DNA of 64,000 nucleotides from assembly GCA_028042835.1 (NCBI GenBank), contig JAOFOL010000003.1, positions 1-64,000 on the forward strand. The letters run 5' to 3'. The notes beneath the pieces were generated by a model. The model did no database searches and had not been told where the DNA came from. It worked only from the letters and a program-made list of their open reading frames with translations. This document shows positions 1-64,000 of this stretch, in pieces. The stretch comes from Opitutales bacterium. Its GTDB lineage: Bacteria; Verrucomicrobiota; Verrucomicrobiia; Opitutales; Seribacteraceae. Position 1 is the first letter of the stretch, and each line of letters opens with the position of its first letter. The translations under genes were made by a program, and so were the position numbers.

Positions 1-1838
1 CCGGGAGTGGGGTCATTATTCGAAAAGATGGCCTGATTGTAACCAATCACCACGTAGCTGGTAAAGCCACCCGTCTAACTTGCCGCCTTTATGATGGTGA
101 AGAAATAATGGCCGATCTCCTCGGTGCTGATGCGATGACAGATCTTGCGGTTCTGAAACTTCGTCTACATGAAAGTAAAAGAGGGACAAAAAAGCTGACA
201 ACCGCAACTTTTGCCAACTCCGATCAAGTAAAAGTGGGTGATACATGTTTCGCCATGGGCAGTCCTGCCGGTCTAACTCAATCTGTTACCCGTGGAATTA
301 TTTCTAACCTCGCAATGATTTCACCCAATGCAGGCAGCTTTAGACTGGATGGAGAAAATGTTGGCGAGTTGGTCAGATGGTTGGGCCATGATGCGGTAAT
401 TTTCCCTGGAAACAGCGGTGGACCACTGGTAAACAAGAATGGAGCTATCATAGGGATTAATGAAGTGGGTATCGGAAGTTTGGGTGGAGCGATCCCTTCT
501 AACTTAGCTAAAGAGGTTTCAAAAGAATTAGCCGAAAAAGGATATGTATCCCGGGCATGGACAGGTCTAGAATGTCAACCCAACCTTGATCTTAACAGTA
601 GTGGTTTGCTTGTATCTGGAGTGATTGATGGATCCCCAGCTGAAAAAGCTGGATTCAAACCCGGAGATATCATCACTCATTTTGGAGAGCAAGCTGTACA
701 GGCCCGGATTCCAGAGGACATACCACTGTTTAATCAAATATCATATGGTGCTGAAATCGGAAAAAACATTCAAGTTAGAGGACTTAGTCATGGAAAAACT
801 AAAAAGTGGAAATTAAAACCAGACCCGAGAGAATCTGCTTTTGCCAAAGAAAAAGAACTAAAAAGTTGGGGGCTCACTGTGCGCAACTTCACTCTGATGT
901 CATCCCTCGAAGCAAGAAGAGAAAATAAAGCAGGTGCCCAGGTTCACTCTGTTGGACGTGGAGGACCTTCATACAGTGCTAAACCGACGCTACTTCGGGG
1001 TGATGTTATCACAGGCGTAGACAAATTCAGCATAAACTCTATTTCAGACTTGCTAGATGCATCTCGCAAAATCACTCGGGGCAAAGGCGAACCCATTCCT
1101 GTACTGGTCAGATTCGAGAGAGGTCTGGCAAAGCTTCTCACAGTTGTAAAAATTGGCCCGGAAGCTGAAGAAAATCAACCACTGGAAGCGTGGAAGCCAT
1201 GGGTAGGCATTTCCACGCAAATCTTAACCCGCGACCTATCTGAGATCTTAGGATTACCACTTACCACTCGGGGCATTCGAATTGCACAGGTTTTCCCTGA
1301 AACACCTGCTGAAAAAGGAGGTTTGTTGGCCGGAGATTTACTTTTTCGAATTGATGGCCAAATTATCATGGCCCACCGTCAAGAAGATGCTGAAGTCTTC
1401 GGGAATATGATCAAGGAGTACCGTACAGATGCTACTATTCAGTTGGCTGGCCTCAGGAATAACTCACCATTAGACTTAAATCTAACTTTAGAAAAGCGCC
1501 CTCCACCTTCCAATGAACTCCCCAAGCTTAAAGAAAAATCCTTCGAGTTTGCCGTCCGCGAACTTTCATTCGCAGATCGGGTAAATGCCAGATTAGATAA
1601 TCAGCACCCAGGCCTTCTTGTCGAAAATGTTGAACCTGCAGGATGGGCCGCTCTAGCTGGTGTACGGCAAGGTGATTTACTTTTACAAATCGATGGAGAG
1701 ATTCAAGTTTCAATCGGTCAGTTCGAATCAACGCTGACAAAACTCATCGAAAATAAATCCAAACGGGTAATATTTTTCGTACGAAGAGGCATTCACACCA
1801 TGTACTTGGAACTCGAACCCGATTGGGACGATAATTAA
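1..1838 (+). CDS. HtrA/DegP-like serine protease with several PDZ domains, 5' end cut by the window
   Basis: The frame is open from base 3, upstream of the first ATG listed at 108, and gives at least 611 residues; the signal peptide and true start lie outside the window. A trypsin-like domain opens the visible part: His in 'GLIVTNHHV' (about residue 17 of the fragment), Asp in 'MTDLAVLKL' (about 47) and Ser in 'GNSGGPL' (about 138), so the catalytic triad is complete. After it come about four PDZ-like segments, the clearest containing 'AGFKPGDII', 'GGLLAGDLLF' and 'AGVRQGDLLLQIDG'. Classical DegP has two PDZ domains, so this is a longer, multi-PDZ envelope protease. It probably degrades or refolds misfolded exported proteins (family knowledge). 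Only 18 bases separate it from a dead protease paralogue, and both are probably co-transcribed. Confidence 0.9.
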   Translation, partial: GSGVIIRKDGLIVTNHHVAGKATRLTCRLYDGEEIMADLLGADAMTDLAVLKLRLHESKRGTKKLTTATFANSDQVKVGDTCFAMGSPAGLTQSVTRGIISNLAMISPNAGSFRLDGENVGELVRWLGHDAVIFPGNSGGPLVNKNGAIIGINEVGIGSLGGAIPSNLAKEVSKELAEKGYVSRAWTGLECQPNLDLNSSGLLVSGVIDGSPAEKAGFKPGDIITHFGEQAVQARIPEDIPLFNQISYGAEIGKNIQVRGLSHGKTKKWKLKPDPRESAFAKEKELKSWGLTVRNFTLMSSLEARRENKAGAQVHSVGRGGPSYSAKPTLLRGDVITGVDKFSINSISDLLDASRKITRGKGEPIPVLVRFERGLAKLLTVVKIGPEAEENQPLEAWKPWVGISTQILTRDLSEILGLPLTTRGIRIAQVFPETPAEKGGLLAGDLLFRIDGQIIMAHRQEDAEVFGNMIKEYRTDATIQLAGLRNNSPLDLNLTLEKRPPPSNELPKLKEKSFEFAVRELSFADRVNARLDNQHPGLLVENVEPAGWAALAGVRQGDLLLQIDGEIQVSIGQFESTLTKLIENKSKRVIFFVRRGIHTMYLELEPDWDDN

Positions 1839-1856
1839 TCACAAAGCAGAAATTAT

Positions 1857-2618
1857 ATGAAAACATTTCTTTTCTCATTCGTACTTTTACTACCCTTCCT
1901 TGTTTTTGCCGAACCCCACGAAAATGTGTGGAAAAAACTTCTTAAAAAAAAGGCAGATTGTGTCACCTGGGTATCAATCACCATGCGGGTCGAAGTTAGT
2001 GCTGGAGGCAGAAGTATGCCTCCTCAGGAACAGAAACTGGAAGCCCTTGGAACTATCCTTGCGGAAGATGGACTCACCGTGTTATCGCTAAGCACCGTTG
2101 ACCCAAGATCAAAAATCCTTTCCCGTATCCGTACAAGTGGAGCATCTGTGCAAGTTAATTACACCGAGGTTTTAATATTGATGCCTGATGGCTCTGAAAT
2201 TCCCGCTAAAATTTTGCTGAAAGATAATGACCTAGATTTAGCATTTGTTCTACCTTTGGAAAACAAAGATGAACAGGCAAAAGGTACCAGTAAAAAATTC
2301 TCCTTTATACCCAACCAGGCTACCAGACCATCTACCCCTACTGTTCTTGATGAAGTTGTTTCTATGAGTAAACTCGGTAGAAATCTCTACCGTCAATCGA
2401 CCCTCAGACGAGGATGGGTAAATGCAGTTATCGAGAAACCCCGCCAGTATTATGTAATTGAGAACACCACTCCGGGTACGCCTGTATTTAACAAAGAAGG
2501 AATATGGTTAGGTATAGTAGTTTATAAAATGGAACGCGGAAGACCGTCTGCAGTCGTAACCCTTCCAGCTAAAGACATCCTGGAAATAGCCGAACAAGTC
2601 CGCACTCGTACTCCTTGA
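1857..2618 (+). CDS. Secreted trypsin-fold pseudoprotease
   Basis: 253 residues with a signal peptide (hydrophobic run LFSFVLLLPFLVFA, cleavage near residue 18). It can be laid beside the upstream HtrA protein: 'GTILAEDGLTVLSLSTVD' stands where the protease has the His strand, 'DNDLDLAFVLP' matches the Asp strand, and 'TTPGTPVFNKEG' replaces 'GNSGGPLVNKNG'. His and Ser are therefore both lost while the Asp position is kept. No PDZ domain is present. I infer a non-catalytic binding partner, inhibitor or adaptor of the upstream protease; that role is not shown by the sequence. The ATG at 1857 is chosen because it begins a proper signal peptide. Confidence 0.75.
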   Translation: MKTFLFSFVLLLPFLVFAEPHENVWKKLLKKKADCVTWVSITMRVEVSAGGRSMPPQEQKLEALGTILAEDGLTVLSLSTVDPRSKILSRIRTSGASVQVNYTEVLILMPDGSEIPAKILLKDNDLDLAFVLPLENKDEQAKGTSKKFSFIPNQATRPSTPTVLDEVVSMSKLGRNLYRQSTLRRGWVNAVIEKPRQYYVIENTTPGTPVFNKEGIWLGIVVYKMERGRPSAVVTLPAKDILEIAEQVRTRTP

Positions 2619-2669
2619 GTTTTCCATTGCGATAATGTTTATCTCACGCTTAGATTAAGCTTCAGATCT

Positions 2670-3947
2670 ATGAACACGCACCGTTGCAAAAATTTCACTA
2701 AGCATGCCCTTATCTCATGGCTTTGTCTCTTCTTGTCTTTTGCCTGCACCGAGAAAAAACTAGGCCCTGATGATGTTGAATATCGAAAAGATGATAATGG
2801 GAGCCTCATTCTTTACCAAATAGAAAGCAATGAACCCTTCGGTACTGATGAGGAAGCATACATTGTCAGTGATTATAAAAATGGTAACAAACACTACAGC
2901 ATTTCATTTCTAAACGGATTAAAAGATGGGCCTTTTACCTTTTGGCAAAAAAATAAACTTCCACTGGTCTCCGGTTACTACACAAAAGGTAAGAAAAATG
3001 GACTCTTCATTGCCTACGGTAAAATTGGTGAGATCGTTTATGAAAAAACATATGGAATGGGTGAATTGGATGGAAACTTCTCCCTTTACTACCCTGCTTC
3101 CAATCACGATCTTTTTCGATACAAAGCAGAACTAGAAAAAAAAGACCTGAAGCCTGGAGAATTAAAAGTTAAAAATCATCTTCGCCTTAAAACCCAATTT
3201 AAAAACGGGAACCCAAATGGTTCCTACCAGGCCTATATTCACCCACGTGGAAAAAATCTCAGCTTAAAGGAACTTATTAAAGAAGAAGGGTCTTTTAATG
3301 AAGAAGGCTTGTTATCTAAACAACAATTTCGATACTTCCCTCGTACATCTGGACTTGGCGTTGTCTTACCTGTACTCGGAAGACTGGAAGAGGTTTTTCA
3401 ACCCAACGAACTAGGTTTTTCTGAAGCTATTGACCAAGCATCTGATGAAATAGCCAAAATACCAGCGTACCGGAACCCTAAGAATTTGCCGGCATATGTT
3501 TACACTTTGGATGACAAGGGGAACGAGATTGTCCCTATCTGGTCTACTCATATAAATAAATTTGCAATCCGGAATATGGATGGATACCTCCTACCTGATC
3601 GGTTTGAGCCCAAGTACGAATACTTCACTCGTAAAGCAAAACCATCCGCAGTAAAGCTTGTGCAAGCCTTAGATTTAAGCGGAGACCCCAACCTTTCATA
3701 TTACGAGAAAAAAGGAGGGGCGGTTGAAGTTGTCGGGCTTGATTCGGAAAATGTTATCGTTGATATTCTATGGAGCAGCCGCGAAAATAATGAAGTAATT
3801 CCTCTTGATGAGCGAATTAATGCCCGTCGCACTAGAATTCGTAGAACCTGGAACGATGGATTTGCAAGAGAAGCCGATTGGTTACTTCGCAATGGAAGCC
3901 AACTTTCCCTACGAGCACAGGATGAAATGTCTCGCTTTGGGATTTAA
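2670..3947 (+). CDS. MORN-repeat lipoprotein
   Basis: 425 residues. The N-terminus is hydrophobic and ends in 'FLSFACTEKK', a plausible but imperfect lipobox, so the mature protein probably starts at that Cys in the envelope. Residues about 65-180 hold repeats of the form 'NGLKDGPFTFW', 'KGKKNGLFIAYG', 'GELDGNFSLYYP' and 'NGNPNGSYQAY', typical of MORN repeats and of the YwqK-like antitoxin-repeat family. The C-terminal half is not recognised. MORN repeats form beta-hairpin scaffolds, and no enzymatic function can be assigned. It follows the protease pair on the same strand after 51 bases. Confidence 0.6.
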   Translation: MNTHRCKNFTKHALISWLCLFLSFACTEKKLGPDDVEYRKDDNGSLILYQIESNEPFGTDEEAYIVSDYKNGNKHYSISFLNGLKDGPFTFWQKNKLPLVSGYYTKGKKNGLFIAYGKIGEIVYEKTYGMGELDGNFSLYYPASNHDLFRYKAELEKKDLKPGELKVKNHLRLKTQFKNGNPNGSYQAYIHPRGKNLSLKELIKEEGSFNEEGLLSKQQFRYFPRTSGLGVVLPVLGRLEEVFQPNELGFSEAIDQASDEIAKIPAYRNPKNLPAYVYTLDDKGNEIVPIWSTHINKFAIRNMDGYLLPDRFEPKYEYFTRKAKPSAVKLVQALDLSGDPNLSYYEKKGGAVEVVGLDSENVIVDILWSSRENNEVIPLDERINARRTRIRRTWNDGFAREADWLLRNGSQLSLRAQDEMSRFGI

Positions 3948-3966
3948 TAAATTCTCCTTTTAAAAT

Positions 3967-4983
3967 CTAGGGTTCGAGCGAATCGAAAGGATTTATGTCC
4001 GGAGACTTTCCCTTAGTAGGATTGTTTGGATTTGCACTTGGGGGAACTCCATCAAATGGGTTGGAAGGACTTGCATCCTTGGGTGCAACTTGATCAAAAG
4101 GACTTTGAGTAGGCATTGCTGAATCAAATGGGTTTGTTGTTGGAGCAGACTGTTCAAATGGATTAACCGTACCTCCACTTTTAGGAACGCTGTCAAAAGG
4201 ATTTGCCCCACTTGGCGGCTTGGGTGCGACAGCATCAAACGGATTTAAGGTACCCCCGGGAGGTGCCACCGAATCAAATGGGTTAGGCTTCTTGTCGTTG
4301 AGCATATCAAATGGATTGACGGGTTTAGTTTTGAATGAATCTTTTACACCTCCGGGAGGTCCCAACCATGGTGGGACATCCTCTAATTCATAAAAAGGCT
4401 TAAAAGAAATTTCTTCACGGGTCACCAAACGGGTGATCCGGGGACGCAATTGATAATTCCATTCAAAAAGGATTGGGTCTGTCGGTTTGTGCTCCCGCAA
4501 AGGTTCGATCACCTGATGATCATACCCTCCTCCATTTTTAGGATATCCACCAACCCAGGGCAAATAGAAGCGCCATGGAATTTGTTCATCTGAATTTTGG
4601 ACATCAATCCAACGATCTCCAATCTCAAGCAGATAGCCCTCGAACATACCACTTGTTTTTGAAGGTCGAAGAATCTCAATTTCATTTGCCCGTAAATGTC
4701 CATCCCAATGCCAACTTAGAGAAACACGGTTTCCGACAATCACCTCTTCGAAACGGCTAAGCATAGCCCGGTTAAAACCACCGCCCCGAGATGGCCCCAA
4801 TCCCTGCCATGGTGCAAGATAGCGATGGGCATATCCTTTATCATCTTTAACCTCGATCCAAAATTCACCCTTGGAAACCAGAATTCCCTGTAAATGCCCT
4901 TTTTGAAGTAAAGGACGATCCACTGACCAGACTGTCTGGACAAGCAGAAAAAAGATACCCAGATAAACTTGCTTAAACTTCAC
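3967..4983 (-). CDS. Secreted protein with a duplicated domain and NPFD repeats
   Basis: 338 residues starting at a GTG that overlaps the stop codon of the upstream aldehyde dehydrogenase gene by 11 bases. A signal peptide is visible (VYLGIFFLLVQTVWS). Residues about 28-107 and 112-190 are diverged copies of one unit: 'GILVSKGEFWIEV...GGGFN' and 'GYLLEIGDRWIDV...GGGYD', each followed by a short basic strand. From about residue 220 the chain is disordered, Pro/Gly/Asn-rich, and carries nine copies of a tetrapeptide, eight NPF[DE] and one SPFD, spaced roughly 10-18 residues apart; the last lies four residues from the C-terminus. No function is assigned. NPF tripeptides are the ligands of eukaryotic EH domains, which may be coincidence. 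Confidence 0.65.
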   Translation of the reverse strand: MKFKQVYLGIFFLLVQTVWSVDRPLLQKGHLQGILVSKGEFWIEVKDDKGYAHRYLAPWQGLGPSRGGGFNRAMLSRFEEVIVGNRVSLSWHWDGHLRANEIEILRPSKTSGMFEGYLLEIGDRWIDVQNSDEQIPWRFYLPWVGGYPKNGGGYDHQVIEPLREHKPTDPILFEWNYQLRPRITRLVTREEISFKPFYELEDVPPWLGPPGGVKDSFKTKPVNPFDMLNDKKPNPFDSVAPPGGTLNPFDAVAPKPPSGANPFDSVPKSGGTVNPFEQSAPTTNPFDSAMPTQSPFDQVAPKDASPSNPFDGVPPSANPNNPTKGKSPDINPFDSLEP

Positions 4984-6532
4984 ATCGATTTATTGACAAT
5001 GGGTTACCTTCCTTTAGTTCTGCAGGTAACCAGTCATCTGGAAACCCTTGATAACAAACCGGCCGGGCAAAACGTAAAACCGCTCCTGTACCAACAGAAG
5101 TTGACCGACCATCAGTGGTCGCAGGGTAAGGCCCACCGTGGACGATTGCTTCACAAACTTCAACCCCTGTGGGAAATTGATTAAAAAGAATTCGTCCCGC
5201 TTTCAATTCAAGGTGATCGATCAGTAATTCCTGAGATTTGAGATCTTGCTTCTCTCCAAAAATAGACACGGTTAGCTGACCCTCAAGGTATTGAACCAAA
5301 TCGAGTAACTGATCGACGGAATCATAAGATACAAGCAGAGTGGATGGACCAAAAACTTCTTCCATCATCGAAGAATCTCTAGAAAAATCAGCGATTGAGG
5401 TACGTAAAACGCAGGGACCAGCATAACTGCTCTTACCATCACATTCACTTTCAAATTCATACTCAACCTTCACTCCCTCGCAACTAGCCAAACTTGATAA
5501 GCCTTGTTTATATGATTCACAAATCCCTTGATGAAGCATCGGGCATGACTCCACACTTTTCATTTTTTCAACATAAGCAGAGATTAATTTATCTCCAAAC
5601 TCACCACCAGGATGAAATACAATGCCAGGATTGGTACAAAATTGTCCAACCCCCAAGGTCGCTGAACCCATAAGTCCCGTGGTAAACTCTTCGATCCGCT
5701 CACGATTCATCCCTGGGAGGAGAAAGACAGGATTAATACTACTCATCTCTGCAAAAACAGGGATGGGTTCTTCTCTCGCATTCGCCAGATCAAACAATGC
5801 ACGGCCACCCGCTCTCGATCCTGTAAACCCGACCGCCTTGATTTGAGCATTCTTCACCAAGGACTGCCCGACCGACCTACCCTCTCCAAACATCAAGGAA
5901 AAAGCACCTTCTGGCCACTCACATTTCTTAAGAGTACTGACTACCACCTGACCTACCAAAAGTGCGGTTCCAGGATGTGCGTGATGGGCCTTTACAATGA
6001 CCGGGCAACCTGCGGCCCATGCAGATGCAGAGTCCCCACCTGCAACCGAGAAAGCCAAAGGGAAATTACTCGCACAAAAAACGGCCACCGGGCCGATTGG
6101 TCTTAACATCGCACGCAAATCAGGCTTGGGCAATGGTTCACGATTGGGTTGAGCGCGATCGATACGGGCGTCTACCCAGTGCCCTTCTTCTACTAATTTT
6201 GCAAACATTCTTAGCTGCCCACAAGTCCTGCCGGTTTCTGCTCGAACACGAGGCTCTGGCAAACCAGTCTCCGCAGTCATCACCGGAACTAAATTTTCAA
6301 CGATTGCTGCAATTCCATCTGCAAGGGTTCGTAAAAATACAGCTTTCTCAGCACCACTAATCTGAGACAATGGAATCGATGCCTGATTAGCTAGACGGCA
6401 AGCATCCATAACCTCTTCCTCCGAAGCCATAGCATAGTTTGTGGGCAATTCCTCTCCATTGGCCGGGTTGGTTGCCTGAAAGGTTTTGGCACTGGCATCG
6501 CCTCGAGAGTATCCAATTAGTGAGCTTTCCAT
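4973..6532 (-). CDS. Alpha-ketoglutarate semialdehyde dehydrogenase (2,5-dioxovalerate dehydrogenase family)
   Basis: 519 residues, full length for the NADP-dependent 2,5-dioxopentanoate dehydrogenase branch of aldehyde dehydrogenases. The cofactor-binding 'GFTGSRAGGRALFD' motif, the general-base Glu in 'VFAEMSS' and the nucleophile Cys in 'GVGQFCTNPG' are visible. It oxidises 2-oxoglutarate semialdehyde to 2-oxoglutarate. The next gene upstream on the same strand encodes a fumarylacetoacetase-fold dehydratase-like protein, 33 bases away, which would supply the semialdehyde from a 2-keto-3-deoxy-pentonate. Together they form the lower half of a Weimberg-type oxidative pentose route feeding the TCA cycle. 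Substrate identity is inferred from family and neighbour. Confidence 0.85.
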   Translation of the reverse strand: MESSLIGYSRGDASAKTFQATNPANGEELPTNYAMASEEEVMDACRLANQASIPLSQISGAEKAVFLRTLADGIAAIVENLVPVMTAETGLPEPRVRAETGRTCGQLRMFAKLVEEGHWVDARIDRAQPNREPLPKPDLRAMLRPIGPVAVFCASNFPLAFSVAGGDSASAWAAGCPVIVKAHHAHPGTALLVGQVVVSTLKKCEWPEGAFSLMFGEGRSVGQSLVKNAQIKAVGFTGSRAGGRALFDLANAREEPIPVFAEMSSINPVFLLPGMNRERIEEFTTGLMGSATLGVGQFCTNPGIVFHPGGEFGDKLISAYVEKMKSVESCPMLHQGICESYKQGLSSLASCEGVKVEYEFESECDGKSSYAGPCVLRTSIADFSRDSSMMEEVFGPSTLLVSYDSVDQLLDLVQYLEGQLTVSIFGEKQDLKSQELLIDHLELKAGRILFNQFPTGVEVCEAIVHGGPYPATTDGRSTSVGTGAVLRFARPVCYQGFPDDWLPAELKEGNPLSINRCEV

Positions 6533-6565
6533 ATTTTTAATGTAGAAGTTTTAAATTACAGTCAT

Positions 6566-7402
6566 TCAATGACCAACAAAATTTATCAATGTACCAATGG
6601 ATTCGATCTCTATAGAAACTTTATCCTCGGCCATTAGAGTAAAATCTGTTCCGGGCACGATTCCTGTTCCTGTCATCAGAAAAACCCCACCAGGAAATGA
6701 AGTTTCTCGAAACAAAAAACTTACAAGTTCCTCCGGAGAACGTTTCATTTGTTCAAGACTGGTCTGATCAGAAAAGACTTCCGATCCAGACCGTTCAATC
6801 GTCATTTCAATTTTCGTTTTCGAAGACAAAGGCTCCTCCGGTACGTATAAGCAGGGACCGAGGCAGGCACACCCATCAAATGTCTTGGCTTGCGGAAGAT
6901 AGAGGGGGTTTTCGCCTTCAATGCTGCGAGATGACACATCATTTCCGGCTGTATATCCTACTATCTTACCCGAAGATGTTACAAATAAGGTAAGTTCAGG
7001 TTCCGGAACATCCCAAGTCGAATCTTTTCGAATACGGAACTCCTTTCCTGGTCCCACCGTCCGTGCAGGTGTTGCCTTAAAAAAAATTTCCGGACGATCC
7101 GCTCCATAAACCCGACTATAAAAGTCACCGCCACCTGCATCCTTGGATTCTTCCATTCTTGCCAACCTACTAGAATGATAAGTCACTCCTGCTGCCCAAA
7201 TCTCCTGAGATCCAATCGGTGTCAATAGACGGTTTTCGTCTAAACCATCATGCAAAACCTGCCCTTCTTTCCATGCACTCATTAATGCACTATGTAAATC
7301 CTCACGATCAATAAAATCATTCCACGAGGTGTCAATTTGGATTGATTTGAAAACTTTTTCATTTTCTAAAATAACGCCATCAATTGACCGGTAGAGTTTC
7401 AT
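6566..7402 (-). CDS. Fumarylacetoacetase-family 2-keto-3-deoxy-pentonate dehydratase (probable)
   Basis: 278 residues from the ATG giving MKLYRS; the track's earlier ATG adds four residues (MIAN) and cannot be excluded. The fold signature is clear: 'WDVPEPELTL' with metal-binding acidic residues, 'GNDVSSRSIEGENPL', 'AKTFDGCACLGP' and 'TGTGIVPG'. These match the KdaD/XylX-type branch, which dehydrates 2-keto-3-deoxy-D-arabinonate to 2-oxoglutarate semialdehyde. Pairing with the downstream semialdehyde dehydrogenase supports this over a true fumarylacetoacetate hydrolase. Upstream sugar dehydrogenase and pentonate dehydratase genes are not in the window, so the pathway is incomplete here. Confidence 0.75.
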   Translation of the reverse strand: MKLYRSIDGVILENEKVFKSIQIDTSWNDFIDREDLHSALMSAWKEGQVLHDGLDENRLLTPIGSQEIWAAGVTYHSSRLARMEESKDAGGGDFYSRVYGADRPEIFFKATPARTVGPGKEFRIRKDSTWDVPEPELTLFVTSSGKIVGYTAGNDVSSRSIEGENPLYLPQAKTFDGCACLGPCLYVPEEPLSSKTKIEMTIERSGSEVFSDQTSLEQMKRSPEELVSFLFRETSFPGGVFLMTGTGIVPGTDFTLMAEDKVSIEIESIGTLINFVGH

Positions 7403-7514
7403 ATTCGCTATCATTAGGGATTAGAGAAATAATTCAAACGATAAAAGTAATATAAGTTGAAACAGACATACTTGGAAATTACCGTTTGCTCATACCTTAT
7501 TTTGATAGCCCATT

Positions 7515-8204
7515 ATGAATACTAATCCAAAATTGCTCCTATTGATGATTACCTGCTCTACCTTTTGGGAGCCAAACCTGTTTGCAAAATCCAAGAATCC
7601 TGAAGCGGAAAGATTTAAAGATAGTTTCATAAAATTTAATCAGGAAGATAATAAACAGAAATCTAAATTCACCAACCTCACTCTCTTTACGGGAAGTTCA
7701 AGTATTAGAAGATGGCATTCATTATCCTCTGACTTCCCTCAGGTTAATTTACTTAACCGAGGATTTGGAGGAGCACACATCTCGGATGTCCTACACTTTT
7801 ACGATCAACTATTTCTTACCTACCGACCAAAGATGATCGTTCTCTATTGCGGAGAAAATGATTTATGGTCAGGGAAAACAGTAAAGCAAGTACACCACGA
7901 CTTTCATACTTTATGGATCCGAATCCAAAAAGATTTACCCAGCACTTCACTTATTTATCTATCCTGCAAACCATCACCAAAACGTATTTCAAAGTGGCAA
8001 ACTTACCAGGCCCTTAATCTAAGAATAAAGAATAAATGCCTGCAGGACCCGCAATTATATTTCGTCGATCTTACCCCCACCCTACTTCGACCAAATTTAA
8101 CTTTTTATCCAGGACTTTGGGACTCAGATAATCTTCATGTGAATCAAGCTGGTTACGATCGTTGGAAAAATTGGTTAAAACCAATACTCTACGCACAAAA
8201 ATAA
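7515..8204 (+). CDS. Secreted SGNH/GDSL-type hydrolase
   Basis: 229 residues with an N-terminal hydrophobic segment (KLLLLMITCSTF), so probably exported. All SGNH blocks are present: 'FTGSSSIRRW' with the nucleophile Ser, 'NRGFGGAHI' with the oxyanion Gly, 'YCGENDLW' with the Asn, and 'DNLHVNQAGY' with the catalytic Asp and His. The family cleaves esters, commonly acetyl groups from polysaccharides; among sulfatase genes, a carbohydrate-esterase role is a reasonable inference. The gene is divergent from the pentonate genes across a 112-base gap that must hold both promoters. A run of 10 C lies 26 bases after its stop. Confidence 0.85.
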   Translation: MNTNPKLLLLMITCSTFWEPNLFAKSKNPEAERFKDSFIKFNQEDNKQKSKFTNLTLFTGSSSIRRWHSLSSDFPQVNLLNRGFGGAHISDVLHFYDQLFLTYRPKMIVLYCGENDLWSGKTVKQVHHDFHTLWIRIQKDLPSTSLIYLSCKPSPKRISKWQTYQALNLRIKNKCLQDPQLYFVDLTPTLLRPNLTFYPGLWDSDNLHVNQAGYDRWKNWLKPILYAQK

Positions 8205-8229
8205 TTTTCCGTCTGTGCCACCCGGCATT

Positions 8230-8239
8230 CCCCCCCCCC
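8230..8239. repeat. Poly-C tract of 10 bases, intergenic
   Basis: Ten consecutive C between the 3' ends of the SGNH hydrolase and pyrE genes. It lies outside coding sequence and does not form an obvious hairpin. A homopolymer of this length is prone to slippage and to sequencing error. One other run of this kind (10 G) is present in the window, inside a gene. Confidence 0.9.
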
Positions 8240-8288
8240 TAGAGATAAACACCTTACCAATTTACTTTTTCTAAAGGAATTCTTTAGA

Positions 8289-8861
8289 TTAACTACCCGG
8301 TTTGGTGATGGGTATATCGGCAAGTTCAAGGGGTAATTGATCTGCTTGATAAGTAGGGAAGGATAATTCAGCCAAGCTCATAAAAGGGGTGCCGAAATCC
8401 GGGGCACCTCCACTACGATCAACAATAACGGTTACCGCAACTGGGATTCCTCCTTGATCTCTAACGATTTTCAAAGCTTCCTCCACGCGACCTCCCCGTG
8501 TAACCACATCTTCAGTGATTAAAACCTTTTCCCCCTTGCGAATTTTAAACCCCCTGCGCAGAGCAAGATCGTCGTCCTGTTTTTCAAGAAAAATATATCG
8601 CTTAGCAGCTTGCCGGGCAATTTCCTGACCAATTACTAAACCTCCCATCGCGGGGGCAACCACGGTTTCAAATTCAAACTCTGCAACTTTATCCAAAGTC
8701 AGTTCTGCCATACGGGTAACAGCTGCCATATCTTGGCAAACCTGTGCACATTGAAAAAAATGTCCGCTATGTAAACCGGAACGGAGCACAAAATGACCTT
8801 TCAACAAGGCACCCGTTTTTTCAAATAAGTGGAGAACTTCTTCTTTCGCATCCATATGCAA
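8289..8861 (-). CDS. pyrE: Orotate phosphoribosyltransferase
   Basis: About 190 residues, normal family length; the start is either MHMDAKEE or two codons later at MDAKEE. It carries the PRPP-binding loop 'VLITEDVVTRGG', preceded by 'VVAPAMGGLVIG' and 'YIFLEKQDDDLALRRGF'. The enzyme joins orotate and PRPP to give OMP in de novo pyrimidine synthesis, in the cytoplasm. It stands alone, not with other pyr genes. A short inverted repeat TCTAAAG-GAATT-CTTTAGA abuts the stop codon but has no clear U-tract. Confidence 0.92.
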   Translation of the reverse strand: MHMDAKEEVLHLFEKTGALLKGHFVLRSGLHSGHFFQCAQVCQDMAAVTRMAELTLDKVAEFEFETVVAPAMGGLVIGQEIARQAAKRYIFLEKQDDDLALRRGFKIRKGEKVLITEDVVTRGGRVEEALKIVRDQGGIPVAVTVIVDRSGGAPDFGTPFMSLAELSFPTYQADQLPLELADIPITKPGS

Positions 8862-8933
8862 ATACCACTAAGTGGAAGTTGATAATTGCCAAGCAAGAGT
8901 TATTCGCAACCGCTTATTTTAAAAGTGGAAAAA

Positions 8934-9104
8934 TCACCTAACTCCTTCGAACATTTTACGAATTTCTTCCGTTTCCTCAGCATGATCAATATCCCATTTT
9001 GCAATCGCTGCCTGATTCTCCAGATACTTTCGAACTCCAAGCCCAATTATGATAAAGGCAAAAACTCCAAAAAAAAGAGTAGGAAGTGTCAGTTTACTTT
9101 TCAT
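8934..9104 (-). CDS. Small single-pass membrane protein, 56 aa, below the ORF-track cutoff
   Basis: Reading the minus strand from the ATG at 9104 gives 56 residues beginning MKSKLTLPTLFFGVFAF and ending EEIRKMFEGVR, stop TGA. A Shine-Dalgarno-like AGAAGG stands 6 bases before the start. One transmembrane helix is predicted by eye (about residues 8-24), followed by a charged, probably helical tail. It sits between the sulfatase-DUF1080 gene upstream (its stop is 22 bases before this start) and pyrE downstream, all on the same strand, so it may be the last part of the sulfatase transcript. No family is recognised. Confidence 0.65.
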   Translation of the reverse strand: MKSKLTLPTLFFGVFAFIIIGLGVRKYLENQAAIAKWDIDHAEETEEIRKMFEGVR

Positions 9105-9126
9105 TACAACCTTCTAAAAAAACAAA

Positions 9127-11304
9127 CTAATATACCGGAGGTTTCCAACCATCTGGCAACCTCCCTTGGGGGCGCACCCCTTTTGAACCCTTTGGGATCC
9201 CGTGCTGTTTTACTGAGAGTAGAGGTAAATTATCAGCTAGGTGTTTAATTTTCATTTCTTTAAACTCAATTATCATCGGTGGACCTTTGTGTACCTGCAT
9301 AGCAAGTACACCTTCCATCGAGCGTCCTTTTTTGTCTAAATCGATCAGGTCTGCTGTTGGATGTCCGTCTATCCAGTGACGGTGATGATTTGCTTCCACT
9401 AACACCCGGTAGTCATGCCATTCCCCTGGAGTAAACTCTTTCACCTCAAAAGCTCCAACGACCCAGGGTTGTCCAGATGGATCAACAATGACTTTCTCAC
9501 CGGTATGGGAAAGAATTCGCCTCCCTCGCTCCTCATACAGCATACCATTGTATTTAGACTGATTAGCTACCACATCACATTGGTATCCAGTTACCACATC
9601 GAGTCCGATATCTGCTCGGGAACGTCCACGGTATTGAATACCGCTGTTCCCTCCCTCCGTAACTCGAACTTTTACCCGAAGATCAAAATTTCTAACTGTA
9701 GATGCCTTCCAGGTAATAAAACGATTCATTTTCAAAGAACCATCCGTTCGGCCGATCAGCACCCCATCTTGCTTGGACCAATATTTTGAATCTCCCGACC
9801 AGTTACGGATTCGGTTTCCGGGTGCTATCAGATTGGCGAAACCATCGACACTAGGGCGATTGGCCACTTTAGCCGCAGAAACCGGATGTGGGTCCGTTGA
9901 TCTGGAAAAAGGTTGTTTCATAGGAGATAAGGGACCCCCCAGTTCCTTGACTCGTCGATCCGTCAATCCCCTCATTTGCTTGAGAGTGTCTAAATACTTG
10001 GGATTACTTGCCAAGTTGGTCAGTTCATCAGGATCGATTTTTAAATCATGCAGGAATTCGTAATTTTTTTCATCCACATAGCGAACATACTTATAACGCC
10101 CACCTCGTATCCCTTCGAATGCAGGAATTCGATGGCGCACCGCAAAGTGTTCGTGAAATGTATATTCACGCCAAGATGATGGATTTGAATCAGAAATTAA
10201 TTTTGCAAAAGTTTTACCCTGGTATCTTTTCGGAATTTCTACCCCTGCCCAAGAAAGAAAAGTCGATGGAAGATCGAGATTCAAAACAGATTCCTGCCGG
10301 ACCTGTCCACGGGCTTTTCCTTTAACCCGTGGATCATACACGACCATCGGAACACGGAGTGATTCTTCATAGTGTGACCATTTACCGGCAAATCCGCGAT
10401 TCCCCATGTGATATCCGTTATCTGCGGTGTAAACAATAATGGTATTTTCAGCTAATCCTTGTTTTTCCAATGCTTTCAGAAACCGACCAATTGCATTATC
10501 AATTCCACTGACCATTCGGAAGTAAGCCCGCATATTGGTTCGATAGCGTTCATCTGTATTCCAACGCCAAAAAAATCGTTCCCGATTAATAGTTGTCTTC
10601 AGAAAGTCTGGTTGTTTTTCAAAAATCGCCGGATCATTCAATCGAGGAGGAGCAATCTCATCATCCTCATACATTCCATCCATCGTTCGGGGCCAGGGGA
10701 AATGTCCAATTCCTGGACGCCGGTCACCATCTTCAGCATGGCACGCATTAAACCACATATTCATGGCAAACGGTTTATCCTTAGGCTGAGCTTCAATAAA
10801 TTCGATCCCCCGATCCACGATCAGTTCCGTTTCATGGCGAAGGGTTCCATCCTCCTGTTTTTTATAAAACGGATTTCTGCCAATTGGATGAAACTCATCA
10901 AAATGATCCTGAGCTTTCCATCCTTTGGGCATTTTCGCATGCCACTTCCCTGCAAAGCCAGTCCGGTATCCCGCGTCCCTTAGATAATCAACATACAATT
11001 TATCCACCGCTTCCGGCTTAGCCATATCATGATTTCCAGGTACGCCATAACTACGTCCAGTTAAGCCTGTAAGAATAGTCGTTCGGCTAACCCAGCAAAT
11101 CGACTGGCTCACAAACGCATTTTCAAAACGGGTGCCCTCTTTTGCTAATCTATCAATATGTGGAGTCTCCACCAAAGGGTGCCCGTAGCACCCAAGCACG
11201 CTTGAAGTCTGATCATCTGTAAAGAAGAAGACTATATTTGGCTTTTTAGCTAAAACCGTGCTGATGAAGTGAAGAAATACAAGGAGGAGGAAATAATTTT
11301 TCAT
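9127..11304 (-). CDS. Secreted sulfatase fused to a C-terminal DUF1080 (3-keto-glycoside hydrolase) domain
   Basis: 725 residues with a signal peptide ending near STVLA. Residues about 20-480 form an S1-type sulfatase: the metal-binding 'NIVFFFTDDQ', the formylglycine Cys (about residue 70) in 'SICWVSRTTILTG' where Val replaces the usual Pro, 'TGFAGKWHAK' and 'VYTADNGYHMGNRG'. From about residue 505 a DUF1080 jelly-roll begins with 'NLIAPGNRIRNWSGD' and includes 'VRVTEGGNSGIQYRG' and 'EWHDYRVLVEANH'. DUF1080 members include 3-keto-disaccharide and 3-keto-glycoside hydrolases. The fusion suggests desulfation and keto-glycoside cleavage of one glycan by one exported protein. A formylglycine-generating enzyme is needed and none is seen here. 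Confidence 0.85.
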   Translation of the reverse strand: MKNYFLLLVFLHFISTVLAKKPNIVFFFTDDQTSSVLGCYGHPLVETPHIDRLAKEGTRFENAFVSQSICWVSRTTILTGLTGRSYGVPGNHDMAKPEAVDKLYVDYLRDAGYRTGFAGKWHAKMPKGWKAQDHFDEFHPIGRNPFYKKQEDGTLRHETELIVDRGIEFIEAQPKDKPFAMNMWFNACHAEDGDRRPGIGHFPWPRTMDGMYEDDEIAPPRLNDPAIFEKQPDFLKTTINRERFFWRWNTDERYRTNMRAYFRMVSGIDNAIGRFLKALEKQGLAENTIIVYTADNGYHMGNRGFAGKWSHYEESLRVPMVVYDPRVKGKARGQVRQESVLNLDLPSTFLSWAGVEIPKRYQGKTFAKLISDSNPSSWREYTFHEHFAVRHRIPAFEGIRGGRYKYVRYVDEKNYEFLHDLKIDPDELTNLASNPKYLDTLKQMRGLTDRRVKELGGPLSPMKQPFSRSTDPHPVSAAKVANRPSVDGFANLIAPGNRIRNWSGDSKYWSKQDGVLIGRTDGSLKMNRFITWKASTVRNFDLRVKVRVTEGGNSGIQYRGRSRADIGLDVVTGYQCDVVANQSKYNGMLYEERGRRILSHTGEKVIVDPSGQPWVVGAFEVKEFTPGEWHDYRVLVEANHHRHWIDGHPTADLIDLDKKGRSMEGVLAMQVHKGPPMIIEFKEMKIKHLADNLPLLSVKQHGIPKGSKGVRPQGRLPDGWKPPVY

Positions 11305-11364
11305 ACAAGGGTCTATGTCTTAAAAAAGATAATTATTATGTTTTGAAAAAAAACACGAACAGTT

Positions 11365-12732
11365 TTACTTCTTAAAATTCACCAGTTCATCTTGGTTCGC
11401 TTTTGCCAATTTTATGAGAGTTTGAACTCTGTCCGGATATTCTGCTGCCCAGTTTCTTTTTTCTCCTGAATCTTCCTTCAAATTTACAAGAAATAATTTC
11501 TTATCCTGTCTGTTCATTTCGGGAATGTCATCTGGACGAATGTTCTCCCTAGCATTCGCGTATAATTTCCAATCTCCTTCCCTCATCACCCATTGCCCAT
11601 TCTGATTACCAAGCTGCCAATAGTATCGTTTGTGGGGGGATTCAGATTTGGAATCGTGCACGACTTCAGATATTGATTTACCGTCTAATCTATGACCTTC
11701 AGGAATCTTTGCCCCAGTCCATTCGGCAAGGGTTGGCCACCAGTCAGTACCGGCTACAAACTGATCTCTTGTCTCACCCTTGGCAATTTCTGCAGGCCAC
11801 GAAACCACTGATGGTACTTTAATCCCACCTTCAAATAAATTGCCCTTATGCCCACGGTAAGGACCGGCACTCCCACCACCGCCAAAAGTACGATCCTCCA
11901 CACTATGCCCATGATCAGACTGAAAGATAAAAATGGTATTTTCCCGTAAGCCCTCTTCCGTAAGATGACTAAGTACCTGGCCTATCAATTCATCGGTCGT
12001 ACTCATAAACGCCGCATATTTATCCCTTGGATGGGCTAGGCCCTGAAATTTTTCACGCCATTTATTTGTTGCCTGTAAAGGATAGTGCGGCCAATTGATC
12101 GCCCAATAAATAAAAAAGGGAGTGGATTTATTTTTTGAAATAAAAGAATTACACTCGGATACCATTAAATCTCCAAAATATTCCCCATCTCTCCAAATTT
12201 CCTTACCTTGCCTCCAAAGGTCATGGCGATTTGGACCAGACCAGTAAAAAAAATGACTGTAATTATCAATACAGCCTCCCATATGTCCGAAAGAATAATC
12301 AAAACCCTGTCCATTCGGCATAGTCTCGGGAGTAAAGCCTAGGTGCCACTTTCCTATATGACCAGTGCTATATCCATTGTTCCTTAAGAGTTCCGCAAGA
12401 GTGATCTCAGAACTGGGCATCCCCGGTTTCCCTCTAGATGAACTGACATTGGCAGGGACGCCTGCTCTTGCCGGGATCCGACCAGTTAACAAACCTGCCC
12501 GTGAAGCCGAACATATTGCAGAAGGTGCATACATATTGGTAAATCGAATACCCGTCTCCGCCAATCGGTCGATAGTAGGTGTATACAAATCCTTCGCACC
12601 GTAACATCCAGCATCCACGCTTCCCTGATCATCGGTGTAAACAAAAATGACATTTGGTTTTGATTGATTTGCATGGACGAACCCTATGCTGAAAATAAAA
12701 AGGAATAGATTAAATTGAAAGTAACCGTTCAT
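11365..12732 (-). CDS. Secreted S1-family sulfatase
   Basis: 455 residues with a signal peptide (FLFIFSIGFVHA). The metal site 'NVIFVYTDDQG', the formylglycine Cys at about residue 74 in 'AICSASRAGLLTGR', 'GHIGKWHLG', and 'FQSDHGHSVEDR' are all present, so it should be active once the Cys is converted. It resembles arylsulfatase A / N-acetylgalactosamine-sulfatase-like enzymes; the exact sulfated sugar cannot be told. It lies 60 bases upstream of the sulfatase-DUF1080 gene on the same strand and is probably expressed with it. Confidence 0.88.
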   Translation of the reverse strand: MNGYFQFNLFLFIFSIGFVHANQSKPNVIFVYTDDQGSVDAGCYGAKDLYTPTIDRLAETGIRFTNMYAPSAICSASRAGLLTGRIPARAGVPANVSSSRGKPGMPSSEITLAELLRNNGYSTGHIGKWHLGFTPETMPNGQGFDYSFGHMGGCIDNYSHFFYWSGPNRHDLWRQGKEIWRDGEYFGDLMVSECNSFISKNKSTPFFIYWAINWPHYPLQATNKWREKFQGLAHPRDKYAAFMSTTDELIGQVLSHLTEEGLRENTIFIFQSDHGHSVEDRTFGGGGSAGPYRGHKGNLFEGGIKVPSVVSWPAEIAKGETRDQFVAGTDWWPTLAEWTGAKIPEGHRLDGKSISEVVHDSKSESPHKRYYWQLGNQNGQWVMREGDWKLYANARENIRPDDIPEMNRQDKKLFLVNLKEDSGEKRNWAAEYPDRVQTLIKLAKANQDELVNFKK

Positions 12733-12890
12733 AAAAATTATAATATCTCTGTGGATTAATCTTCATCAATTTAAAAGGGAAGAATCAAAGAAGTAATTTC
12801 AGACAGTGCGGAAATGATCGAATTTCTTGATCCTTGCTAATGAATAAAATTTCTACCATTTATGTAAATCATTATTATACACATAATCTC

Positions 12891-13493
12891 ATGACATCTA
12901 CCGTTATTACACTTATCGTTATAGGCATATTAGGCCTATTTATTATCTTCGCTATTATTGGTGTTTACAACAAACTGGTTACTTTAAAAAATCGGTTTGA
13001 AAATGCGTTCTCTCAAATTGAAGTTCAATTACAAAGACGCTATGACCTGATTCCCAACTTGATTGAAACAGTTAAAGGATACATGGCTCATGAAAAGGAA
13101 ACTTTAGAAGCGGTTATCCAGGCTCGTAATCAGGCACAGAGCAGTCTGCAAACTGCATCACAAAATCCCGGTGATGCATCAGCCATGGCGGGACTCGCGG
13201 GAGCGGAAGGCATGCTTGGCGGAGCTCTTGGCAGAATCTTCGCGCTTTCCGAAAGCTACCCTGACCTCAAAGCCAATCAAAATATGGCAAATTTACAGGA
13301 GGAATTAAGCAGTACGGAAAACAAGGTCGCTTTCTCCAGGCAAGCATTCAACGATTCCGTGACCACTTATAATACATACAAGCAGACTTTTCCCCCCGTA
13401 TTTTTTGCAGGCATGTTTGGACATGGACAAGACGCCACCCTTTTAGAATTCGAGACTGAAAAAATTAAGAAAGCACCAAAAGTCCAGTTTTAA
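12891..13493 (+). CDS. LemA family membrane protein
   Basis: About 200 residues from the ATG giving MTSTVITL, chosen because the family begins directly with its membrane anchor; the track start at a TTG (12834) or the ATG at 12840 would add a polar leader that the family lacks. The segment 'LIVIGILGLFIIFAIIGVYNKLV' is followed by the conserved 'RFENAFSQIEVQLQRRYDLIPNLIETVKGY', which includes the 'RRYDLIPNL' hallmark. The remainder is helical. Its function is not well defined. The next gene is an M48 metalloprotease with a 31-base gap, a frequent pairing. Confidence 0.88.
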   Translation: MTSTVITLIVIGILGLFIIFAIIGVYNKLVTLKNRFENAFSQIEVQLQRRYDLIPNLIETVKGYMAHEKETLEAVIQARNQAQSSLQTASQNPGDASAMAGLAGAEGMLGGALGRIFALSESYPDLKANQNMANLQEELSSTENKVAFSRQAFNDSVTTYNTYKQTFPPVFFAGMFGHGQDATLLEFETEKIKKAPKVQF

Positions 13494-13524
13494 TCTTTTA
13501 TATTAGTGCCCAGGCATCTGCTCA

Positions 13525-15414
13525 ATGGACTTCTTCTCGGAACAAGATCAAGCACGAAAGCGTTCAAAATGGCTTGTTTTGCTTTTCTGTCTCGCAGTCA
13601 TCAGCATTGCACTCTCCGTCTTTTTTTTACTCAGTTATTTTTCCGAACCTAGTTGGGAGCTTTTTTGGCTAACCGGTGGAGGAACCGTTGGCGTGGTTGC
13701 CTTGGCAAGTATTGGTCGAATTGCATCCCTCTCTTCTGGGGGATCTGTAGTGGCAGAATCTCTCGGTGGGCACCTCATCTCTTCCAATACCAAAGATCCT
13801 CAAAAGCGTAGAATTCTTAATATCGTGGAGGAAATGGCAATTGCATCTGGAACTCCCGTACCGCCTGTATATCTCATGGAAGAAAAAGGAATCAATGCAT
13901 TTGCGGCGGGGTATTCTGCAAACAACGCGGTAATTGGAATTACCCGAGGTTGCGCAGAGAAATTAAATCGTGACCAACTTCAAGGAGTAGTCGCCCATGA
14001 ATTCAGCCACATCCTCAACGGAGATATGCGATTAAACATCAAACTTACCGGTTTAATATTCGGGATCGTATTCCTATCAAGAATCGGACAAATCCTCATG
14101 CGTGTGGCTGCCCTCTCCGGTGGAGGAAGAAGAAAGAAAGATGATGGAACTGCCGCATTGCTGGTTCTTGGACTTGCTCTTTTACTTCTTGGATTAGTTG
14201 GTGGCTTTTTTGGATCTTTAATCCGGGCAGCGGTCAGTAGACAAAGAGAATTTCTTGCGGATGCATCCGCAGTTCAGTTTACCCGCAATCCGGAAGGCAT
14301 TAGCGGAGCACTCAAAAGAATTGGTGGATTCTCTACTGGGTCCACACTGGAGACTGCAACAGCAAGTGATTTTTCCCACATGTTTTTTGGATCAGCCCTC
14401 AGCAGTATTTTTGCAACCCATCCACCCCTCGAACAACGTATTAGAAAAATTGAGCCTAACTGGAAAGATTCGTATCCAAAAACAGATGAAATCGTAGAAA
14501 AAATCGATCCAAAATCAGAAAAAATTTCGGGGTTTGCAGGGGCGACTGGTACATCTTCTTCTTCTCAATCCAAAGTCACACCCAAGAGGGTCTCTGAAAA
14601 CTTTGCTGATGTATTTGTAGGTCCCACACCCGATAATATCATACAGGCCCGCGAACTCTTAGCAGGTATACCCGCCACTCTACTCGATCTTTGCAAGGAA
14701 CCTTTCGGTGCCCGATGCGTTATTTTCGCAATTCTTTTGGATACTGTAGATCCAGCGATGCGAGACCAACAGGTCAGTTTTATCCAAAACCGATTGGAAA
14801 CAGATACCGATATTCTAACACTCAAAATCTTTTCCCTGTTAAACTCGATTTCCTGTTTTGAAAAATTTGCCTTAATTGAGGAGTGTGCCTCTCCGTTACG
14901 GGAACTTTCTTCTCGCCAACTTGAGGGATTTTCCGAGGTGGTTGACATCTTAATCAAGATGGACCAGAGAGTTGACCTTTTTGAATGGAGTATCCAAAAA
15001 GTGATTTTTAATCATTTAAACATGGAGGAAAAAGCAAAGTCTCACAATCCTCACGGATCAGCTGGATTGACTGCCAACCACGATAGATGTGCTCAATTCC
15101 TCGGAGCACTTGCTCATTACGGAGGTGATAAAAAAAATGCTGAGGCCGCTTTCCTAAAAGGGATCAATCTATTGAGCCCAAAATCTCAGTCCACGATACC
15201 TGCCATTGAATATTGTGGGATTGATGCATTGGAAAAAATCCTGCCCCGCTTACAAAAAATGAGTGCTTCAGCCAAACGAACATTTCTTTCTGCCTGCATA
15301 GCCACCGCTACACATGATAATCAAATTTCAGAAATCGAATTTTTAATTTTGAGGGGACTGGCGGCGGCAATTTCATGCCCGATGGGGCTACATCTTCCAG
15401 AGAGTCCTGCATAG
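13525..15414 (+). CDS. HtpX-like M48 membrane metalloprotease with a C-terminal helical extension
   Basis: 629 residues. Two N-terminal membrane helices (about 17-40 and 47-65) precede the catalytic domain, which carries the zinc motif HEFSH (about residues 158-162) and the downstream zinc ligand region 'RQREFLADASAVQF'. A further hydrophobic stretch 'LLVLGLALLLLGLVGGFFGSL' sits between them. After about residue 330 a long soluble region ends in a TerB-like segment 'THDNQISEIEFLILRGLAAAI'. HtpX-type proteases degrade damaged membrane proteins. The LemA-M48 gene pair suggests joint membrane quality control. It is much longer than E. coli HtpX (about 290 residues) because of the C-terminal half. 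Confidence 0.88.
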   Translation: MDFFSEQDQARKRSKWLVLLFCLAVISIALSVFFLLSYFSEPSWELFWLTGGGTVGVVALASIGRIASLSSGGSVVAESLGGHLISSNTKDPQKRRILNIVEEMAIASGTPVPPVYLMEEKGINAFAAGYSANNAVIGITRGCAEKLNRDQLQGVVAHEFSHILNGDMRLNIKLTGLIFGIVFLSRIGQILMRVAALSGGGRRKKDDGTAALLVLGLALLLLGLVGGFFGSLIRAAVSRQREFLADASAVQFTRNPEGISGALKRIGGFSTGSTLETATASDFSHMFFGSALSSIFATHPPLEQRIRKIEPNWKDSYPKTDEIVEKIDPKSEKISGFAGATGTSSSSQSKVTPKRVSENFADVFVGPTPDNIIQARELLAGIPATLLDLCKEPFGARCVIFAILLDTVDPAMRDQQVSFIQNRLETDTDILTLKIFSLLNSISCFEKFALIEECASPLRELSSRQLEGFSEVVDILIKMDQRVDLFEWSIQKVIFNHLNMEEKAKSHNPHGSAGLTANHDRCAQFLGALAHYGGDKKNAEAAFLKGINLLSPKSQSTIPAIEYCGIDALEKILPRLQKMSASAKRTFLSACIATATHDNQISEIEFLILRGLAAAISCPMGLHLPESPA

Positions 15415-15431
15415 AAGAATACAACTGATCC

Positions 15432-16532
15432 TCAAATAGTGATCTCTGCTCCACCTTTCGCAGCAGACTCCATAGATGCCATCATCAGTCTCTGGGTAAG
15501 TAAGGTAATCATTGGCCAGTGAGGATCCGGCTCACCTCCCATTGCCAAGCCCGAAAAAGTACGAAATAAATTCGTCTCCTGAGCATTCCGATGACTACTT
15601 GCATATTCATCCACTTGATGACTGGTTTCTTTCCGTTCCATTCGAAAGTCACAAATATCACAATCAAAGGAAGCATTTGATGAAAGAAAACCAATTCGGT
15701 TTCCATAGTAAGGAAGAACAAAATCATCGACTCTTATATTTCCCTTGGTTCCACTGATATGAGCGAACTGTTGATGTTCAGTCAAAAAGGAACAATAGAA
15801 AGAGGCGGACACACCATCAAAAAATACTTCACCGGTGAATTCAGTGGGGACGGGTCGGGGACTATCTGATCTTGCAGAAGAATTCAAAATTCGCCCAGTT
15901 ATCTTTTTTGGTTTTTCATACTTCATTGCCCAAAGAATAAAACGGAGAGTATACCATCCCAAGTCACCCAGGCAGCCATGCGGTTCAAGATCACTGTGCA
16001 TACGAATATTTTCTGTTAGAAACTCATCAGGTGCACAAAAGCTAAACTGAGTATTTATACGGCGAAGCTTACCGATGCTGGTGCCATCCTCCATAACTTC
16101 TCTAATCCTGTTTAACCGATTACTGTGCATAAACATAACCCCGTCCATAAACTGAACCCCGGCACGGTCACAGGCAGTTATAATTTCCTCAACCTGCTCG
16201 ACAGTCGTACCACATGGTTTTTCGCTTAATAAATGTTTACCTGCAGCCGCCACTTTCAATGCCCATTCTGCCCGTAACCCAGTGGGAAGTGGTAGATAGA
16301 TCGCATCTATGTCGTCGCGGGCAAGAAGCTCATCATAACTACCCATCGCTTCTGGAGTAACTTCATGAACCACCTGGGAACTACAACGGTCAATAAAATC
16401 CTGCGATTTAGAAATATCACGACTCGCCACTGCGACCAGTTCAGCATTTTCTGCATTTCGTATTGATTGCCAATTTTTTTGGGCTATCCCTGCAGATCCA
16501 AGAATTCCCCAACGACATGTTTTTTTGCTCAT
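15432..16532 (-). CDS. Gfo/Idh/MocA family sugar oxidoreductase
   Basis: 366 residues, normal length. An N-terminal Rossmann fold shows 'WGILGSAGIAQKNW' and the catalytic-site motif 'LLSEKPCGTTVEQV' with the conserved Lys. The C-terminal domain contains 'LGDLGWYTLRFILWAM', typical of the family. No signal peptide is seen, so it is cytoplasmic. Members oxidise or reduce sugars, sugar acids and their derivatives with NAD(P). It lies convergent with the M48 gene and divergent from a sulfatase gene, so a role in catabolism of the desulfated sugar is a reasonable inference. Confidence 0.85.
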   Translation of the reverse strand: MSKKTCRWGILGSAGIAQKNWQSIRNAENAELVAVASRDISKSQDFIDRCSSQVVHEVTPEAMGSYDELLARDDIDAIYLPLPTGLRAEWALKVAAAGKHLLSEKPCGTTVEQVEEIITACDRAGVQFMDGVMFMHSNRLNRIREVMEDGTSIGKLRRINTQFSFCAPDEFLTENIRMHSDLEPHGCLGDLGWYTLRFILWAMKYEKPKKITGRILNSSARSDSPRPVPTEFTGEVFFDGVSASFYCSFLTEHQQFAHISGTKGNIRVDDFVLPYYGNRIGFLSSNASFDCDICDFRMERKETSHQVDEYASSHRNAQETNLFRTFSGLAMGGEPDPHWPMITLLTQRLMMASMESAAKGGAEITI

Positions 16533-16639
16533 AAAATTTTTTAATGCACATAAAAAGGAAAAGGGTCGAGTCAGAATAATCCTCCTAATTAGCCTGACCC
16601 CCTTGACTCATGCTTATCAAATCTCAATGGTAAGACTTT

Positions 16640-18163
16640 ATGAATATTTTAAAAAGAGTTCTTTTCATTCATACTTTTATCCTTTCGAATATGGTCTCTT
16701 ATGGTGCCGATAAGAACATAATTTTTTTTATAACCGATGATCAATCTCCGACTCTTGGATGCTATGGTGATCCTGTAGCCAGGACGCCGGCAATCGATGC
16801 TCTTGCGAAAGATGGTACACTTTTCCTTAACGCCTTTGCCACCACAGCCAGCTGTTCTGCAAGTCGTTCCGTGGTAATGAGTGGACTGCATAATCATGCC
16901 AACGGTCAGTACGGTCACCAGCATTCATTTCACAAATTTTCCAGTTACTTTAATATCATCGGTCTGTCCCTACCTCGCAACCTGGCCAAAGAAGGCTACC
17001 GTACTGGACATATTGGTAAATACCATGTCTCTCCCGAAGAAGTTTTTCATTTTGATACCTACCTTAAAGGAAATTCTCGTAATGCAGTGCAAATGGCCGA
17101 GCAGGCAAAAGAATTCTTATCAGCGAAAAGCGACCAGCCCTTCTTTCTCTATTTTGCAACTTCTGACCCTCACCGCGGGGGAGGCAAGGATATGACCTCG
17201 AAAAATAAACTCAAACCTGACCTCTTTGGTAATAAGCCGGAGGGAAAATCCCATGATGGAGTTGAGGAAGAATTTTATGACCCCAAGAAGGTTCCGATTC
17301 CATCTTTTCTGCCCAACACATCGGAGACTCGTGAAGAACTTGCTCAATATTACCAAAGCGTATCTAGAATCGATCAGGGAGTTGCAAGACTCGTTAAAAT
17401 CCTCCGTGAAAATGATCTTTATGATAAGACCATGATTGTGTTCACCTCCGATCACGGCATGGCATTTGCCGGAGGTAAGACCACCGTGTACGAAGGCGGC
17501 CTCCGTGTTCCATTTGTTGTGAGAAACCCTTATCTAAAAAAGCGGGGTGTTCGTCACTCCGCGATGATCAGTCATATTGATATCACTCCATCTCTTCTCG
17601 ATTTTGCCGGGGCTTTGGACTCTAAACATAATCGCCCTCTTCGATGGGAGGACCCAAATAAAGCCTTTCCCGTCCCCAAGTCCAAAGCACCCAAGGACAA
17701 CCGTGGAGTCACTGCCAAAATGTCATCCTATCATGGAAAGTCATGGATAGGAATTTTGGAGCAAGCCGAAAACACTCATTGGAATAGCATCTTTGCATCT
17801 CATACTTTTCATGAAATTCAAATGTATTACCCCATGCGAGTCTATCGTGATAAGGAATATAAACTGATCTGGAATATTGCACACCCCCTTCCCTATCCTT
17901 TTGCCTCGGACCTTTGGGCAGCAAGCAGTTTTCAGGCACAGTATCAGAAGTCTCTAAGTGCTCCCTATGGTAAAAAAACCGTCCGAGAATACATCCATCG
18001 CCCTGAATTTGAATTCTTCAAGATAAAGGATGATCCCGAAGAATCTGATAACCTAGCCGGGAATCCCAAGTTTTCTGCCAAACTAGATGAATATAAAGAA
18101 AAGTTGAAATCTGCTCAAAAAAAATTCCAAGACCCATGGATCATGAAATGGTCATATGAATAA
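16640..18163 (+). CDS. Secreted S1-family sulfatase, N-sulfoglucosamine sulfohydrolase-like
   Basis: 507 residues with a signal peptide (LFIHTFILSNMVSYGA). The metal site 'NIIFFITDDQSPTLGCYGD' and the formylglycine Cys at about residue 72 in 'ASCSASRSVVMSGLHNHANGQ' are present, with 'HIGKYHVSPEE' and 'FTSDHGMAFAGGKTTVYEGG' downstream. The 'HNHANGQYGH' stretch after the Cys motif resembles heparan N-sulfatase (SGSH) type enzymes, which suggests N-sulfated or related substrates, though bacterial members vary. It is divergent from the Gfo/Idh gene over about 107 bases. Confidence 0.86.
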   Translation: MNILKRVLFIHTFILSNMVSYGADKNIIFFITDDQSPTLGCYGDPVARTPAIDALAKDGTLFLNAFATTASCSASRSVVMSGLHNHANGQYGHQHSFHKFSSYFNIIGLSLPRNLAKEGYRTGHIGKYHVSPEEVFHFDTYLKGNSRNAVQMAEQAKEFLSAKSDQPFFLYFATSDPHRGGGKDMTSKNKLKPDLFGNKPEGKSHDGVEEEFYDPKKVPIPSFLPNTSETREELAQYYQSVSRIDQGVARLVKILRENDLYDKTMIVFTSDHGMAFAGGKTTVYEGGLRVPFVVRNPYLKKRGVRHSAMISHIDITPSLLDFAGALDSKHNRPLRWEDPNKAFPVPKSKAPKDNRGVTAKMSSYHGKSWIGILEQAENTHWNSIFASHTFHEIQMYYPMRVYRDKEYKLIWNIAHPLPYPFASDLWAASSFQAQYQKSLSAPYGKKTVREYIHRPEFEFFKIKDDPEESDNLAGNPKFSAKLDEYKEKLKSAQKKFQDPWIMKWSYE

Positions 18164-18186
18164 GCTATATTTTCAAAGATTGAAAT

Positions 18187-18209
18187 CTTTACCCCCTCAA
18201 TTGGTAAAG
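18187..18209. terminator. Weak hairpin between convergent genes
   Basis: CTTTACC and GGTAAAG form a 7-bp stem with a 9-base loop, followed on the plus strand by a T-rich run (TTGTTCTATTTTTTT). It lies between the sulfatase stop (18163) and the mqo stop (18216), where a terminator is expected. Confidence 0.4.
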
Positions 18210-18215
18210 CTTGTT

Positions 18216-19709
18216 CTATTTTTTTAATCCTAATATGGATTCAGCAGAGGAACTCCACTTTTCAAATTCCTCAATCTCTTTAACTTTGGAAATTACACGA
18301 AGATTTTTCCCAAAAGTGGGAATCATCATCGTAAGTTTTTTCTGCACATCTTCTTTTGCAAATAAACCCGGAAAGCATTTTTGAGCGACATCCAGGACAA
18401 TATTCACACAAACGGAAGCACCGGGAGAAGCCCCCAGTAAAGCGGAAATACTTCGATCTTCGGTGGTGACAACTTCTGTCCCAAAATGAACAATACCGGC
18501 ATCTCCATCCTCTTTTTTAATTGCCTGCACTCGAATCCCAGCATCGATCAGTTTCCAATTCTCCGCTTTTGCTTCAGGATAAAAATTTTGCAGCTCTTTA
18601 ATCCGTGTGCTCATTCTCTGCAAGCCCTGCTGGATCAAGTACCCAACGAGAGGAAGATTTGTAATACCCACTTTTACTAAAGTCAGCCAGTTATGAATTT
18701 TAATCGAGCCAGGTAAATCAAGAAAACTACCGCCCCGATGTAAAAACTTAGTCGTCCAGGCAGCGTAAGGTCCAAAAAGGAGTGCCTTTTTCCCATCCAG
18801 TATCCGACTATCTAAATGCGGGACAGCCATAGTTGGTGCCGCCCCCGGAGATAATCCATAAACCTTGGCATGATGTTTCCGTACTACCTCCGGCTCTTCA
18901 CAAATTAACCATTGTCCACCGATAGGGAATCCGCCATAGCCACGAATTTCCTTCACTCCCGCTTTTTGTAGAAGTGGAAGTGAACCTCCACCGGCACCGA
19001 TAAATACAAACTTTGTCCGTACTGTACGAATGCTTCCATCCACTAAATTTTTAATCTTAACATGCCATCCATCTGTACTTTGGTTCAGATCTACCACCCG
19101 GGCTTGAACATGAAATGAACACCCCTCCTGCTTCCCCAACCACTGAATAAGTTTACGGGAAGCCTCACCAAAATCGACATCTGTTCCCGCCTCCATATAT
19201 GTTGCCGCAACCGGTTCTTCATCCCGACCATCCACCAGCAATGGTGCCCACTGACGGATCTGTTCTCGATCCTCAGAATATTTCATCTTTGCAAAAAATG
19301 GATGTTTTTTAAGACCCGTATACCGGGACTTCAGAAAATCAACCTGTTCCTGCCCGTAGACAAAGCTAATATGAGGGACCTGATTGATAAACTCCGAGGG
19401 TTGATCGATCATTCCAGTCCTGACTGCATGTGCCCAAAACTGCTTGGTCTGCTCAAATTCCTCAAAAATTTCAATCGCCTTTCCCACTTTGACCTCACCG
19501 TCATCACCTCTCTCCAGTGTGTACGCGACTTCACATATACCAGCATGTCCGGTACCCGCATTATTCCATCCGTTCGAGCTCTCGTGGGATAAATCCTTGG
19601 TCACCTCAAATAACTGAATCTTCAACCCGGGGTCCAATTGTTTAAGCAAAGGACCTAGATTTGCAGACATTACACCACTACCAATTAATATAACGTCAGT
19701 TTCTTCCAT
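18216..19709 (-). CDS. mqo: Malate:quinone oxidoreductase
   Basis: 497 residues, normal length for the FAD-dependent, membrane-associated malate dehydrogenase. The FAD-binding 'DVILIGSGVMSANLGPLL' opens the protein, 'NGWNNAGTGHAGICE' follows, and 'ALLGASPGASVCVNIVLDVAQKCFP' lies near the C-terminus; all are family hallmarks. It oxidises malate to oxaloacetate and passes electrons to quinone, serving the TCA cycle and respiration. It appears to be a single-gene unit. Confidence 0.93.
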   Translation of the reverse strand: MEETDVILIGSGVMSANLGPLLKQLDPGLKIQLFEVTKDLSHESSNGWNNAGTGHAGICEVAYTLERGDDGEVKVGKAIEIFEEFEQTKQFWAHAVRTGMIDQPSEFINQVPHISFVYGQEQVDFLKSRYTGLKKHPFFAKMKYSEDREQIRQWAPLLVDGRDEEPVAATYMEAGTDVDFGEASRKLIQWLGKQEGCSFHVQARVVDLNQSTDGWHVKIKNLVDGSIRTVRTKFVFIGAGGGSLPLLQKAGVKEIRGYGGFPIGGQWLICEEPEVVRKHHAKVYGLSPGAAPTMAVPHLDSRILDGKKALLFGPYAAWTTKFLHRGGSFLDLPGSIKIHNWLTLVKVGITNLPLVGYLIQQGLQRMSTRIKELQNFYPEAKAENWKLIDAGIRVQAIKKEDGDAGIVHFGTEVVTTEDRSISALLGASPGASVCVNIVLDVAQKCFPGLFAKEDVQKKLTMMIPTFGKNLRVISKVKEIEEFEKWSSSAESILGLKK

Positions 19710-19761
19710 ATGATAAAATCTTAATTTAACTAAATTTCACAAAATCTCTAAACACATAAAC

Positions 19762-20496
19762 CTAGCTCCGAATATTTTCACCTAACCAATCAATCACTGC
19801 TTCACACATTGGTTCCATCGCTGCTTCCGAAAAAACATGATTAGCTCCCGGTATTTCCAAAAGCTTCTTTGGTTCGTTCCCTAAGGCGAAAATTTCCCTT
19901 GAATCCTCAACCGGTACCACATCATCTGCATCTCCATGGATCAAAAGCCAAGGAATTTTTATCTCTGTTGCGAGTTTGGCCACAGATCCGATATCATAAA
20001 GATCAGATTTGTAGGCGGATGAAAGCGGGCAACTGGGCTCTTCCCACATACATCCCTCATCCGGCTTTTCTTCACCAAATTCCCGATCATAAAAATCTTT
20101 CGTATTTACCATTCCAGCTAAGGAGATGAGGTGCTTTATACGTTCATCATTCGATGCGGCCAGTACCCCCACTGCACCTCCCATACTGTGACCTGCGTAA
20201 CTTACCCGATATCCATTCGCCACCGCTACAGTAATCACGGCCTTCAAATCTTCCACTTCCTTAGAAATAGTAGAATTACGAAAGTCCCCACCGGAAGCTC
20301 CGTTTCCCGAAAAAGAAAATCGTAAAACTGCCAATCCTTCTTTGGCCACTGATTCTGCCAACTCTACCACAAACGGACGGTCTTTATTTCCAGTCACGCC
20401 ATGCCCTATGATTAACAAATCAAGCGAGCGCACATCGGGATTGTGAAAAGTATAGTCCAGTTTTTCCCCTTGGGAGTTAGTTATGATTTCGTCCAT
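19762..20496 (-). CDS. Alpha/beta hydrolase (serine esterase-like)
   Basis: 244 residues. The nucleophile elbow 'YAGHSMGGAVGVLAAS' gives the catalytic Ser, 'PWLLIHGDADDVVPVEDS' supplies the acid, and 'PGANHVFSE' the His. 'DLLIIGHGVTGNKDRPF' forms the oxyanion region. No signal peptide, so cytoplasmic. Substrate unknown; the architecture resembles acyl-peptidase or feruloyl-esterase-like small hydrolases. It lies on the same strand as mqo, 52 bases upstream of its start. Confidence 0.82.
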   Translation of the reverse strand: MDEIITNSQGEKLDYTFHNPDVRSLDLLIIGHGVTGNKDRPFVVELAESVAKEGLAVLRFSFSGNGASGGDFRNSTISKEVEDLKAVITVAVANGYRVSYAGHSMGGAVGVLAASNDERIKHLISLAGMVNTKDFYDREFGEEKPDEGCMWEEPSCPLSSAYKSDLYDIGSVAKLATEIKIPWLLIHGDADDVVPVEDSREIFALGNEPKKLLEIPGANHVFSEAAMEPMCEAVIDWLGENIRS

Positions 20497-20565
20497 GCGG
20501 TCAGCCTTACTTCACCCATCCATCCTTGGCAAGTATTCAATCAATCTACAGAGATTATCCTAAAT

Positions 20566-20597
20566 AAAAAGAGCCAGTCATAAAACCGGCTCTTTTT
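20566..20597 (-). terminator. Rho-independent terminator after the DUF5069 gene
   Basis: A perfect 10-bp inverted repeat AAAAAGAGCC / GGCTCTTTTT with a 12-base loop. Read on the minus strand it lies 27 bases after the DUF5069 stop and ends in a T run. It separates that gene from the alpha/beta hydrolase gene. Confidence 0.85.
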
Positions 20598-20624
20598 AAT
20601 AAATTTTGGTAAATCTAGACCGGC

Positions 20625-21062
20625 TTATGCGATCTCAGATGAATGGAATTCCAACCAATCATCTAGATTGTTTAGGTTGATTGCATCTTTAGGGTCACCA
20701 TCTGTTAGACCGTTTGCAGATAAAATCCCCTGACGGGTTGCATCATCATGGATATATCCGGTGATGGAATCATTAAGAGTCTTGATGGTTTCCGCATCCA
20801 ATTTCACTCCAGGTTGCTCAGCAATCCAAGCCTCAAACTGAGGGTAGGTAGGTTTGGAATCAGTGATAAAGGAACGAACCGTATCTGCACTCAAACCAAG
20901 GGCATCAATCACCATAGAATCATACCCGGCTCCGATTCCAGGGTAACCGTCAGCAATTTTACCGGCTGCTTCCAAAGAAACTTTTTGCCAAAGGCGTGGG
21001 AGGTGAAGAACACCGTTAGGACCGGCGGTTCCAGAACTTATTAGAGGTACAATTTTAGACAT
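20625..21062 (-). CDS. DUF5069 domain protein
   Basis: 145 residues covering the whole DUF5069 family length. Typical features seen are 'PRLWQKVSLEAAGKIADGYPGIGAGYDSM' and an acidic, mostly helical C-terminal half with 'LDDWLEFH'. No signal peptide, no membrane segment, no enzyme motif. The family occurs mainly in Verrucomicrobiota and related phyla (from memory) and has no assigned function. It is a single-gene unit with its own strong terminator and about 160 bases of upstream sequence, consistent with high expression. Confidence 0.75.
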   Translation of the reverse strand: MSKIVPLISSGTAGPNGVLHLPRLWQKVSLEAAGKIADGYPGIGAGYDSMVIDALGLSADTVRSFITDSKPTYPQFEAWIAEQPGVKLDAETIKTLNDSITGYIHDDATRQGILSANGLTDGDPKDAINLNNLDDWLEFHSSEIA

Positions 21063-21226
21063 AACTTCTCTATTATTTTATTGGTTTAGGTTAGGGTTAA
21101 AGAAAGAGGCTGACTTTTTAAAGAATCTTAGAATTCTCAAAAATAAGTTCGACAAACTCAGCATGCCATTCATCAAAGGTAAAGTCTTTAATACCTTAAC
21201 CTCAAAATAAAAAACTATTCCTCACT

Positions 21227-22126
21227 ATGAATTCTAAAGAGAAAAAAATCGGATTTGTCGGAGTCGGACGCATGGGAGCCAATATGGCCCGTAACCTCAA
21301 GGACAAAGGCTACACTATCAGCTGTGTAAACGATGTAAACAAGGATGCTGCCTCGGCACTCGCCTCCGAGCTTGGCTGTGATCACGCTGAGACTCTTGCC
21401 GCAGTTACAACCCAGTCGGATATTGTACTTACCGTAGTCACCAACGATGCCGCTATGGAATCCATCTTCTTCGGTTCCGAAGATAATCTTTTCCAGATGG
21501 CGGCTGGTACTCTTTTTATCAACTGCGCCACCCTCTCCCCTGCCATGCATGTCAGGTTGGAAAATTCGGCTGCGGAAAACGGATCGACCACCCTTGAAGG
21601 CTGCATGGCGTCCAGTATCACTCAGGCTCGCGATGGTACCCTTTACCTGATGATCGGTGGACAACAGGAGGTATTTGACAGCGCCAAGGATCTGCTCGAA
21701 GACTTAAGTATCAATTTACGCTTCGTTGGGGAAGCCGGCCGGGCCGCTCAGGTCAAGGCGCTGGTAAACATGGTCATGAATATCAACACCGCCGCCCTTG
21801 CTGAGGGCTTGGGTATTGGTGATGCTCTCGGACTCGACCTTGAAATGCTTTGCGAAATCTTTTCCCAGACTGGAGCCAACTCCCGGGTTTTGGAAACCGA
21901 TGCTGAGGATATGCTCGGTCGTGATCATGAGTGCTATTTTTCGGCCGAACATGCCGCCAAAGATTCAGGTATCGCCATTGCAGTGGCCGAGGAAGCCGGT
22001 ATTCAGGTACCACTTGCGAAGGCCACCCTCGCCCAATACGAAAAGTTGGTCGCCGCTGGATTGGGAGACTTGGACAAATCAGGCGTGGCCGAATTAACCT
22101 TCAAAGGCCGAGGCCCCGGAAACTAA
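21227..22126 (+). CDS. 3-hydroxyisobutyrate dehydrogenase-family NAD(P)-dependent oxidoreductase
   Basis: 299 residues, normal length. The Rossmann motif 'IGFVGVGRMGANMARNL' begins the protein, 'GCMASSITQARDGTLYLMIGG' corresponds to the substrate-binding 'APVSGG' region, and 'AAQVKALVNMVMNINTAALAEGL' contains the catalytic Lys. Such enzymes act on 3-hydroxyisobutyrate, tartronate semialdehyde or succinic semialdehyde-type substrates; which one is not clear. The usual 'DAPVSGG' is replaced by 'EGCMASS', as in glyoxylate/succinic semialdehyde reductase-like members. Base composition is more GC-rich than its neighbours. Confidence 0.85.
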   Translation: MNSKEKKIGFVGVGRMGANMARNLKDKGYTISCVNDVNKDAASALASELGCDHAETLAAVTTQSDIVLTVVTNDAAMESIFFGSEDNLFQMAAGTLFINCATLSPAMHVRLENSAAENGSTTLEGCMASSITQARDGTLYLMIGGQQEVFDSAKDLLEDLSINLRFVGEAGRAAQVKALVNMVMNINTAALAEGLGIGDALGLDLEMLCEIFSQTGANSRVLETDAEDMLGRDHECYFSAEHAAKDSGIAIAVAEEAGIQVPLAKATLAQYEKLVAAGLGDLDKSGVAELTFKGRGPGN

Positions 22127-22204
22127 GTTTATTTCCCAGCAAAGTCGCATCTTGTTGTTGCTAAATAGAGGTTGTGGACTTTTCTCTTTGTTTGTGAGCG
22201 ACAG

Positions 22205-22242
22205 AGCATCGCCACGGGCTTTTCAGACCTTGCGATGACAAG
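22205..22242. repeat. Degenerate solo copy of the window's palindromic intergenic repeat
   Basis: The sequence around GCATCGCCACGGGC and TTGCGATGACAAG matches the right arm of the element at 34723-34852, and 'TTTTCTCTTTG' precedes it as in the copy at 36342. No matching left arm is visible upstream. The copy fills the gap between the dehydrogenase and upp. Confidence 0.65.
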
Positions 22243-22321
22243 AGTCAAGGATTAACAGTCCAGTGCGGTTACAACACACACATTGTCAATTGCGGGATTT
22301 GAAGCAAAGATTTTGGAACTA

Positions 22322-22951
22322 TCAGGTTCCAAACATCCGGTCGCCCGCATCTCCCAAACCGGGCACAATGTATCCCTTCTCGTTAAGTTTTTCATCGAGA
22401 GATGCAGTGTAAACCGAAACTTCCGGATGAGCCTCTTGTATCCGGGCTACGCCTTCGGGAGCGGCAAGTAAGCTAAGCAGGCGGACTTCCTTTGCTCCAG
22501 CTTCCTTTAGACGGTCGATTGCCGCAACCGAAGAATTCCCCGTCGCAAGCATCGGATCCACCGCAATCACCAACCGGTCTTTCAATTGATCGGGAACCTT
22601 GCAGTAGTATTCAACCGGTTCGAGAGTACCTTCGTCTCGGTACATCCCAACAAAACCGACCCGGGCCGCCGGTATTAATTCGAGGATACCGTCGAGTAAG
22701 CCGTTACCGGCTCGCATGATTGAGACAAGGGCTAATTTTTTTCCGGAAAGTAAGGGAGCCCTTGTTCGGCAAACAGGAGTTTCCACAGAAACTTCCTGCA
22801 GAGGAAGATCCCTCGTAATTTCATACGCCAAAAGCATAGAAATTTCCCAGAGTAATTGTCGAAAGGATGAACTTGGGGTTTCCTTTCGGCGCATCAAAGT
22901 AAGCTTATGCTGAACCAATGGATGAGTGATAATTGTTAGGTTTTCATTCAT
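22322..22951 (-). CDS. upp: Uracil phosphoribosyltransferase
   Basis: 209 residues, full length. The PRPP motif '[16 protein letters not shown]' and the uracil-binding C-terminus '[16 protein letters not shown]' are diagnostic. It converts uracil and PRPP to UMP in salvage. Its ATG overlaps the deoA stop by four bases, so cdd-deoA-upp are translated as one operon: cytidine to uridine, thymidine/deoxyuridine to base plus deoxyribose 1-phosphate, and uracil to UMP. Confidence 0.95.
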
Positions 22952-24264
22952 GAGTTTTTTGAAATAGTTTCAATAATCAAAGGTTTTGAGTTTATCGTAT
23001 TTTGAGAATAACCGAAAGCCTTGGATAGTAAAACTTGTGCCCGTTCAATGTCCCGATCATTTGAGGAATGAATGCGAAGAAGAGCATCTCCCTTGCTTAT
23101 TTTCTGACCGATCCTCAAAAAACGATCGAATCCGACTGAGAAATTCAAGGTATCATCGGCCTTTGTACGACCTCCACCCATTTCAATGATGGCCTGCCCG
23201 AGCAATCTTCCATCGACACTTTCTAAAAAGCCGGATTCAGGTGATGTAAATTCAACCCATTTTTTAGCCTTGGGTAAGTATTCGTCGTATCTTTCAACAA
23301 AATCAGTCGGTCCACCCAGAGCAGACACCATTCGACCAAAGATCTCGGCCGCTTTTCCTGAGCTCAAAGAATTTACTAGTAATTCCCTGCCCTCCTGTGC
23401 ATCCTTTACTAAATCTGCGGTAACCAGTAAATACGATCCCAGTCTCAGAGTTACTTCAAGCAACCGTTCCTCTCCCGGCTCATTCTTCAAAACTATCAGT
23501 GCAGACTTTACTTCAAGTGCATTTCCCGCGGAATCGGCCAATGGTTCATTCATATCAGTAAGCAGTGCGGTTGTCCTGCAACCTGCACCATTAGCAACGG
23601 AAACCAGAGATCGGGCAAGTTCGCGGGCCTGCCCCACATCCTTCATAAAAGCACCACTCCCCACCTTCACATCAAGCACCAGTGCTTCCAGTCCGGCGGC
23701 TAGTTTTTTGGAAAGAATGGAGGAAGTTATCAGATCTATACTCTCCACAGTACCCGTGATGTCGCGGATAGAATATAGTCTTTTATCCGCCGGAGCAATT
23801 CCTTCACCTGCACCGACGATCGCACACCCGACTTCCTTGACAATCCTAGTACAATCATCACTTGTAACTTGGGTTCGGTATCCTGGGATTGCCTCAAGTT
23901 TATCCAAGGTTCCCCCGGTATGCCCAAGTCCACGTCCTGAAATCATCGGTACATAGCCCCCACAGGCAGCAAGCATTGGAGCGAGGACTAAAGATACATT
24001 ATCCCCAATCCCTCCAGTTGAGTGCTTATCGATAACCGGACCAGGTAAATCCCACTCCTGTACATTACCCGAGTCACGCATGGCCAAAGTTAAACCTACC
24101 CGTTCATTTTCGCTCAATCCTGTTAGACATACTGCCATCGCAAAAGCGGCAGCCTGAGCATCGCTGACTGAACCATTGGCAAGTCCGTCAGAAATAATCT
24201 TTAATTCATTCCTGGATAAAGGAATTTGATCCCTCACCTTAGCCAAGATAAAAGGAATATTCAT
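22948..24264 (-). CDS. deoA: Thymidine (pyrimidine-nucleoside) phosphorylase
   Basis: 438 residues, normal length. The family signature is present: '[20 protein letters not shown]', '[20 protein letters not shown]', and the phosphate-binding '[20 protein letters not shown]'. It splits thymidine or deoxyuridine with phosphate into base and 2-deoxyribose 1-phosphate. It overlaps cdd upstream and upp downstream by four bases each, which shows translational coupling. Confidence 0.94.
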
Positions 24265-24656
24265 AAGCCTGCAAGATGTTCGGAACCGAAGGAATCGGGT
24301 AGTAAATCACCAATCGTTCTTTGAGTCCGTTCGCCTTTGAGATCTGCAAGAATCACGATGGTTTCCGGATTTGAAAATTCGGCAATTTTTTGCCGACAGC
24401 CCCCGCAGGGTGCAATCGGTTGGGTACTATCCGCCACGATACAAATTTCTGATATTTTATTTTCCCCAGCCGCAATCATTGCTGATATTGCACCTGCTTC
24501 CGCACATAATCCCTGAGGGTAGGCAGCATTTTCCACATTGCATCCGACATATATTTCTCCGCTGGAGCTTCGAAGAGCTGCCCCAACTTTGAAATGAGAA
24601 TATGGAGCATATGCATTTTCCCGAACAGTCCGGGCACTATCAAAAAGTTCGCTCAT
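24261..24656 (-). CDS. cdd: Cytidine deaminase
   Basis: 131 residues, the short homotetrameric form. Zinc and proton-shuttle residues are visible in 'NAAYPQGLCAEAGAI' and 'PCGGCRQKIAEF'. It deaminates cytidine and deoxycytidine. First gene of the cdd-deoA-upp operon, divergent from deoC; only about 65 bases separate the two starts, so both promoters must overlap or share a regulator site there. Confidence 0.94.
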   Translation of the reverse strand: MSELFDSARTVRENAYAPYSHFKVGAALRSSSGEIYVGCNVENAAYPQGLCAEAGAISAMIAAGENKISEICIVADSTQPIAPCGGCRQKIAEFSNPETIVILADLKGERTQRTIGDLLPDSFGSEHLAGL

Positions 24657-24720
24657 TGAATGAAAGTTTGCCCTGCTTATTCGAAAAGATCAAGCCTTGC
24701 AAGAGAAGCCAAATATTCCA

Positions 24721-25719
24721 ATGATTGATAGATTCCCTATTTTCATGAGTAAAAGCAGTCCCCCAAATGAACTTTTCCGAAACTCAGGTACCGAGCTAGA
24801 TCTCGACTGGGCTCTTTCTGTACAGGCAAACACTTCAGCCATTGAACGCCGCTGCAAAACCCTGCCGGGTAGACGTTCGATCAAGAAAGCCAACCAGGCG
24901 GCCTGGCTCCTCAAAGCCATTACCTGCATTGATCTGACCACCTTATCTGGAGATGACACCGAACAACGGGTACGAAGGTTATGTCAAAAAGCGAAATATC
25001 CAGTGCGAAGAGATTTACTCGAAGCAATGGAGATTGAACCGGGTACGATCCATACTGGTGCCATTTGCGTGTACCATGAAATGGTTCCCGCCGCCGTTTC
25101 CGCTCTCGAAGGAACAAACATTCCAGTCGCAGCAGTATCCACTGGATTCCCTGCCGGTCTTTCTCCCTATGCACTTCGCTTGGCCGAGATTGGGGAGTCC
25201 GTAAAGGCAGGGGCCCAAGAAATTGATATTGTGATTTCGCGTCGTCATGTACTGACCCAAAATTGGCAGGCTCTGTACGATGAAATGAAAGCATTTCGGA
25301 AGGCCTGTGGCGATGCCCATGTCAAAGCAATTTTAGCCACTGGAGAACTGGGAACCCTGCGCAATGTGGCCCGGGCTTCCATGATCTGCATGATGGCGGG
25401 TGCAGATTTTATTAAAACTTCAACCGGGAAGGAAAGTGTAAATGCCACCCTGCCGATCAGTCTGACCATGATCCGGCAAATCCGGGATTATTACGAGAGA
25501 ACCGGGTACCATGTCGGTTACAAACCGGCCGGGGGAATATCCAAGGCAAAAGATTCGCTCACCTATCTTTCTCTAATCAAAGAGGAACTTGGAGATCGAT
25601 GGCTCCAACCTGATCTTTTCCGCTTTGGTGCTTCCAGCCTGCTAGGGGATATCGAACGACAACTAGAACACTTTGTAACCGGGCACTACTCGGCCAATTA
25701 TCGACACGCAATCGGATAA
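24721..25719 (+). CDS. deoC: Deoxyribose-phosphate aldolase
   Basis: About 332 residues from the ATG at 24721; a TTG at 24697 and an ATG at 24745 are alternatives and no ribosome site clearly decides. The core shows 'VKAILATGELG' and the Schiff-base Lys in 'GADFIKTSTGKE', then 'GYKPAGGISKAKD'. It cleaves deoxyribose 5-phosphate to acetaldehyde and glyceraldehyde 3-phosphate. It has roughly 70 residues more than E. coli DeoC at the N-terminus, as in the long DeoC form. The next gene, three bases on, is a two-domain aldehyde dehydrogenase that can dispose of an aldehyde product. No phosphopentomutase (deoB) gene is in the window. Confidence 0.93.
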   Translation: MIDRFPIFMSKSSPPNELFRNSGTELDLDWALSVQANTSAIERRCKTLPGRRSIKKANQAAWLLKAITCIDLTTLSGDDTEQRVRRLCQKAKYPVRRDLLEAMEIEPGTIHTGAICVYHEMVPAAVSALEGTNIPVAAVSTGFPAGLSPYALRLAEIGESVKAGAQEIDIVISRRHVLTQNWQALYDEMKAFRKACGDAHVKAILATGELGTLRNVARASMICMMAGADFIKTSTGKESVNATLPISLTMIRQIRDYYERTGYHVGYKPAGGISKAKDSLTYLSLIKEELGDRWLQPDLFRFGASSLLGDIERQLEHFVTGHYSANYRHAIG

Positions 25720-25722
25720 GAA

Positions 25723-28095
25723 ATGAAAGTTAAGGAAATTTTGGAAACAATGGATTATGGAGAGGCACCGGAAAGTGCTGAACAGGCAAAGGAATGGATT
25801 GCTAGACATTCCGGAAAAATGGGCCTGTATATTAATAATTCGATTGAATGCCCCGACGGACGCGATTCTTTGGAAAGCAGGAACCCTGCTAACGGAGAAC
25901 TCCTAGCCCATGTCTGTCAGGCAGACAGTGATGATATTGACCGGGCAGTACATGCCGCCCGTAAAGCGCAACCGGAATGGGAAGGAATCGGCGGTCCGGC
26001 ACGGGCGAAATATCTCTACGCCCTTGCCCGTCTGGTTCAGAAACATTCGCGCCTCCTGGCCGTTCTTGAAACCCTGGACAACGGAAAACCAATCCGGGAA
26101 AGCCGGGATATCGATATCCCCCTGGTCGCCCGTCATTTTTATTATCATGCCGGAGCCGCCCAGTTAATGGAAAAGGAAATGCCCGACCAGCAGGCACTGG
26201 GCGTGGCCGGCCAGGTCATTCCATGGAATTTCCCACTGCTGATGCTGGCGTGGAAAATTGCTCCCGCCATTGCCATGGGTAACACGGTGGTTCTAAAACC
26301 GGCGGAATATACCTCCCTGTCCGCACTTCTCTTTGCAGAAATTTGTATCGAAGCTGGTCTACCCGCTGGTGTGGTCAATCTCGTTACCGGGGACGGACGG
26401 GTTGGAGAAATGCTCGTGACTCATGAAGGCATTGATAAAGTTGCTTTTACCGGGTCAACCGAGATCGGTCGTAACATCCGTCAGGCTATTGCCGGACAGG
26501 GCAAGGAACTCACTCTCGAACTCGGAGGCAAATCCCCTTACATCGTATTCGACGATGCCGATCTTGACAGTGCGGTGGAAGGATTAGTCGATGCAATCTG
26601 GTTTAATCAGGGACAGGTATGCTGTGCCGGATCCCGCCTTTTTGTGCAGGAAGGAATCGCGGAAATATTTCATAGAAAACTCAGGGCACGAATGGATAAA
26701 TTGCGCATCGGGGACCCGATGGACAAATCCATAGATGTGGGAGCCATCGTCGATCCAAGCCAGCTCGAATCCATCACCTGTATTGTAGAGGAAGGATTAA
26801 AGGAAGGCGGTGTACGACACACCTGCCCAGCTAAGCTACCGGAGACTGGTTGTTTTTATCCGCCCACACTCATCACCGAAGTGGACCCCGCATGTCAACT
26901 CATGCAGGAGGAAATTTTTGGCCCCGTTTTAGTGGGGACCACCTTCCGCACACCCGCAGAAGCGGTGGCTCTGGCCAATAATACCCGTTATGGCCTGGCC
27001 GCATCCATCTGGACCGAAAATATCAATCTCGCCCTCGATATTGCCCCCAAAGTGATCTGCGGAGTGGCCTGGATTAATTCAACCAATCAATTTGACGCCG
27101 CCGCTGGATTTGGCGGAAGACGGGAAAGTGGATTTGGCCGAGAAGGCGGTAGGGAAGGACTTTTCGCCTACACCCGTTCGAAAAATGCCCCCACGAATGA
27201 ACTGGCTGAAGTGAAGGCTCTCCCAGGTAAGTCCGAACCGGTGGGTGCAGAAATTGACCGTACCGCCAAGCTCTTCATTGGGGGCAAGCAAGCCCGTCCG
27301 GACAGTGGATATTCCACCCCGGTCTTTTCCACCGAAGGAAAACTGCTCGCCCAAGTCGGACAGGGAAACCGTAAGGATATCCGCAATGCAGTGGAAGCGG
27401 CAGCCGGTGCCAAAGGATGGGGAAAATCCACCGCCCATCTGCGTGCTCAGATTCTTTATTATCTCGGGGAAAATCTTTCCGCCCGTAAAAACGAGTTTGC
27501 CGAACGCATTCTTAGTATGACCGGATGCGAACTAGAAACAGCCGAACTGGAAGTGAACAGTTCCATCGACCGATTATTTACTTATGCTGCATGGGCGGAT
27601 AAATATGACGGAGCTGCCCACGGCGTTCCTATCCGTGGAGTCGCTCTGGCGATGAACGAACCGGTAGGAGTGATTGGAATGATCTGTCCGGACGAGTCCC
27701 CCCTGCTTGGATTAATCTCACTCCTCGCCCCTGCGCTTGCTATGGGCAACACCTGTGTGGTGGTTCCTTCTGAACCCTTTCCCCTATCCGCCACCGACCT
27801 CTATCAGGTATTTGAAACTTCAGATTTACCGGCAGGCGTGGTTAATCTGGTCACCGCAAAACATGCTGAAGTCGCCGAAACCCTCGCCGGGCATATGGAG
27901 ATCGATTCCCAATGGTATTTTGGATCGGGCGGACTCTCCCCCTTAATTGAAAAAGCCTCCGCGGGGAACCTCAAGCGGACCTGGGTAAATCAGGGAAAAT
28001 CAATCGACTGGAATGATTCCCGGCAGGCCGAAGGAAAAATGTTTCTCCGCCAAGCAACCGAAGTGAAAAATATCTGGATTCCCTATGGCGAATAA
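25723..28095 (+). CDS. Two-domain aldehyde dehydrogenase, ALDH16-like
   Basis: 790 residues. Residues about 35-490 are a complete ALDH domain with 'GQVIPWNFPLLMLAWKIAPA', 'AFTGSTEIGRNI', the Glu in 'LTLELGGKSPYIVF' and the nucleophile Cys in 'NQGQVCCAGSRLF'. Residues about 510-790 are a second, shorter ALDH-like unit: 'VGVIGMICPDESPLLGLISLLAPALAMGN' mirrors the first domain, but no catalytic Cys or 'LELGG' motif is seen. An active plus a decayed ALDH domain in one chain is the ALDH16 architecture. Directly following deoC, it probably oxidises acetaldehyde or a related aldehyde; that substrate is inference. Confidence 0.85.
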   Translation: MKVKEILETMDYGEAPESAEQAKEWIARHSGKMGLYINNSIECPDGRDSLESRNPANGELLAHVCQADSDDIDRAVHAARKAQPEWEGIGGPARAKYLYALARLVQKHSRLLAVLETLDNGKPIRESRDIDIPLVARHFYYHAGAAQLMEKEMPDQQALGVAGQVIPWNFPLLMLAWKIAPAIAMGNTVVLKPAEYTSLSALLFAEICIEAGLPAGVVNLVTGDGRVGEMLVTHEGIDKVAFTGSTEIGRNIRQAIAGQGKELTLELGGKSPYIVFDDADLDSAVEGLVDAIWFNQGQVCCAGSRLFVQEGIAEIFHRKLRARMDKLRIGDPMDKSIDVGAIVDPSQLESITCIVEEGLKEGGVRHTCPAKLPETGCFYPPTLITEVDPACQLMQEEIFGPVLVGTTFRTPAEAVALANNTRYGLAASIWTENINLALDIAPKVICGVAWINSTNQFDAAAGFGGRRESGFGREGGREGLFAYTRSKNAPTNELAEVKALPGKSEPVGAEIDRTAKLFIGGKQARPDSGYSTPVFSTEGKLLAQVGQGNRKDIRNAVEAAAGAKGWGKSTAHLRAQILYYLGENLSARKNEFAERILSMTGCELETAELEVNSSIDRLFTYAAWADKYDGAAHGVPIRGVALAMNEPVGVIGMICPDESPLLGLISLLAPALAMGNTCVVVPSEPFPLSATDLYQVFETSDLPAGVVNLVTAKHAEVAETLAGHMEIDSQWYFGSGGLSPLIEKASAGNLKRTWVNQGKSIDWNDSRQAEGKMFLRQATEVKNIWIPYGE

Positions 28096-28135
28096 ATTCT
28101 TACGAATTTTAAATTTTTTCTAAGAAAATGAATCC

Positions 28136-28157
28136 TCGTTCGTCCTAATGCGAACGA
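28136..28157. terminator. Hairpin downstream of the deoC-ALDH16 operon
   Basis: TCGTTCG and CGAACGA form a 7-bp stem with an 8-base loop, about 40 bases after the ALDH stop and 48 bases before the next ATG. There is no T-tract after it, so it may be a weak terminator or an operator for the next gene. Confidence 0.35.
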
Positions 28158-28204
28158 TCAAATGATTCCACCCGCTTTCTTTCCTTCCTCACATTAAAAC
28201 TCAT

Positions 28205-34717
<6,513 letters not shown>

Positions 34718-34722
34718 ATCAC

Positions 34723-34852
34723 TTTGTCATTGCGAGGAGGACGACAGTCCGACGCGGCAATCCATCGTGTCTCGGTGAAAGTGAACGCATTTGTCTCTTC
34801 GCTTACTGGTTCACAGTGGATCGCCACGGACTTACGCCCTCGCGATGACAAA
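34723..34852. repeat. Complete copy of a palindromic intergenic repeat, about 130 bp
   Basis: Left arm TTTGTCATTGCGAGGAGG...GGCAATCCA and right arm TGGATCGCCACGG...CTCGCGATGACAAA are imperfect inverted repeats of about 36-42 bases around a central spacer of about 50 bases. The element fills the gap between the giant protein and the alanine symporter gene. Related right arms occur at 36342-36374 and 22205-22242. It carries no ORF and resembles MITE- or REP-like dispersed palindromes with 'GTCATTGCGAGG' ends that occur in many bacterial genomes. Confidence 0.8.
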
Positions 34853-34901
34853 TAATCAGATGATCTAAGTACTTTCCCGCGTAGGAAATTCCTTCGCTTA
34901 C

Positions 34902-36263
34902 TTATGACTTTTTCAAGCCCGCAAAATACTTTTTGGCCGCCTCATTCACTCGAGGAGCCAGTAAAATACTTGATAAAATCGTGGGAATTGCCATCAGGCC
35001 AAAGGCAATATCCAAAAAATTGATAATCTCCGCCATGGTGGCAACAGCAGAGACGATAATGGTGAGCAAATAAAAGCCAAGCATGGGCAAACGGGCCTTT
35101 TGTCCAAAAAGAAAACATCCACATTTAACCACATAATAGGAAAATCCGAGCATCGATGAAAAGCTCAGACACAGCACTCCGGCAAGAAGCAGGTAGGGCC
35201 CAACTCCGGGAAGGGCATGCTCAAAGGCCTGCGTGGTTAGGAGCACACCATCCCCCTCGCCTGATCTCCACACATCCGTAACCATCAGGACCAGTCCGGT
35301 GAGGGTGCACATAAATAAAGTATCAATCACGGGACCCCACATCGCGACCAAGCCCTCACGAATGGGTTCCTTGGTTTTGGCAGCTCCATGAGCCATCGCC
35401 TCCGTACCCATTCCGGCCTCGTTGGAAAAAGCGGCCCGGCGCACCCCGGTGACAATCACCATACCCAAAGCACCCCCAGCCACTGCCTGTCCGGTGAACG
35501 CATCAGATAAAATCAAACTAAGAGACGGTAAAATACGGTCGGCATGAAGTAAAATAATCACCAGTGAGGTTCCTCCGTAGAGCAGAACCATTCCAGGTAC
35601 AAGCCTGGCGGCAAAGGCTCCAATTCGCTTGATTCCCCCGACCACCACCATTCCAACAAGAACCGCAAGTAACAGACCGAATAAAGCATTTCCTGTCTGC
35701 ACGGTCTCCTCAGTCCCCACAAACCAGCCCTGTGGTTCGAAGAACATCGAACGTACAATTTGGGTCAGTTGATTTGATTGCAGAAGAGGCAAACAGCCAA
35801 ACATGCCACATGCTGCAAAAAAGACCGCCACTGGTTGCCACTTCTTTCCCAGTCCTTCCTGAATAAAATACATCGGTCCGCCCTGAACCACGCCATTATC
35901 ATCCTTTCCCCGGTACATTACTGCCAAGGAACAGGTGTAGAATTTTGTAGCCATCCCCAGTAACGCACATACCCACATCCAAAATAAAGCTCCCGGTCCA
36001 CCCTGGGCAATGGCCACCGCCACACCGGCCACATTACCCATCCCCACCGTGCCAGACAAGGCACTGCAGAGTGCCCGAAAATGACTGACCTCGCCTGGGG
36101 CATCCTTTTCCTGATGCTTCCCAAAGAGCAGTTGGAGGCCATGCCCGAGATAACGGAAAGGAGAAAAGCGGGAAAAAAGGGCAAAAAATCCTCCGCCACC
36201 CAAAAGAATGAAGAGAAGGTTGCCCCAAAGCCAACCAGAGAACGATGATAAAAATTCGGCCAT
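34902..36263 (-). CDS. Alanine/glycine:cation symporter (AGCS family)
   Basis: 453 residues with about ten hydrophobic helices. Family signatures seen are 'SALSGTVGMGNVAGVAVAIAQGGPGALFWMW', 'VVQGGPMYFIQEGLG' and 'AAFSNEAGMGTEAMAHGAAKTKEPIREGLVAMWGP'. It should import alanine or glycine with sodium across the inner membrane. It is flanked on both sides by copies of the palindromic repeat and is a single-gene unit. Confidence 0.93.
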   Translation of the reverse strand: MAEFLSSFSGWLWGNLLFILLGGGGFFALFSRFSPFRYLGHGLQLLFGKHQEKDAPGEVSHFRALCSALSGTVGMGNVAGVAVAIAQGGPGALFWMWVCALLGMATKFYTCSLAVMYRGKDDNGVVQGGPMYFIQEGLGKKWQPVAVFFAACGMFGCLPLLQSNQLTQIVRSMFFEPQGWFVGTEETVQTGNALFGLLLAVLVGMVVVGGIKRIGAFAARLVPGMVLLYGGTSLVIILLHADRILPSLSLILSDAFTGQAVAGGALGMVIVTGVRRAAFSNEAGMGTEAMAHGAAKTKEPIREGLVAMWGPVIDTLFMCTLTGLVLMVTDVWRSGEGDGVLLTTQAFEHALPGVGPYLLLAGVLCLSFSSMLGFSYYVVKCGCFLFGQKARLPMLGFYLLTIIVSAVATMAEIINFLDIAFGLMAIPTILSSILLAPRVNEAAKKYFAGLKKS

Positions 36264-36341
36264 TTCCCTTTCTAAGTTGCAGGAAATGACCAGTGGGTCA
36301 CGCTCGAAATGGAGTTTTCTCTTTGATTACTGACTCAGAGA

Positions 36342-36374
36342 GGATCGCCACGGGCTTCGCCCTCGCGATGACAA
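36342..36374. repeat. Solo right arm of the palindromic intergenic repeat
   Basis: GGATCGCCACGGGCTTCGCCCTCGCGATGACAAG matches the right arm at 34819-34852 with few changes. The preceding 'TTCTCTTTGATTACTGACTCAGAGA' also aligns with 'GTCTCTTCGCTTACTGGTTCACAGT' in the complete copy, so homology extends into the spacer. The left arm is missing. It lies in the gap upstream of the symporter gene. Confidence 0.75.
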
Positions 36375-36499
36375 GGGTGAAGGTAAGAGAACGGTGGGTC
36401 GACCAGCAGAGATCTTACTCTTTCGATTATTCGAAATTTCGTTCCTCATCCATCATTTCATGCTTGTGAGGACACTGAAGTCCGCTTGAATGATGGAAT

Positions 36500-36892
36500 A
36501 TGATCGCACCCATTGAAAAACAAGGTCCTAAAAATGTATTAGGGGAGACACTCGTTCCCTGTTGTAATGAACTTAGTACCGGATGGTACCGAAACGGTAC
36601 TTGTGAAACCGATGCAAATGATGGGGGCAGGCATGTAATCTGTGCCCACATGACCGAAGAATTTCTTTCTTTCAGCAAAGCAATGGGTAATGATTTATCC
36701 ACCCCAATGCCTCAATATAATTTTCCAGGTCTCAAAGAGGGCGATTGCTGGTGCCTATGTGCTGCCCGTTGGCAGGAAGCATTGGAGTCTGGCGTGGCAC
36801 CTAAAGTTAAATTGGCGGCCTGTGAGGAATCTGCACTCGAAGTAGTAAGCCTCGAAGATCTTAAAGCTCATCAGATAAAAGAATCGGAATAA
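36500..36892 (+). CDS. DUF2237 family protein
   Basis: 130 residues, whole family length. It opens 'KNVLGETLVPCCNELSTGWYRNGTCET' and contains 'GRHVICAHMTEEFLSFSKAMGNDLSTPMP' and 'LKEGDCWCLCAARWQEAL', the conserved Cys/Trp/His-rich pattern of the family. Cytoplasmic, no signal peptide. Function is unknown; the conserved Cys residues suggest metal or redox chemistry but this is not established. It is a short single-gene unit. Confidence 0.85.
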   Translation: MIAPIEKQGPKNVLGETLVPCCNELSTGWYRNGTCETDANDGGRHVICAHMTEEFLSFSKAMGNDLSTPMPQYNFPGLKEGDCWCLCAARWQEALESGVAPKVKLAACEESALEVVSLEDLKAHQIKESE

Positions 36893-36898
36893 ACATAG

Positions 36899-36920
36899 CC
36901 CCCGTTACTGGAAACGAGGG
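36899..36920 (+). terminator. Hairpin after the DUF2237 gene
   Basis: CCCCCGTT and AACGAGGG pair over 8 positions with one mismatch, loop ACTGGA, 7 bases after the DUF2237 stop codon. No T-tract follows, so termination would be weak. It ends one base before the ATG of the doubtful ORF at 36922. Confidence 0.4.
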
Positions 36921-36921
36921 A

Positions 36922-37203
36922 ATGATTGATTTACGATGTGATCGCGATTCTCTGGCTCATATTCATGAAGGTTACCCTTGGCTTCCCACTGCCAACTCCA
37001 TTCATTGGGTGCCCATTAGTTCCAATGGAATCAACCAACCCGAAACAGAACTAATCCGCAAAACGGTCTACAATCACCAGTCCGCCCTGCTCGATTTGAC
37101 GGAGAGCGTTCAAAACAGCCATTCCCCCGAGTGCGGGTTAAAAGAAAGCATGGCCAAGGTTCGTTTTGTTCGGTCCGTGTTTGCCTCACACTTAGTAAAT
37201 TGA
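36922..37203 (+). CDS. Doubtful 93-aa ORF in the gap before the ECF sigma gene
   Basis: The ORF starts one base after a hairpin, which leaves no room for an exposed ribosome site, and it resembles no family known to me. Composition is protein-like (no low complexity), which is the only support. The whole 480-base gap from 36893 to 37373 otherwise holds the hairpin and the presumed promoter of the sigma gene. I report it so that the stretch is covered. Confidence 0.25.
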   Translation: MIDLRCDRDSLAHIHEGYPWLPTANSIHWVPISSNGINQPETELIRKTVYNHQSALLDLTESVQNSHSPECGLKESMAKVRFVRSVFASHLVN

Positions 37204-37373
37204 CAATCCATTGGATTTCCCCTGCAAATGAGAAAGCATCCTTTATCGGCCCTGTAAGAAAACTTTTTATCTTACAATTTCTTGCTTATTTAGCAAAAGA
37301 TTACAAAAAATCAATTGCGGTGATCGCCTTCTTTCATCAGAAACAGACAATCTATTGGGATGGAAATTAAGTA

Positions 37374-37931
37374 ATGCCGACGATCGAAAAAGACTTGTGG
37401 TACAAAATCAGGGATGGAGACTCCTCCGCTTTTGGTGAGCTGTATGATGGATTCGCCGGTGCAATGTTCTCTCTTTCACTAGAAATTCTCGGCGACCGAT
37501 GGGAAGCCGAAGAGGTCATTCAGGATATCTTTGCTTTTTTATGGAGAAAGCCGGAATCCTATGCCCCTGACAAAGGGAAATTTACCAGTTGGCTTTTAGT
37601 ACTAACCCGTAACCGCAGCATTGATCGTTTCCGTTCACGTAAAAGAAGACTCGATCGGGGGGAATCCGATGAAATTCTTTCCGGAAGGGAAGATCAGAAT
37701 GCTGCAGATGGTGCGGTGGAAGCAACCGCAAGCGATGAACGTAACTATTTACGCCAAGCCTTCGCGAAACTACCACCCGAGCAAAGTAAGGTCTTAGAAC
37801 TGTCTTATTTTCGTGGTCTTAATCATGAAGAGATTTCGAAAGTGCTCGAACTCTCCCTGGGTACTGTAAAATCAAGGATCCGCTTGGGAATTGAAAAGTT
37901 ACGTCATACATTATCCACTTTACGAACATGA
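37374..37931 (+). CDS. ECF-type RNA polymerase sigma factor
   Basis: 185 residues with the two-domain ECF layout. Region 2 (about residues 15-85) includes 'AEEVIQDIFAFLWRKPESY' and 'FTSWLLVLTRNRSIDRFRSRKRR'; region 4 (about 125-180) includes 'LPPEQSKVLELSYFRGLNHEEISKVLELSLGTVKSRI', a helix-turn-helix. Regions 1.1, 1.2 and 3 are missing, as expected. The gene directly downstream on the same strand, 95 bases on, begins like an anti-sigma factor and is frameshifted. The neighbourhood (flavoprotein, SRPBCC, SOUL, glutathione peroxidase) suggests an oxidative or photo-oxidative stress regulon. Confidence 0.92.
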   Translation: MPTIEKDLWYKIRDGDSSAFGELYDGFAGAMFSLSLEILGDRWEAEEVIQDIFAFLWRKPESYAPDKGKFTSWLLVLTRNRSIDRFRSRKRRLDRGESDEILSGREDQNAADGAVEATASDERNYLRQAFAKLPPEQSKVLELSYFRGLNHEEISKVLELSLGTVKSRIRLGIEKLRHTLSTLRT

Positions 37932-38026
37932 TCTTCCTTGCTAATGAAACCTTTAATTACCTTACATAGCCCAAAACTCTCCTGCTAAGCTTGTGATGCC
38001 CTTTAACCTCACTATTATGTTTTTCG

Positions 38027-39227
38027 TTGGAATCTCTTAAACAACAAGCTCTCGATTACACCCTAGGTGTTTTACCCAAAGAAGAATCTCTCCTCTTTGA
38101 AGCTCAACTTGAAAAAGATGATGATGCACAAATGTACCTGGTCGAAGCTCAGGAAGATTGTGCCAATCTTTCCCTGACCGCCAATCCGGCAACCTTGGGA
38201 AATGAAGTCCGTACCCGGGTCATGGAATATTGTGAACCCCACATGGATTTCGAACCATTTTTAAACTGCATGGAGATGGAACGGTTGCGTAGCAGTTTTT
38301 CTCCTTCTGAAAACCGATACCAAGGGGGGGGGGCTTTCGGTCGATCTTAGTGATATTCAAGTAGGGGCGATCAAGGATAATGTACGGACAAATTACGACA
38401 ATCTCCTACAGCTTCTTCCTCTACTCTCAGGAAAATCGAAAGCAGCAGCTGGTGAGTTTTCTGAGCTTCAAAAAACTCTCCGGTCCACTCCCTCCTTCAA
38501 TTCGGGCATCGAACGTGTCTTGGATCATGATCTTTCGAGCGAAGACCCGGCCACTCGTTCAGTCCTGCGGACGACTTTAGCCACTCTGCCCTCGCTCTCC
38601 TTTTTCTCTGACCGTCTGCGTGAAGATCAGGCAAATCTCGCGGACACCCGCAGGCTATTTTATTTGTGTCGGGACCAACTCAAAATCATGCGGGCTTCTT
38701 TTAAAGATCTCGACCCTGACCGACTGGTAGATGATGAAAAGTTGCGCCTGCATGGAGCCGGGCTTCTCCAAACTAAATGGTGGGGAGCCGAGCATGCTTA
38801 TTTTTCCTCAAAAGGTCAGGTGAAATGCGGACATTTCTTTGATGGGCCCGTCACCGAGAGATGCGTAGAATTTGCGGAATATGATGCAAATATGTATTGC
38901 CTGGCCAATTTACTCGCACCCCGTTCATCGACTGGAGACTTTCATATGGAGTTGATGAAAGATGCGATTCCCGGAGCCACCCTTGCTGTGGCCACTGCCA
39001 AAATGTCAGAGTCAAGTTTTCAATCCATGAAATTCATAACTGGAAACATCTCTGACGTTTCTGGCTCGTTTAAGCAGGACCATTTCCTTTGGAAACTGAT
39101 TGAAGACTCCATGGTCCGGGGTCATCAATCTGACCATCTTGGTGAACTTATGGAAAAGAAAGTTTTCGGGGCTAACCGTCTCGGGGATCAGGTCTACCTG
39201 TGGTTTGCCTGGCCCGCCATTACATAA
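38027..39227 (+). CDS. Sigma-factor partner gene split by a 10-G tract (anti-sigma-like N-terminus)
   Basis: The first frame starts at a TTG (38027) and gives 107 residues, with 'DYTLGVLPKEESLLFEAQLEKDD', the pattern seen at the start of anti-sigma factors paired with ECF sigmas. It runs into GGGGGGGGGG at 38324-38333 and stops 18 bases after the tract. From the tract onward the +1 frame is open without a stop to 39227 and clearly coding ('GGLSVDLSDIQVGAIKDN...'). With nine G the two parts join into one protein of about 399 residues. The C-terminal part is soluble, Cys/His-containing and not recognised; no membrane helix is seen. It may be phase-variable, a recent pseudogene, or a sequencing error. 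Confidence 0.7.
38324..38333 (+). repeat. Poly-G tract (10 G) at the frameshift point
   Basis: Ten consecutive G inside the coding region of the sigma-partner gene. Nine G would restore the frame, ten G end translation 18 bases later. Tracts of this length are the usual substrate of slipped-strand phase variation and also a common site of assembly error. Confidence 0.9.
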
Positions 39228-39940
39228 GCCCACTGCGGGGCAGAGGCTTCCACCGAAAATCCTTTGCAATAATGGGCAACCGCCGGTGCCACCAAAGGCT
39301 CCGGCATTCCCTGAGATTGAAAAAGCTCTCCTGCATAGGAAGCGTTATCCAGCCTGAATCCATCGTACGGACGATGTCTGACTTCTGCCGAGCTCAGATT
39401 ATTATGCAAGCTACGTTGGGCCCAGAAACGGTACCGTTCCAACAAAAAGCGGTCCAGAGGATCCTTCGCCGGGTGACTTGTTTTGGAGATATTTTTTATC
39501 TGACCTTCCAAACGGGACGGAACCTTGCTGGAAATCGAACGGGTGCATGAATTGTATACAAGAGATTTCCCTATCTTGCTGTGGGAAATAGATGCAAACC
39601 GGTAATTTAAACCATAGAGCATCTTGGCTCCTGCAACGGCAAACAGATCTGTTGAATCAAGTGAATGGAACCAAACGCCTTTCTTGCCCTCGGCGTTACG
39701 GACATAAGTTCGTAGGTTAACCTCGTTAAAACTCCCCCACGGTATCCAACGGGCAGGACGGATTCGCAGTCCCGACAAATGAAACCCGACAACACTTGCC
39801 CAGGGTTCCCCTTTATAAAGATCAAGTTCCAAATCATCCGGAATGGTCGGCCGTAGAATCTCAGCCGGCAAAGGCCAATGTAATAAGAGGAGGTCTCCCC
39901 AGTGCTGAGACATGAAGGTATCCAAAAATGACCGAATCAT
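39194..39940 (-). CDS. DUF2071 (YqjF-like) protein
   Basis: 248 residues. Characteristic parts are 'WGDLLLLHWPLPAEILRPTIPDDLELDLYKG', 'WASVVGFHLSGLR' and 'NEVNLRTYVRN', followed by 'GVWFHSLDSTDLFAVAGAKMLYGLNY'. The fold is acetoacetate-decarboxylase-like in related structures; no catalytic Lys can be picked out with confidence. Its start overlaps the stop of the SRPBCC gene by four bases (ATGA), so the two are co-translated. Its 3' end overlaps the convergent sigma-partner gene by 34 bases. Confidence 0.82.
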   Translation of the reverse strand: MIRSFLDTFMSQHWGDLLLLHWPLPAEILRPTIPDDLELDLYKGEPWASVVGFHLSGLRIRPARWIPWGSFNEVNLRTYVRNAEGKKGVWFHSLDSTDLFAVAGAKMLYGLNYRFASISHSKIGKSLVYNSCTRSISSKVPSRLEGQIKNISKTSHPAKDPLDRFLLERYRFWAQRSLHNNLSSAEVRHRPYDGFRLDNASYAGELFQSQGMPEPLVAPAVAHYCKGFSVEASAPQWAYVMAGQANHR

Positions 39941-40395
39941 CCGGGCTTTCCAAAAATTTCTTCCAGCTTAACTTTTCGGTAATCGAAAACTCGCTGAAGT
40001 GTTCGCCTGACAAAGAGAAAATTTGCAAGCAAGCCAAGTGGTCCCAACGGAACGAGATAGCGGATATCATCGGTCATTTGGGTGCCACCCTCCACCTCTT
40101 CAAGTTTATGTGTATGTAACCATAATTTATAAGGACCCACTCGCTGCTCATCCATAAAAGAAAAACCTTCTTCCACATATTTAATTTCTGTAAGCCAAGT
40201 GGACCAGCCAAGGAGAGGTATCTTCACGCGATACTCCAGTAATAACCCGGCATATGTCTTCTCGGGGGATTCCCCAATGATTTCAAATGCCATGTCGGGT
40301 GGCGTAATTCGATTTAAATTTTGTGGCACAGAAATGAACTGCCAAAGGTCTTTTCTCGCAACAGGGAGAGTTTGGGTTTGATGTAGATGATGCAC
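39937..40395 (-). CDS. SRPBCC (START-like) ligand-binding protein
   Basis: 152 residues with the family opening 'LPVARKDLWQFISVPQNLNRITPPDM' and 'GWSTWLTEIKYVEEGFSFMDEQRVGPYKLWLHTHKLEEVEGGT'. These small proteins have a deep hydrophobic cavity. Members of this sub-type often sit with flavoproteins and sigma factors in photo-oxidative stress clusters (from memory). It leads a two-gene operon with DUF2071 and is divergent from an outer-membrane barrel gene 79 bases away. Confidence 0.84.
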   Translation of the reverse strand: MHHLHQTQTLPVARKDLWQFISVPQNLNRITPPDMAFEIIGESPEKTYAGLLLEYRVKIPLLGWSTWLTEIKYVEEGFSFMDEQRVGPYKLWLHTHKLEEVEGGTQMTDDIRYLVPLGPLGLLANFLFVRRTLQRVFDYRKVKLEEIFGKPG

Positions 40396-40474
40396 AAATT
40401 TTTAAACTATCAACGATTGGTGTTCCTCGCAACCTCCCCTTGACGATATCGAGATCTGTAAGTAAAAGAAATTA

Positions 40475-41341
40475 ATGAAATTTCTTGGTATTCTCCCCCT
40501 CTCTTTATTTATAATTTCGATCCAATACGGTTCCGCACAGGAAGGTATGTCAGAATTGGCTGCTGTGCGACTGGCCTACGAAAATAGCTCGGACCGTGAA
40601 CTTAAAGGACTCAATGCCGAAATTGGTTACGATCAATGGGAAATCCGTACGCCGGTCTTTTTCAAAGAATGGGGAGACTGGAAATTTGCCGGTGGAGTAC
40701 GCTATCAATCCACTGATATCGATGTAAGTGATCCCACTGTCCTTGACGAGAATAGACTTCATTCATTGGACCTGGCTTTTTTCCTCAGCAAAAAAAAGAG
40801 CGAGACTTTGGACTGGCTATTGCTTTTTAACCCAAGTCTTGCCGGAGATTATGAAAACACTGGAAGCGAAGCATTTAATTACCTAACCATTGCAGGTGTA
40901 AAATGGAAACAAAGTGAGACCTTACAATGGATATTCGGTGCGGTTTACACCACTGGAATTGGAGATGATCTGTTCGTCCCGGCAATCGGTTTTATCTGGG
41001 AACCTTCGGATCGATCGAGCTTGGTGTTTGCTGGTCCAATCCTTCGGTATAGCTACGAAATATCCGACTCCTTGGAACTAAACCTGGGAGGACAGTTTGT
41101 GGGCAATCGTTGGAATACAGAATCGATCTATGGTGGAAACCTGGAACAACGAAACTTTCGCTACCGTTCCTACCGCCTATCTGCCAACTTGAAATGGAAT
41201 TTGGATGATCACAATTCCCTCTTTGTTGGGGGTGGCTATGATTTTGCAGGAGAAATCGAAATTGAATCCACCTCCCTCAATTCAGATCGCGATGTGGAGA
41301 ATGGTGGAGTTTTCGAAATCGGCTATCAATATCAGTTTTAA
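40475..41341 (+). CDS. Outer-membrane beta-barrel protein (DUF6268-like)
   Basis: 288 residues with a signal peptide (FLGILPLSLFIISIQYGSA). The mature chain consists of alternating amphipathic strands such as 'WKFAGGVRYQSTDIDV', 'LQWIFGAVYTTGIG', 'SSLVFAGPILRYSYEI' and ends in 'FEIGYQYQF', a terminal Phe typical of outer-membrane barrels. A 'DHNSLFVGGGYDFAG' strand fits DUF6268. No substrate can be assigned. It overlaps the convergent flavoprotein gene by four bases. Confidence 0.72.
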   Translation: MKFLGILPLSLFIISIQYGSAQEGMSELAAVRLAYENSSDRELKGLNAEIGYDQWEIRTPVFFKEWGDWKFAGGVRYQSTDIDVSDPTVLDENRLHSLDLAFFLSKKKSETLDWLLLFNPSLAGDYENTGSEAFNYLTIAGVKWKQSETLQWIFGAVYTTGIGDDLFVPAIGFIWEPSDRSSLVFAGPILRYSYEISDSLELNLGGQFVGNRWNTESIYGGNLEQRNFRYRSYRLSANLKWNLDDHNSLFVGGGYDFAGEIEIESTSLNSDRDVENGGVFEIGYQYQF

Positions 41342-42297
41342 AGAATAATTGAATCGGCGGCATCCCAACCCGAAAGGGCTGCATTTTCGATTCTCTCCCC
41401 ACCGAATCCGTCACCCGCCAAGGTTAGGTTTCGCTCGGATGAGTGCCAATGGCTTGCCCCAAAGGTAACCACGGGCTTGGCAAAACCCCAGCGATGAGAA
41501 GCCCAGGAAGTAATTTTAACGCCCAACTGGTCTTCTGTAACGGATAGTAATTGTGGAATTCTTTCCGGGTCCGGTGCATCCCAAAATTTCTGCGAATATT
41601 CATCCGAGGCATGAATAGTACAGGATGGATCTTCGGAAATCCCTTTGATTTGATTATCGGATATCCAATCAATTTCATCCACTGGATGAGTAATGGTACC
41701 CGGATGCTCAAGCATAGATGGTCGGTCCATAATACCCAAAACTGCCAAGCAGCGGGTATGGCGGATTGAACGCAGGCGTGACAAGGTGAAATCATCCAAC
41801 TCATATTCACTTCTTTGAAAAAGATCCAATAATTGAACCGAGGGGATCGTTAAAACTAAATGATCGGACTTTAACATGCGTCCCTCCCCACCCTTTTCCT
41901 CCACGGACCATCCGGATTCATTTCTATAAATATGTTCCACGAAAAAGCGGGTCTCCACCCTGAACTCTCTCGCTAAAATCTTTGCCGGAGAAGTCATTCC
42001 ATCCATGCCCCGATATCTATGACCCGTGGGAAGGTCAGGGCGGCCAGGTATATGGTCGTACCATGGAGTGACCGCATTTTCCTTTTGCCAATGAGATAAA
42101 AGTTCCAGCATTCGTGGATCACGGGCCGTAAAAAACTGAGCACCATGATCTATCCTGGCACCCTCCATTCGACGGGTTGCCATTCGGCCACCAACACCCC
42201 TACCCTTTTCCAAAAGAGTTACCTCATGACCTGCTCTCTCGAGACGCCAGGCACAGACACAACCAGATATTCCAGCTCCCACAACTATTATTTTCAT
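41338..42297 (-). CDS. Renalase-like FAD-dependent oxidoreductase
   Basis: 319 residues. The dinucleotide-binding motif 'KIIVVGAGISGCVCAWRLERAGHEVTLLEKGRGVGGRMATRR' and 'IDHGAQFFTARDP' are the signature of the NAD(P)/FAD amine-oxidase-related family that includes renalase. The C-terminal 'LAGDGFGGERIENAALSGWDAA' closes the FAD site. Bacterial renalase oxidises abnormal reduced-nicotinamide isomers; whether this protein does so is not shown. It is divergent from the pirin gene, 91 bases away. Confidence 0.85.
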   Translation of the reverse strand: MKIIVVGAGISGCVCAWRLERAGHEVTLLEKGRGVGGRMATRRMEGARIDHGAQFFTARDPRMLELLSHWQKENAVTPWYDHIPGRPDLPTGHRYRGMDGMTSPAKILAREFRVETRFFVEHIYRNESGWSVEEKGGEGRMLKSDHLVLTIPSVQLLDLFQRSEYELDDFTLSRLRSIRHTRCLAVLGIMDRPSMLEHPGTITHPVDEIDWISDNQIKGISEDPSCTIHASDEYSQKFWDAPDPERIPQLLSVTEDQLGVKITSWASHRWGFAKPVVTFGASHWHSSERNLTLAGDGFGGERIENAALSGWDAADSIIL

Positions 42298-42388
42298 TAT
42301 GTAGTACCCTATCGTATTCTTGGCCGATGAAAAGAAATACTCAAAGAGAGGCCTTGGAAGAATCCATCTAAATGGGTAATAATAAATC

Positions 42389-43099
42389 GTGAAAATTAAA
42401 CCTAGACCTGCCCATGAAAGAGGACAAGCCGAGCATGGTTGGTTACATGCACGCTTTACCTTCTCGTTTGCAAACTACTACGATCCCGAGCATTGCGGGT
42501 TTCATTCCCTCATCGTGATGAATAACGACATCATTGAGCCAGGTGGAGGGTTCCCTTCGCATCCCCATAGCGATGCTGAAATTTTCACCTATGTCATGCG
42601 TGGAAAACTTGAACATCAGGACAGTATGGGAAACGGTTCAGTAATCGAAGCCGGCGATCTACAGTACATGAGTGCAGGAGAAGGTGTCAGGCATAGCGAG
42701 TTTAATCCCTCAACGGATGAACAAACCGAACTTTACCAGATTTGGATGCTTCCAGACCAAAAAGGCGGTACTCCTCGGTATGCTGAAAAGAAATGGGGGG
42801 AAGAAAAAATGGAAGGCGAAAACAGACTCCTTTTCTCAGGAAGTGGACGGGATGGATCAACTAAGATAAGACAATCCGCAGAATTTTCCATGGCATACCT
42901 GAATGAAAAAAATGACCTAACATTAAACATACAGAAAAAATTTCCTCATCTATGGATTCAAGTAATTGAAGGCGAAATCAACCTTGATCCTCACATACTG
43001 GGAAAAGCGGATGGAGTGGGAATTGAGAACCAAGATTCACCTCTGATCATAACGGCCAACCAAAACACTCGTTTATTTATTTTTCGGTTAGGAACCTAA
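42389..43099 (+). CDS. Pirin family bicupin protein
   Basis: 236 residues from a GTG start. The metal-binding pattern 'GGGFPSHPHSDAEIFTYVMRGKLEHQDSMGN' holds the expected His residues, and 'LQYMSAGEGVRHSEFN' and 'LYQIWMLPDQKG' are hallmarks of the YhaK/YhhW-type pirins. Some members have quercetinase activity, others act as redox sensors; function here is open. The gene lies between the flavoprotein and HDOD genes. Confidence 0.9.
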   Translation: MKIKPRPAHERGQAEHGWLHARFTFSFANYYDPEHCGFHSLIVMNNDIIEPGGGFPSHPHSDAEIFTYVMRGKLEHQDSMGNGSVIEAGDLQYMSAGEGVRHSEFNPSTDEQTELYQIWMLPDQKGGTPRYAEKKWGEEKMEGENRLLFSGSGRDGSTKIRQSAEFSMAYLNEKNDLTLNIQKKFPHLWIQVIEGEINLDPHILGKADGVGIENQDSPLIITANQNTRLFIFRLGT

Positions 43100-43115
43100 A
43101 TTTATTAACAAAAAA

Positions 43116-43134
43116 AGAGAGTTCGGAACTCTTT
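43116..43134 (+). terminator. Hairpin after the pirin gene
   Basis: AGAGTTC-G-GAACTCT makes a tight palindrome preceded by an A-run and followed by TTTC, 17 bases after the pirin stop. The one-base loop and short T-tail make it a weak terminator at best. Confidence 0.35.
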
Positions 43135-43201
43135 CACTCAGAAATATAATCTATTTCTTTGACCTATTCCATTTCCGTGGTACGGATAAAGGTCTATTTT
43201 T

Positions 43202-44101
43202 ATGAACGATATCCCTGCAGAATATCACAACCTAGTGGAAAGTCTGGCTGGAGAACTCCCAAGCATTCCTCTGATAATGAATGACTTACTCAAGATCATT
43301 TCTGATTCAAACGCGGCCTTATTTGCTTTGCGTGACATAATTAAGAATGACAAAGCAATATTTTCAAAAGTCTTAAAATTCGCCAACAGTGTGGAAATTC
43401 GTCAGGGGACAACTGAAAGAATTACCAGTATTTCGGATGCTATCCAAAGATTAGGACTGGAAAATGTAAAAAAAATAGCCCTTAATACATCCGTTTTTAA
43501 ACTTTTTGAAGAGCTTGATAATCAGGAAAATTTTAAACTCGATGACTTATGGATGCATAGTTGCGGAGTTGCCATTGCGACGGAAACTCTTGCCGAAAGA
43601 TTTGAATCGAAATTATCCGAACATGCCTACTCCTGTGGATTATTACATGACCTTGGAAAGCTAGCCAAAATAAAATTCTCACCTAAAAATTTTGTGTTCG
43701 AAATTAATCATGCATCGGAAAATAATTTCTGCATCCACACCACCGAGCACAATTTGCGATCCTTGAAACATGATGTGCTCGGAGCCTTAATCGTACAAAA
43801 ATGGGGAATTTCCCCCGTCGTTGAAGAGACCACGCGCTGGCATCACACGGTAAAGAAAAGCGATAGAGGTGGTATTGAAGACCCCAACATGCACAAACTG
43901 ATCGACTTGGTAAAACTTGCGAATCATTTAATTAAAGAACTTCAATTTGGAAACAGCGGGTACTCTGCGAAACCAGATCTACCCCCGGAATTTTTAAGGA
44001 GAAGAAAAATTGACGCAGAGGAGTATAAGAATTGCAAGGAAGCAGTGGAGACAGCACTGGATGCAGAAGCCGATCATCTTGCAATATTTTCCAAAGAGTA
44101 A
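43202..44101 (+). CDS. HDOD domain signalling protein
   Basis: 299 residues; the HDOD domain covers about residues 12-215. Seen are 'LPSIPLIMNDLLKIISDSNAAL', 'DAIQRLGLENVKKIALNTSVF' and 'HAYSCGLLHDLGKLAKIKF', where the HD pair survives. Most HDOD proteins are non-catalytic signalling or scaffold modules. No GGDEF, EAL or receiver domain is attached. It is followed after 21 bases by alkB and may be co-transcribed with it. Confidence 0.88.
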   Translation: MNDIPAEYHNLVESLAGELPSIPLIMNDLLKIISDSNAALFALRDIIKNDKAIFSKVLKFANSVEIRQGTTERITSISDAIQRLGLENVKKIALNTSVFKLFEELDNQENFKLDDLWMHSCGVAIATETLAERFESKLSEHAYSCGLLHDLGKLAKIKFSPKNFVFEINHASENNFCIHTTEHNLRSLKHDVLGALIVQKWGISPVVEETTRWHHTVKKSDRGGIEDPNMHKLIDLVKLANHLIKELQFGNSGYSAKPDLPPEFLRRRKIDAEEYKNCKEAVETALDAEADHLAIFSKE

Positions 44102-44122
44102 ATTACCAATAGTCTGTGAGAT

Positions 44123-44707
44123 ATGAATATCCCGCTACCTGATGCCCAAATTCAAGTCTTTGAAAATCACTTCGAAGAACAACAAGCCTTACAATTATTT
44201 AACAGATTGGAAAGTAATATTCCATGGGTTCAAAACAAAATACGATTTTATGGAAAAGAGAGTTTGGTTCCCCGTCTTGAATCATGGCATGGTGATGAGG
44301 GTATGTCGTATACTTATTCGGGAATTTCAATGCAGGCCAAGCCTTGGACAGAAGAGTTACTGGAAATTAAACATTCGATAGAACCGATCGTCGAAACGAC
44401 CTTTAATTCCGTTTTAATTAATTTTTACAGGGATGGAAAAGACCGGGTGGCCTGGCATAGTGATGATGAAAAGGAACTTGGAGAAAATCCCGTTATCGGA
44501 TCTGTGAGTCTTGGAGCAGAGAGAAGGTTTAAACTTCGACATAAACGCTACAAAGAAAACCAACTTTCGCATGAAATTATGCTGAACAATGGAAGCTTGC
44601 TGCTCATGAGTGGAACAACTCAGCATAATTGGCTACATGAAATTCCCCGCACGGCCAAACCGATTGGTCCACGAATCAACCTTACCTTTCGAGTAATAAA
44701 ACAGTAG
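44123..44707 (+). CDS. AlkB-like 2-oxoglutarate/Fe(II) dioxygenase
   Basis: 194 residues, the short AlkB2/AlkB3-like form. Iron ligands are visible as 'VAWHSDDEKELG' (HxD) and the distal His in 'GTTQHNWLHEIP'; 2-oxoglutarate is held by Arg in 'GPRINLTFR'. 'FNSVLINFYRDGKD' precedes the HxD as in DNA-repair members. It removes alkyl groups from DNA or RNA bases by oxidation. It fits the DNA-damage theme of the right half of the window. Confidence 0.9.
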   Translation: MNIPLPDAQIQVFENHFEEQQALQLFNRLESNIPWVQNKIRFYGKESLVPRLESWHGDEGMSYTYSGISMQAKPWTEELLEIKHSIEPIVETTFNSVLINFYRDGKDRVAWHSDDEKELGENPVIGSVSLGAERRFKLRHKRYKENQLSHEIMLNNGSLLLMSGTTQHNWLHEIPRTAKPIGPRINLTFRVIKQ

Positions 44708-44802
44708 AAAATAAATTCACTGCCTGACCGATCCCGTATTGCTCAATTTGCAAAATTGTATTCTACTTGATCCAACATCATACTTTACGCGATTTATTCC
44801 TA

Positions 44803-45378
44803 TTGAAACACTTGTTTATAGTTTTATTTTTTTCCCTCACGACATCGGTCTCATTCGCCTACGAATCCATGCATGAAAAAACTCCAGTCGGAAAAATCAT
44901 GATCCTTGATCTGCCTGCTCGAACCGCATTGGAGGCTTCGACGGAAAAATCATATTTCAGTGAAAATAATGGTCTTTTCAGGAAACTATTTAAATACATT
45001 AACAATAACGATATCTCAATGACTACGCCGGTCGAAGCCGATATTAAACCCGGGAAAATGAGATTTTTTGTCGGATCGGATGATCAAGTAAAACAAATTT
45101 CATCGTCCAAAGATGTTACTGTTCGGAAATTGTCTCCTTCGAAAGTTGTCGCGATCGGGATCCGTGGAAGTTATTCCGAAAAAAGATTTGTTGAAAATAA
45201 GTCTAAACTTACAAGCTGGATTAAAAATAATAAGCAGTATGAACCATCCGGCGAAGCTTACGGAGTTTATTGGGATGGCCCTTTCATACCAGGCTTCTTT
45301 AAGCGTTCAGAAATACATCTTCCTGTGAAAATATTGGAAAAGAAAAAAAAACAAAATCCTAAAGAATCTCAAAAATGA
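44803..45378 (+). CDS. SOUL family haem-binding protein, exported
   Basis: The track starts at a TTG (44767), but a second TTG at 44803 gives MKHLFIVLFFSLTTSVSFA, a normal signal peptide, so I prefer it (191 residues). The SOUL fold shows 'FRKLFKYINNNDISMTTPVEADI', 'MRFFVGSDDQ' and 'YGVYWDGPFIPGFFKRSEIHLPV'. SOUL proteins bind haem or porphyrins. It overlaps the glutathione peroxidase start by four bases (ATGA), so the two are co-translated, and a porphyrin/peroxide stress role is a fair inference. Confidence 0.85.
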   Translation: MKHLFIVLFFSLTTSVSFAYESMHEKTPVGKIMILDLPARTALEASTEKSYFSENNGLFRKLFKYINNNDISMTTPVEADIKPGKMRFFVGSDDQVKQISSSKDVTVRKLSPSKVVAIGIRGSYSEKRFVENKSKLTSWIKNNKQYEPSGEAYGVYWDGPFIPGFFKRSEIHLPVKILEKKKKQNPKESQK

Positions 45379-45911
45379 AAATTCAGTTACTCTTACTCTT
45401 ACCTATCCTTACTATGAGCTTATCCGCTAAATCCATTTACGAACACGACCTCAAATCAATCGATGGGGAATCAACCAACCTGGCCGAACATAAGGGGAAA
45501 GTTATCCTTATGGTCAATGTCGCTTCACGTTGCGGATTCACCCGTCAATATAAAGGATTGGAAGAATTATATGCGAAATACAAGGACAAGGGATTGGTTG
45601 TCTGTGGATTCCCATGCAATCAATTTGGAGGACAGGAACCAGGTACAGAAGCAGATATAAAAGAATTTTGTTCCACAAAATTTGGTGTTTCCTTCCCCAT
45701 GTATTCAAAAATTAATGTGAATGGTCCGGATCGTCATCCGATATATAATGATATTATTGGTGAAAGTGGTCCTTTGAAAGGGAATATCAAATGGAATTTT
45801 GGAAAAATTCTTGTTGGAAAAGATGGTAAACCAATTGACCGTTTTGGAAGTATGACTTCTCCCTCATCCAAGAAGTTAATCAAGGCAATCGAAGAGGCTC
45901 TTCAGGGATAA
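45375..45911 (+). CDS. Exported glutathione peroxidase-like protein (Cys type)
   Basis: 178 residues with a signal peptide (LLLLLPILTMSLSA). The peroxidatic Cys in 'NVASRCGFTRQY', Gln in 'PCNQFGGQEPG' and Trp in 'IKWNFGKILVG' form the family tetrad, with Cys rather than selenocysteine. Enzymes of this kind reduce hydroperoxides, often with thioredoxin-like donors. Its stop TAA overlaps a possible ATA start of the next gene as ATAA. Confidence 0.9.
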   Translation: MKIQLLLLLPILTMSLSAKSIYEHDLKSIDGESTNLAEHKGKVILMVNVASRCGFTRQYKGLEELYAKYKDKGLVVCGFPCNQFGGQEPGTEADIKEFCSTKFGVSFPMYSKINVNGPDRHPIYNDIIGESGPLKGNIKWNFGKILVGKDGKPIDRFGSMTSPSSKKLIKAIEEALQG

Positions 45912-47242
45912 AAACGCTTTTTAGATTTGTTATTCCCGCACTCACTCTGCTTTCTTTAAGTGGGTGTGTAAACATGGAATGGCGGGGTGGAATGATACCC
46001 CATTTTGGATTCTCCAAAGGCAAAACACTGAATGATGAGCGATCAAGGGATTTCTATCGACCACCACTACGAGATACCTCTGAAAATTGGAATCAGTTTC
46101 GTGGACCCGAAAGGAATGGTCACATCCCGTTGCAGTCTGTTTCCACCGACTGGACCAAACCTCCGAAAACGAGATGGTCTACCCCGTGCGGACTTGGGCA
46201 TTCCTCCATCATAACCTCTGGTAGGCTTGCTATCACCATGGAGCAGGATCAGGATCAAGAGATTCTGATTGCGAGAAGTTTTGAAGATGGACAGGAAGCG
46301 TGGAGGGTTGCGGAGAAGACCAAGTGGCACGATATGTTAAGTGGAACAGGCCCCCGCTCCACCCCAACCCTGCACAATGGTAAGTTATACACTCTCTTTT
46401 CCCATGGTAAACTCTCCCGGGTGGATGCAAGTTCCGGAAATGTGGAATGGAGCATACAGGTTACTTCTGAAAGTTATGAATTCCCTGAGTGGGGTCTCGC
46501 TATCTCTCCCTTGATTTGGAACGACATGATTATCCTCAGTCTTGGTGGAGAAAAATCTGCGATTAAGGCCTATTTAATCAATTCGGGAGAACAAATCTGG
46601 CAATCCGAAGTCTCCGGAAAAGCTGTATACTTATCCCCTGAAGTTCTCCGCCTCCTGGACGAAGATCACCTCATTGTCTCCTTGGTCGGAAAAATTGTAT
46701 CCCTGGATCCAATGAACGGTAAAACCCTATGGGAAAAACCGTGGAAGATTTTTATGAATAATGTCCAAATTGTACAGCCTATCGCGGTCTCCAACGATTC
46801 CATTGTTATGGCTGCAGGCTATGGGAAAGGTGCGGAATGCTTCAGCATTTCCCGCGACGAAGAGAGCAAAAAGTACCGCGTTCAATCGTCCTGGAAGTCC
46901 AAAGATTTAAAAGCCAAATTTTCCAACCCCATACTCAAGGATGGCTATCTCTACGGACTTAGCGAAAACCTGCTGGTTTGCCTGGAAGCGAAAACAGGCA
47001 AACTTATGTGGCGGGGAAAAAAGTACAGCTACGGTAGAATTCTCTTGGTTGATCAAAAATTGTTGATTCTTGGCCATTCCGGCGTGCTTTCAGTCATCGA
47101 TTCCACTCCCGAAGAATTTCGTGAAATTTCCTCCCGGCAACTCCTAAGTAATGCCCGTTGCTGGAACGGACCCGCCTTTGTCAATGGCTACCTGCTTGCC
47201 CGTAACGGTGAACAGATCGCCTGCTTCGACTTCGGGAAATAG
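45908..47242 (+). CDS. PQQ-type beta-propeller lipoprotein with an apparent ATA start
   Basis: The track starts at ATG 45974, but the frame upstream reads KTLFRFVIPALTLLSLSGC, a textbook lipoprotein signal with lipobox LSGC. The only place for a start before it is ATA at 45908-45910, which overlaps the peroxidase stop as ATAA; no ATG, GTG or TTG exists in that frame. From ATA the protein has 444 residues. Propeller blades are seen in 'LFSHGKLSRVDASSGNVEWSIQ', 'AYLINSGEQIWQSEV', 'IVSLDPMNGKTLWEKP' and 'LVCLEAKTGKLMWRG'. It resembles PQQ-repeat proteins without a catalytic centre, such as BamB-like scaffolds. Confidence 0.7.
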   Translation: MKTLFRFVIPALTLLSLSGCVNMEWRGGMIPHFGFSKGKTLNDERSRDFYRPPLRDTSENWNQFRGPERNGHIPLQSVSTDWTKPPKTRWSTPCGLGHSSIITSGRLAITMEQDQDQEILIARSFEDGQEAWRVAEKTKWHDMLSGTGPRSTPTLHNGKLYTLFSHGKLSRVDASSGNVEWSIQVTSESYEFPEWGLAISPLIWNDMIILSLGGEKSAIKAYLINSGEQIWQSEVSGKAVYLSPEVLRLLDEDHLIVSLVGKIVSLDPMNGKTLWEKPWKIFMNNVQIVQPIAVSNDSIVMAAGYGKGAECFSISRDEESKKYRVQSSWKSKDLKAKFSNPILKDGYLYGLSENLLVCLEAKTGKLMWRGKKYSYGRILLVDQKLLILGHSGVLSVIDSTPEEFREISSRQLLSNARCWNGPAFVNGYLLARNGEQIACFDFGK

Positions 47243-47257
47243 AATTAATTTTCTAAC

Positions 47258-47356
47258 TTGATTTCCCGCATCCCTTTGTTGGTGAAGGAGAATGACGAGG
47301 TTTCCGAAGTTATTGAAACCGGATTTGGCTTCCATGTGATTAAAATAACCAACTAA
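47258..47356 (+). pseudogene. Remnant of the C-terminus of a parvulin-type prolyl isomerase
   Basis: The frame encodes 'LVKENDEVSEVIETGFGFHVIKITN' and a stop, which is the end of a PpiC/SurA-type parvulin domain ('G.VS.pv.T.fG.Hiikv'). Nothing upstream continues the domain: the PQQ lipoprotein gene ends 16 bases earlier. A good terminator follows 20 bases after the stop. I infer that the rest of a ppiC-like gene was deleted and only its 3' end and terminator remain. Confidence 0.7.
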
Positions 47357-47376
47357 TTCAGATTCATTTACTTTAG

Positions 47377-47413
47377 AAGTCTCTTTTATTAGAATGCATA
47401 AGAGGCTTTTTCT
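47377..47413 (+). terminator. Rho-independent terminator
   Basis: AAGTCTCTT and AAGAGGCTT form a 9-bp stem (one G-T pair) around a 14-base loop and are followed by TTTCTTT. It probably belonged to the deleted parvulin gene and now ends the SOUL-peroxidase-propeller transcript. The next stretch, to 47773, is AT-rich, and I see no convincing gene in it. Confidence 0.75.
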
Positions 47414-47773
47414 TTAATGAACAGCACTTAAAGACAGGAGAAGATTATGCTTTGCCAAAGAGAATTCAATTAAGTCGGCGGAGTTTAAAATCTAAGAATA
47501 CAGAAATAAGCAAATTCCTTGTTTTACTCAAATTCGAGTATAATAAAAATCTACTGATAAATTCCTTAAAAATAAGGAAATCAAAGCGTGGTATTATTCC
47601 CCAATCAAATCGGTTGGAATTAGAAATAATACCCATCTTTTACTGAAGCCCACCTTTCTAATACCCAGCAGAATACACTCTAAATTATGATAATCAATGA
47701 CTTATGATTTCATCAACTGATTGGCACAAAATATGAATAAGTTAGTCTAACAATTCCTAATAATAAAAAATAA
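47414..47773. other. AT-rich gap without a convincing gene
   Basis: Follows the terminator of the parvulin remnant. A 64-aa ORF at 47452-47646 is Lys/Ile/Asn-rich, without ribosome site or family resemblance, and I do not accept it. The last part must hold the EF-hand gene promoter. Confidence 0.5.
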
Positions 47774-48151
47774 ATGAAAACAAAATTACTTATTACAATA
47801 CCTCTATTTCTTTCTGCTACTTTGTTTGGAACTCCAGACCAAAAGGATAAAACCACAACAACTAGTTCTCTAATCCGTGCTGAGATTTTGAAGATATTTG
47901 ATAGCGATGGAGATGGAAAGTTGAGCATGACTGAGCGATTTGCGATGCGAAAGAAAATGCAGGGTAGAAAAAAGGAACTTATCCAAAAGTTTGATAAAGA
48001 TGGGGATAGAAAGCTAAATGATGAGGAACGAGCCACAGTCAGAAAAGCATTTGAAAAACGTAAGCCGGAATTCTTTGAAAAGTCTGATACAAGCAAAGAG
48101 GAAATTCGTGATCAGGCTGAAACGAACGCTAGCCGGACATCCGATCTTTAA
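47774..48151 (+). CDS. Exported EF-hand protein
   Basis: 125 residues with a signal peptide (LLITIPLFLSATLFG). Two EF-hand loops are visible, 'DSDGDGKLSMTE' and 'DKDGDRKLNDEE', separated by a basic helix; the rest is highly charged. Calcium binding outside the cytoplasm is likely. It begins an AT-rich accessory patch and is followed 20 bases later by an unknown gene, probably in one operon. Confidence 0.8.
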   Translation: MKTKLLITIPLFLSATLFGTPDQKDKTTTTSSLIRAEILKIFDSDGDGKLSMTERFAMRKKMQGRKKELIQKFDKDGDRKLNDEERATVRKAFEKRKPEFFEKSDTSKEEIRDQAETNASRTSDL

Positions 48152-48171
48152 TTAATAATTGAATATTTGTC

Positions 48172-48666
48172 ATGATTGAATCAAATGGAATTTTAGGCCC
48201 ATTGATGTCACAATCTCACACGCTAGGTCGTTCACACTTAACAGATAAACAATCTCAACATATTACAGAGACATTAAGTAAGTACGATCCAAATAATCTC
48301 ACTAAAGCTGATGCTAAAGAAATTGTATCAAGTTTCCGGGAAGCGGGAATCCGACCCAGCAAAGCATTAAAAGAAGCAATATTGGCTGAAGGGCTTGATG
48401 CAAAAATACTTGCTAAAAAAGGTGGCCTTCAGCCTCCGCACCCCAGTGGTACAACGGAAAAGAAGGAAAGCCTCAATATTAGTGAGAATCAGTTGAGCGA
48501 ACTCTACAAACTACTTCAACAATACCACAATGATGATTCATTAGATAAAGATCGAAATTCTTTATTAAATTCCATCCAGGGAGTGTTAGGGAGCGTGGAG
48601 ATGATTGGAACCAAAGAAGTTGCTAGGGCTCATGAAACTAATCAGAAAATGATCAAAACCGTTTGA
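48172..48666 (+). CDS. Unknown protein, 164 aa
   Basis: Not recognised as a named family. No signal peptide. It is hydrophilic and mostly helical, with 'NLTKADAKEIVSSFREAGIRPSKALKEAILAEGLDAKIL', a helical hairpin-like pattern, then a Gly/Pro linker 'GGLQPPHPSGT' and a second helical part. The first segment loosely resembles linker regions of bacterial EF-hand proteins, which agrees with its place behind an EF-hand gene. It is probably real because of its length in an AT-rich region and tight spacing. Confidence 0.55.
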   Translation: MIESNGILGPLMSQSHTLGRSHLTDKQSQHITETLSKYDPNNLTKADAKEIVSSFREAGIRPSKALKEAILAEGLDAKILAKKGGLQPPHPSGTTEKKESLNISENQLSELYKLLQQYHNDDSLDKDRNSLLNSIQGVLGSVEMIGTKEVARAHETNQKMIKTV

Positions 48667-48929
48667 ACAAAATATTCTCAATAAACTCGTATTCATTCTT
48701 TGAATAAAAAATCTATTTAACGGATCCTTTACGTAATCAGAATAAAAATATAACTGATTTCGTTATGAGAGACTCCTTGAAGGGGATTATTTAGTAAGTT
48801 TAGCGGATAAGCCTTTGGCAAAAATTAGCAATCGTTGACAAAAATACTCTCACATTCTTCTTAAGAGTTATTGAAATTGAAAAAATAGAAGCAAAAGGAG
48901 GACTCGTACGATAGTAAAGTTGGGTAGCA
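48667..48929. other. AT-rich gap without a gene
   Basis: The stretch between the unknown 164-aa gene and the InlB-repeat gene is strongly AT-rich and contains only short shadow ORFs. I see no repeat, hairpin with T-tail or RNA gene. It presumably contains the promoter of the surface protein. Confidence 0.5.
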
Positions 48930-50267
48930 ATTAAAAAAGACAAAAAATTTGAGAAAAAATTCTTCATTTCAGTAATAACAATTTTAACTTTTATTTTAAA
49001 TGGCAAATCACAAGATACTCTTGTGTCAGCTTTTTTTGGACTTGATAATGCACTACCAAGTTTAATGTGTGGTCAATTCGGAAGCCTGTTAGATGGTATG
49101 CCTGTTAATTTTAGATTCCCATTAAATTCATCCAGTTTATCGGGAACTGATTTTGAAGTTGTAGATAGCCTTGGAAATATACACATCCCAATGTGTGCTG
49201 TTTTAGCCCCAGCTAATGAAAACGGAGAAAATCGAACTGTGCTTCTGTTAGGTGAATTTGGTACCGCTGTTACCAATCCACCTGTTGAAGTCAGAGTTGT
49301 AGGGGATTTATTTACAATTGATACTTTATCTGGAGAGTCCGCTTGTTCAGAAATCATAAACCTGAACGGAACTACTAGCACGAATGTTATTCCGCTTGCT
49401 GATGGACCAAGTTTATTCTTTGCCCAAAGAATTGATGGCAATCTGAATGAATGTAATTCAGGAACACAAACGATTCAAGTTGCCTGGGATGGTGGTATTA
49501 CACCGTGTATAAGTGGTGATACAGAATCTGACTTGTTTCAATACTATATTGGTTATTCTGATAGTTCAGGAGTTCTAATCCCGCATGTACCTATTTCGAT
49601 AACCGATATTGATGACAACGACAACTTTCACCAACTTTGTTTTTCTACAAGTGATGAAATTGTTAAAATTTCAATGATGGCTAACACTGTCAAAGACCCA
49701 AACCACGATCCAAATTTATACAGCGAAATTTATGTTAGTTATTCATACTCACTATCCACTTCATCCTCTCCTTCTAATTCTGGTACCGTAAGTGGTGATG
49801 GTACTTACAACTCAGGCTCAACGATTTCTATCTCTGCAACTCCATCCAATGGCTATCAATTTAGCCATTGGTCTGGCGACACTTCGGGCTCCAGTAATCC
49901 GCTTTCGATTACCATCAATCAAGATACAAGCATCGTCGCAAACTTCTCTGTAACTGGTACGAATAATACTTCTGACAACAATAGTTGGTCGAGTGCTGTT
50001 AATCTTGGTAATGGTTGGAGATCTTTTTCTTGGTTTGGAAAATTTTTTGAAGTTTCTCAAAATTGGATCTATCATGTGAAAATGGGATGGCTCTACCGAT
50101 TTGGTGATGACCTTAATTTATTATGGTTTTACTCTCCTCAACACGGTTGGCTTTTCACTTCAAAATCGATTTTCCCCTACCTCTATGCTCATAATTCAAA
50201 ATCCTGGCTTTATTGGTCAGAAAGTAAGCTTTATATTTGGAATAATTCGCAATGGAATACGATTTAA
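48930..50267 (+). CDS. Surface/secreted protein with an InlB-type repeat and a C-terminal Trp/Tyr-rich domain
   Basis: The track begins at GTG 49023, but the frame is open back to 48918 and reads KKFFISVITILTFILNG, a signal peptide; the only plausible start is ATT at 48930, a rare codon, so the true start is uncertain (445 residues from ATT). Residues about 275-340 form a divergent InlB B-repeat: 'GTVSGDGTYNSGSTISISATPSNGYQFSHWSGD...SIVANFS'. The last 90 residues carry 'GWRSFSWFGKFFEV', 'GWLYRFGDDLNLLWFYSPQHGWLFTS' and 'YPYLYAHNS'-like aromatic motifs, a domain I recall at the end of many Opitutales surface proteins. The middle is unassigned. Likely cell-surface binding. Confidence 0.7.
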   Translation: MKKDKKFEKKFFISVITILTFILNGKSQDTLVSAFFGLDNALPSLMCGQFGSLLDGMPVNFRFPLNSSSLSGTDFEVVDSLGNIHIPMCAVLAPANENGENRTVLLLGEFGTAVTNPPVEVRVVGDLFTIDTLSGESACSEIINLNGTTSTNVIPLADGPSLFFAQRIDGNLNECNSGTQTIQVAWDGGITPCISGDTESDLFQYYIGYSDSSGVLIPHVPISITDIDDNDNFHQLCFSTSDEIVKISMMANTVKDPNHDPNLYSEIYVSYSYSLSTSSSPSNSGTVSGDGTYNSGSTISISATPSNGYQFSHWSGDTSGSSNPLSITINQDTSIVANFSVTGTNNTSDNNSWSSAVNLGNGWRSFSWFGKFFEVSQNWIYHVKMGWLYRFGDDLNLLWFYSPQHGWLFTSKSIFPYLYAHNSKSWLYWSESKLYIWNNSQWNTI

Positions 50268-50276
50268 TGCATGTCA

Positions 50277-51518
50277 TTACTCGACCTCCAGAATTTCATT
50301 CCAATCAGTCGTGTAGCGGGGCGTGCGCATCTCCCGGCGCATCCGCCATTGTTTTCCAATCCCCTGCCCTCCCCAAAAAGCACCTCCTGCTCCATAGCGA
50401 CTGGCGGCTTCCTCCACCGCATTAACAAATTCACTACGACGGGAACTGCCATGTTCTTCAAATAATAACCCCTGTCGAAAAGAAGAGGATACTAAATCTA
50501 AAAGAATAACCCCGGCCTTTTTGTAGGCATAACCGGGGCGGAACATACTCCGAAGTAAACGCTTCGCATTCTGAACAATCCGAATGGGATCATCAGTGGG
50601 CTCATCCAATGTCAATGTCCGGGAATTTGCATACTGAGGCTGATCTTCACGAAAACGGTTAGTCATGATAAAAACTTGCAATCCAGAAACCAGGGATCCC
50701 TCAGAACGAACCTTTCGGGTAGCCCGGATAGCATAATTGGCAACCGCTTCCTCCAGTTCCTCCAAGTCTATGACTGGTTTTCCAAACGAGCGGGAACAAC
50801 AGGTATTTTTACGGGGAGGAGCCACTTCCTCAAGTTCCAGGCACGAAACACCGGCAAGTTCGCGTTGTGTTCGCTCCAGGGTAACTCCCCCAATTGCCCG
50901 AATTGAGGCTGAGGGTACACGGGCGAAATCCCAGGCATTCAATACCCCAATCCTGCGTAACCGGACACTGAGGCGGCGACCGACACCCCAAACATCTTCA
51001 ATGGTAAGGCTTCGTAAGATCTTTTCATCACCACAATGAATCATACTGCACCCCGTTCCCTTTTTTTTCGCTAAACGATTGGCTGCTTTAGCCAAAGTTT
51101 TTGTCGACCCAAGGCCAATAGAAATTGGAATACCCGTCCATTTTTTGACCTGATCACGTATTCGAATACTTATATCCAAAGGATTCGTTACGCCTGTAAG
51201 ATCAAGAAAGGATTCATCAATCGAATACACTTCCAATTCCGGGGCAAAACGGGCAAGTACAGAAACCACCCGCGATGACATATCCCCATAAAGCTCATAA
51301 TTGGAGGAAAGCACCACCACTCCATTGCGTTCACAAAGATTTCGAATTTGGTGATACGGTGCTCCCATAGGAATCCCAATCGCCTTCGCTTCATTCGAGC
51401 GGGCCACTGCGCACCCGTCATTGTTGGATAATACAATTACCGGTCGTTTATCGAGGGACGGGCGAAAGACGCGTTCACAGGAAACATAAAAATTATTACA
51501 GTCAGCTAAAGCAATCAA
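50277..51518 (-). CDS. umuC: Y-family DNA polymerase V catalytic subunit
   Basis: About 413 residues from a TTG whose first bases overlap the umuD stop (TTGA); this gives [18 protein letters not shown], the usual UmuC opening. The track's earlier start (MGSGYQ...) adds a segment the family lacks. Catalytic acidic residues are seen in 'ALADCNNF' and '[13 protein letters not shown]', and '[20 protein letters not shown]' follows. It performs error-prone synthesis across lesions with UmuD'. It is convergent with the InlB-repeat gene. Confidence 0.92.
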
Positions 51519-52033
51519 AGAGAATGGACTACATTGGTAACCACTCCCCATAAATGGGTATCATCCTGCTCTTGAAAATCGATGGGGGGATAGTCGGGGT
51601 TTTCAGGCATAAGCCAGGTTCTGCCCTTGGATCGACGGAACCGCTTGACTGTAAGCTCTCCATTAATCGAGACGATAACGACCTTGCCATTGATCGCTTC
51701 AAGACTACGGTCCACCACCAATAAATCGCCATCATGGATACCGGCTCCAATCATCGAGTCTCCACGGGCCCGCACGAAAAAAGTAGCAGTGGGTTCACGA
51801 ACGAGATGAGTATTTAAATCCAAGACCCCTTCCGCATAATCATCTGCTGGCGAGGGGAAACCGGCGGGCACTGCGTGACCGTAAATAGGCACAGCATCTT
51901 CTCGTTCCCTCACAAAACGGAGTACTCGATCAATCTTACTGACAGGTATACGCACAGGTTTGGTGGGTTCACCATAATAATTGGTTCCTTGAGGGCGCCC
52001 TGCACCGGTTCTTTTTCCTCCACGAGTCGTCAT
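51515..52033 (-). CDS. umuD: UmuD-like self-cleaving S24 peptidase subunit of Pol V
   Basis: 172 residues. The self-cleavage site is visible as '[12 protein letters not shown]' (Ala-Gly), the nucleophile Ser in '[11 protein letters not shown]' and the Lys in 'ELTVKRF'. The first 30 residues form a basic Gly/Arg-rich arm with '[11 protein letters not shown]', longer than E. coli UmuD (139 residues). RecA filaments would trigger cleavage to UmuD', which binds UmuC. A 23-bp palindrome lies directly before the ATG. Confidence 0.92.
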
Positions 52034-52038
52034 AAAAT

Positions 52039-52061
52039 TTGAATAATGTTACAATATTCAA
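52039..52061 (-). promoter_or_regulatory. 23-bp palindromic operator candidate before umuDC
   Basis: TTGAATAATGTTACAATATTCAA is a near-perfect inverted repeat (TTGAATA and TATTCAA arms), centred 17 bases before the umuD ATG, where the -10 region or ribosome site would be. Given the SOS nature of umuDC, binding by LexA or another SOS repressor is likely, but this site does not look like the E. coli or Bacillus LexA box. Confidence 0.65.
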
Positions 52062-52124
52062 AAAAAGCAAGTAAACGATCTGTAAAAACTTGATCTAAAG
52101 GAAGAACTTCTACGATCTATACTT

Positions 52125-52838
52125 GTGGAACTTATAAGCAAATCAAATTCTATCAATCATCTAATCATTGGCGCATCCCGTGGAATCGGGCGGGCACTGG
52201 TGGATATATCAATAGAAGCAGGTAATCAAGTGTACGCTCTTTCCAGGAGTGCCCCCGAAAATGAAAGGGAAGGATGCAAATGGATCACTGCCGATGCGAC
52301 GCAGCCAGATACCTACATGGATTCCCTTCCTGAAAAAATCAACGCTCTCACATTTTGCCCTGGCAAAGTAATCCTTGGCCCAATCAAGCGACTGAAAGCT
52401 GAACAGATGTTGCAGGCTTATCAAACCAGCGTGTTGGATGCATTTACAGTTATACAATCTTTATTGCCCAGACTGGAAGGTTCCATCGCATTACTTTCAT
52501 CGGTAGCAGCCAGAACCGGGCTCCCCAATCATTGTGCGATTTCTGCAGCCAAGTCGGCTTTGGAAGGCTTTGCTATTGCCTTGGCAGCTGATTTAGCACC
52601 GAAAGTTAGGGTAAATGTAGTGGCCCCCACTCTTACCCCCACAGAAATGGGTACCGCGATGGTGGGCGGAGAAAAAATGCTCCCCATGATCGAGCAGAGA
52701 CATCCATTAAAGAGAATTCCTGCAGTTACTGAGATTGCATCCACCCTCGCCTTTCTCCATTCAGCAGCGGCCACATCCATAACCGGACAGGTATTGAAAG
52801 TGGATGGTGGTCTTTCACAGTTACGATTGAATTCATGA
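52125..52838 (+). CDS. Short-chain dehydrogenase/reductase
   Basis: 237 residues from a GTG start. The cofactor motif 'IIGASRGIGRALV', the Ser in 'ALLSSVAARTGLPNHCAISAAKSALEGF' and the catalytic Lys in 'SAAKSA' are visible; the usual Tyr of YxxxK is His-Cys-Ala-Ile-Ser-Ala-Ala-Lys here, so the Tyr appears to be absent or displaced. Its stop overlaps the photolyase start as ATGA, so the two are co-translated. SDR genes next to photolyase genes are known from light-responsive clusters in proteobacteria; substrate unknown. Confidence 0.85.
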   Translation: MELISKSNSINHLIIGASRGIGRALVDISIEAGNQVYALSRSAPENEREGCKWITADATQPDTYMDSLPEKINALTFCPGKVILGPIKRLKAEQMLQAYQTSVLDAFTVIQSLLPRLEGSIALLSSVAARTGLPNHCAISAAKSALEGFAIALAADLAPKVRVNVVAPTLTPTEMGTAMVGGEKMLPMIEQRHPLKRIPAVTEIASTLAFLHSAAATSITGQVLKVDGGLSQLRLNS

Positions 52839-54286
52839 TTGCGGAAGTTTCCTCCTCCGCTCCCGTTCTTGTCTGGTTTAGAAAAGATTTGCGCTTACGG
52901 GATAATCCATCCCTAAACGCCGCTCTTACTGCTAAGCGTAAGATCATCCCTGTATATATATGGGATGAGGAAGAAGGCGGGCAATGGAGCCCCGGAGCAG
53001 CGGCTCGCTGGTGGCTACACCATGCGTTGGAAAGCCTGGGGAAAGAAATCAGTAATTTAGGGGGTGAGCTTATTCTAGCCAAAGGAAAGGCAGCCGATTT
53101 AATTTCTCAAATCGCTCAAGATCATGGAGCAGATCAAGTTCTTTACGGCAGGGCTTACGACCCTCCCGGATTGGCCACACAGGAAAAAGTGGAAGAGACT
53201 CTTGATCAAGCCGGGATCGATACAGCCTCTTTTAACGCCTCCCTTTTGCAGGAGCCATGGGAAACCAAAAATGGATCAGGAAAACCCTTCCAAGTATTTA
53301 CTCCTTATTGGCGGAAATCCCGTTCAATTATTTACCGTGAACCGTCTGAATACGAGATAACAGAGCTGTCGTTTCATAATTCGCCTACTTCTAGAAATTC
53401 ACTTAATCAACTTGATCTACTCCCGGATCACTCCTGGCATGAAAAGCTTACGGAACACTGGGTAGTCACAGAATCCGCAGCCCATGAGCAACTTGAAAGA
53501 ACGGTCAACGAAGTAACTCATTCCTATGCTACACGCAGGAATCATCCATCTGTCAATGGCACCTCCCGCCTGTCACCCTACCTTGCCTGGGGTTTAATTA
53601 GTCCCCGACAAATCTGCCAGAATGTCCTTCAGGCTGAAAACGAAGGAAGCCACCGTGGAGAGAACAAATTTCTGGTCGAAATCGGATGGCGTGAATTTTC
53701 CTACCACCTACTCTATCACTTCCCATCGATTCCAGACCAACCTCTACGGCCCAAATACGCGGCATTTCCTTGGCTCGATGACAAGGAAAACCTCAAACGC
53801 TGGCAATTTGGAAACACGGGCTACCCTATGGTCGATGCCGGTATGAGGCAACTCTATGAAACCGGTTGGATGCATAACCGGGTGCGCATGGTGGTGGCAT
53901 CGTTCTTAGTCAAACATCTGCTTATTTCTTGGACGGAGGGTGCCCGATGGTTTTGGGATACTCTGGTCGATGCTGATCTGGCAAGTAATACTCAGGGATG
54001 GCAATGGGCTGCCGGTTGCGGGGCGGATGCGGCCCCCTATTTTAGAATTTTCAACCCAATCACCCAAGGGGAAAAATTCGATACCCGCGGACTTTATGCC
54101 AAACGCTGGATTCCATCTCTCGAAAAACTTCCATCCAAATGGATATTCCGTCCTTGGGAAGCCCCTGCTACCATACTCGAAGAAAATGGTGTAGATTTAG
54201 GAAGCAACTATCCGGAACCATGTGTTGACCACGCAGAAGGTCGAGCCCGTGCTCTCGCTGCCCTTGCCACCCTTAAGACACCGTAA
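52835..54286 (+). CDS. phrB: Class I CPD deoxyribodipyrimidine photolyase
   Basis: 483 residues, normal length. The N-terminal antenna domain begins 'VLVWFRKDLRLRDNPSLNAAL'. The FAD domain contains 'TSRLSPYLAWGLISPRQI', 'EIGWREFSYHLLYHFP', 'GYPMVDAGMRQLYETGWMHNRVRMVVASFLVKHLLI' and 'DADLASNTQGWQWAAGCGADAAPYFRIFNP'. The 'WMHNRVRM' form with Asn is that of CPD photolyases. It uses blue light to split cyclobutane pyrimidine dimers. Co-translated with the SDR gene and 47 bases before a second, different photolyase-family gene. Confidence 0.94.
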   Translation: MIAEVSSSAPVLVWFRKDLRLRDNPSLNAALTAKRKIIPVYIWDEEEGGQWSPGAAARWWLHHALESLGKEISNLGGELILAKGKAADLISQIAQDHGADQVLYGRAYDPPGLATQEKVEETLDQAGIDTASFNASLLQEPWETKNGSGKPFQVFTPYWRKSRSIIYREPSEYEITELSFHNSPTSRNSLNQLDLLPDHSWHEKLTEHWVVTESAAHEQLERTVNEVTHSYATRRNHPSVNGTSRLSPYLAWGLISPRQICQNVLQAENEGSHRGENKFLVEIGWREFSYHLLYHFPSIPDQPLRPKYAAFPWLDDKENLKRWQFGNTGYPMVDAGMRQLYETGWMHNRVRMVVASFLVKHLLISWTEGARWFWDTLVDADLASNTQGWQWAAGCGADAAPYFRIFNPITQGEKFDTRGLYAKRWIPSLEKLPSKWIFRPWEAPATILEENGVDLGSNYPEPCVDHAEGRARALAALATLKTP

Positions 54287-54333
54287 GTGAGAGGCTTTCT
54301 CCACACTCCACCTTCACTCTTTTCCATTCCATC

Positions 54334-55920
54334 ATGAAAACCGCAGTCTTATGGTTTCGGAAATGTCTTCGTTTAGACGATAACCCATCCCTCGTTCAGG
54401 CATGTGAAGACAGCAATGTGGATTCCATTCTGCCAATTTTTATTTTGGACCCGGGAATTGTTGGTGAAGGCTTTGAAAAATATGGAAAAAACCGCTTACG
54501 ATTTTTACTTGAAAACCTTGAAGATCTTGATCAGCAATTACAGGCTAAAGTATCCAATCCTCTGCATATCTTTCATGGTTCCCCATCCAACGCAGTTGTC
54601 GGTTTACAAAATTATTTAAAAGACAGGATGTATTCCTTTCATTCTGAATACTGCTCTGAACCTCATGGAAGATCGATATCCCAAAGTATACAGGATACCC
54701 TTTCAATAGATAAAGATATACCCTGTCACTTTCACCCTGCTTCCCATACCATCCTGGATTTGGAAAAAACAATCTCTGTGGACGGATTTAAAAATCCAAA
54801 ATCGATGAAGGATATTCAGAAGATTTTTTCCTCAACATTCTCTATTGATCAGGATGGTTTTTTTCAGATTCCGGAGATTTCACCGGAACCAAAAGTTTTA
54901 AAACCGCCTCCGAGTGATTTTAATTTCCAATCCTGTGCCCAACTCTTCAAAGGAGACCTGCACACCTGTTCTTCCCTACGAATCAAATTTTCAAAACTTA
55001 AATTTTTAGATACGACTGATGAGAACTGCTATTTCAAAGGCGGAGAAAGCATAGCTCGGGAGCGCTTAAAAGAAAAAGTTTCCACCCGTCATGATTATGT
55101 AAACACATTCAAAAAACCAAAAACATCTTCAACGAACATACCCTCTAATCCCCGCGAACCGAGTACCACGGGTCTTTCTCCTTACATAACAATTGGTTCA
55201 TTATCAGTCCGCCGACTGTGGAAAGAAGTTGAAAAAGCAAATCGGACGGGTCCCCATAGTACCCCACCCGAATCCTTACACGGACAACTACTTTTCCGTG
55301 AAATGTTTTATCTCCTTTCGCGATCCGTAGAAAATTGGGATCAGGATCAGAACAATTCTATGTGTAAGGAAATCAAGTGGGGAGAACACGATGATATAAA
55401 GATGACTGCATGGGAAGATGGTAAGACTGGATTCCCGTTAATTGATGCCCTGATGAGACAGTTGAAATCCACCGGTTGGATGCACCATCTTGGCAGGCAT
55501 GCGGTTTCCTGTTTCCTCACCCGCGGACAACTTTGGCAGCATTGGAAAAGTGGGCGTGATATATTTGACCACAAACTACTCGACAGTGACTGGGCTTTAA
55601 ATAATGCGAATTGGCTTTGGCTATCTGGCGTGGCTCCATTTTCCATGCCCTATTTTCGTTTATATAATCCCTGTCCGGATGGAAAATCCAGCCTCAATGT
55701 AGATGCAGAAACCGCAGGTTTCATTAGGCACTGGGTCCCGGAATTAGAAAATTTTCCTGTCAAATATATCTACGAACCCCATCTTGCTCCCCTTGGTATT
55801 CAGGAATCGGCAGGATGTATAATTGGAAAAGATTATCCTCTACCCATAGTTAACCGTAAGGAAGTGGCCAAAGAAAACCTCGCCAGTTTCAAAACCAGTT
55901 TAGCCCAGCTATCTGCTTAG
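54334..55920 (+). CDS. Photolyase/cryptochrome of the animal-like (6-4) type
   Basis: 528 residues. It opens 'AVLWFRKCLRLDDNPSLVQAC', close to the eukaryotic 'WFRKGLRLHDNPAL'. The FAD domain has 'TTGLSPYITIGSLSVRRLW', 'GQLLFREMFYLLS' and 'GFPLIDALMRQLKSTGWMHHLGRHAVSCFLTRGQLWQHW'. The 'HHLGRHAV' motif (His about 385 and 389) corresponds to the catalytic His pair of (6-4) photolyases, where CPD enzymes have 'HNRVRM'. 'LLDSDWALNNANWLWLSG' and 'FPVKYIYEPHLAP' also match animal cryptochromes/(6-4) photolyases rather than bacterial classes. It lacks a long C-terminal tail, so DNA repair is more likely than signalling. Ends in a 4-base overlap with the convergent ligase gene. Confidence 0.85.
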   Translation: MKTAVLWFRKCLRLDDNPSLVQACEDSNVDSILPIFILDPGIVGEGFEKYGKNRLRFLLENLEDLDQQLQAKVSNPLHIFHGSPSNAVVGLQNYLKDRMYSFHSEYCSEPHGRSISQSIQDTLSIDKDIPCHFHPASHTILDLEKTISVDGFKNPKSMKDIQKIFSSTFSIDQDGFFQIPEISPEPKVLKPPPSDFNFQSCAQLFKGDLHTCSSLRIKFSKLKFLDTTDENCYFKGGESIARERLKEKVSTRHDYVNTFKKPKTSSTNIPSNPREPSTTGLSPYITIGSLSVRRLWKEVEKANRTGPHSTPPESLHGQLLFREMFYLLSRSVENWDQDQNNSMCKEIKWGEHDDIKMTAWEDGKTGFPLIDALMRQLKSTGWMHHLGRHAVSCFLTRGQLWQHWKSGRDIFDHKLLDSDWALNNANWLWLSGVAPFSMPYFRLYNPCPDGKSSLNVDAETAGFIRHWVPELENFPVKYIYEPHLAPLGIQESAGCIIGKDYPLPIVNRKEVAKENLASFKTSLAQLSA

Positions 55921-57575
55921 AAAAGAAGGAGGTTCCCTGCGGAGTCAATTTTAGTTCCGTCACCTAGTTTCCCTTTCTCATTCATTCCGGCAAATCCCCG
56001 AATGGTAGAAAGATGATCCGCGTCCTCGATTTTTTTATCATTTCGCCAGCGGTGAATTCTAGGAAAGCGTAATGCAACTCCTGATTTGTGCCGACCAGAA
56101 GCCTGTACTCCCTCAAATGCAATTTCAAAAACAAGTTTTGGTTTTACACTGCGGACAGGACCAAATTTTCCGGTTATATTTTTCCTTACGAACTTATCAA
56201 CCTTTTCAATTTCTTCATTGGTCAAACCGGAATAAGCTTTTGCCACAGTGACCAATTCTCCGGATTCATTCCATACAGCCAAGGAATAATCCGAATATAA
56301 ATTGGCTCTTTTTCCGTGGCCAAGCTGGGCACTCACTACCACCATATCTGCCAAAAACGGATCTACTTTCCACTTATACCAAGCTCCCTTAATTCGCCCG
56401 CTTTCATACTTTGAATTCTTTCTCTTAAGCATAAAACCCTCCACTCCACGCTCGCGTGACTCCTCCCTGCGTTTTCCCAAATCACTCCAGGTTTTTTCAT
56501 TCACTTCCGGGGATATTCTCAGTGGCAAATGTTCCGGTAATCCCTGCATTAAAAATTCCAACTTCGCTCTTCTCTCCAGCATGGAGATTGATCTTAGATC
56601 CTCTCCATTCATTCGGAGTAAATCATAAGCTTGAAAACAAACGGGTTCTTTTTTCTGAATAGTGGAGCTAGGATTTTTTCGCCCCAACCTTTTTTGTAAC
56701 CGCGAAAAAGAACGGAGACCTTCCCTTCCCCAGGCTAAAATTTCTCCATCCAGACATGTCCCCGCCGGAAGATAAGGAATGCATTCCAGTAATTCAGGGA
56801 ACGATTCAGCAATTGACTCTTCTCCTCTCGACCAAAGCATCCCACCGCCGGCAGTCGTAGTCAATAGTTGGGCCCGTATGCCATCCCATTTCCATTCGAC
56901 CTGCCAGTCAACCACTTCCCCCAGAGTCCCGGGATCTTCCTGTAAGGGAGAAGCCAGACAAAAAGGAAAAGGTTTCCCCCTGCCCTCATTCTCACCAACA
57001 GGGTTGAGGATTTCCTGCATCGTTAAATCATCGCAAGTCCAATTCCCTGCAATCCTCTGAGAAATTACTGCGGGTTCTACATTTCCAACCCTTGCGAGAG
57101 CCTTACATAAATTACCTTTGGACACTCCCATTCGGAAACCACCTGTAAGTAATTTATGAAAAGGAAGCATTTCATCCGCAGAAAGATGATCCCAGGTTCT
57201 CTCAAGTAATACTTTTCGTTCTTGCGTATCTTGACCTCGCAGGGGAAGTAAATATTTTCGAATTGTATCATTTAGTCCCAGGTTCGACTTTTTTGATTTG
57301 GAACCGGCAAGTAGAGAAATCGTTTCGGCGAGGTCTCCTACCCTGTCATGACATTCTTCGATTAACCAAACAGGCAAGTTTGCACGCGCGGCGATAAAGT
57401 TTCGCAGTTCACCAGTTTTAACTGCACCTTTTATTCGATTGCCCGATAAAAACCAGCATACCCAAATGGAGTCCTCTCCGGGTGCATCTTTAAAATATTG
57501 GACCAGACGATCCAGACGATCATTTGTTTTGGTCAATGAATCGAGATCATGAAAAAGAGCCGCAAATTCTCTCAT
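55917..57575 (-). CDS. ATP-dependent DNA ligase, ligase-associated repair type
   Basis: 552 residues from the ATG at 57575, which forms an ATGA overlap with the exonuclease stop and has a strong GGAGGAGGA ribosome site; the track's upstream start (MFDFVRG...) is rejected for that reason. The adenylation motif 'EWKWDGIRAQLL' holds the active-site Lys, 'TCLDGEILAW' and 'VEGFMLKRKNSKYESGR' follow, then an OB domain with 'ARGFAGM'-free but typical 'KPKLVFEIAFEGVQASGRHKSGVALRFPRIHRWRNDK'. The N-terminal 170 residues form the helical DNA-binding domain. With the exonuclease it belongs to the ligase-exonuclease repair clusters that often also carry Lhr helicase and PdeM; those two are not nearby. 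Confidence 0.9.
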   Translation of the reverse strand: MREFAALFHDLDSLTKTNDRLDRLVQYFKDAPGEDSIWVCWFLSGNRIKGAVKTGELRNFIAARANLPVWLIEECHDRVGDLAETISLLAGSKSKKSNLGLNDTIRKYLLPLRGQDTQERKVLLERTWDHLSADEMLPFHKLLTGGFRMGVSKGNLCKALARVGNVEPAVISQRIAGNWTCDDLTMQEILNPVGENEGRGKPFPFCLASPLQEDPGTLGEVVDWQVEWKWDGIRAQLLTTTAGGGMLWSRGEESIAESFPELLECIPYLPAGTCLDGEILAWGREGLRSFSRLQKRLGRKNPSSTIQKKEPVCFQAYDLLRMNGEDLRSISMLERRAKLEFLMQGLPEHLPLRISPEVNEKTWSDLGKRREESRERGVEGFMLKRKNSKYESGRIKGAWYKWKVDPFLADMVVVSAQLGHGKRANLYSDYSLAVWNESGELVTVAKAYSGLTNEEIEKVDKFVRKNITGKFGPVRSVKPKLVFEIAFEGVQASGRHKSGVALRFPRIHRWRNDKKIEDADHLSTIRGFAGMNEKGKLGDGTKIDSAGNLLLF

Positions 57576-58570
57576 TCCTCCTCCTCTCCACGAATACTTG
57601 CCCCGGACAAAATCGAACAATTCATACCCTGCTCTCCCAAATATCGAGTCAACGCATCCCCATTGCCATGAGTTACTTTAATCTCCTCGGCTCCAGTTCC
57701 CTTGATTACATCAATCAGTCCATTCCAATCGGCATGATCAGAAAGAATAAACCCACGATCCAAGTTCCGCCTTCTACGGGCTCCCCGTATCGCCATCCAT
57801 CCTGAAGCAAAACCTTTTCGAGCACTTCGAAACTTTCGGGTCCAGGTGGAATCTTCCACTGCCGGAGGTGCAATAATTATCGATCCATTAAAATCATATT
57901 CTTTACCCCGTTCGATTTTCATAACCTGAGGTAGTTTGATTCCTGCCTGCTCATAGTGCTCTAAAAAAGGATAAACCGCACTGTGTACATAAATGGATCC
58001 GATTTCTTTTCGTAAGCCTGCCAAAACCCTCTGTGCTTTTCCCAAAGAATAAGAAAATAAAAGGGAAGGTTTATCATCCTGCTTATTTTCAAGCCACCAT
58101 TCATTGATTTGTTGATGAATCTTTTCTTCAGGTAACCATCGATAAACGGGCAGCCCAAAAGTACATTCCGTTATAAACCCATTACATTTTAGTAGTTCAA
58201 AAGGCTCACAAGTCTGATCCTCCTGTGGTTTATAGTCGCCACTTACAACCCATACCCGACCATTTACTTCCACCCGAATTTGAGCAGAACCTAAAATATG
58301 ACCAGCGGGATGAAAAGATACCAAAGAATTTCCAATCTTAATTTTTTCCCCAAAAGGCAGACTTTCCACGACCGCATCTTTTCCAATACGAATTTTCAGC
58401 AGGCTCTTGCAGGTATCAGAGCAAAGATATGAGTTATGCCCGGGCCGGCCGTGATCGCTATGTGCATGAGTAATCAATGCCCGATCCACCTTTCCTCTCG
58501 GATCTATGTAAAAATCACCAGCAGGACAGAATATTCCTTCTCGCCTCAGCTCTAAAACTTCATTTTTCAA
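57572..58570 (-). CDS. Ligase-associated DNA exonuclease (metallo-beta-lactamase fold)
   Basis: 332 residues. The metal motif 'ALITHAHSDHGRPGHNSYL' (HxHxDH), 'FHPAGHILGSAQIRVE', 'WVVSGDYKPQEDQTCEPFE' and 'FILSDHADWNGL' are in order and match the Artemis/SNM1-like bacterial exonuclease family. It trims DNA ends before ligation. First gene of a two-gene operon with the ATP-dependent ligase, with a 4-base ATGA overlap. Confidence 0.9.
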   Translation of the reverse strand: MKNEVLELRREGIFCPAGDFYIDPRGKVDRALITHAHSDHGRPGHNSYLCSDTCKSLLKIRIGKDAVVESLPFGEKIKIGNSLVSFHPAGHILGSAQIRVEVNGRVWVVSGDYKPQEDQTCEPFELLKCNGFITECTFGLPVYRWLPEEKIHQQINEWWLENKQDDKPSLLFSYSLGKAQRVLAGLRKEIGSIYVHSAVYPFLEHYEQAGIKLPQVMKIERGKEYDFNGSIIIAPPAVEDSTWTRKFRSARKGFASGWMAIRGARRRRNLDRGFILSDHADWNGLIDVIKGTGAEEIKVTHGNGDALTRYLGEQGMNCSILSGASIRGEEEE

Positions 58571-58655
58571 TTATAAAAACCTGATTATTATATAGTTAAG
58601 AAAAAAACATTCAAAATCTACTTTTACTGCAACTAATGAACCTTATAAATTTTAT

Positions 58656-58673
58656 CTAATAAGTAACTATTAG
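58656..58673. promoter_or_regulatory. Inverted repeat upstream of the sigma factor operon
   Basis: CTAATA-AGTAAC-TATTAG, with flanking ATC/GAT partly extending the symmetry, lies about 40 bases before the preferred ATG of the sigma gene (58713), in an AT-rich region containing TTATAAAT. It could be an operator for the sigma-desaturase operon. The GTG start used in the track would begin at its last base. Confidence 0.4.
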
Positions 58674-58712
58674 GTGATCTTTAAAATACAACCCCTCGTT
58701 TTATTTACTGTT

Positions 58713-59657
58713 ATGACCAATCTTAATTCATCTTCTTCTACTGCAGGAAACAATTTAGATCCCATTGGTAGATTCATTTCTGATCGTTCACGCATGGCAC
58801 CACCTACTAAGGAAGAGTGTGATGATTTATTCATCAAAATGTCAGAGGGTTCTGACGAAGCAAGAAAAGAACTCATTGAAAGACATGTCCGTCTAGTTGC
58901 TTCCATTGCACTTAAATTTCGACAAACTTGTGTCCCAATGGAAGACATTATGGCAGAAGGCATTCATGGCTTAGTTGTGGCGATGGATAAGTTTGATCAC
59001 ACCCGTGGAATCAAACTTAGCACTTACGCCGCATGGTGGATTCGTCAGCGTATCCAGCGTCTGATTGGTAAAATGTCAAGTGCTGTCGCTGTTCCCCATG
59101 ATGTTTCACAGGGAAAGAGGAAAGAAAACCTTGTCCGGACACAACTCCAAGTGGATCTTGGACGTAATCCTTCAGAAAATGAAGTTAATGATGTGCTTGG
59201 CAAAGATAGAAATCTTTCCAACCGTGTAAAATTTGCCCCTGGTAGCACTCTCTCTCTCGATGAACCATTGGGTGAAGATTCCAACCAAACTCTTGCCGAT
59301 ATGATGTCGGCTGAGGAAGAAGTAAAAAATTCCTACCGTGAAGACGGTTCACTTTCTGATGATATGTCAGTTGCCCTAAGCTTTTTGGGACAGCGTGAAA
59401 GAAAAGTTTTAGCTATGAGGTTTGGAATTGGACAGGATGATTCTATGAAACTGGATGAGATTGCCGATGTTCTTAATGTTTCCGGAGAAAGAGTCAGACA
59501 ATTAGAAGCACTTGGACTCAGGAAGTTAAGAGCAGTTCTCATGCAGAGTGGAAAACTTGACTTTAGACAACTAGATAAGCTTGTGGGAAAAGATTTACGT
59601 GGTAAAACCAAAATGAGTCCCCTTGAATTATCACTCATTGCGGACACTGCCGCGTAA
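58713..59657 (+). CDS. Alternative sigma-70 family factor heading a lipid-modification operon
   Basis: 314 residues from ATG 58713 (track GTG at 58674 adds 13 residues in front). Region 2 is clear: 'RHVRLVASIALKFRQTCVPMEDIMAEGIHGLVVAMDKFD' and 'GIKLSTYAAWWIRQRIQRLI'. Region 3 follows, and region 4 has 'LGQRERKVLAMRFGI' and the helix-turn-helix 'KLDEIADVLNVSGERVRQLEALGLRKLR'. Region 1.1 is absent and the size fits group 2/3 factors, not the housekeeping RpoD. Its stop is directly followed (TAAATG) by the desaturase start, so it is translated together with the membrane-lipid genes. This suggests that it controls, or is controlled with, that set. No anti-sigma gene is adjacent. Confidence 0.9.
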   Translation: MTNLNSSSSTAGNNLDPIGRFISDRSRMAPPTKEECDDLFIKMSEGSDEARKELIERHVRLVASIALKFRQTCVPMEDIMAEGIHGLVVAMDKFDHTRGIKLSTYAAWWIRQRIQRLIGKMSSAVAVPHDVSQGKRKENLVRTQLQVDLGRNPSENEVNDVLGKDRNLSNRVKFAPGSTLSLDEPLGEDSNQTLADMMSAEEEVKNSYREDGSLSDDMSVALSFLGQRERKVLAMRFGIGQDDSMKLDEIADVLNVSGERVRQLEALGLRKLRAVLMQSGKLDFRQLDKLVGKDLRGKTKMSPLELSLIADTAA

Positions 59658-60572
59658 ATGTCATTTTCTATATCTAAGTGGGTTTGCCCACCTCCTGAGA
59701 CATTCTCAGAGCCTGCCACTTCGGGTGCAAAAGTGGAGTGGTTTCGTTGTGTTCCTTATATTATCATTCACGGATTGGTTCTACTGGCCTTTTTTCATCC
59801 GTTTGTATGGCCCTGTTTGATTCTTTGCCTTGCATCATACTCAATCAGGATGTTTGCGATCACTGCCTTCTATCATCGATATTTCTCTCATCGGGCATTC
59901 AAAACAAGTCGTGCTTTCCAATTTATCGGCGGCTTTATCGGATGTGCTTCCGCACAAAGGGGTCCCTTGTGGTGGGCGGCTCATCACCGCCGTCATCACC
60001 GCCATTCAGACACGGACAAAGACATGCACTCACCCAAAACAAATAGTTTGTTTTGGAGTCACACCCTTTGGTTTATGACAGATTATGCAGTCCCCACATT
60101 TTTAAAAGAAATACCAGACTGGGTCAAATTTCCGGAACTTCGTTTCATAAATCGTTATGATTGGATTCCTGTCGTTATTTGGGGTGGTTTTTCCTATCTT
60201 CTCGGAGAATGGGCATGGTTTAGCACAGTTACCGGGATGACCGGAATGATGACTTTTATCTGGGGATTTATAGTTCCCACTATCATTTTGTATCACGCTA
60301 CATTCGCGGTCAATTCCCTCACACATCTTTGGGGTAAAAAACGCTTCGATACCGGGGATGAAAGCAGGAACAATTCTTGGGTTGCCCTATTTACTTTCGG
60401 CGAAGGTTGGCACAACAATCATCATTTTTTTCCGGGATCTGCCCGACAGGGATTTTTTAGGGGTGAACTAGATATCACATATATCTGTCTCCGTTTACTT
60501 TCAATTTTCGGTTTAGTCCGTGATCTTAGACCAGTCCCTGATTGGGTTAAAAAGAAGGCTTTAGACCAATAG
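59658..60572 (+). CDS. Membrane fatty-acid (delta-9) desaturase
   Basis: 304 residues with about four membrane helices. All three His boxes of the stearoyl-CoA-desaturase type are present: 'FYHRYFSHRAF', 'WWAAHHRRHHRHSD' and 'FGEGWHNNHHFFPG'. It inserts a double bond into acyl chains using di-iron and oxygen. It starts one base after the sigma factor stop and 16 bases before the flavin oxidoreductase start. The double bond it makes is the substrate for the cyclopropane synthase encoded three genes further on. Confidence 0.92.
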   Translation: MSFSISKWVCPPPETFSEPATSGAKVEWFRCVPYIIIHGLVLLAFFHPFVWPCLILCLASYSIRMFAITAFYHRYFSHRAFKTSRAFQFIGGFIGCASAQRGPLWWAAHHRRHHRHSDTDKDMHSPKTNSLFWSHTLWFMTDYAVPTFLKEIPDWVKFPELRFINRYDWIPVVIWGGFSYLLGEWAWFSTVTGMTGMMTFIWGFIVPTIILYHATFAVNSLTHLWGKKRFDTGDESRNNSWVALFTFGEGWHNNHHFFPGSARQGFFRGELDITYICLRLLSIFGLVRDLRPVPDWVKKKALDQ

Positions 60573-60588
60573 CCTATCCATCCTCAGG

Positions 60589-61824
60589 ATGAGAATAGGA
60601 ATTGTAGGGTCCGGAATTTCCGGACTTATTTGTGCTTATTTATTACAGAAAAATCATCATGTCTCACTTTTTGAAGCAGACTCGAAACCCGGTGGACATG
60701 TCAATACGGTTACCACAAAAGGGAAAACAGGAACCTTTCAGGTAGATACAGGGTTTATAGTATTCAATCAGGAAAACTACCCCAATTTCGTTCGACTACT
60801 TGATAAGTTAGACGTCGCATCTCAGAAAACCCGCATGGGATTCTCTGTAAAATCTGACACTACGGGTATCGAATATAATGGAGAATCACTTACCGGTCTA
60901 TTTGGACACCTACGAAACATAACCAACCCCGGTCACTGGGGCATGGTCCTAGACATTTTAAAGTTTCATAAATTAGCAGATACTCTACCAGATCCGCAGG
61001 AAACAGTAGATCAATTCATTAACCGAACGGGACTGGGAAAAAGATTTCGCGATGCATTCCTACTTCCGTTGGGTTCCGCACTTTGGTCATGCCCTATCGA
61101 AAGATTTGGACAGTTCCCCATGGAATTTGTTACGGATTTCTTATCCAACCATCAAATGCTCCAGGCAAATAACCGACCCATATGGAGGGTCCTCGAAGGT
61201 GGGTCAAACACTTATGTAAAAGAAATCATCAAACCGCTGGGGGATCGTTTAAAACTGAATTCCCCAGTCAAAGAAGTATCCCGTAACGGTGACGCAGTTA
61301 CAATTTCATTTCCCGATGGTACATCTCAGCATTTCGACGAAGTCATTTTAGCATGCCATGCCGATCAATCCCTTCGAATGCTCAGTAAACCACAAATAGA
61401 AGAGACCAGCCTGCTCTCTTCTTTTCCTTACGAAGATAATCTCGTAACCCTGCATTCTGATGACTCCATACTTCCTCGCCGAAAATCGGCACGGGCCAGT
61501 TGGAATGCCTACCTGCCAAAAGGTAGAAATGAGCAGGCACTGGTCAGTTACGATATGAATATCCTCCAAAGTCTTCCCACCCCCGAGCCATTTTGCGTAA
61601 CCCTCAACCAGGAGAATCAGATTGATCCGAGTATGGAACACGCTAATTTTAAGTTTTCGCACCCCACCTATCATGCGGGTCGAAAAAAAGCCCAGCTCAG
61701 ACATGCTGAATTTATTCGTCGCCAAGGAATCTCTTTCTGCGGAGCCTACTGGGGCTTTGGATTTCATGAGGATGGACTGACCAGTGGCTTGCGGGTTTGC
61801 GAGGCATTCGGGGAAAAACTTTGA
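60589..61824 (+). CDS. FAD-dependent amine-oxidase-like oxidoreductase (lipid cluster)
   Basis: 411 residues. 'IGIVGSGISGLICAYLLQKNHHVSLFEADSKPGGHVNTV' is the FAD-binding N-terminus and 'GISFCGAYWGFGFHEDGLTSGLRV' the C-terminal FAD loop. 'VDTGFIVFNQENYPNFVRLL' is typical of the branch that accompanies DUF1365 and cyclopropane-synthase genes. The substrate is probably a modified acyl chain (inference). Its stop TGA shares a base with the next ATG (TGATG). Confidence 0.88.
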   Translation: MRIGIVGSGISGLICAYLLQKNHHVSLFEADSKPGGHVNTVTTKGKTGTFQVDTGFIVFNQENYPNFVRLLDKLDVASQKTRMGFSVKSDTTGIEYNGESLTGLFGHLRNITNPGHWGMVLDILKFHKLADTLPDPQETVDQFINRTGLGKRFRDAFLLPLGSALWSCPIERFGQFPMEFVTDFLSNHQMLQANNRPIWRVLEGGSNTYVKEIIKPLGDRLKLNSPVKEVSRNGDAVTISFPDGTSQHFDEVILACHADQSLRMLSKPQIEETSLLSSFPYEDNLVTLHSDDSILPRRKSARASWNAYLPKGRNEQALVSYDMNILQSLPTPEPFCVTLNQENQIDPSMEHANFKFSHPTYHAGRKKAQLRHAEFIRRQGISFCGAYWGFGFHEDGLTSGLRVCEAFGEKL

Positions 61825-62588
61825 TGGATAGTTCGCTTTATTTCGGCAAAGTCAGCCACCATCGAAAGTCTCCCAAGATCCATAACCTAGAATACAAAGT
61901 CTTCATGGCTCATCTTTTTTTGGATGAACTTCCCATGGTTTTTAAAAACCGATTATTTTGGGCAGTCAATCGTCCGAATTTATGCAGTTTTCAAAGATCC
62001 GATTATCATAGACCTGAAATAAATTCACTTGATGAAGCTATCAGGGAAACGATGAGTGAGCAACTTTCCGAGGACATAAAAGGTCGGATTTCTATTCTTA
62101 CTCATTTACGAACATTCGGATATTGCTTCAATCCAGTCACTTTTTACTACCTTTGGTCTGACGACCTGACGACCCCATTGGTCGTAATGACCGAAATAAC
62201 CAATACCCCCTGGGGCGAACGCTATGTTAAATGTTTCCGGTGGGCTGAATCAGAAAAAAATTCCAGATCTGCTCATGAGTTTCGAAAAGAATTTCATGTT
62301 TCTCCGTTTATTGGAATGGATGTGGAATATGACTGGAGATTTCAAACCCCCAAAGAAAAAAACCATATCGATATGTTTCTTCGACAGAACGGTAAGCTCT
62401 TCTTTTCTGCACACCTACATTTAAAACAAAGAATTATAAATTCTGGAAATCTGGCCTGGGCTCTTCTTCGTTTTCCATTCATGACTATTAAAGTAACTGC
62501 GGCCATTTATTGGAATGCACTTTTACTTCGCCTTAAAGGTTGTCCTTTTTATTCTCATCCCGAGCAATCGAACGTAAAACATGACTAA
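61824..62588 (+). CDS. DUF1365 protein
   Basis: 254 residues from the ATG overlapping the previous stop (TGATG); the track's earlier start at 61797 is less likely. It opens 'SSLYFGKVSHHRKSPKIHNLEYKVFMAHLFLDEL', and 'LRTFGYCFNPVTFYYLW' and 'VSPFIGMDVEYDWRF' are the conserved DUF1365 blocks. The biochemical role is not established. It is almost always found between the flavoprotein and a CFA-synthase-like gene, as here. It overlaps that gene by eight bases. Confidence 0.92.
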   Translation: MDSSLYFGKVSHHRKSPKIHNLEYKVFMAHLFLDELPMVFKNRLFWAVNRPNLCSFQRSDYHRPEINSLDEAIRETMSEQLSEDIKGRISILTHLRTFGYCFNPVTFYYLWSDDLTTPLVVMTEITNTPWGERYVKCFRWAESEKNSRSAHEFRKEFHVSPFIGMDVEYDWRFQTPKEKNHIDMFLRQNGKLFFSAHLHLKQRIINSGNLAWALLRFPFMTIKVTAAIYWNALLLRLKGCPFYSHPEQSNVKHD

Positions 62589-63849
62589 TCAGGAACGAGC
62601 AACAACAGAAAGAGATTCACCCCGGGATATTCTAAAAGCTGGATTTTTTGAGAAAATTTTATCTCACCAGCTTAAATTATCCACGACTGGTATACTCGAT
62701 CTCAATAGCCCGTCCGGAAAAAAAAGATTTGGTAATCCAGATAACGGAGGACTCGAAGCAGATCTCCAAGTTCACAAAGGAGAATTTTTTCGAAAAGCCT
62801 GCCTCGGCGGTTCTCTTGGGGTGGCTGACAGTTATTCCAATGGAGATTGGGATACGGCAGATTTAGTCTCTTTTTTTCGTTTTTTCCTCCAAAATCAAGA
62901 GGTAATGGATGGCATGGAAAGTGGCTGGGCCACCCTCCTCAACAAACTCGCCAGATGGGCCTACCTTATCGGGCAGAAAAACACCATTCAGGGAAGCCGC
63001 AAAAATATTTCACTGCATTACGATTTAGGCAACGACTTTTATGAATTAATGCTCGACCCGACTATGACCTACTCATGCGGGATTTTTGAATCAGAAAACT
63101 CGACTCTCGAAGAAGCATCACTTGCTAAATATGACCGAATTATTGATCAGCTTAAAATTGAACCCCACCATCATGTTTTGGAAATCGGATGTGGATGGGG
63201 GGGATTTGCCGAGAGACTTGCCCAACGGACGGATGCCCGACTCACCGCCACCACGATTTCCAGTGAACAGTTCAAATATGCAGAAAATCGAATAAATAAT
63301 CTTGGTGCATCTGATCGCATAACAATCGTCAAGCAGGACTATCGTAATCTTTCCGGAGTGTTCGATCGAGTCGTATCCATTGAAATGATCGAAGCGGTTG
63401 GGCATGAATATTTACCCACTTACTTTTCAAAAATTGCAGAACTTCTTTCCCAAAATGGTGCTGCTATCATTCAGGCTATCACCATGCCTGACCACCGGTA
63501 CTCTCAGTATCTTAAAGAAGTTGATTATATCCGGACTAGGGTATTCCCCGGAAGTAATGTACCCTCGGTATCGGCGATGGTCCAAGCCGTTGCCAAAAAG
63601 TCAGACCTACGGCCAACCAATATTTTTGACTTTGGTTATCATTATGCCAGAACCCTCAGGGAATGGCGCCTTCGCTTCTTACAAAACGAAGATAAAATTG
63701 CCAGGCTTGGATATGATCAGTCATTTCGACGGGCTTGGCTTTACTATCTTTGTTACTGTGAGGCCGGGTTTGAAGAAGGCTACACCGGAGACGTCCACCT
63801 TCTACTGACCAAGCCTGAATCAAAGTTATCCAAAGGATTCCCCGAATGA
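62581..63849 (+). CDS. Cyclopropane-fatty-acyl-phospholipid synthase family methyltransferase
   Basis: 422 residues, normal for CFA synthase. 'ISLHYDLGNDFYELMLDPTMTYSCGIFE' is the family signature, 'HHVLEIGCGWGGFAERLAQ' the SAM site, and 'VVSIEMIEAVGHEYLP' the catalytic-Glu region. It transfers a methylene or methyl group from SAM to an unsaturated phospholipid acyl chain. In operon with the desaturase and flavin oxidoreductase it may make cyclopropane or methylated (possibly furan) fatty acids. Its stop overlaps the next ATG (ATGA). Confidence 0.92.
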   Translation: MTNQERATTERDSPRDILKAGFFEKILSHQLKLSTTGILDLNSPSGKKRFGNPDNGGLEADLQVHKGEFFRKACLGGSLGVADSYSNGDWDTADLVSFFRFFLQNQEVMDGMESGWATLLNKLARWAYLIGQKNTIQGSRKNISLHYDLGNDFYELMLDPTMTYSCGIFESENSTLEEASLAKYDRIIDQLKIEPHHHVLEIGCGWGGFAERLAQRTDARLTATTISSEQFKYAENRINNLGASDRITIVKQDYRNLSGVFDRVVSIEMIEAVGHEYLPTYFSKIAELLSQNGAAIIQAITMPDHRYSQYLKEVDYIRTRVFPGSNVPSVSAMVQAVAKKSDLRPTNIFDFGYHYARTLREWRLRFLQNEDKIARLGYDQSFRRAWLYYLCYCEAGFEEGYTGDVHLLLTKPESKLSKGFPE

Positions 63850-64000
63850 ATGCCGGGGTTTCATTTGTTCTTGATTTGATTGTTTTTCAAATCGCATGGT
63901 TTTGTTGTGTCCTGGCAACTAAGACTCCTTTTCCTGAGCTTGCTCCCTACCTTGGAGTTGCTCTTGTTTTGATCCGGGTGCTATGGGCAGATCGATTCCG
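63846..64000 (+). CDS. DUF2878-like membrane protein, cut by the window end
   Basis: From the ATG overlapping the CFA synthase stop, 51 residues are readable: 'LDLIVFQIAWFCCVLATKTP' then 'LAPYLGVALVLIRVLWADRF', two membrane helices. Length, position and pattern fit the DUF2878 integral membrane proteins that follow CFA-synthase genes in light- or singlet-oxygen-responsive clusters. The rest lies outside the window. Confidence 0.7.
   Translation, partial: MNAGVSFVLDLIVFQIAWFCCVLATKTPFPELAPYLGVALVLIRVLWADRF

Follow-up and report, generated by a model that had tools for sequence, protein, structure and literature searches.

A probably exported tandem OB-fold protein with a conserved, multivalent NPF[DE] tail in a family of marine Verrucomicrobiota

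The gene at positions 3967–4983 (minus strand) of the stretch analysed here raises the question of what reads a C-terminal tail crowded with NPF motifs when the protein is bacterial: a partner in the same cell envelope, neighbouring copies of the protein itself, the EH domains of a eukaryote, or nothing specific. The stretch of 64,000 nucleotides, referred to as the window, opens contig C34 (its first 64 kb); the MAG to which this contig belongs measures 2.1 Mb and is 63% complete. According to the ORF list and its translation, the gene encodes 338 amino acids from a GTG start; together with homologs in 39 of 92 relatives, these data describe a probably exported tandem OB-fold protein with an NPF[DE] tail.

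Protein architecture and the motif copies

All features of this gene are given on the minus strand. Residues 1–21 (4921–4983, MKFKQVYLGIFFLLVQTVWSV) form a probable Sec signal peptide, as judged by eye, from the hydrophobic N-terminus of the homologs and from a predicted helix at residues 2–19. They are followed by domain 1 (residues 28–107, 4663–4902), a predicted OB barrel according to hhalign, the structure model and Foldseek, and by domain 2 (residues 110–190, 4414–4656), which the model and a profile-profile comparison (hhalign probability 99.5%, E 5.8e-23) identify as a tandem duplicate of domain 1, in agreement with the first-pass annotation. In an AlphaFold2 model built with 30 orthologs, the core is ordered (pLDDT about 95) and the tail disordered (pLDDT about 50). 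Nearly all of the best Foldseek matches to the core were OB-barrel proteins (cold-shock, RNase II, S1, IF5A, Mpa); TM-scores were low because the query contained the tail and two barrels, and the OB assignment is drawn from the consistency of the list, not from any single score. The core is accordingly a predicted pair of OB barrels, a fold that it would have in common with the cold-shock, S1, RNase II CSD, Mpa interdomain and MalK regulatory OB families. Unlike these, the protein is probably exported, its core carries the signature W-x-GG-x-P-x-x-GG, which sets it apart, and no match was obtained among Pfam or NCBIfam families, so that by sequence it falls into no described OB family. No PDB entry was a convincing sequence relative, and a viral fold library gave weak OB-like matches only.

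The Pro-rich tail (residues 214–338, 3970–4344) is classed as disordered by its pLDDT and its composition (27 P, 13 S, 12 D and 12 N among 125 residues). An exact count returned seven NPFD, one NPFE and one SPFD, just as had been read from the sequence before (eight NPF[DE] and one SPFD), whereas 100,000 shuffles of the tail gave 0.05 motifs on average and never more than 3. The copies start at residues 223, 234, 247, 261, 274, 284, 294, 308 and 331. Motifs 1 to 4 are all NPFD and lie at 4306–4317 (followed by ML), 4273–4284 (SV), 4234–4245 (AV) and 4192–4203 (SV); motif 5 is the NPFE (4153–4164, QS), motif 6 again NPFD (4123–4134, SA), motif 7 the SPFD (4093–4104, QV) and motif 8 NPFD (4051–4062, GV). 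Motif 9 (NPFD, 3982–3993, followed by SL) is close to the C-terminus, where an NPF block is kept in most homologs. Across the homologs, the extended consensus reads [NS]PF[DE], then mostly Q, S or N, then mostly V, A, L or I.

Conservation and distribution of the tail

Ten pairs of relatives served to compare the motif with the rest of the protein, motif positions being chosen by a motif match in one of the two proteins. Residue differences amounted to 0–14% in the motif, 9–30% in the core and 30–61% in the linkers, and synonymous codon differences were of comparable size in all three. Among 30 homologs, 220 exact motifs were counted against 20 one-off variants. Since the motif changes less than core and linkers at similar synonymous change, these alignments indicate that purifying selection acts on the NPF[DE] motif itself, at the level of the protein. 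The nine copies of the window gene use seven distinct codon versions, and codons likewise vary in the homolog genes; as the codons differ among copies, the motif is maintained at the protein level, and recent DNA-level tandem duplication or slippage was ruled out as the origin of the repeats.

With the exception of one weak match, all homologs belong to a single family of marine Verrucomicrobiota, the nearest named relatives being Verrucomicrobiota MAGs and single-cell genomes of marine surveys. Nearly all genomes of this family carry one tailed ortholog, at a single conserved locus. The first-pass annotation had suggested searching related genomes for the tail and for variation in its copy number; the same tail was indeed recovered, with copies ranging from 2–3 to 10. 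Most orthologs have 5 to 10 copies, and those of genus g3 have 2–3, with DPFG alongside NPFD. One two-copy ortholog is truncated by a contig end, and all intact orthologs are multivalent. A homologous tail that had lost its NPF motifs was named beforehand as the case that would count against a role for the motif; NPF proved to be strongly conserved in the homologous tails.

A DNA pattern that requires three NPF[DE] motifs at set spacing was present in 27 of 86 relatives, every one of them in the same family, and each match lay on the NPF-tail gene or on its tail at a contig end; the reversed pattern, used as control, gave zero matches everywhere. Across 388 genomes of the phylum, the triple pattern was not found apart from the NPF-tail gene itself. 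A wider family of NPF proteins within the genome was ruled out, three closely spaced motifs being confined to this gene. Several family genomes without a match contain the neighbour gene or a fragment of the tail at a contig end, two (G036 and G038) have a tail-less paralog only, and one (G004, 93% complete) lacks both the NPF-tail gene and its MORN neighbour, for which we have no explanation. In genome G016 (L103, contig C27), an alpha-toroid gene with several stops and shifts lies beside part of another copy of the NPF gene; this fragment resembles the G014 ortholog and may be contamination or what is left of a second locus in decay.

Elsewhere in the phylum the core domain is sparse and occurs in small proteins with hydrophobic N-termini and no tail. 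Small exported Verrucomicrobiota proteins (L085, L086, L088, L089) contain one copy of the domain found in the NPF-tail core, and tail-less tandem paralogs (L095–L097) share it as well; tail-less tandem paralogs occur in genus g4. All of these have the signature W..GG.P..GGG.D and an N-terminal hydrophobic stretch but, unlike the window gene, lack an NPF tail and are found at other loci. FecR-like and TSP3/CarboxypepD_reg proteins (L101, L083, L076) carry at least one copy of the domain in a different architecture, also without the tail: L101 (2008–3462) encodes a FecR-like protein with C-terminal copies of the OB-type domain, and L076 (128–5185) a 1685-residue protein with several copies followed by CarboxypepD_reg domains. 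To judge by these core homologs, the tail is an added module.

The surrounding genes

On the plus strand, the gene for a MORN-type lipoprotein (2670–3947; assigned by synteny, Cys26 and a MORN-like fold) converges on the NPF-tail gene and is a candidate partner. Its Cys26 is conserved in 90% or more, and the two genes adjoin wherever both sit well inside one contig. Past it, the conserved order continues with a degenerate trypsin-like protease (1857–2618, plus strand; kept by synteny, Trypsin_2 E 0.002, below cut-off), an HtrA/Do-type protease with PDZ domains (108–1838, plus strand; N-terminus missing at the contig end), an AI-2E transporter and dnaE. The lipoprotein gene and the two protease genes remain linked to the NPF-tail gene across the whole family.

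The other flank shows three arrangements across the family. In the clade of the window, an aldehyde dehydrogenase gene lies upstream on the same strand and overlaps the NPF-tail gene by 11 bp (4973–4983, minus strand, GTGAAGTTTAA), an overlap conserved wherever the clade has this neighbour. The overlap with an unrelated metabolic gene that had been pointed out earlier is thus real, but it is an ordinary operon overlap in one clade. The upstream neighbour differs in other genera and the metabolic neighbour is therefore incidental; a functional tie to aldehyde dehydrogenase or to FAA hydrolase was ruled out, because the neighbour is limited to one clade. In genera g3, g4 and part of g1, the NPF-tail gene ends an ExbB-type envelope operon (L070, 26–7920; also L067, L073, L074 and L075) coding for an ExbB-like channel, two membrane coiled-coil proteins, an Ig/TSP3 protein and an alpha-toroid protein. 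The latter is squalene-cyclase-like, and many alpha-toroid paralogs are present per genome. In g2, the flanking gene codes for a divergent small membrane protein. The ExbB-type arrangement is probably ancestral, as it is the one shared by the largest number of genera.

Two orthologs (L005, 1462–2820; L008, 1126–2430) contain an STN/secretin-like domain of about 100 residues within the tail, between NPF motifs, with matches below the Pfam cut-off. STN domains are usual in TonB and secretin proteins, and the insertion fits an envelope site. Farther along the window, a 2170-residue ORF with a signal-peptide-like N-terminus (28205–34717, plus strand) had no Pfam match at E 0.001, and two adjoining genes of the DNA photolyase/cryptochrome family are located at 52835–55920 (plus strand).

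What the tail may bind

We lean towards an exported envelope scaffold whose multivalent NPF[DE] tail docks a bacterial partner. The two OB-type barrels would form the folded body of an exported cell-envelope protein, the disordered Pro-rich tail would display several [NS]-P-F-[DE]-x-(V/A/L/I) motifs, and many weak contacts would jointly bind a partner located in the envelope of the same bacterium. Export and an envelope site are suggested by the signal peptide and the neighbours, and from these data we infer a docking role for the motif and a bacterial nature of its partner. The earlier idea of sticky repeats for a bacterial surface partner is supported as regards the repeats, in that the motif is selected and the intact orthologs are multivalent, and the bacterial partner is what the context points to. 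Linkage alone makes the MORN-type lipoprotein and the PDZ protease candidate partners: convergent neighbours need not cooperate, and dnaE and the transporter share the same conserved block. The C-terminus as a ligand of the HtrA PDZ domains is not favoured, the C-termini being mostly charged or polar and in this respect probably unlike usual ligands. Motif conservation could also serve self-association or a structural turn.

Self-association is the main rival. Tails that bind adjacent copies of the protein, at their OB barrels or at their tails, would build an envelope network or coat, and multivalent stickers, spacer linkers and two barrels per chain make a self-assembling geometry. In line with this, the tail occurs only joined to the OB barrel pair, and most tailed orthologs keep Trp42 and the HLR segment of domain 1, both of which are replaced in the tail-less paralogs of g4. 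However, the tail of the model is of low confidence throughout and makes no ordered contact with the core, and in view of the tree the differences at Trp42 and HLR may merely reflect descent; homotypic binding is on balance unlikely. Still less probable is a tail that simply spans the periplasm or cell wall, with NPF[DE] forming turns without a specific partner: its Pro-rich, disordered nature and its variable length and copy number would suit such a spacer, but Phe and Asp/Glu are better kept than residues of the folded core, which is not expected of one.

A ligand that mimics endocytic NPF adaptors and meets host or grazer EH domains is, in our estimate, very improbable, even though the tail does present multiple NPF tripeptides followed by an acidic residue in a disordered region. 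It resembles in this the NPF region of Rabenosyn-5 (PF16601) and the ligands of Eps15 and other EH proteins, which are disordered and multivalent, with many NPF often followed by an acidic residue, and NPF multivalency raises EPS15 binding (PMC12808100). Two orthologs approached the Pfam family 'Rabosyn-5 repeating NPF' (PF16601; E 6e-5 to 8e-5, 23.7 and 24.0 bits, below the cut-off of 27.6); the window protein had no Pfam match to it and, unlike the eukaryotic adaptors, is bacterial and has a probable signal peptide. NPF is also read by POLE2 and hence is not specific to EH domains (PMC12808100). A search for EH domains (PF12763) was negative in all 43 relatives, but it was so in the control genomes as well, which makes this weak evidence. 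Neither the patchy distribution nor the mobile context of a host effector was seen: the gene is near-universal in the family and keeps one locus among envelope genes, no delivery system was seen beside it, and the records of the marine MAGs and single cells give no pointer to a host. The proposed contact with a eukaryotic host or grazer thus found no positive support.

Our literature search on NPFD repeats and bacterial NPF effectors brought up no relevant precedent, and in this limited literature and the family libraries we found no earlier description of the NPF-tail family, nor of any bacterial tail built of NPF repeats. In eukaryotes, much work has gone into multivalent short linear motifs under clear purifying selection; to our knowledge, they have seldom been documented in exported bacterial proteins. 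The case is also a warning not to take a bacterial NPF for host mimicry by default. The 30 homologs, with 2–3 to 10 copies and with tail-less paralogs as controls, offer a natural series for finding the bacterial motif reader. Beyond the docking tail that we favour, we put forward tentatively, as a possibility that we rate as somewhat doubtful, that this family has evolved its own envelope NPF-reading system. The multivalent NPF[DE]-x-hydrophobic tail would have a dedicated receptor, likewise bacterial, and the two would operate outside the cytoplasm, as a convergent counterpart of the eukaryotic NPF/EH network.
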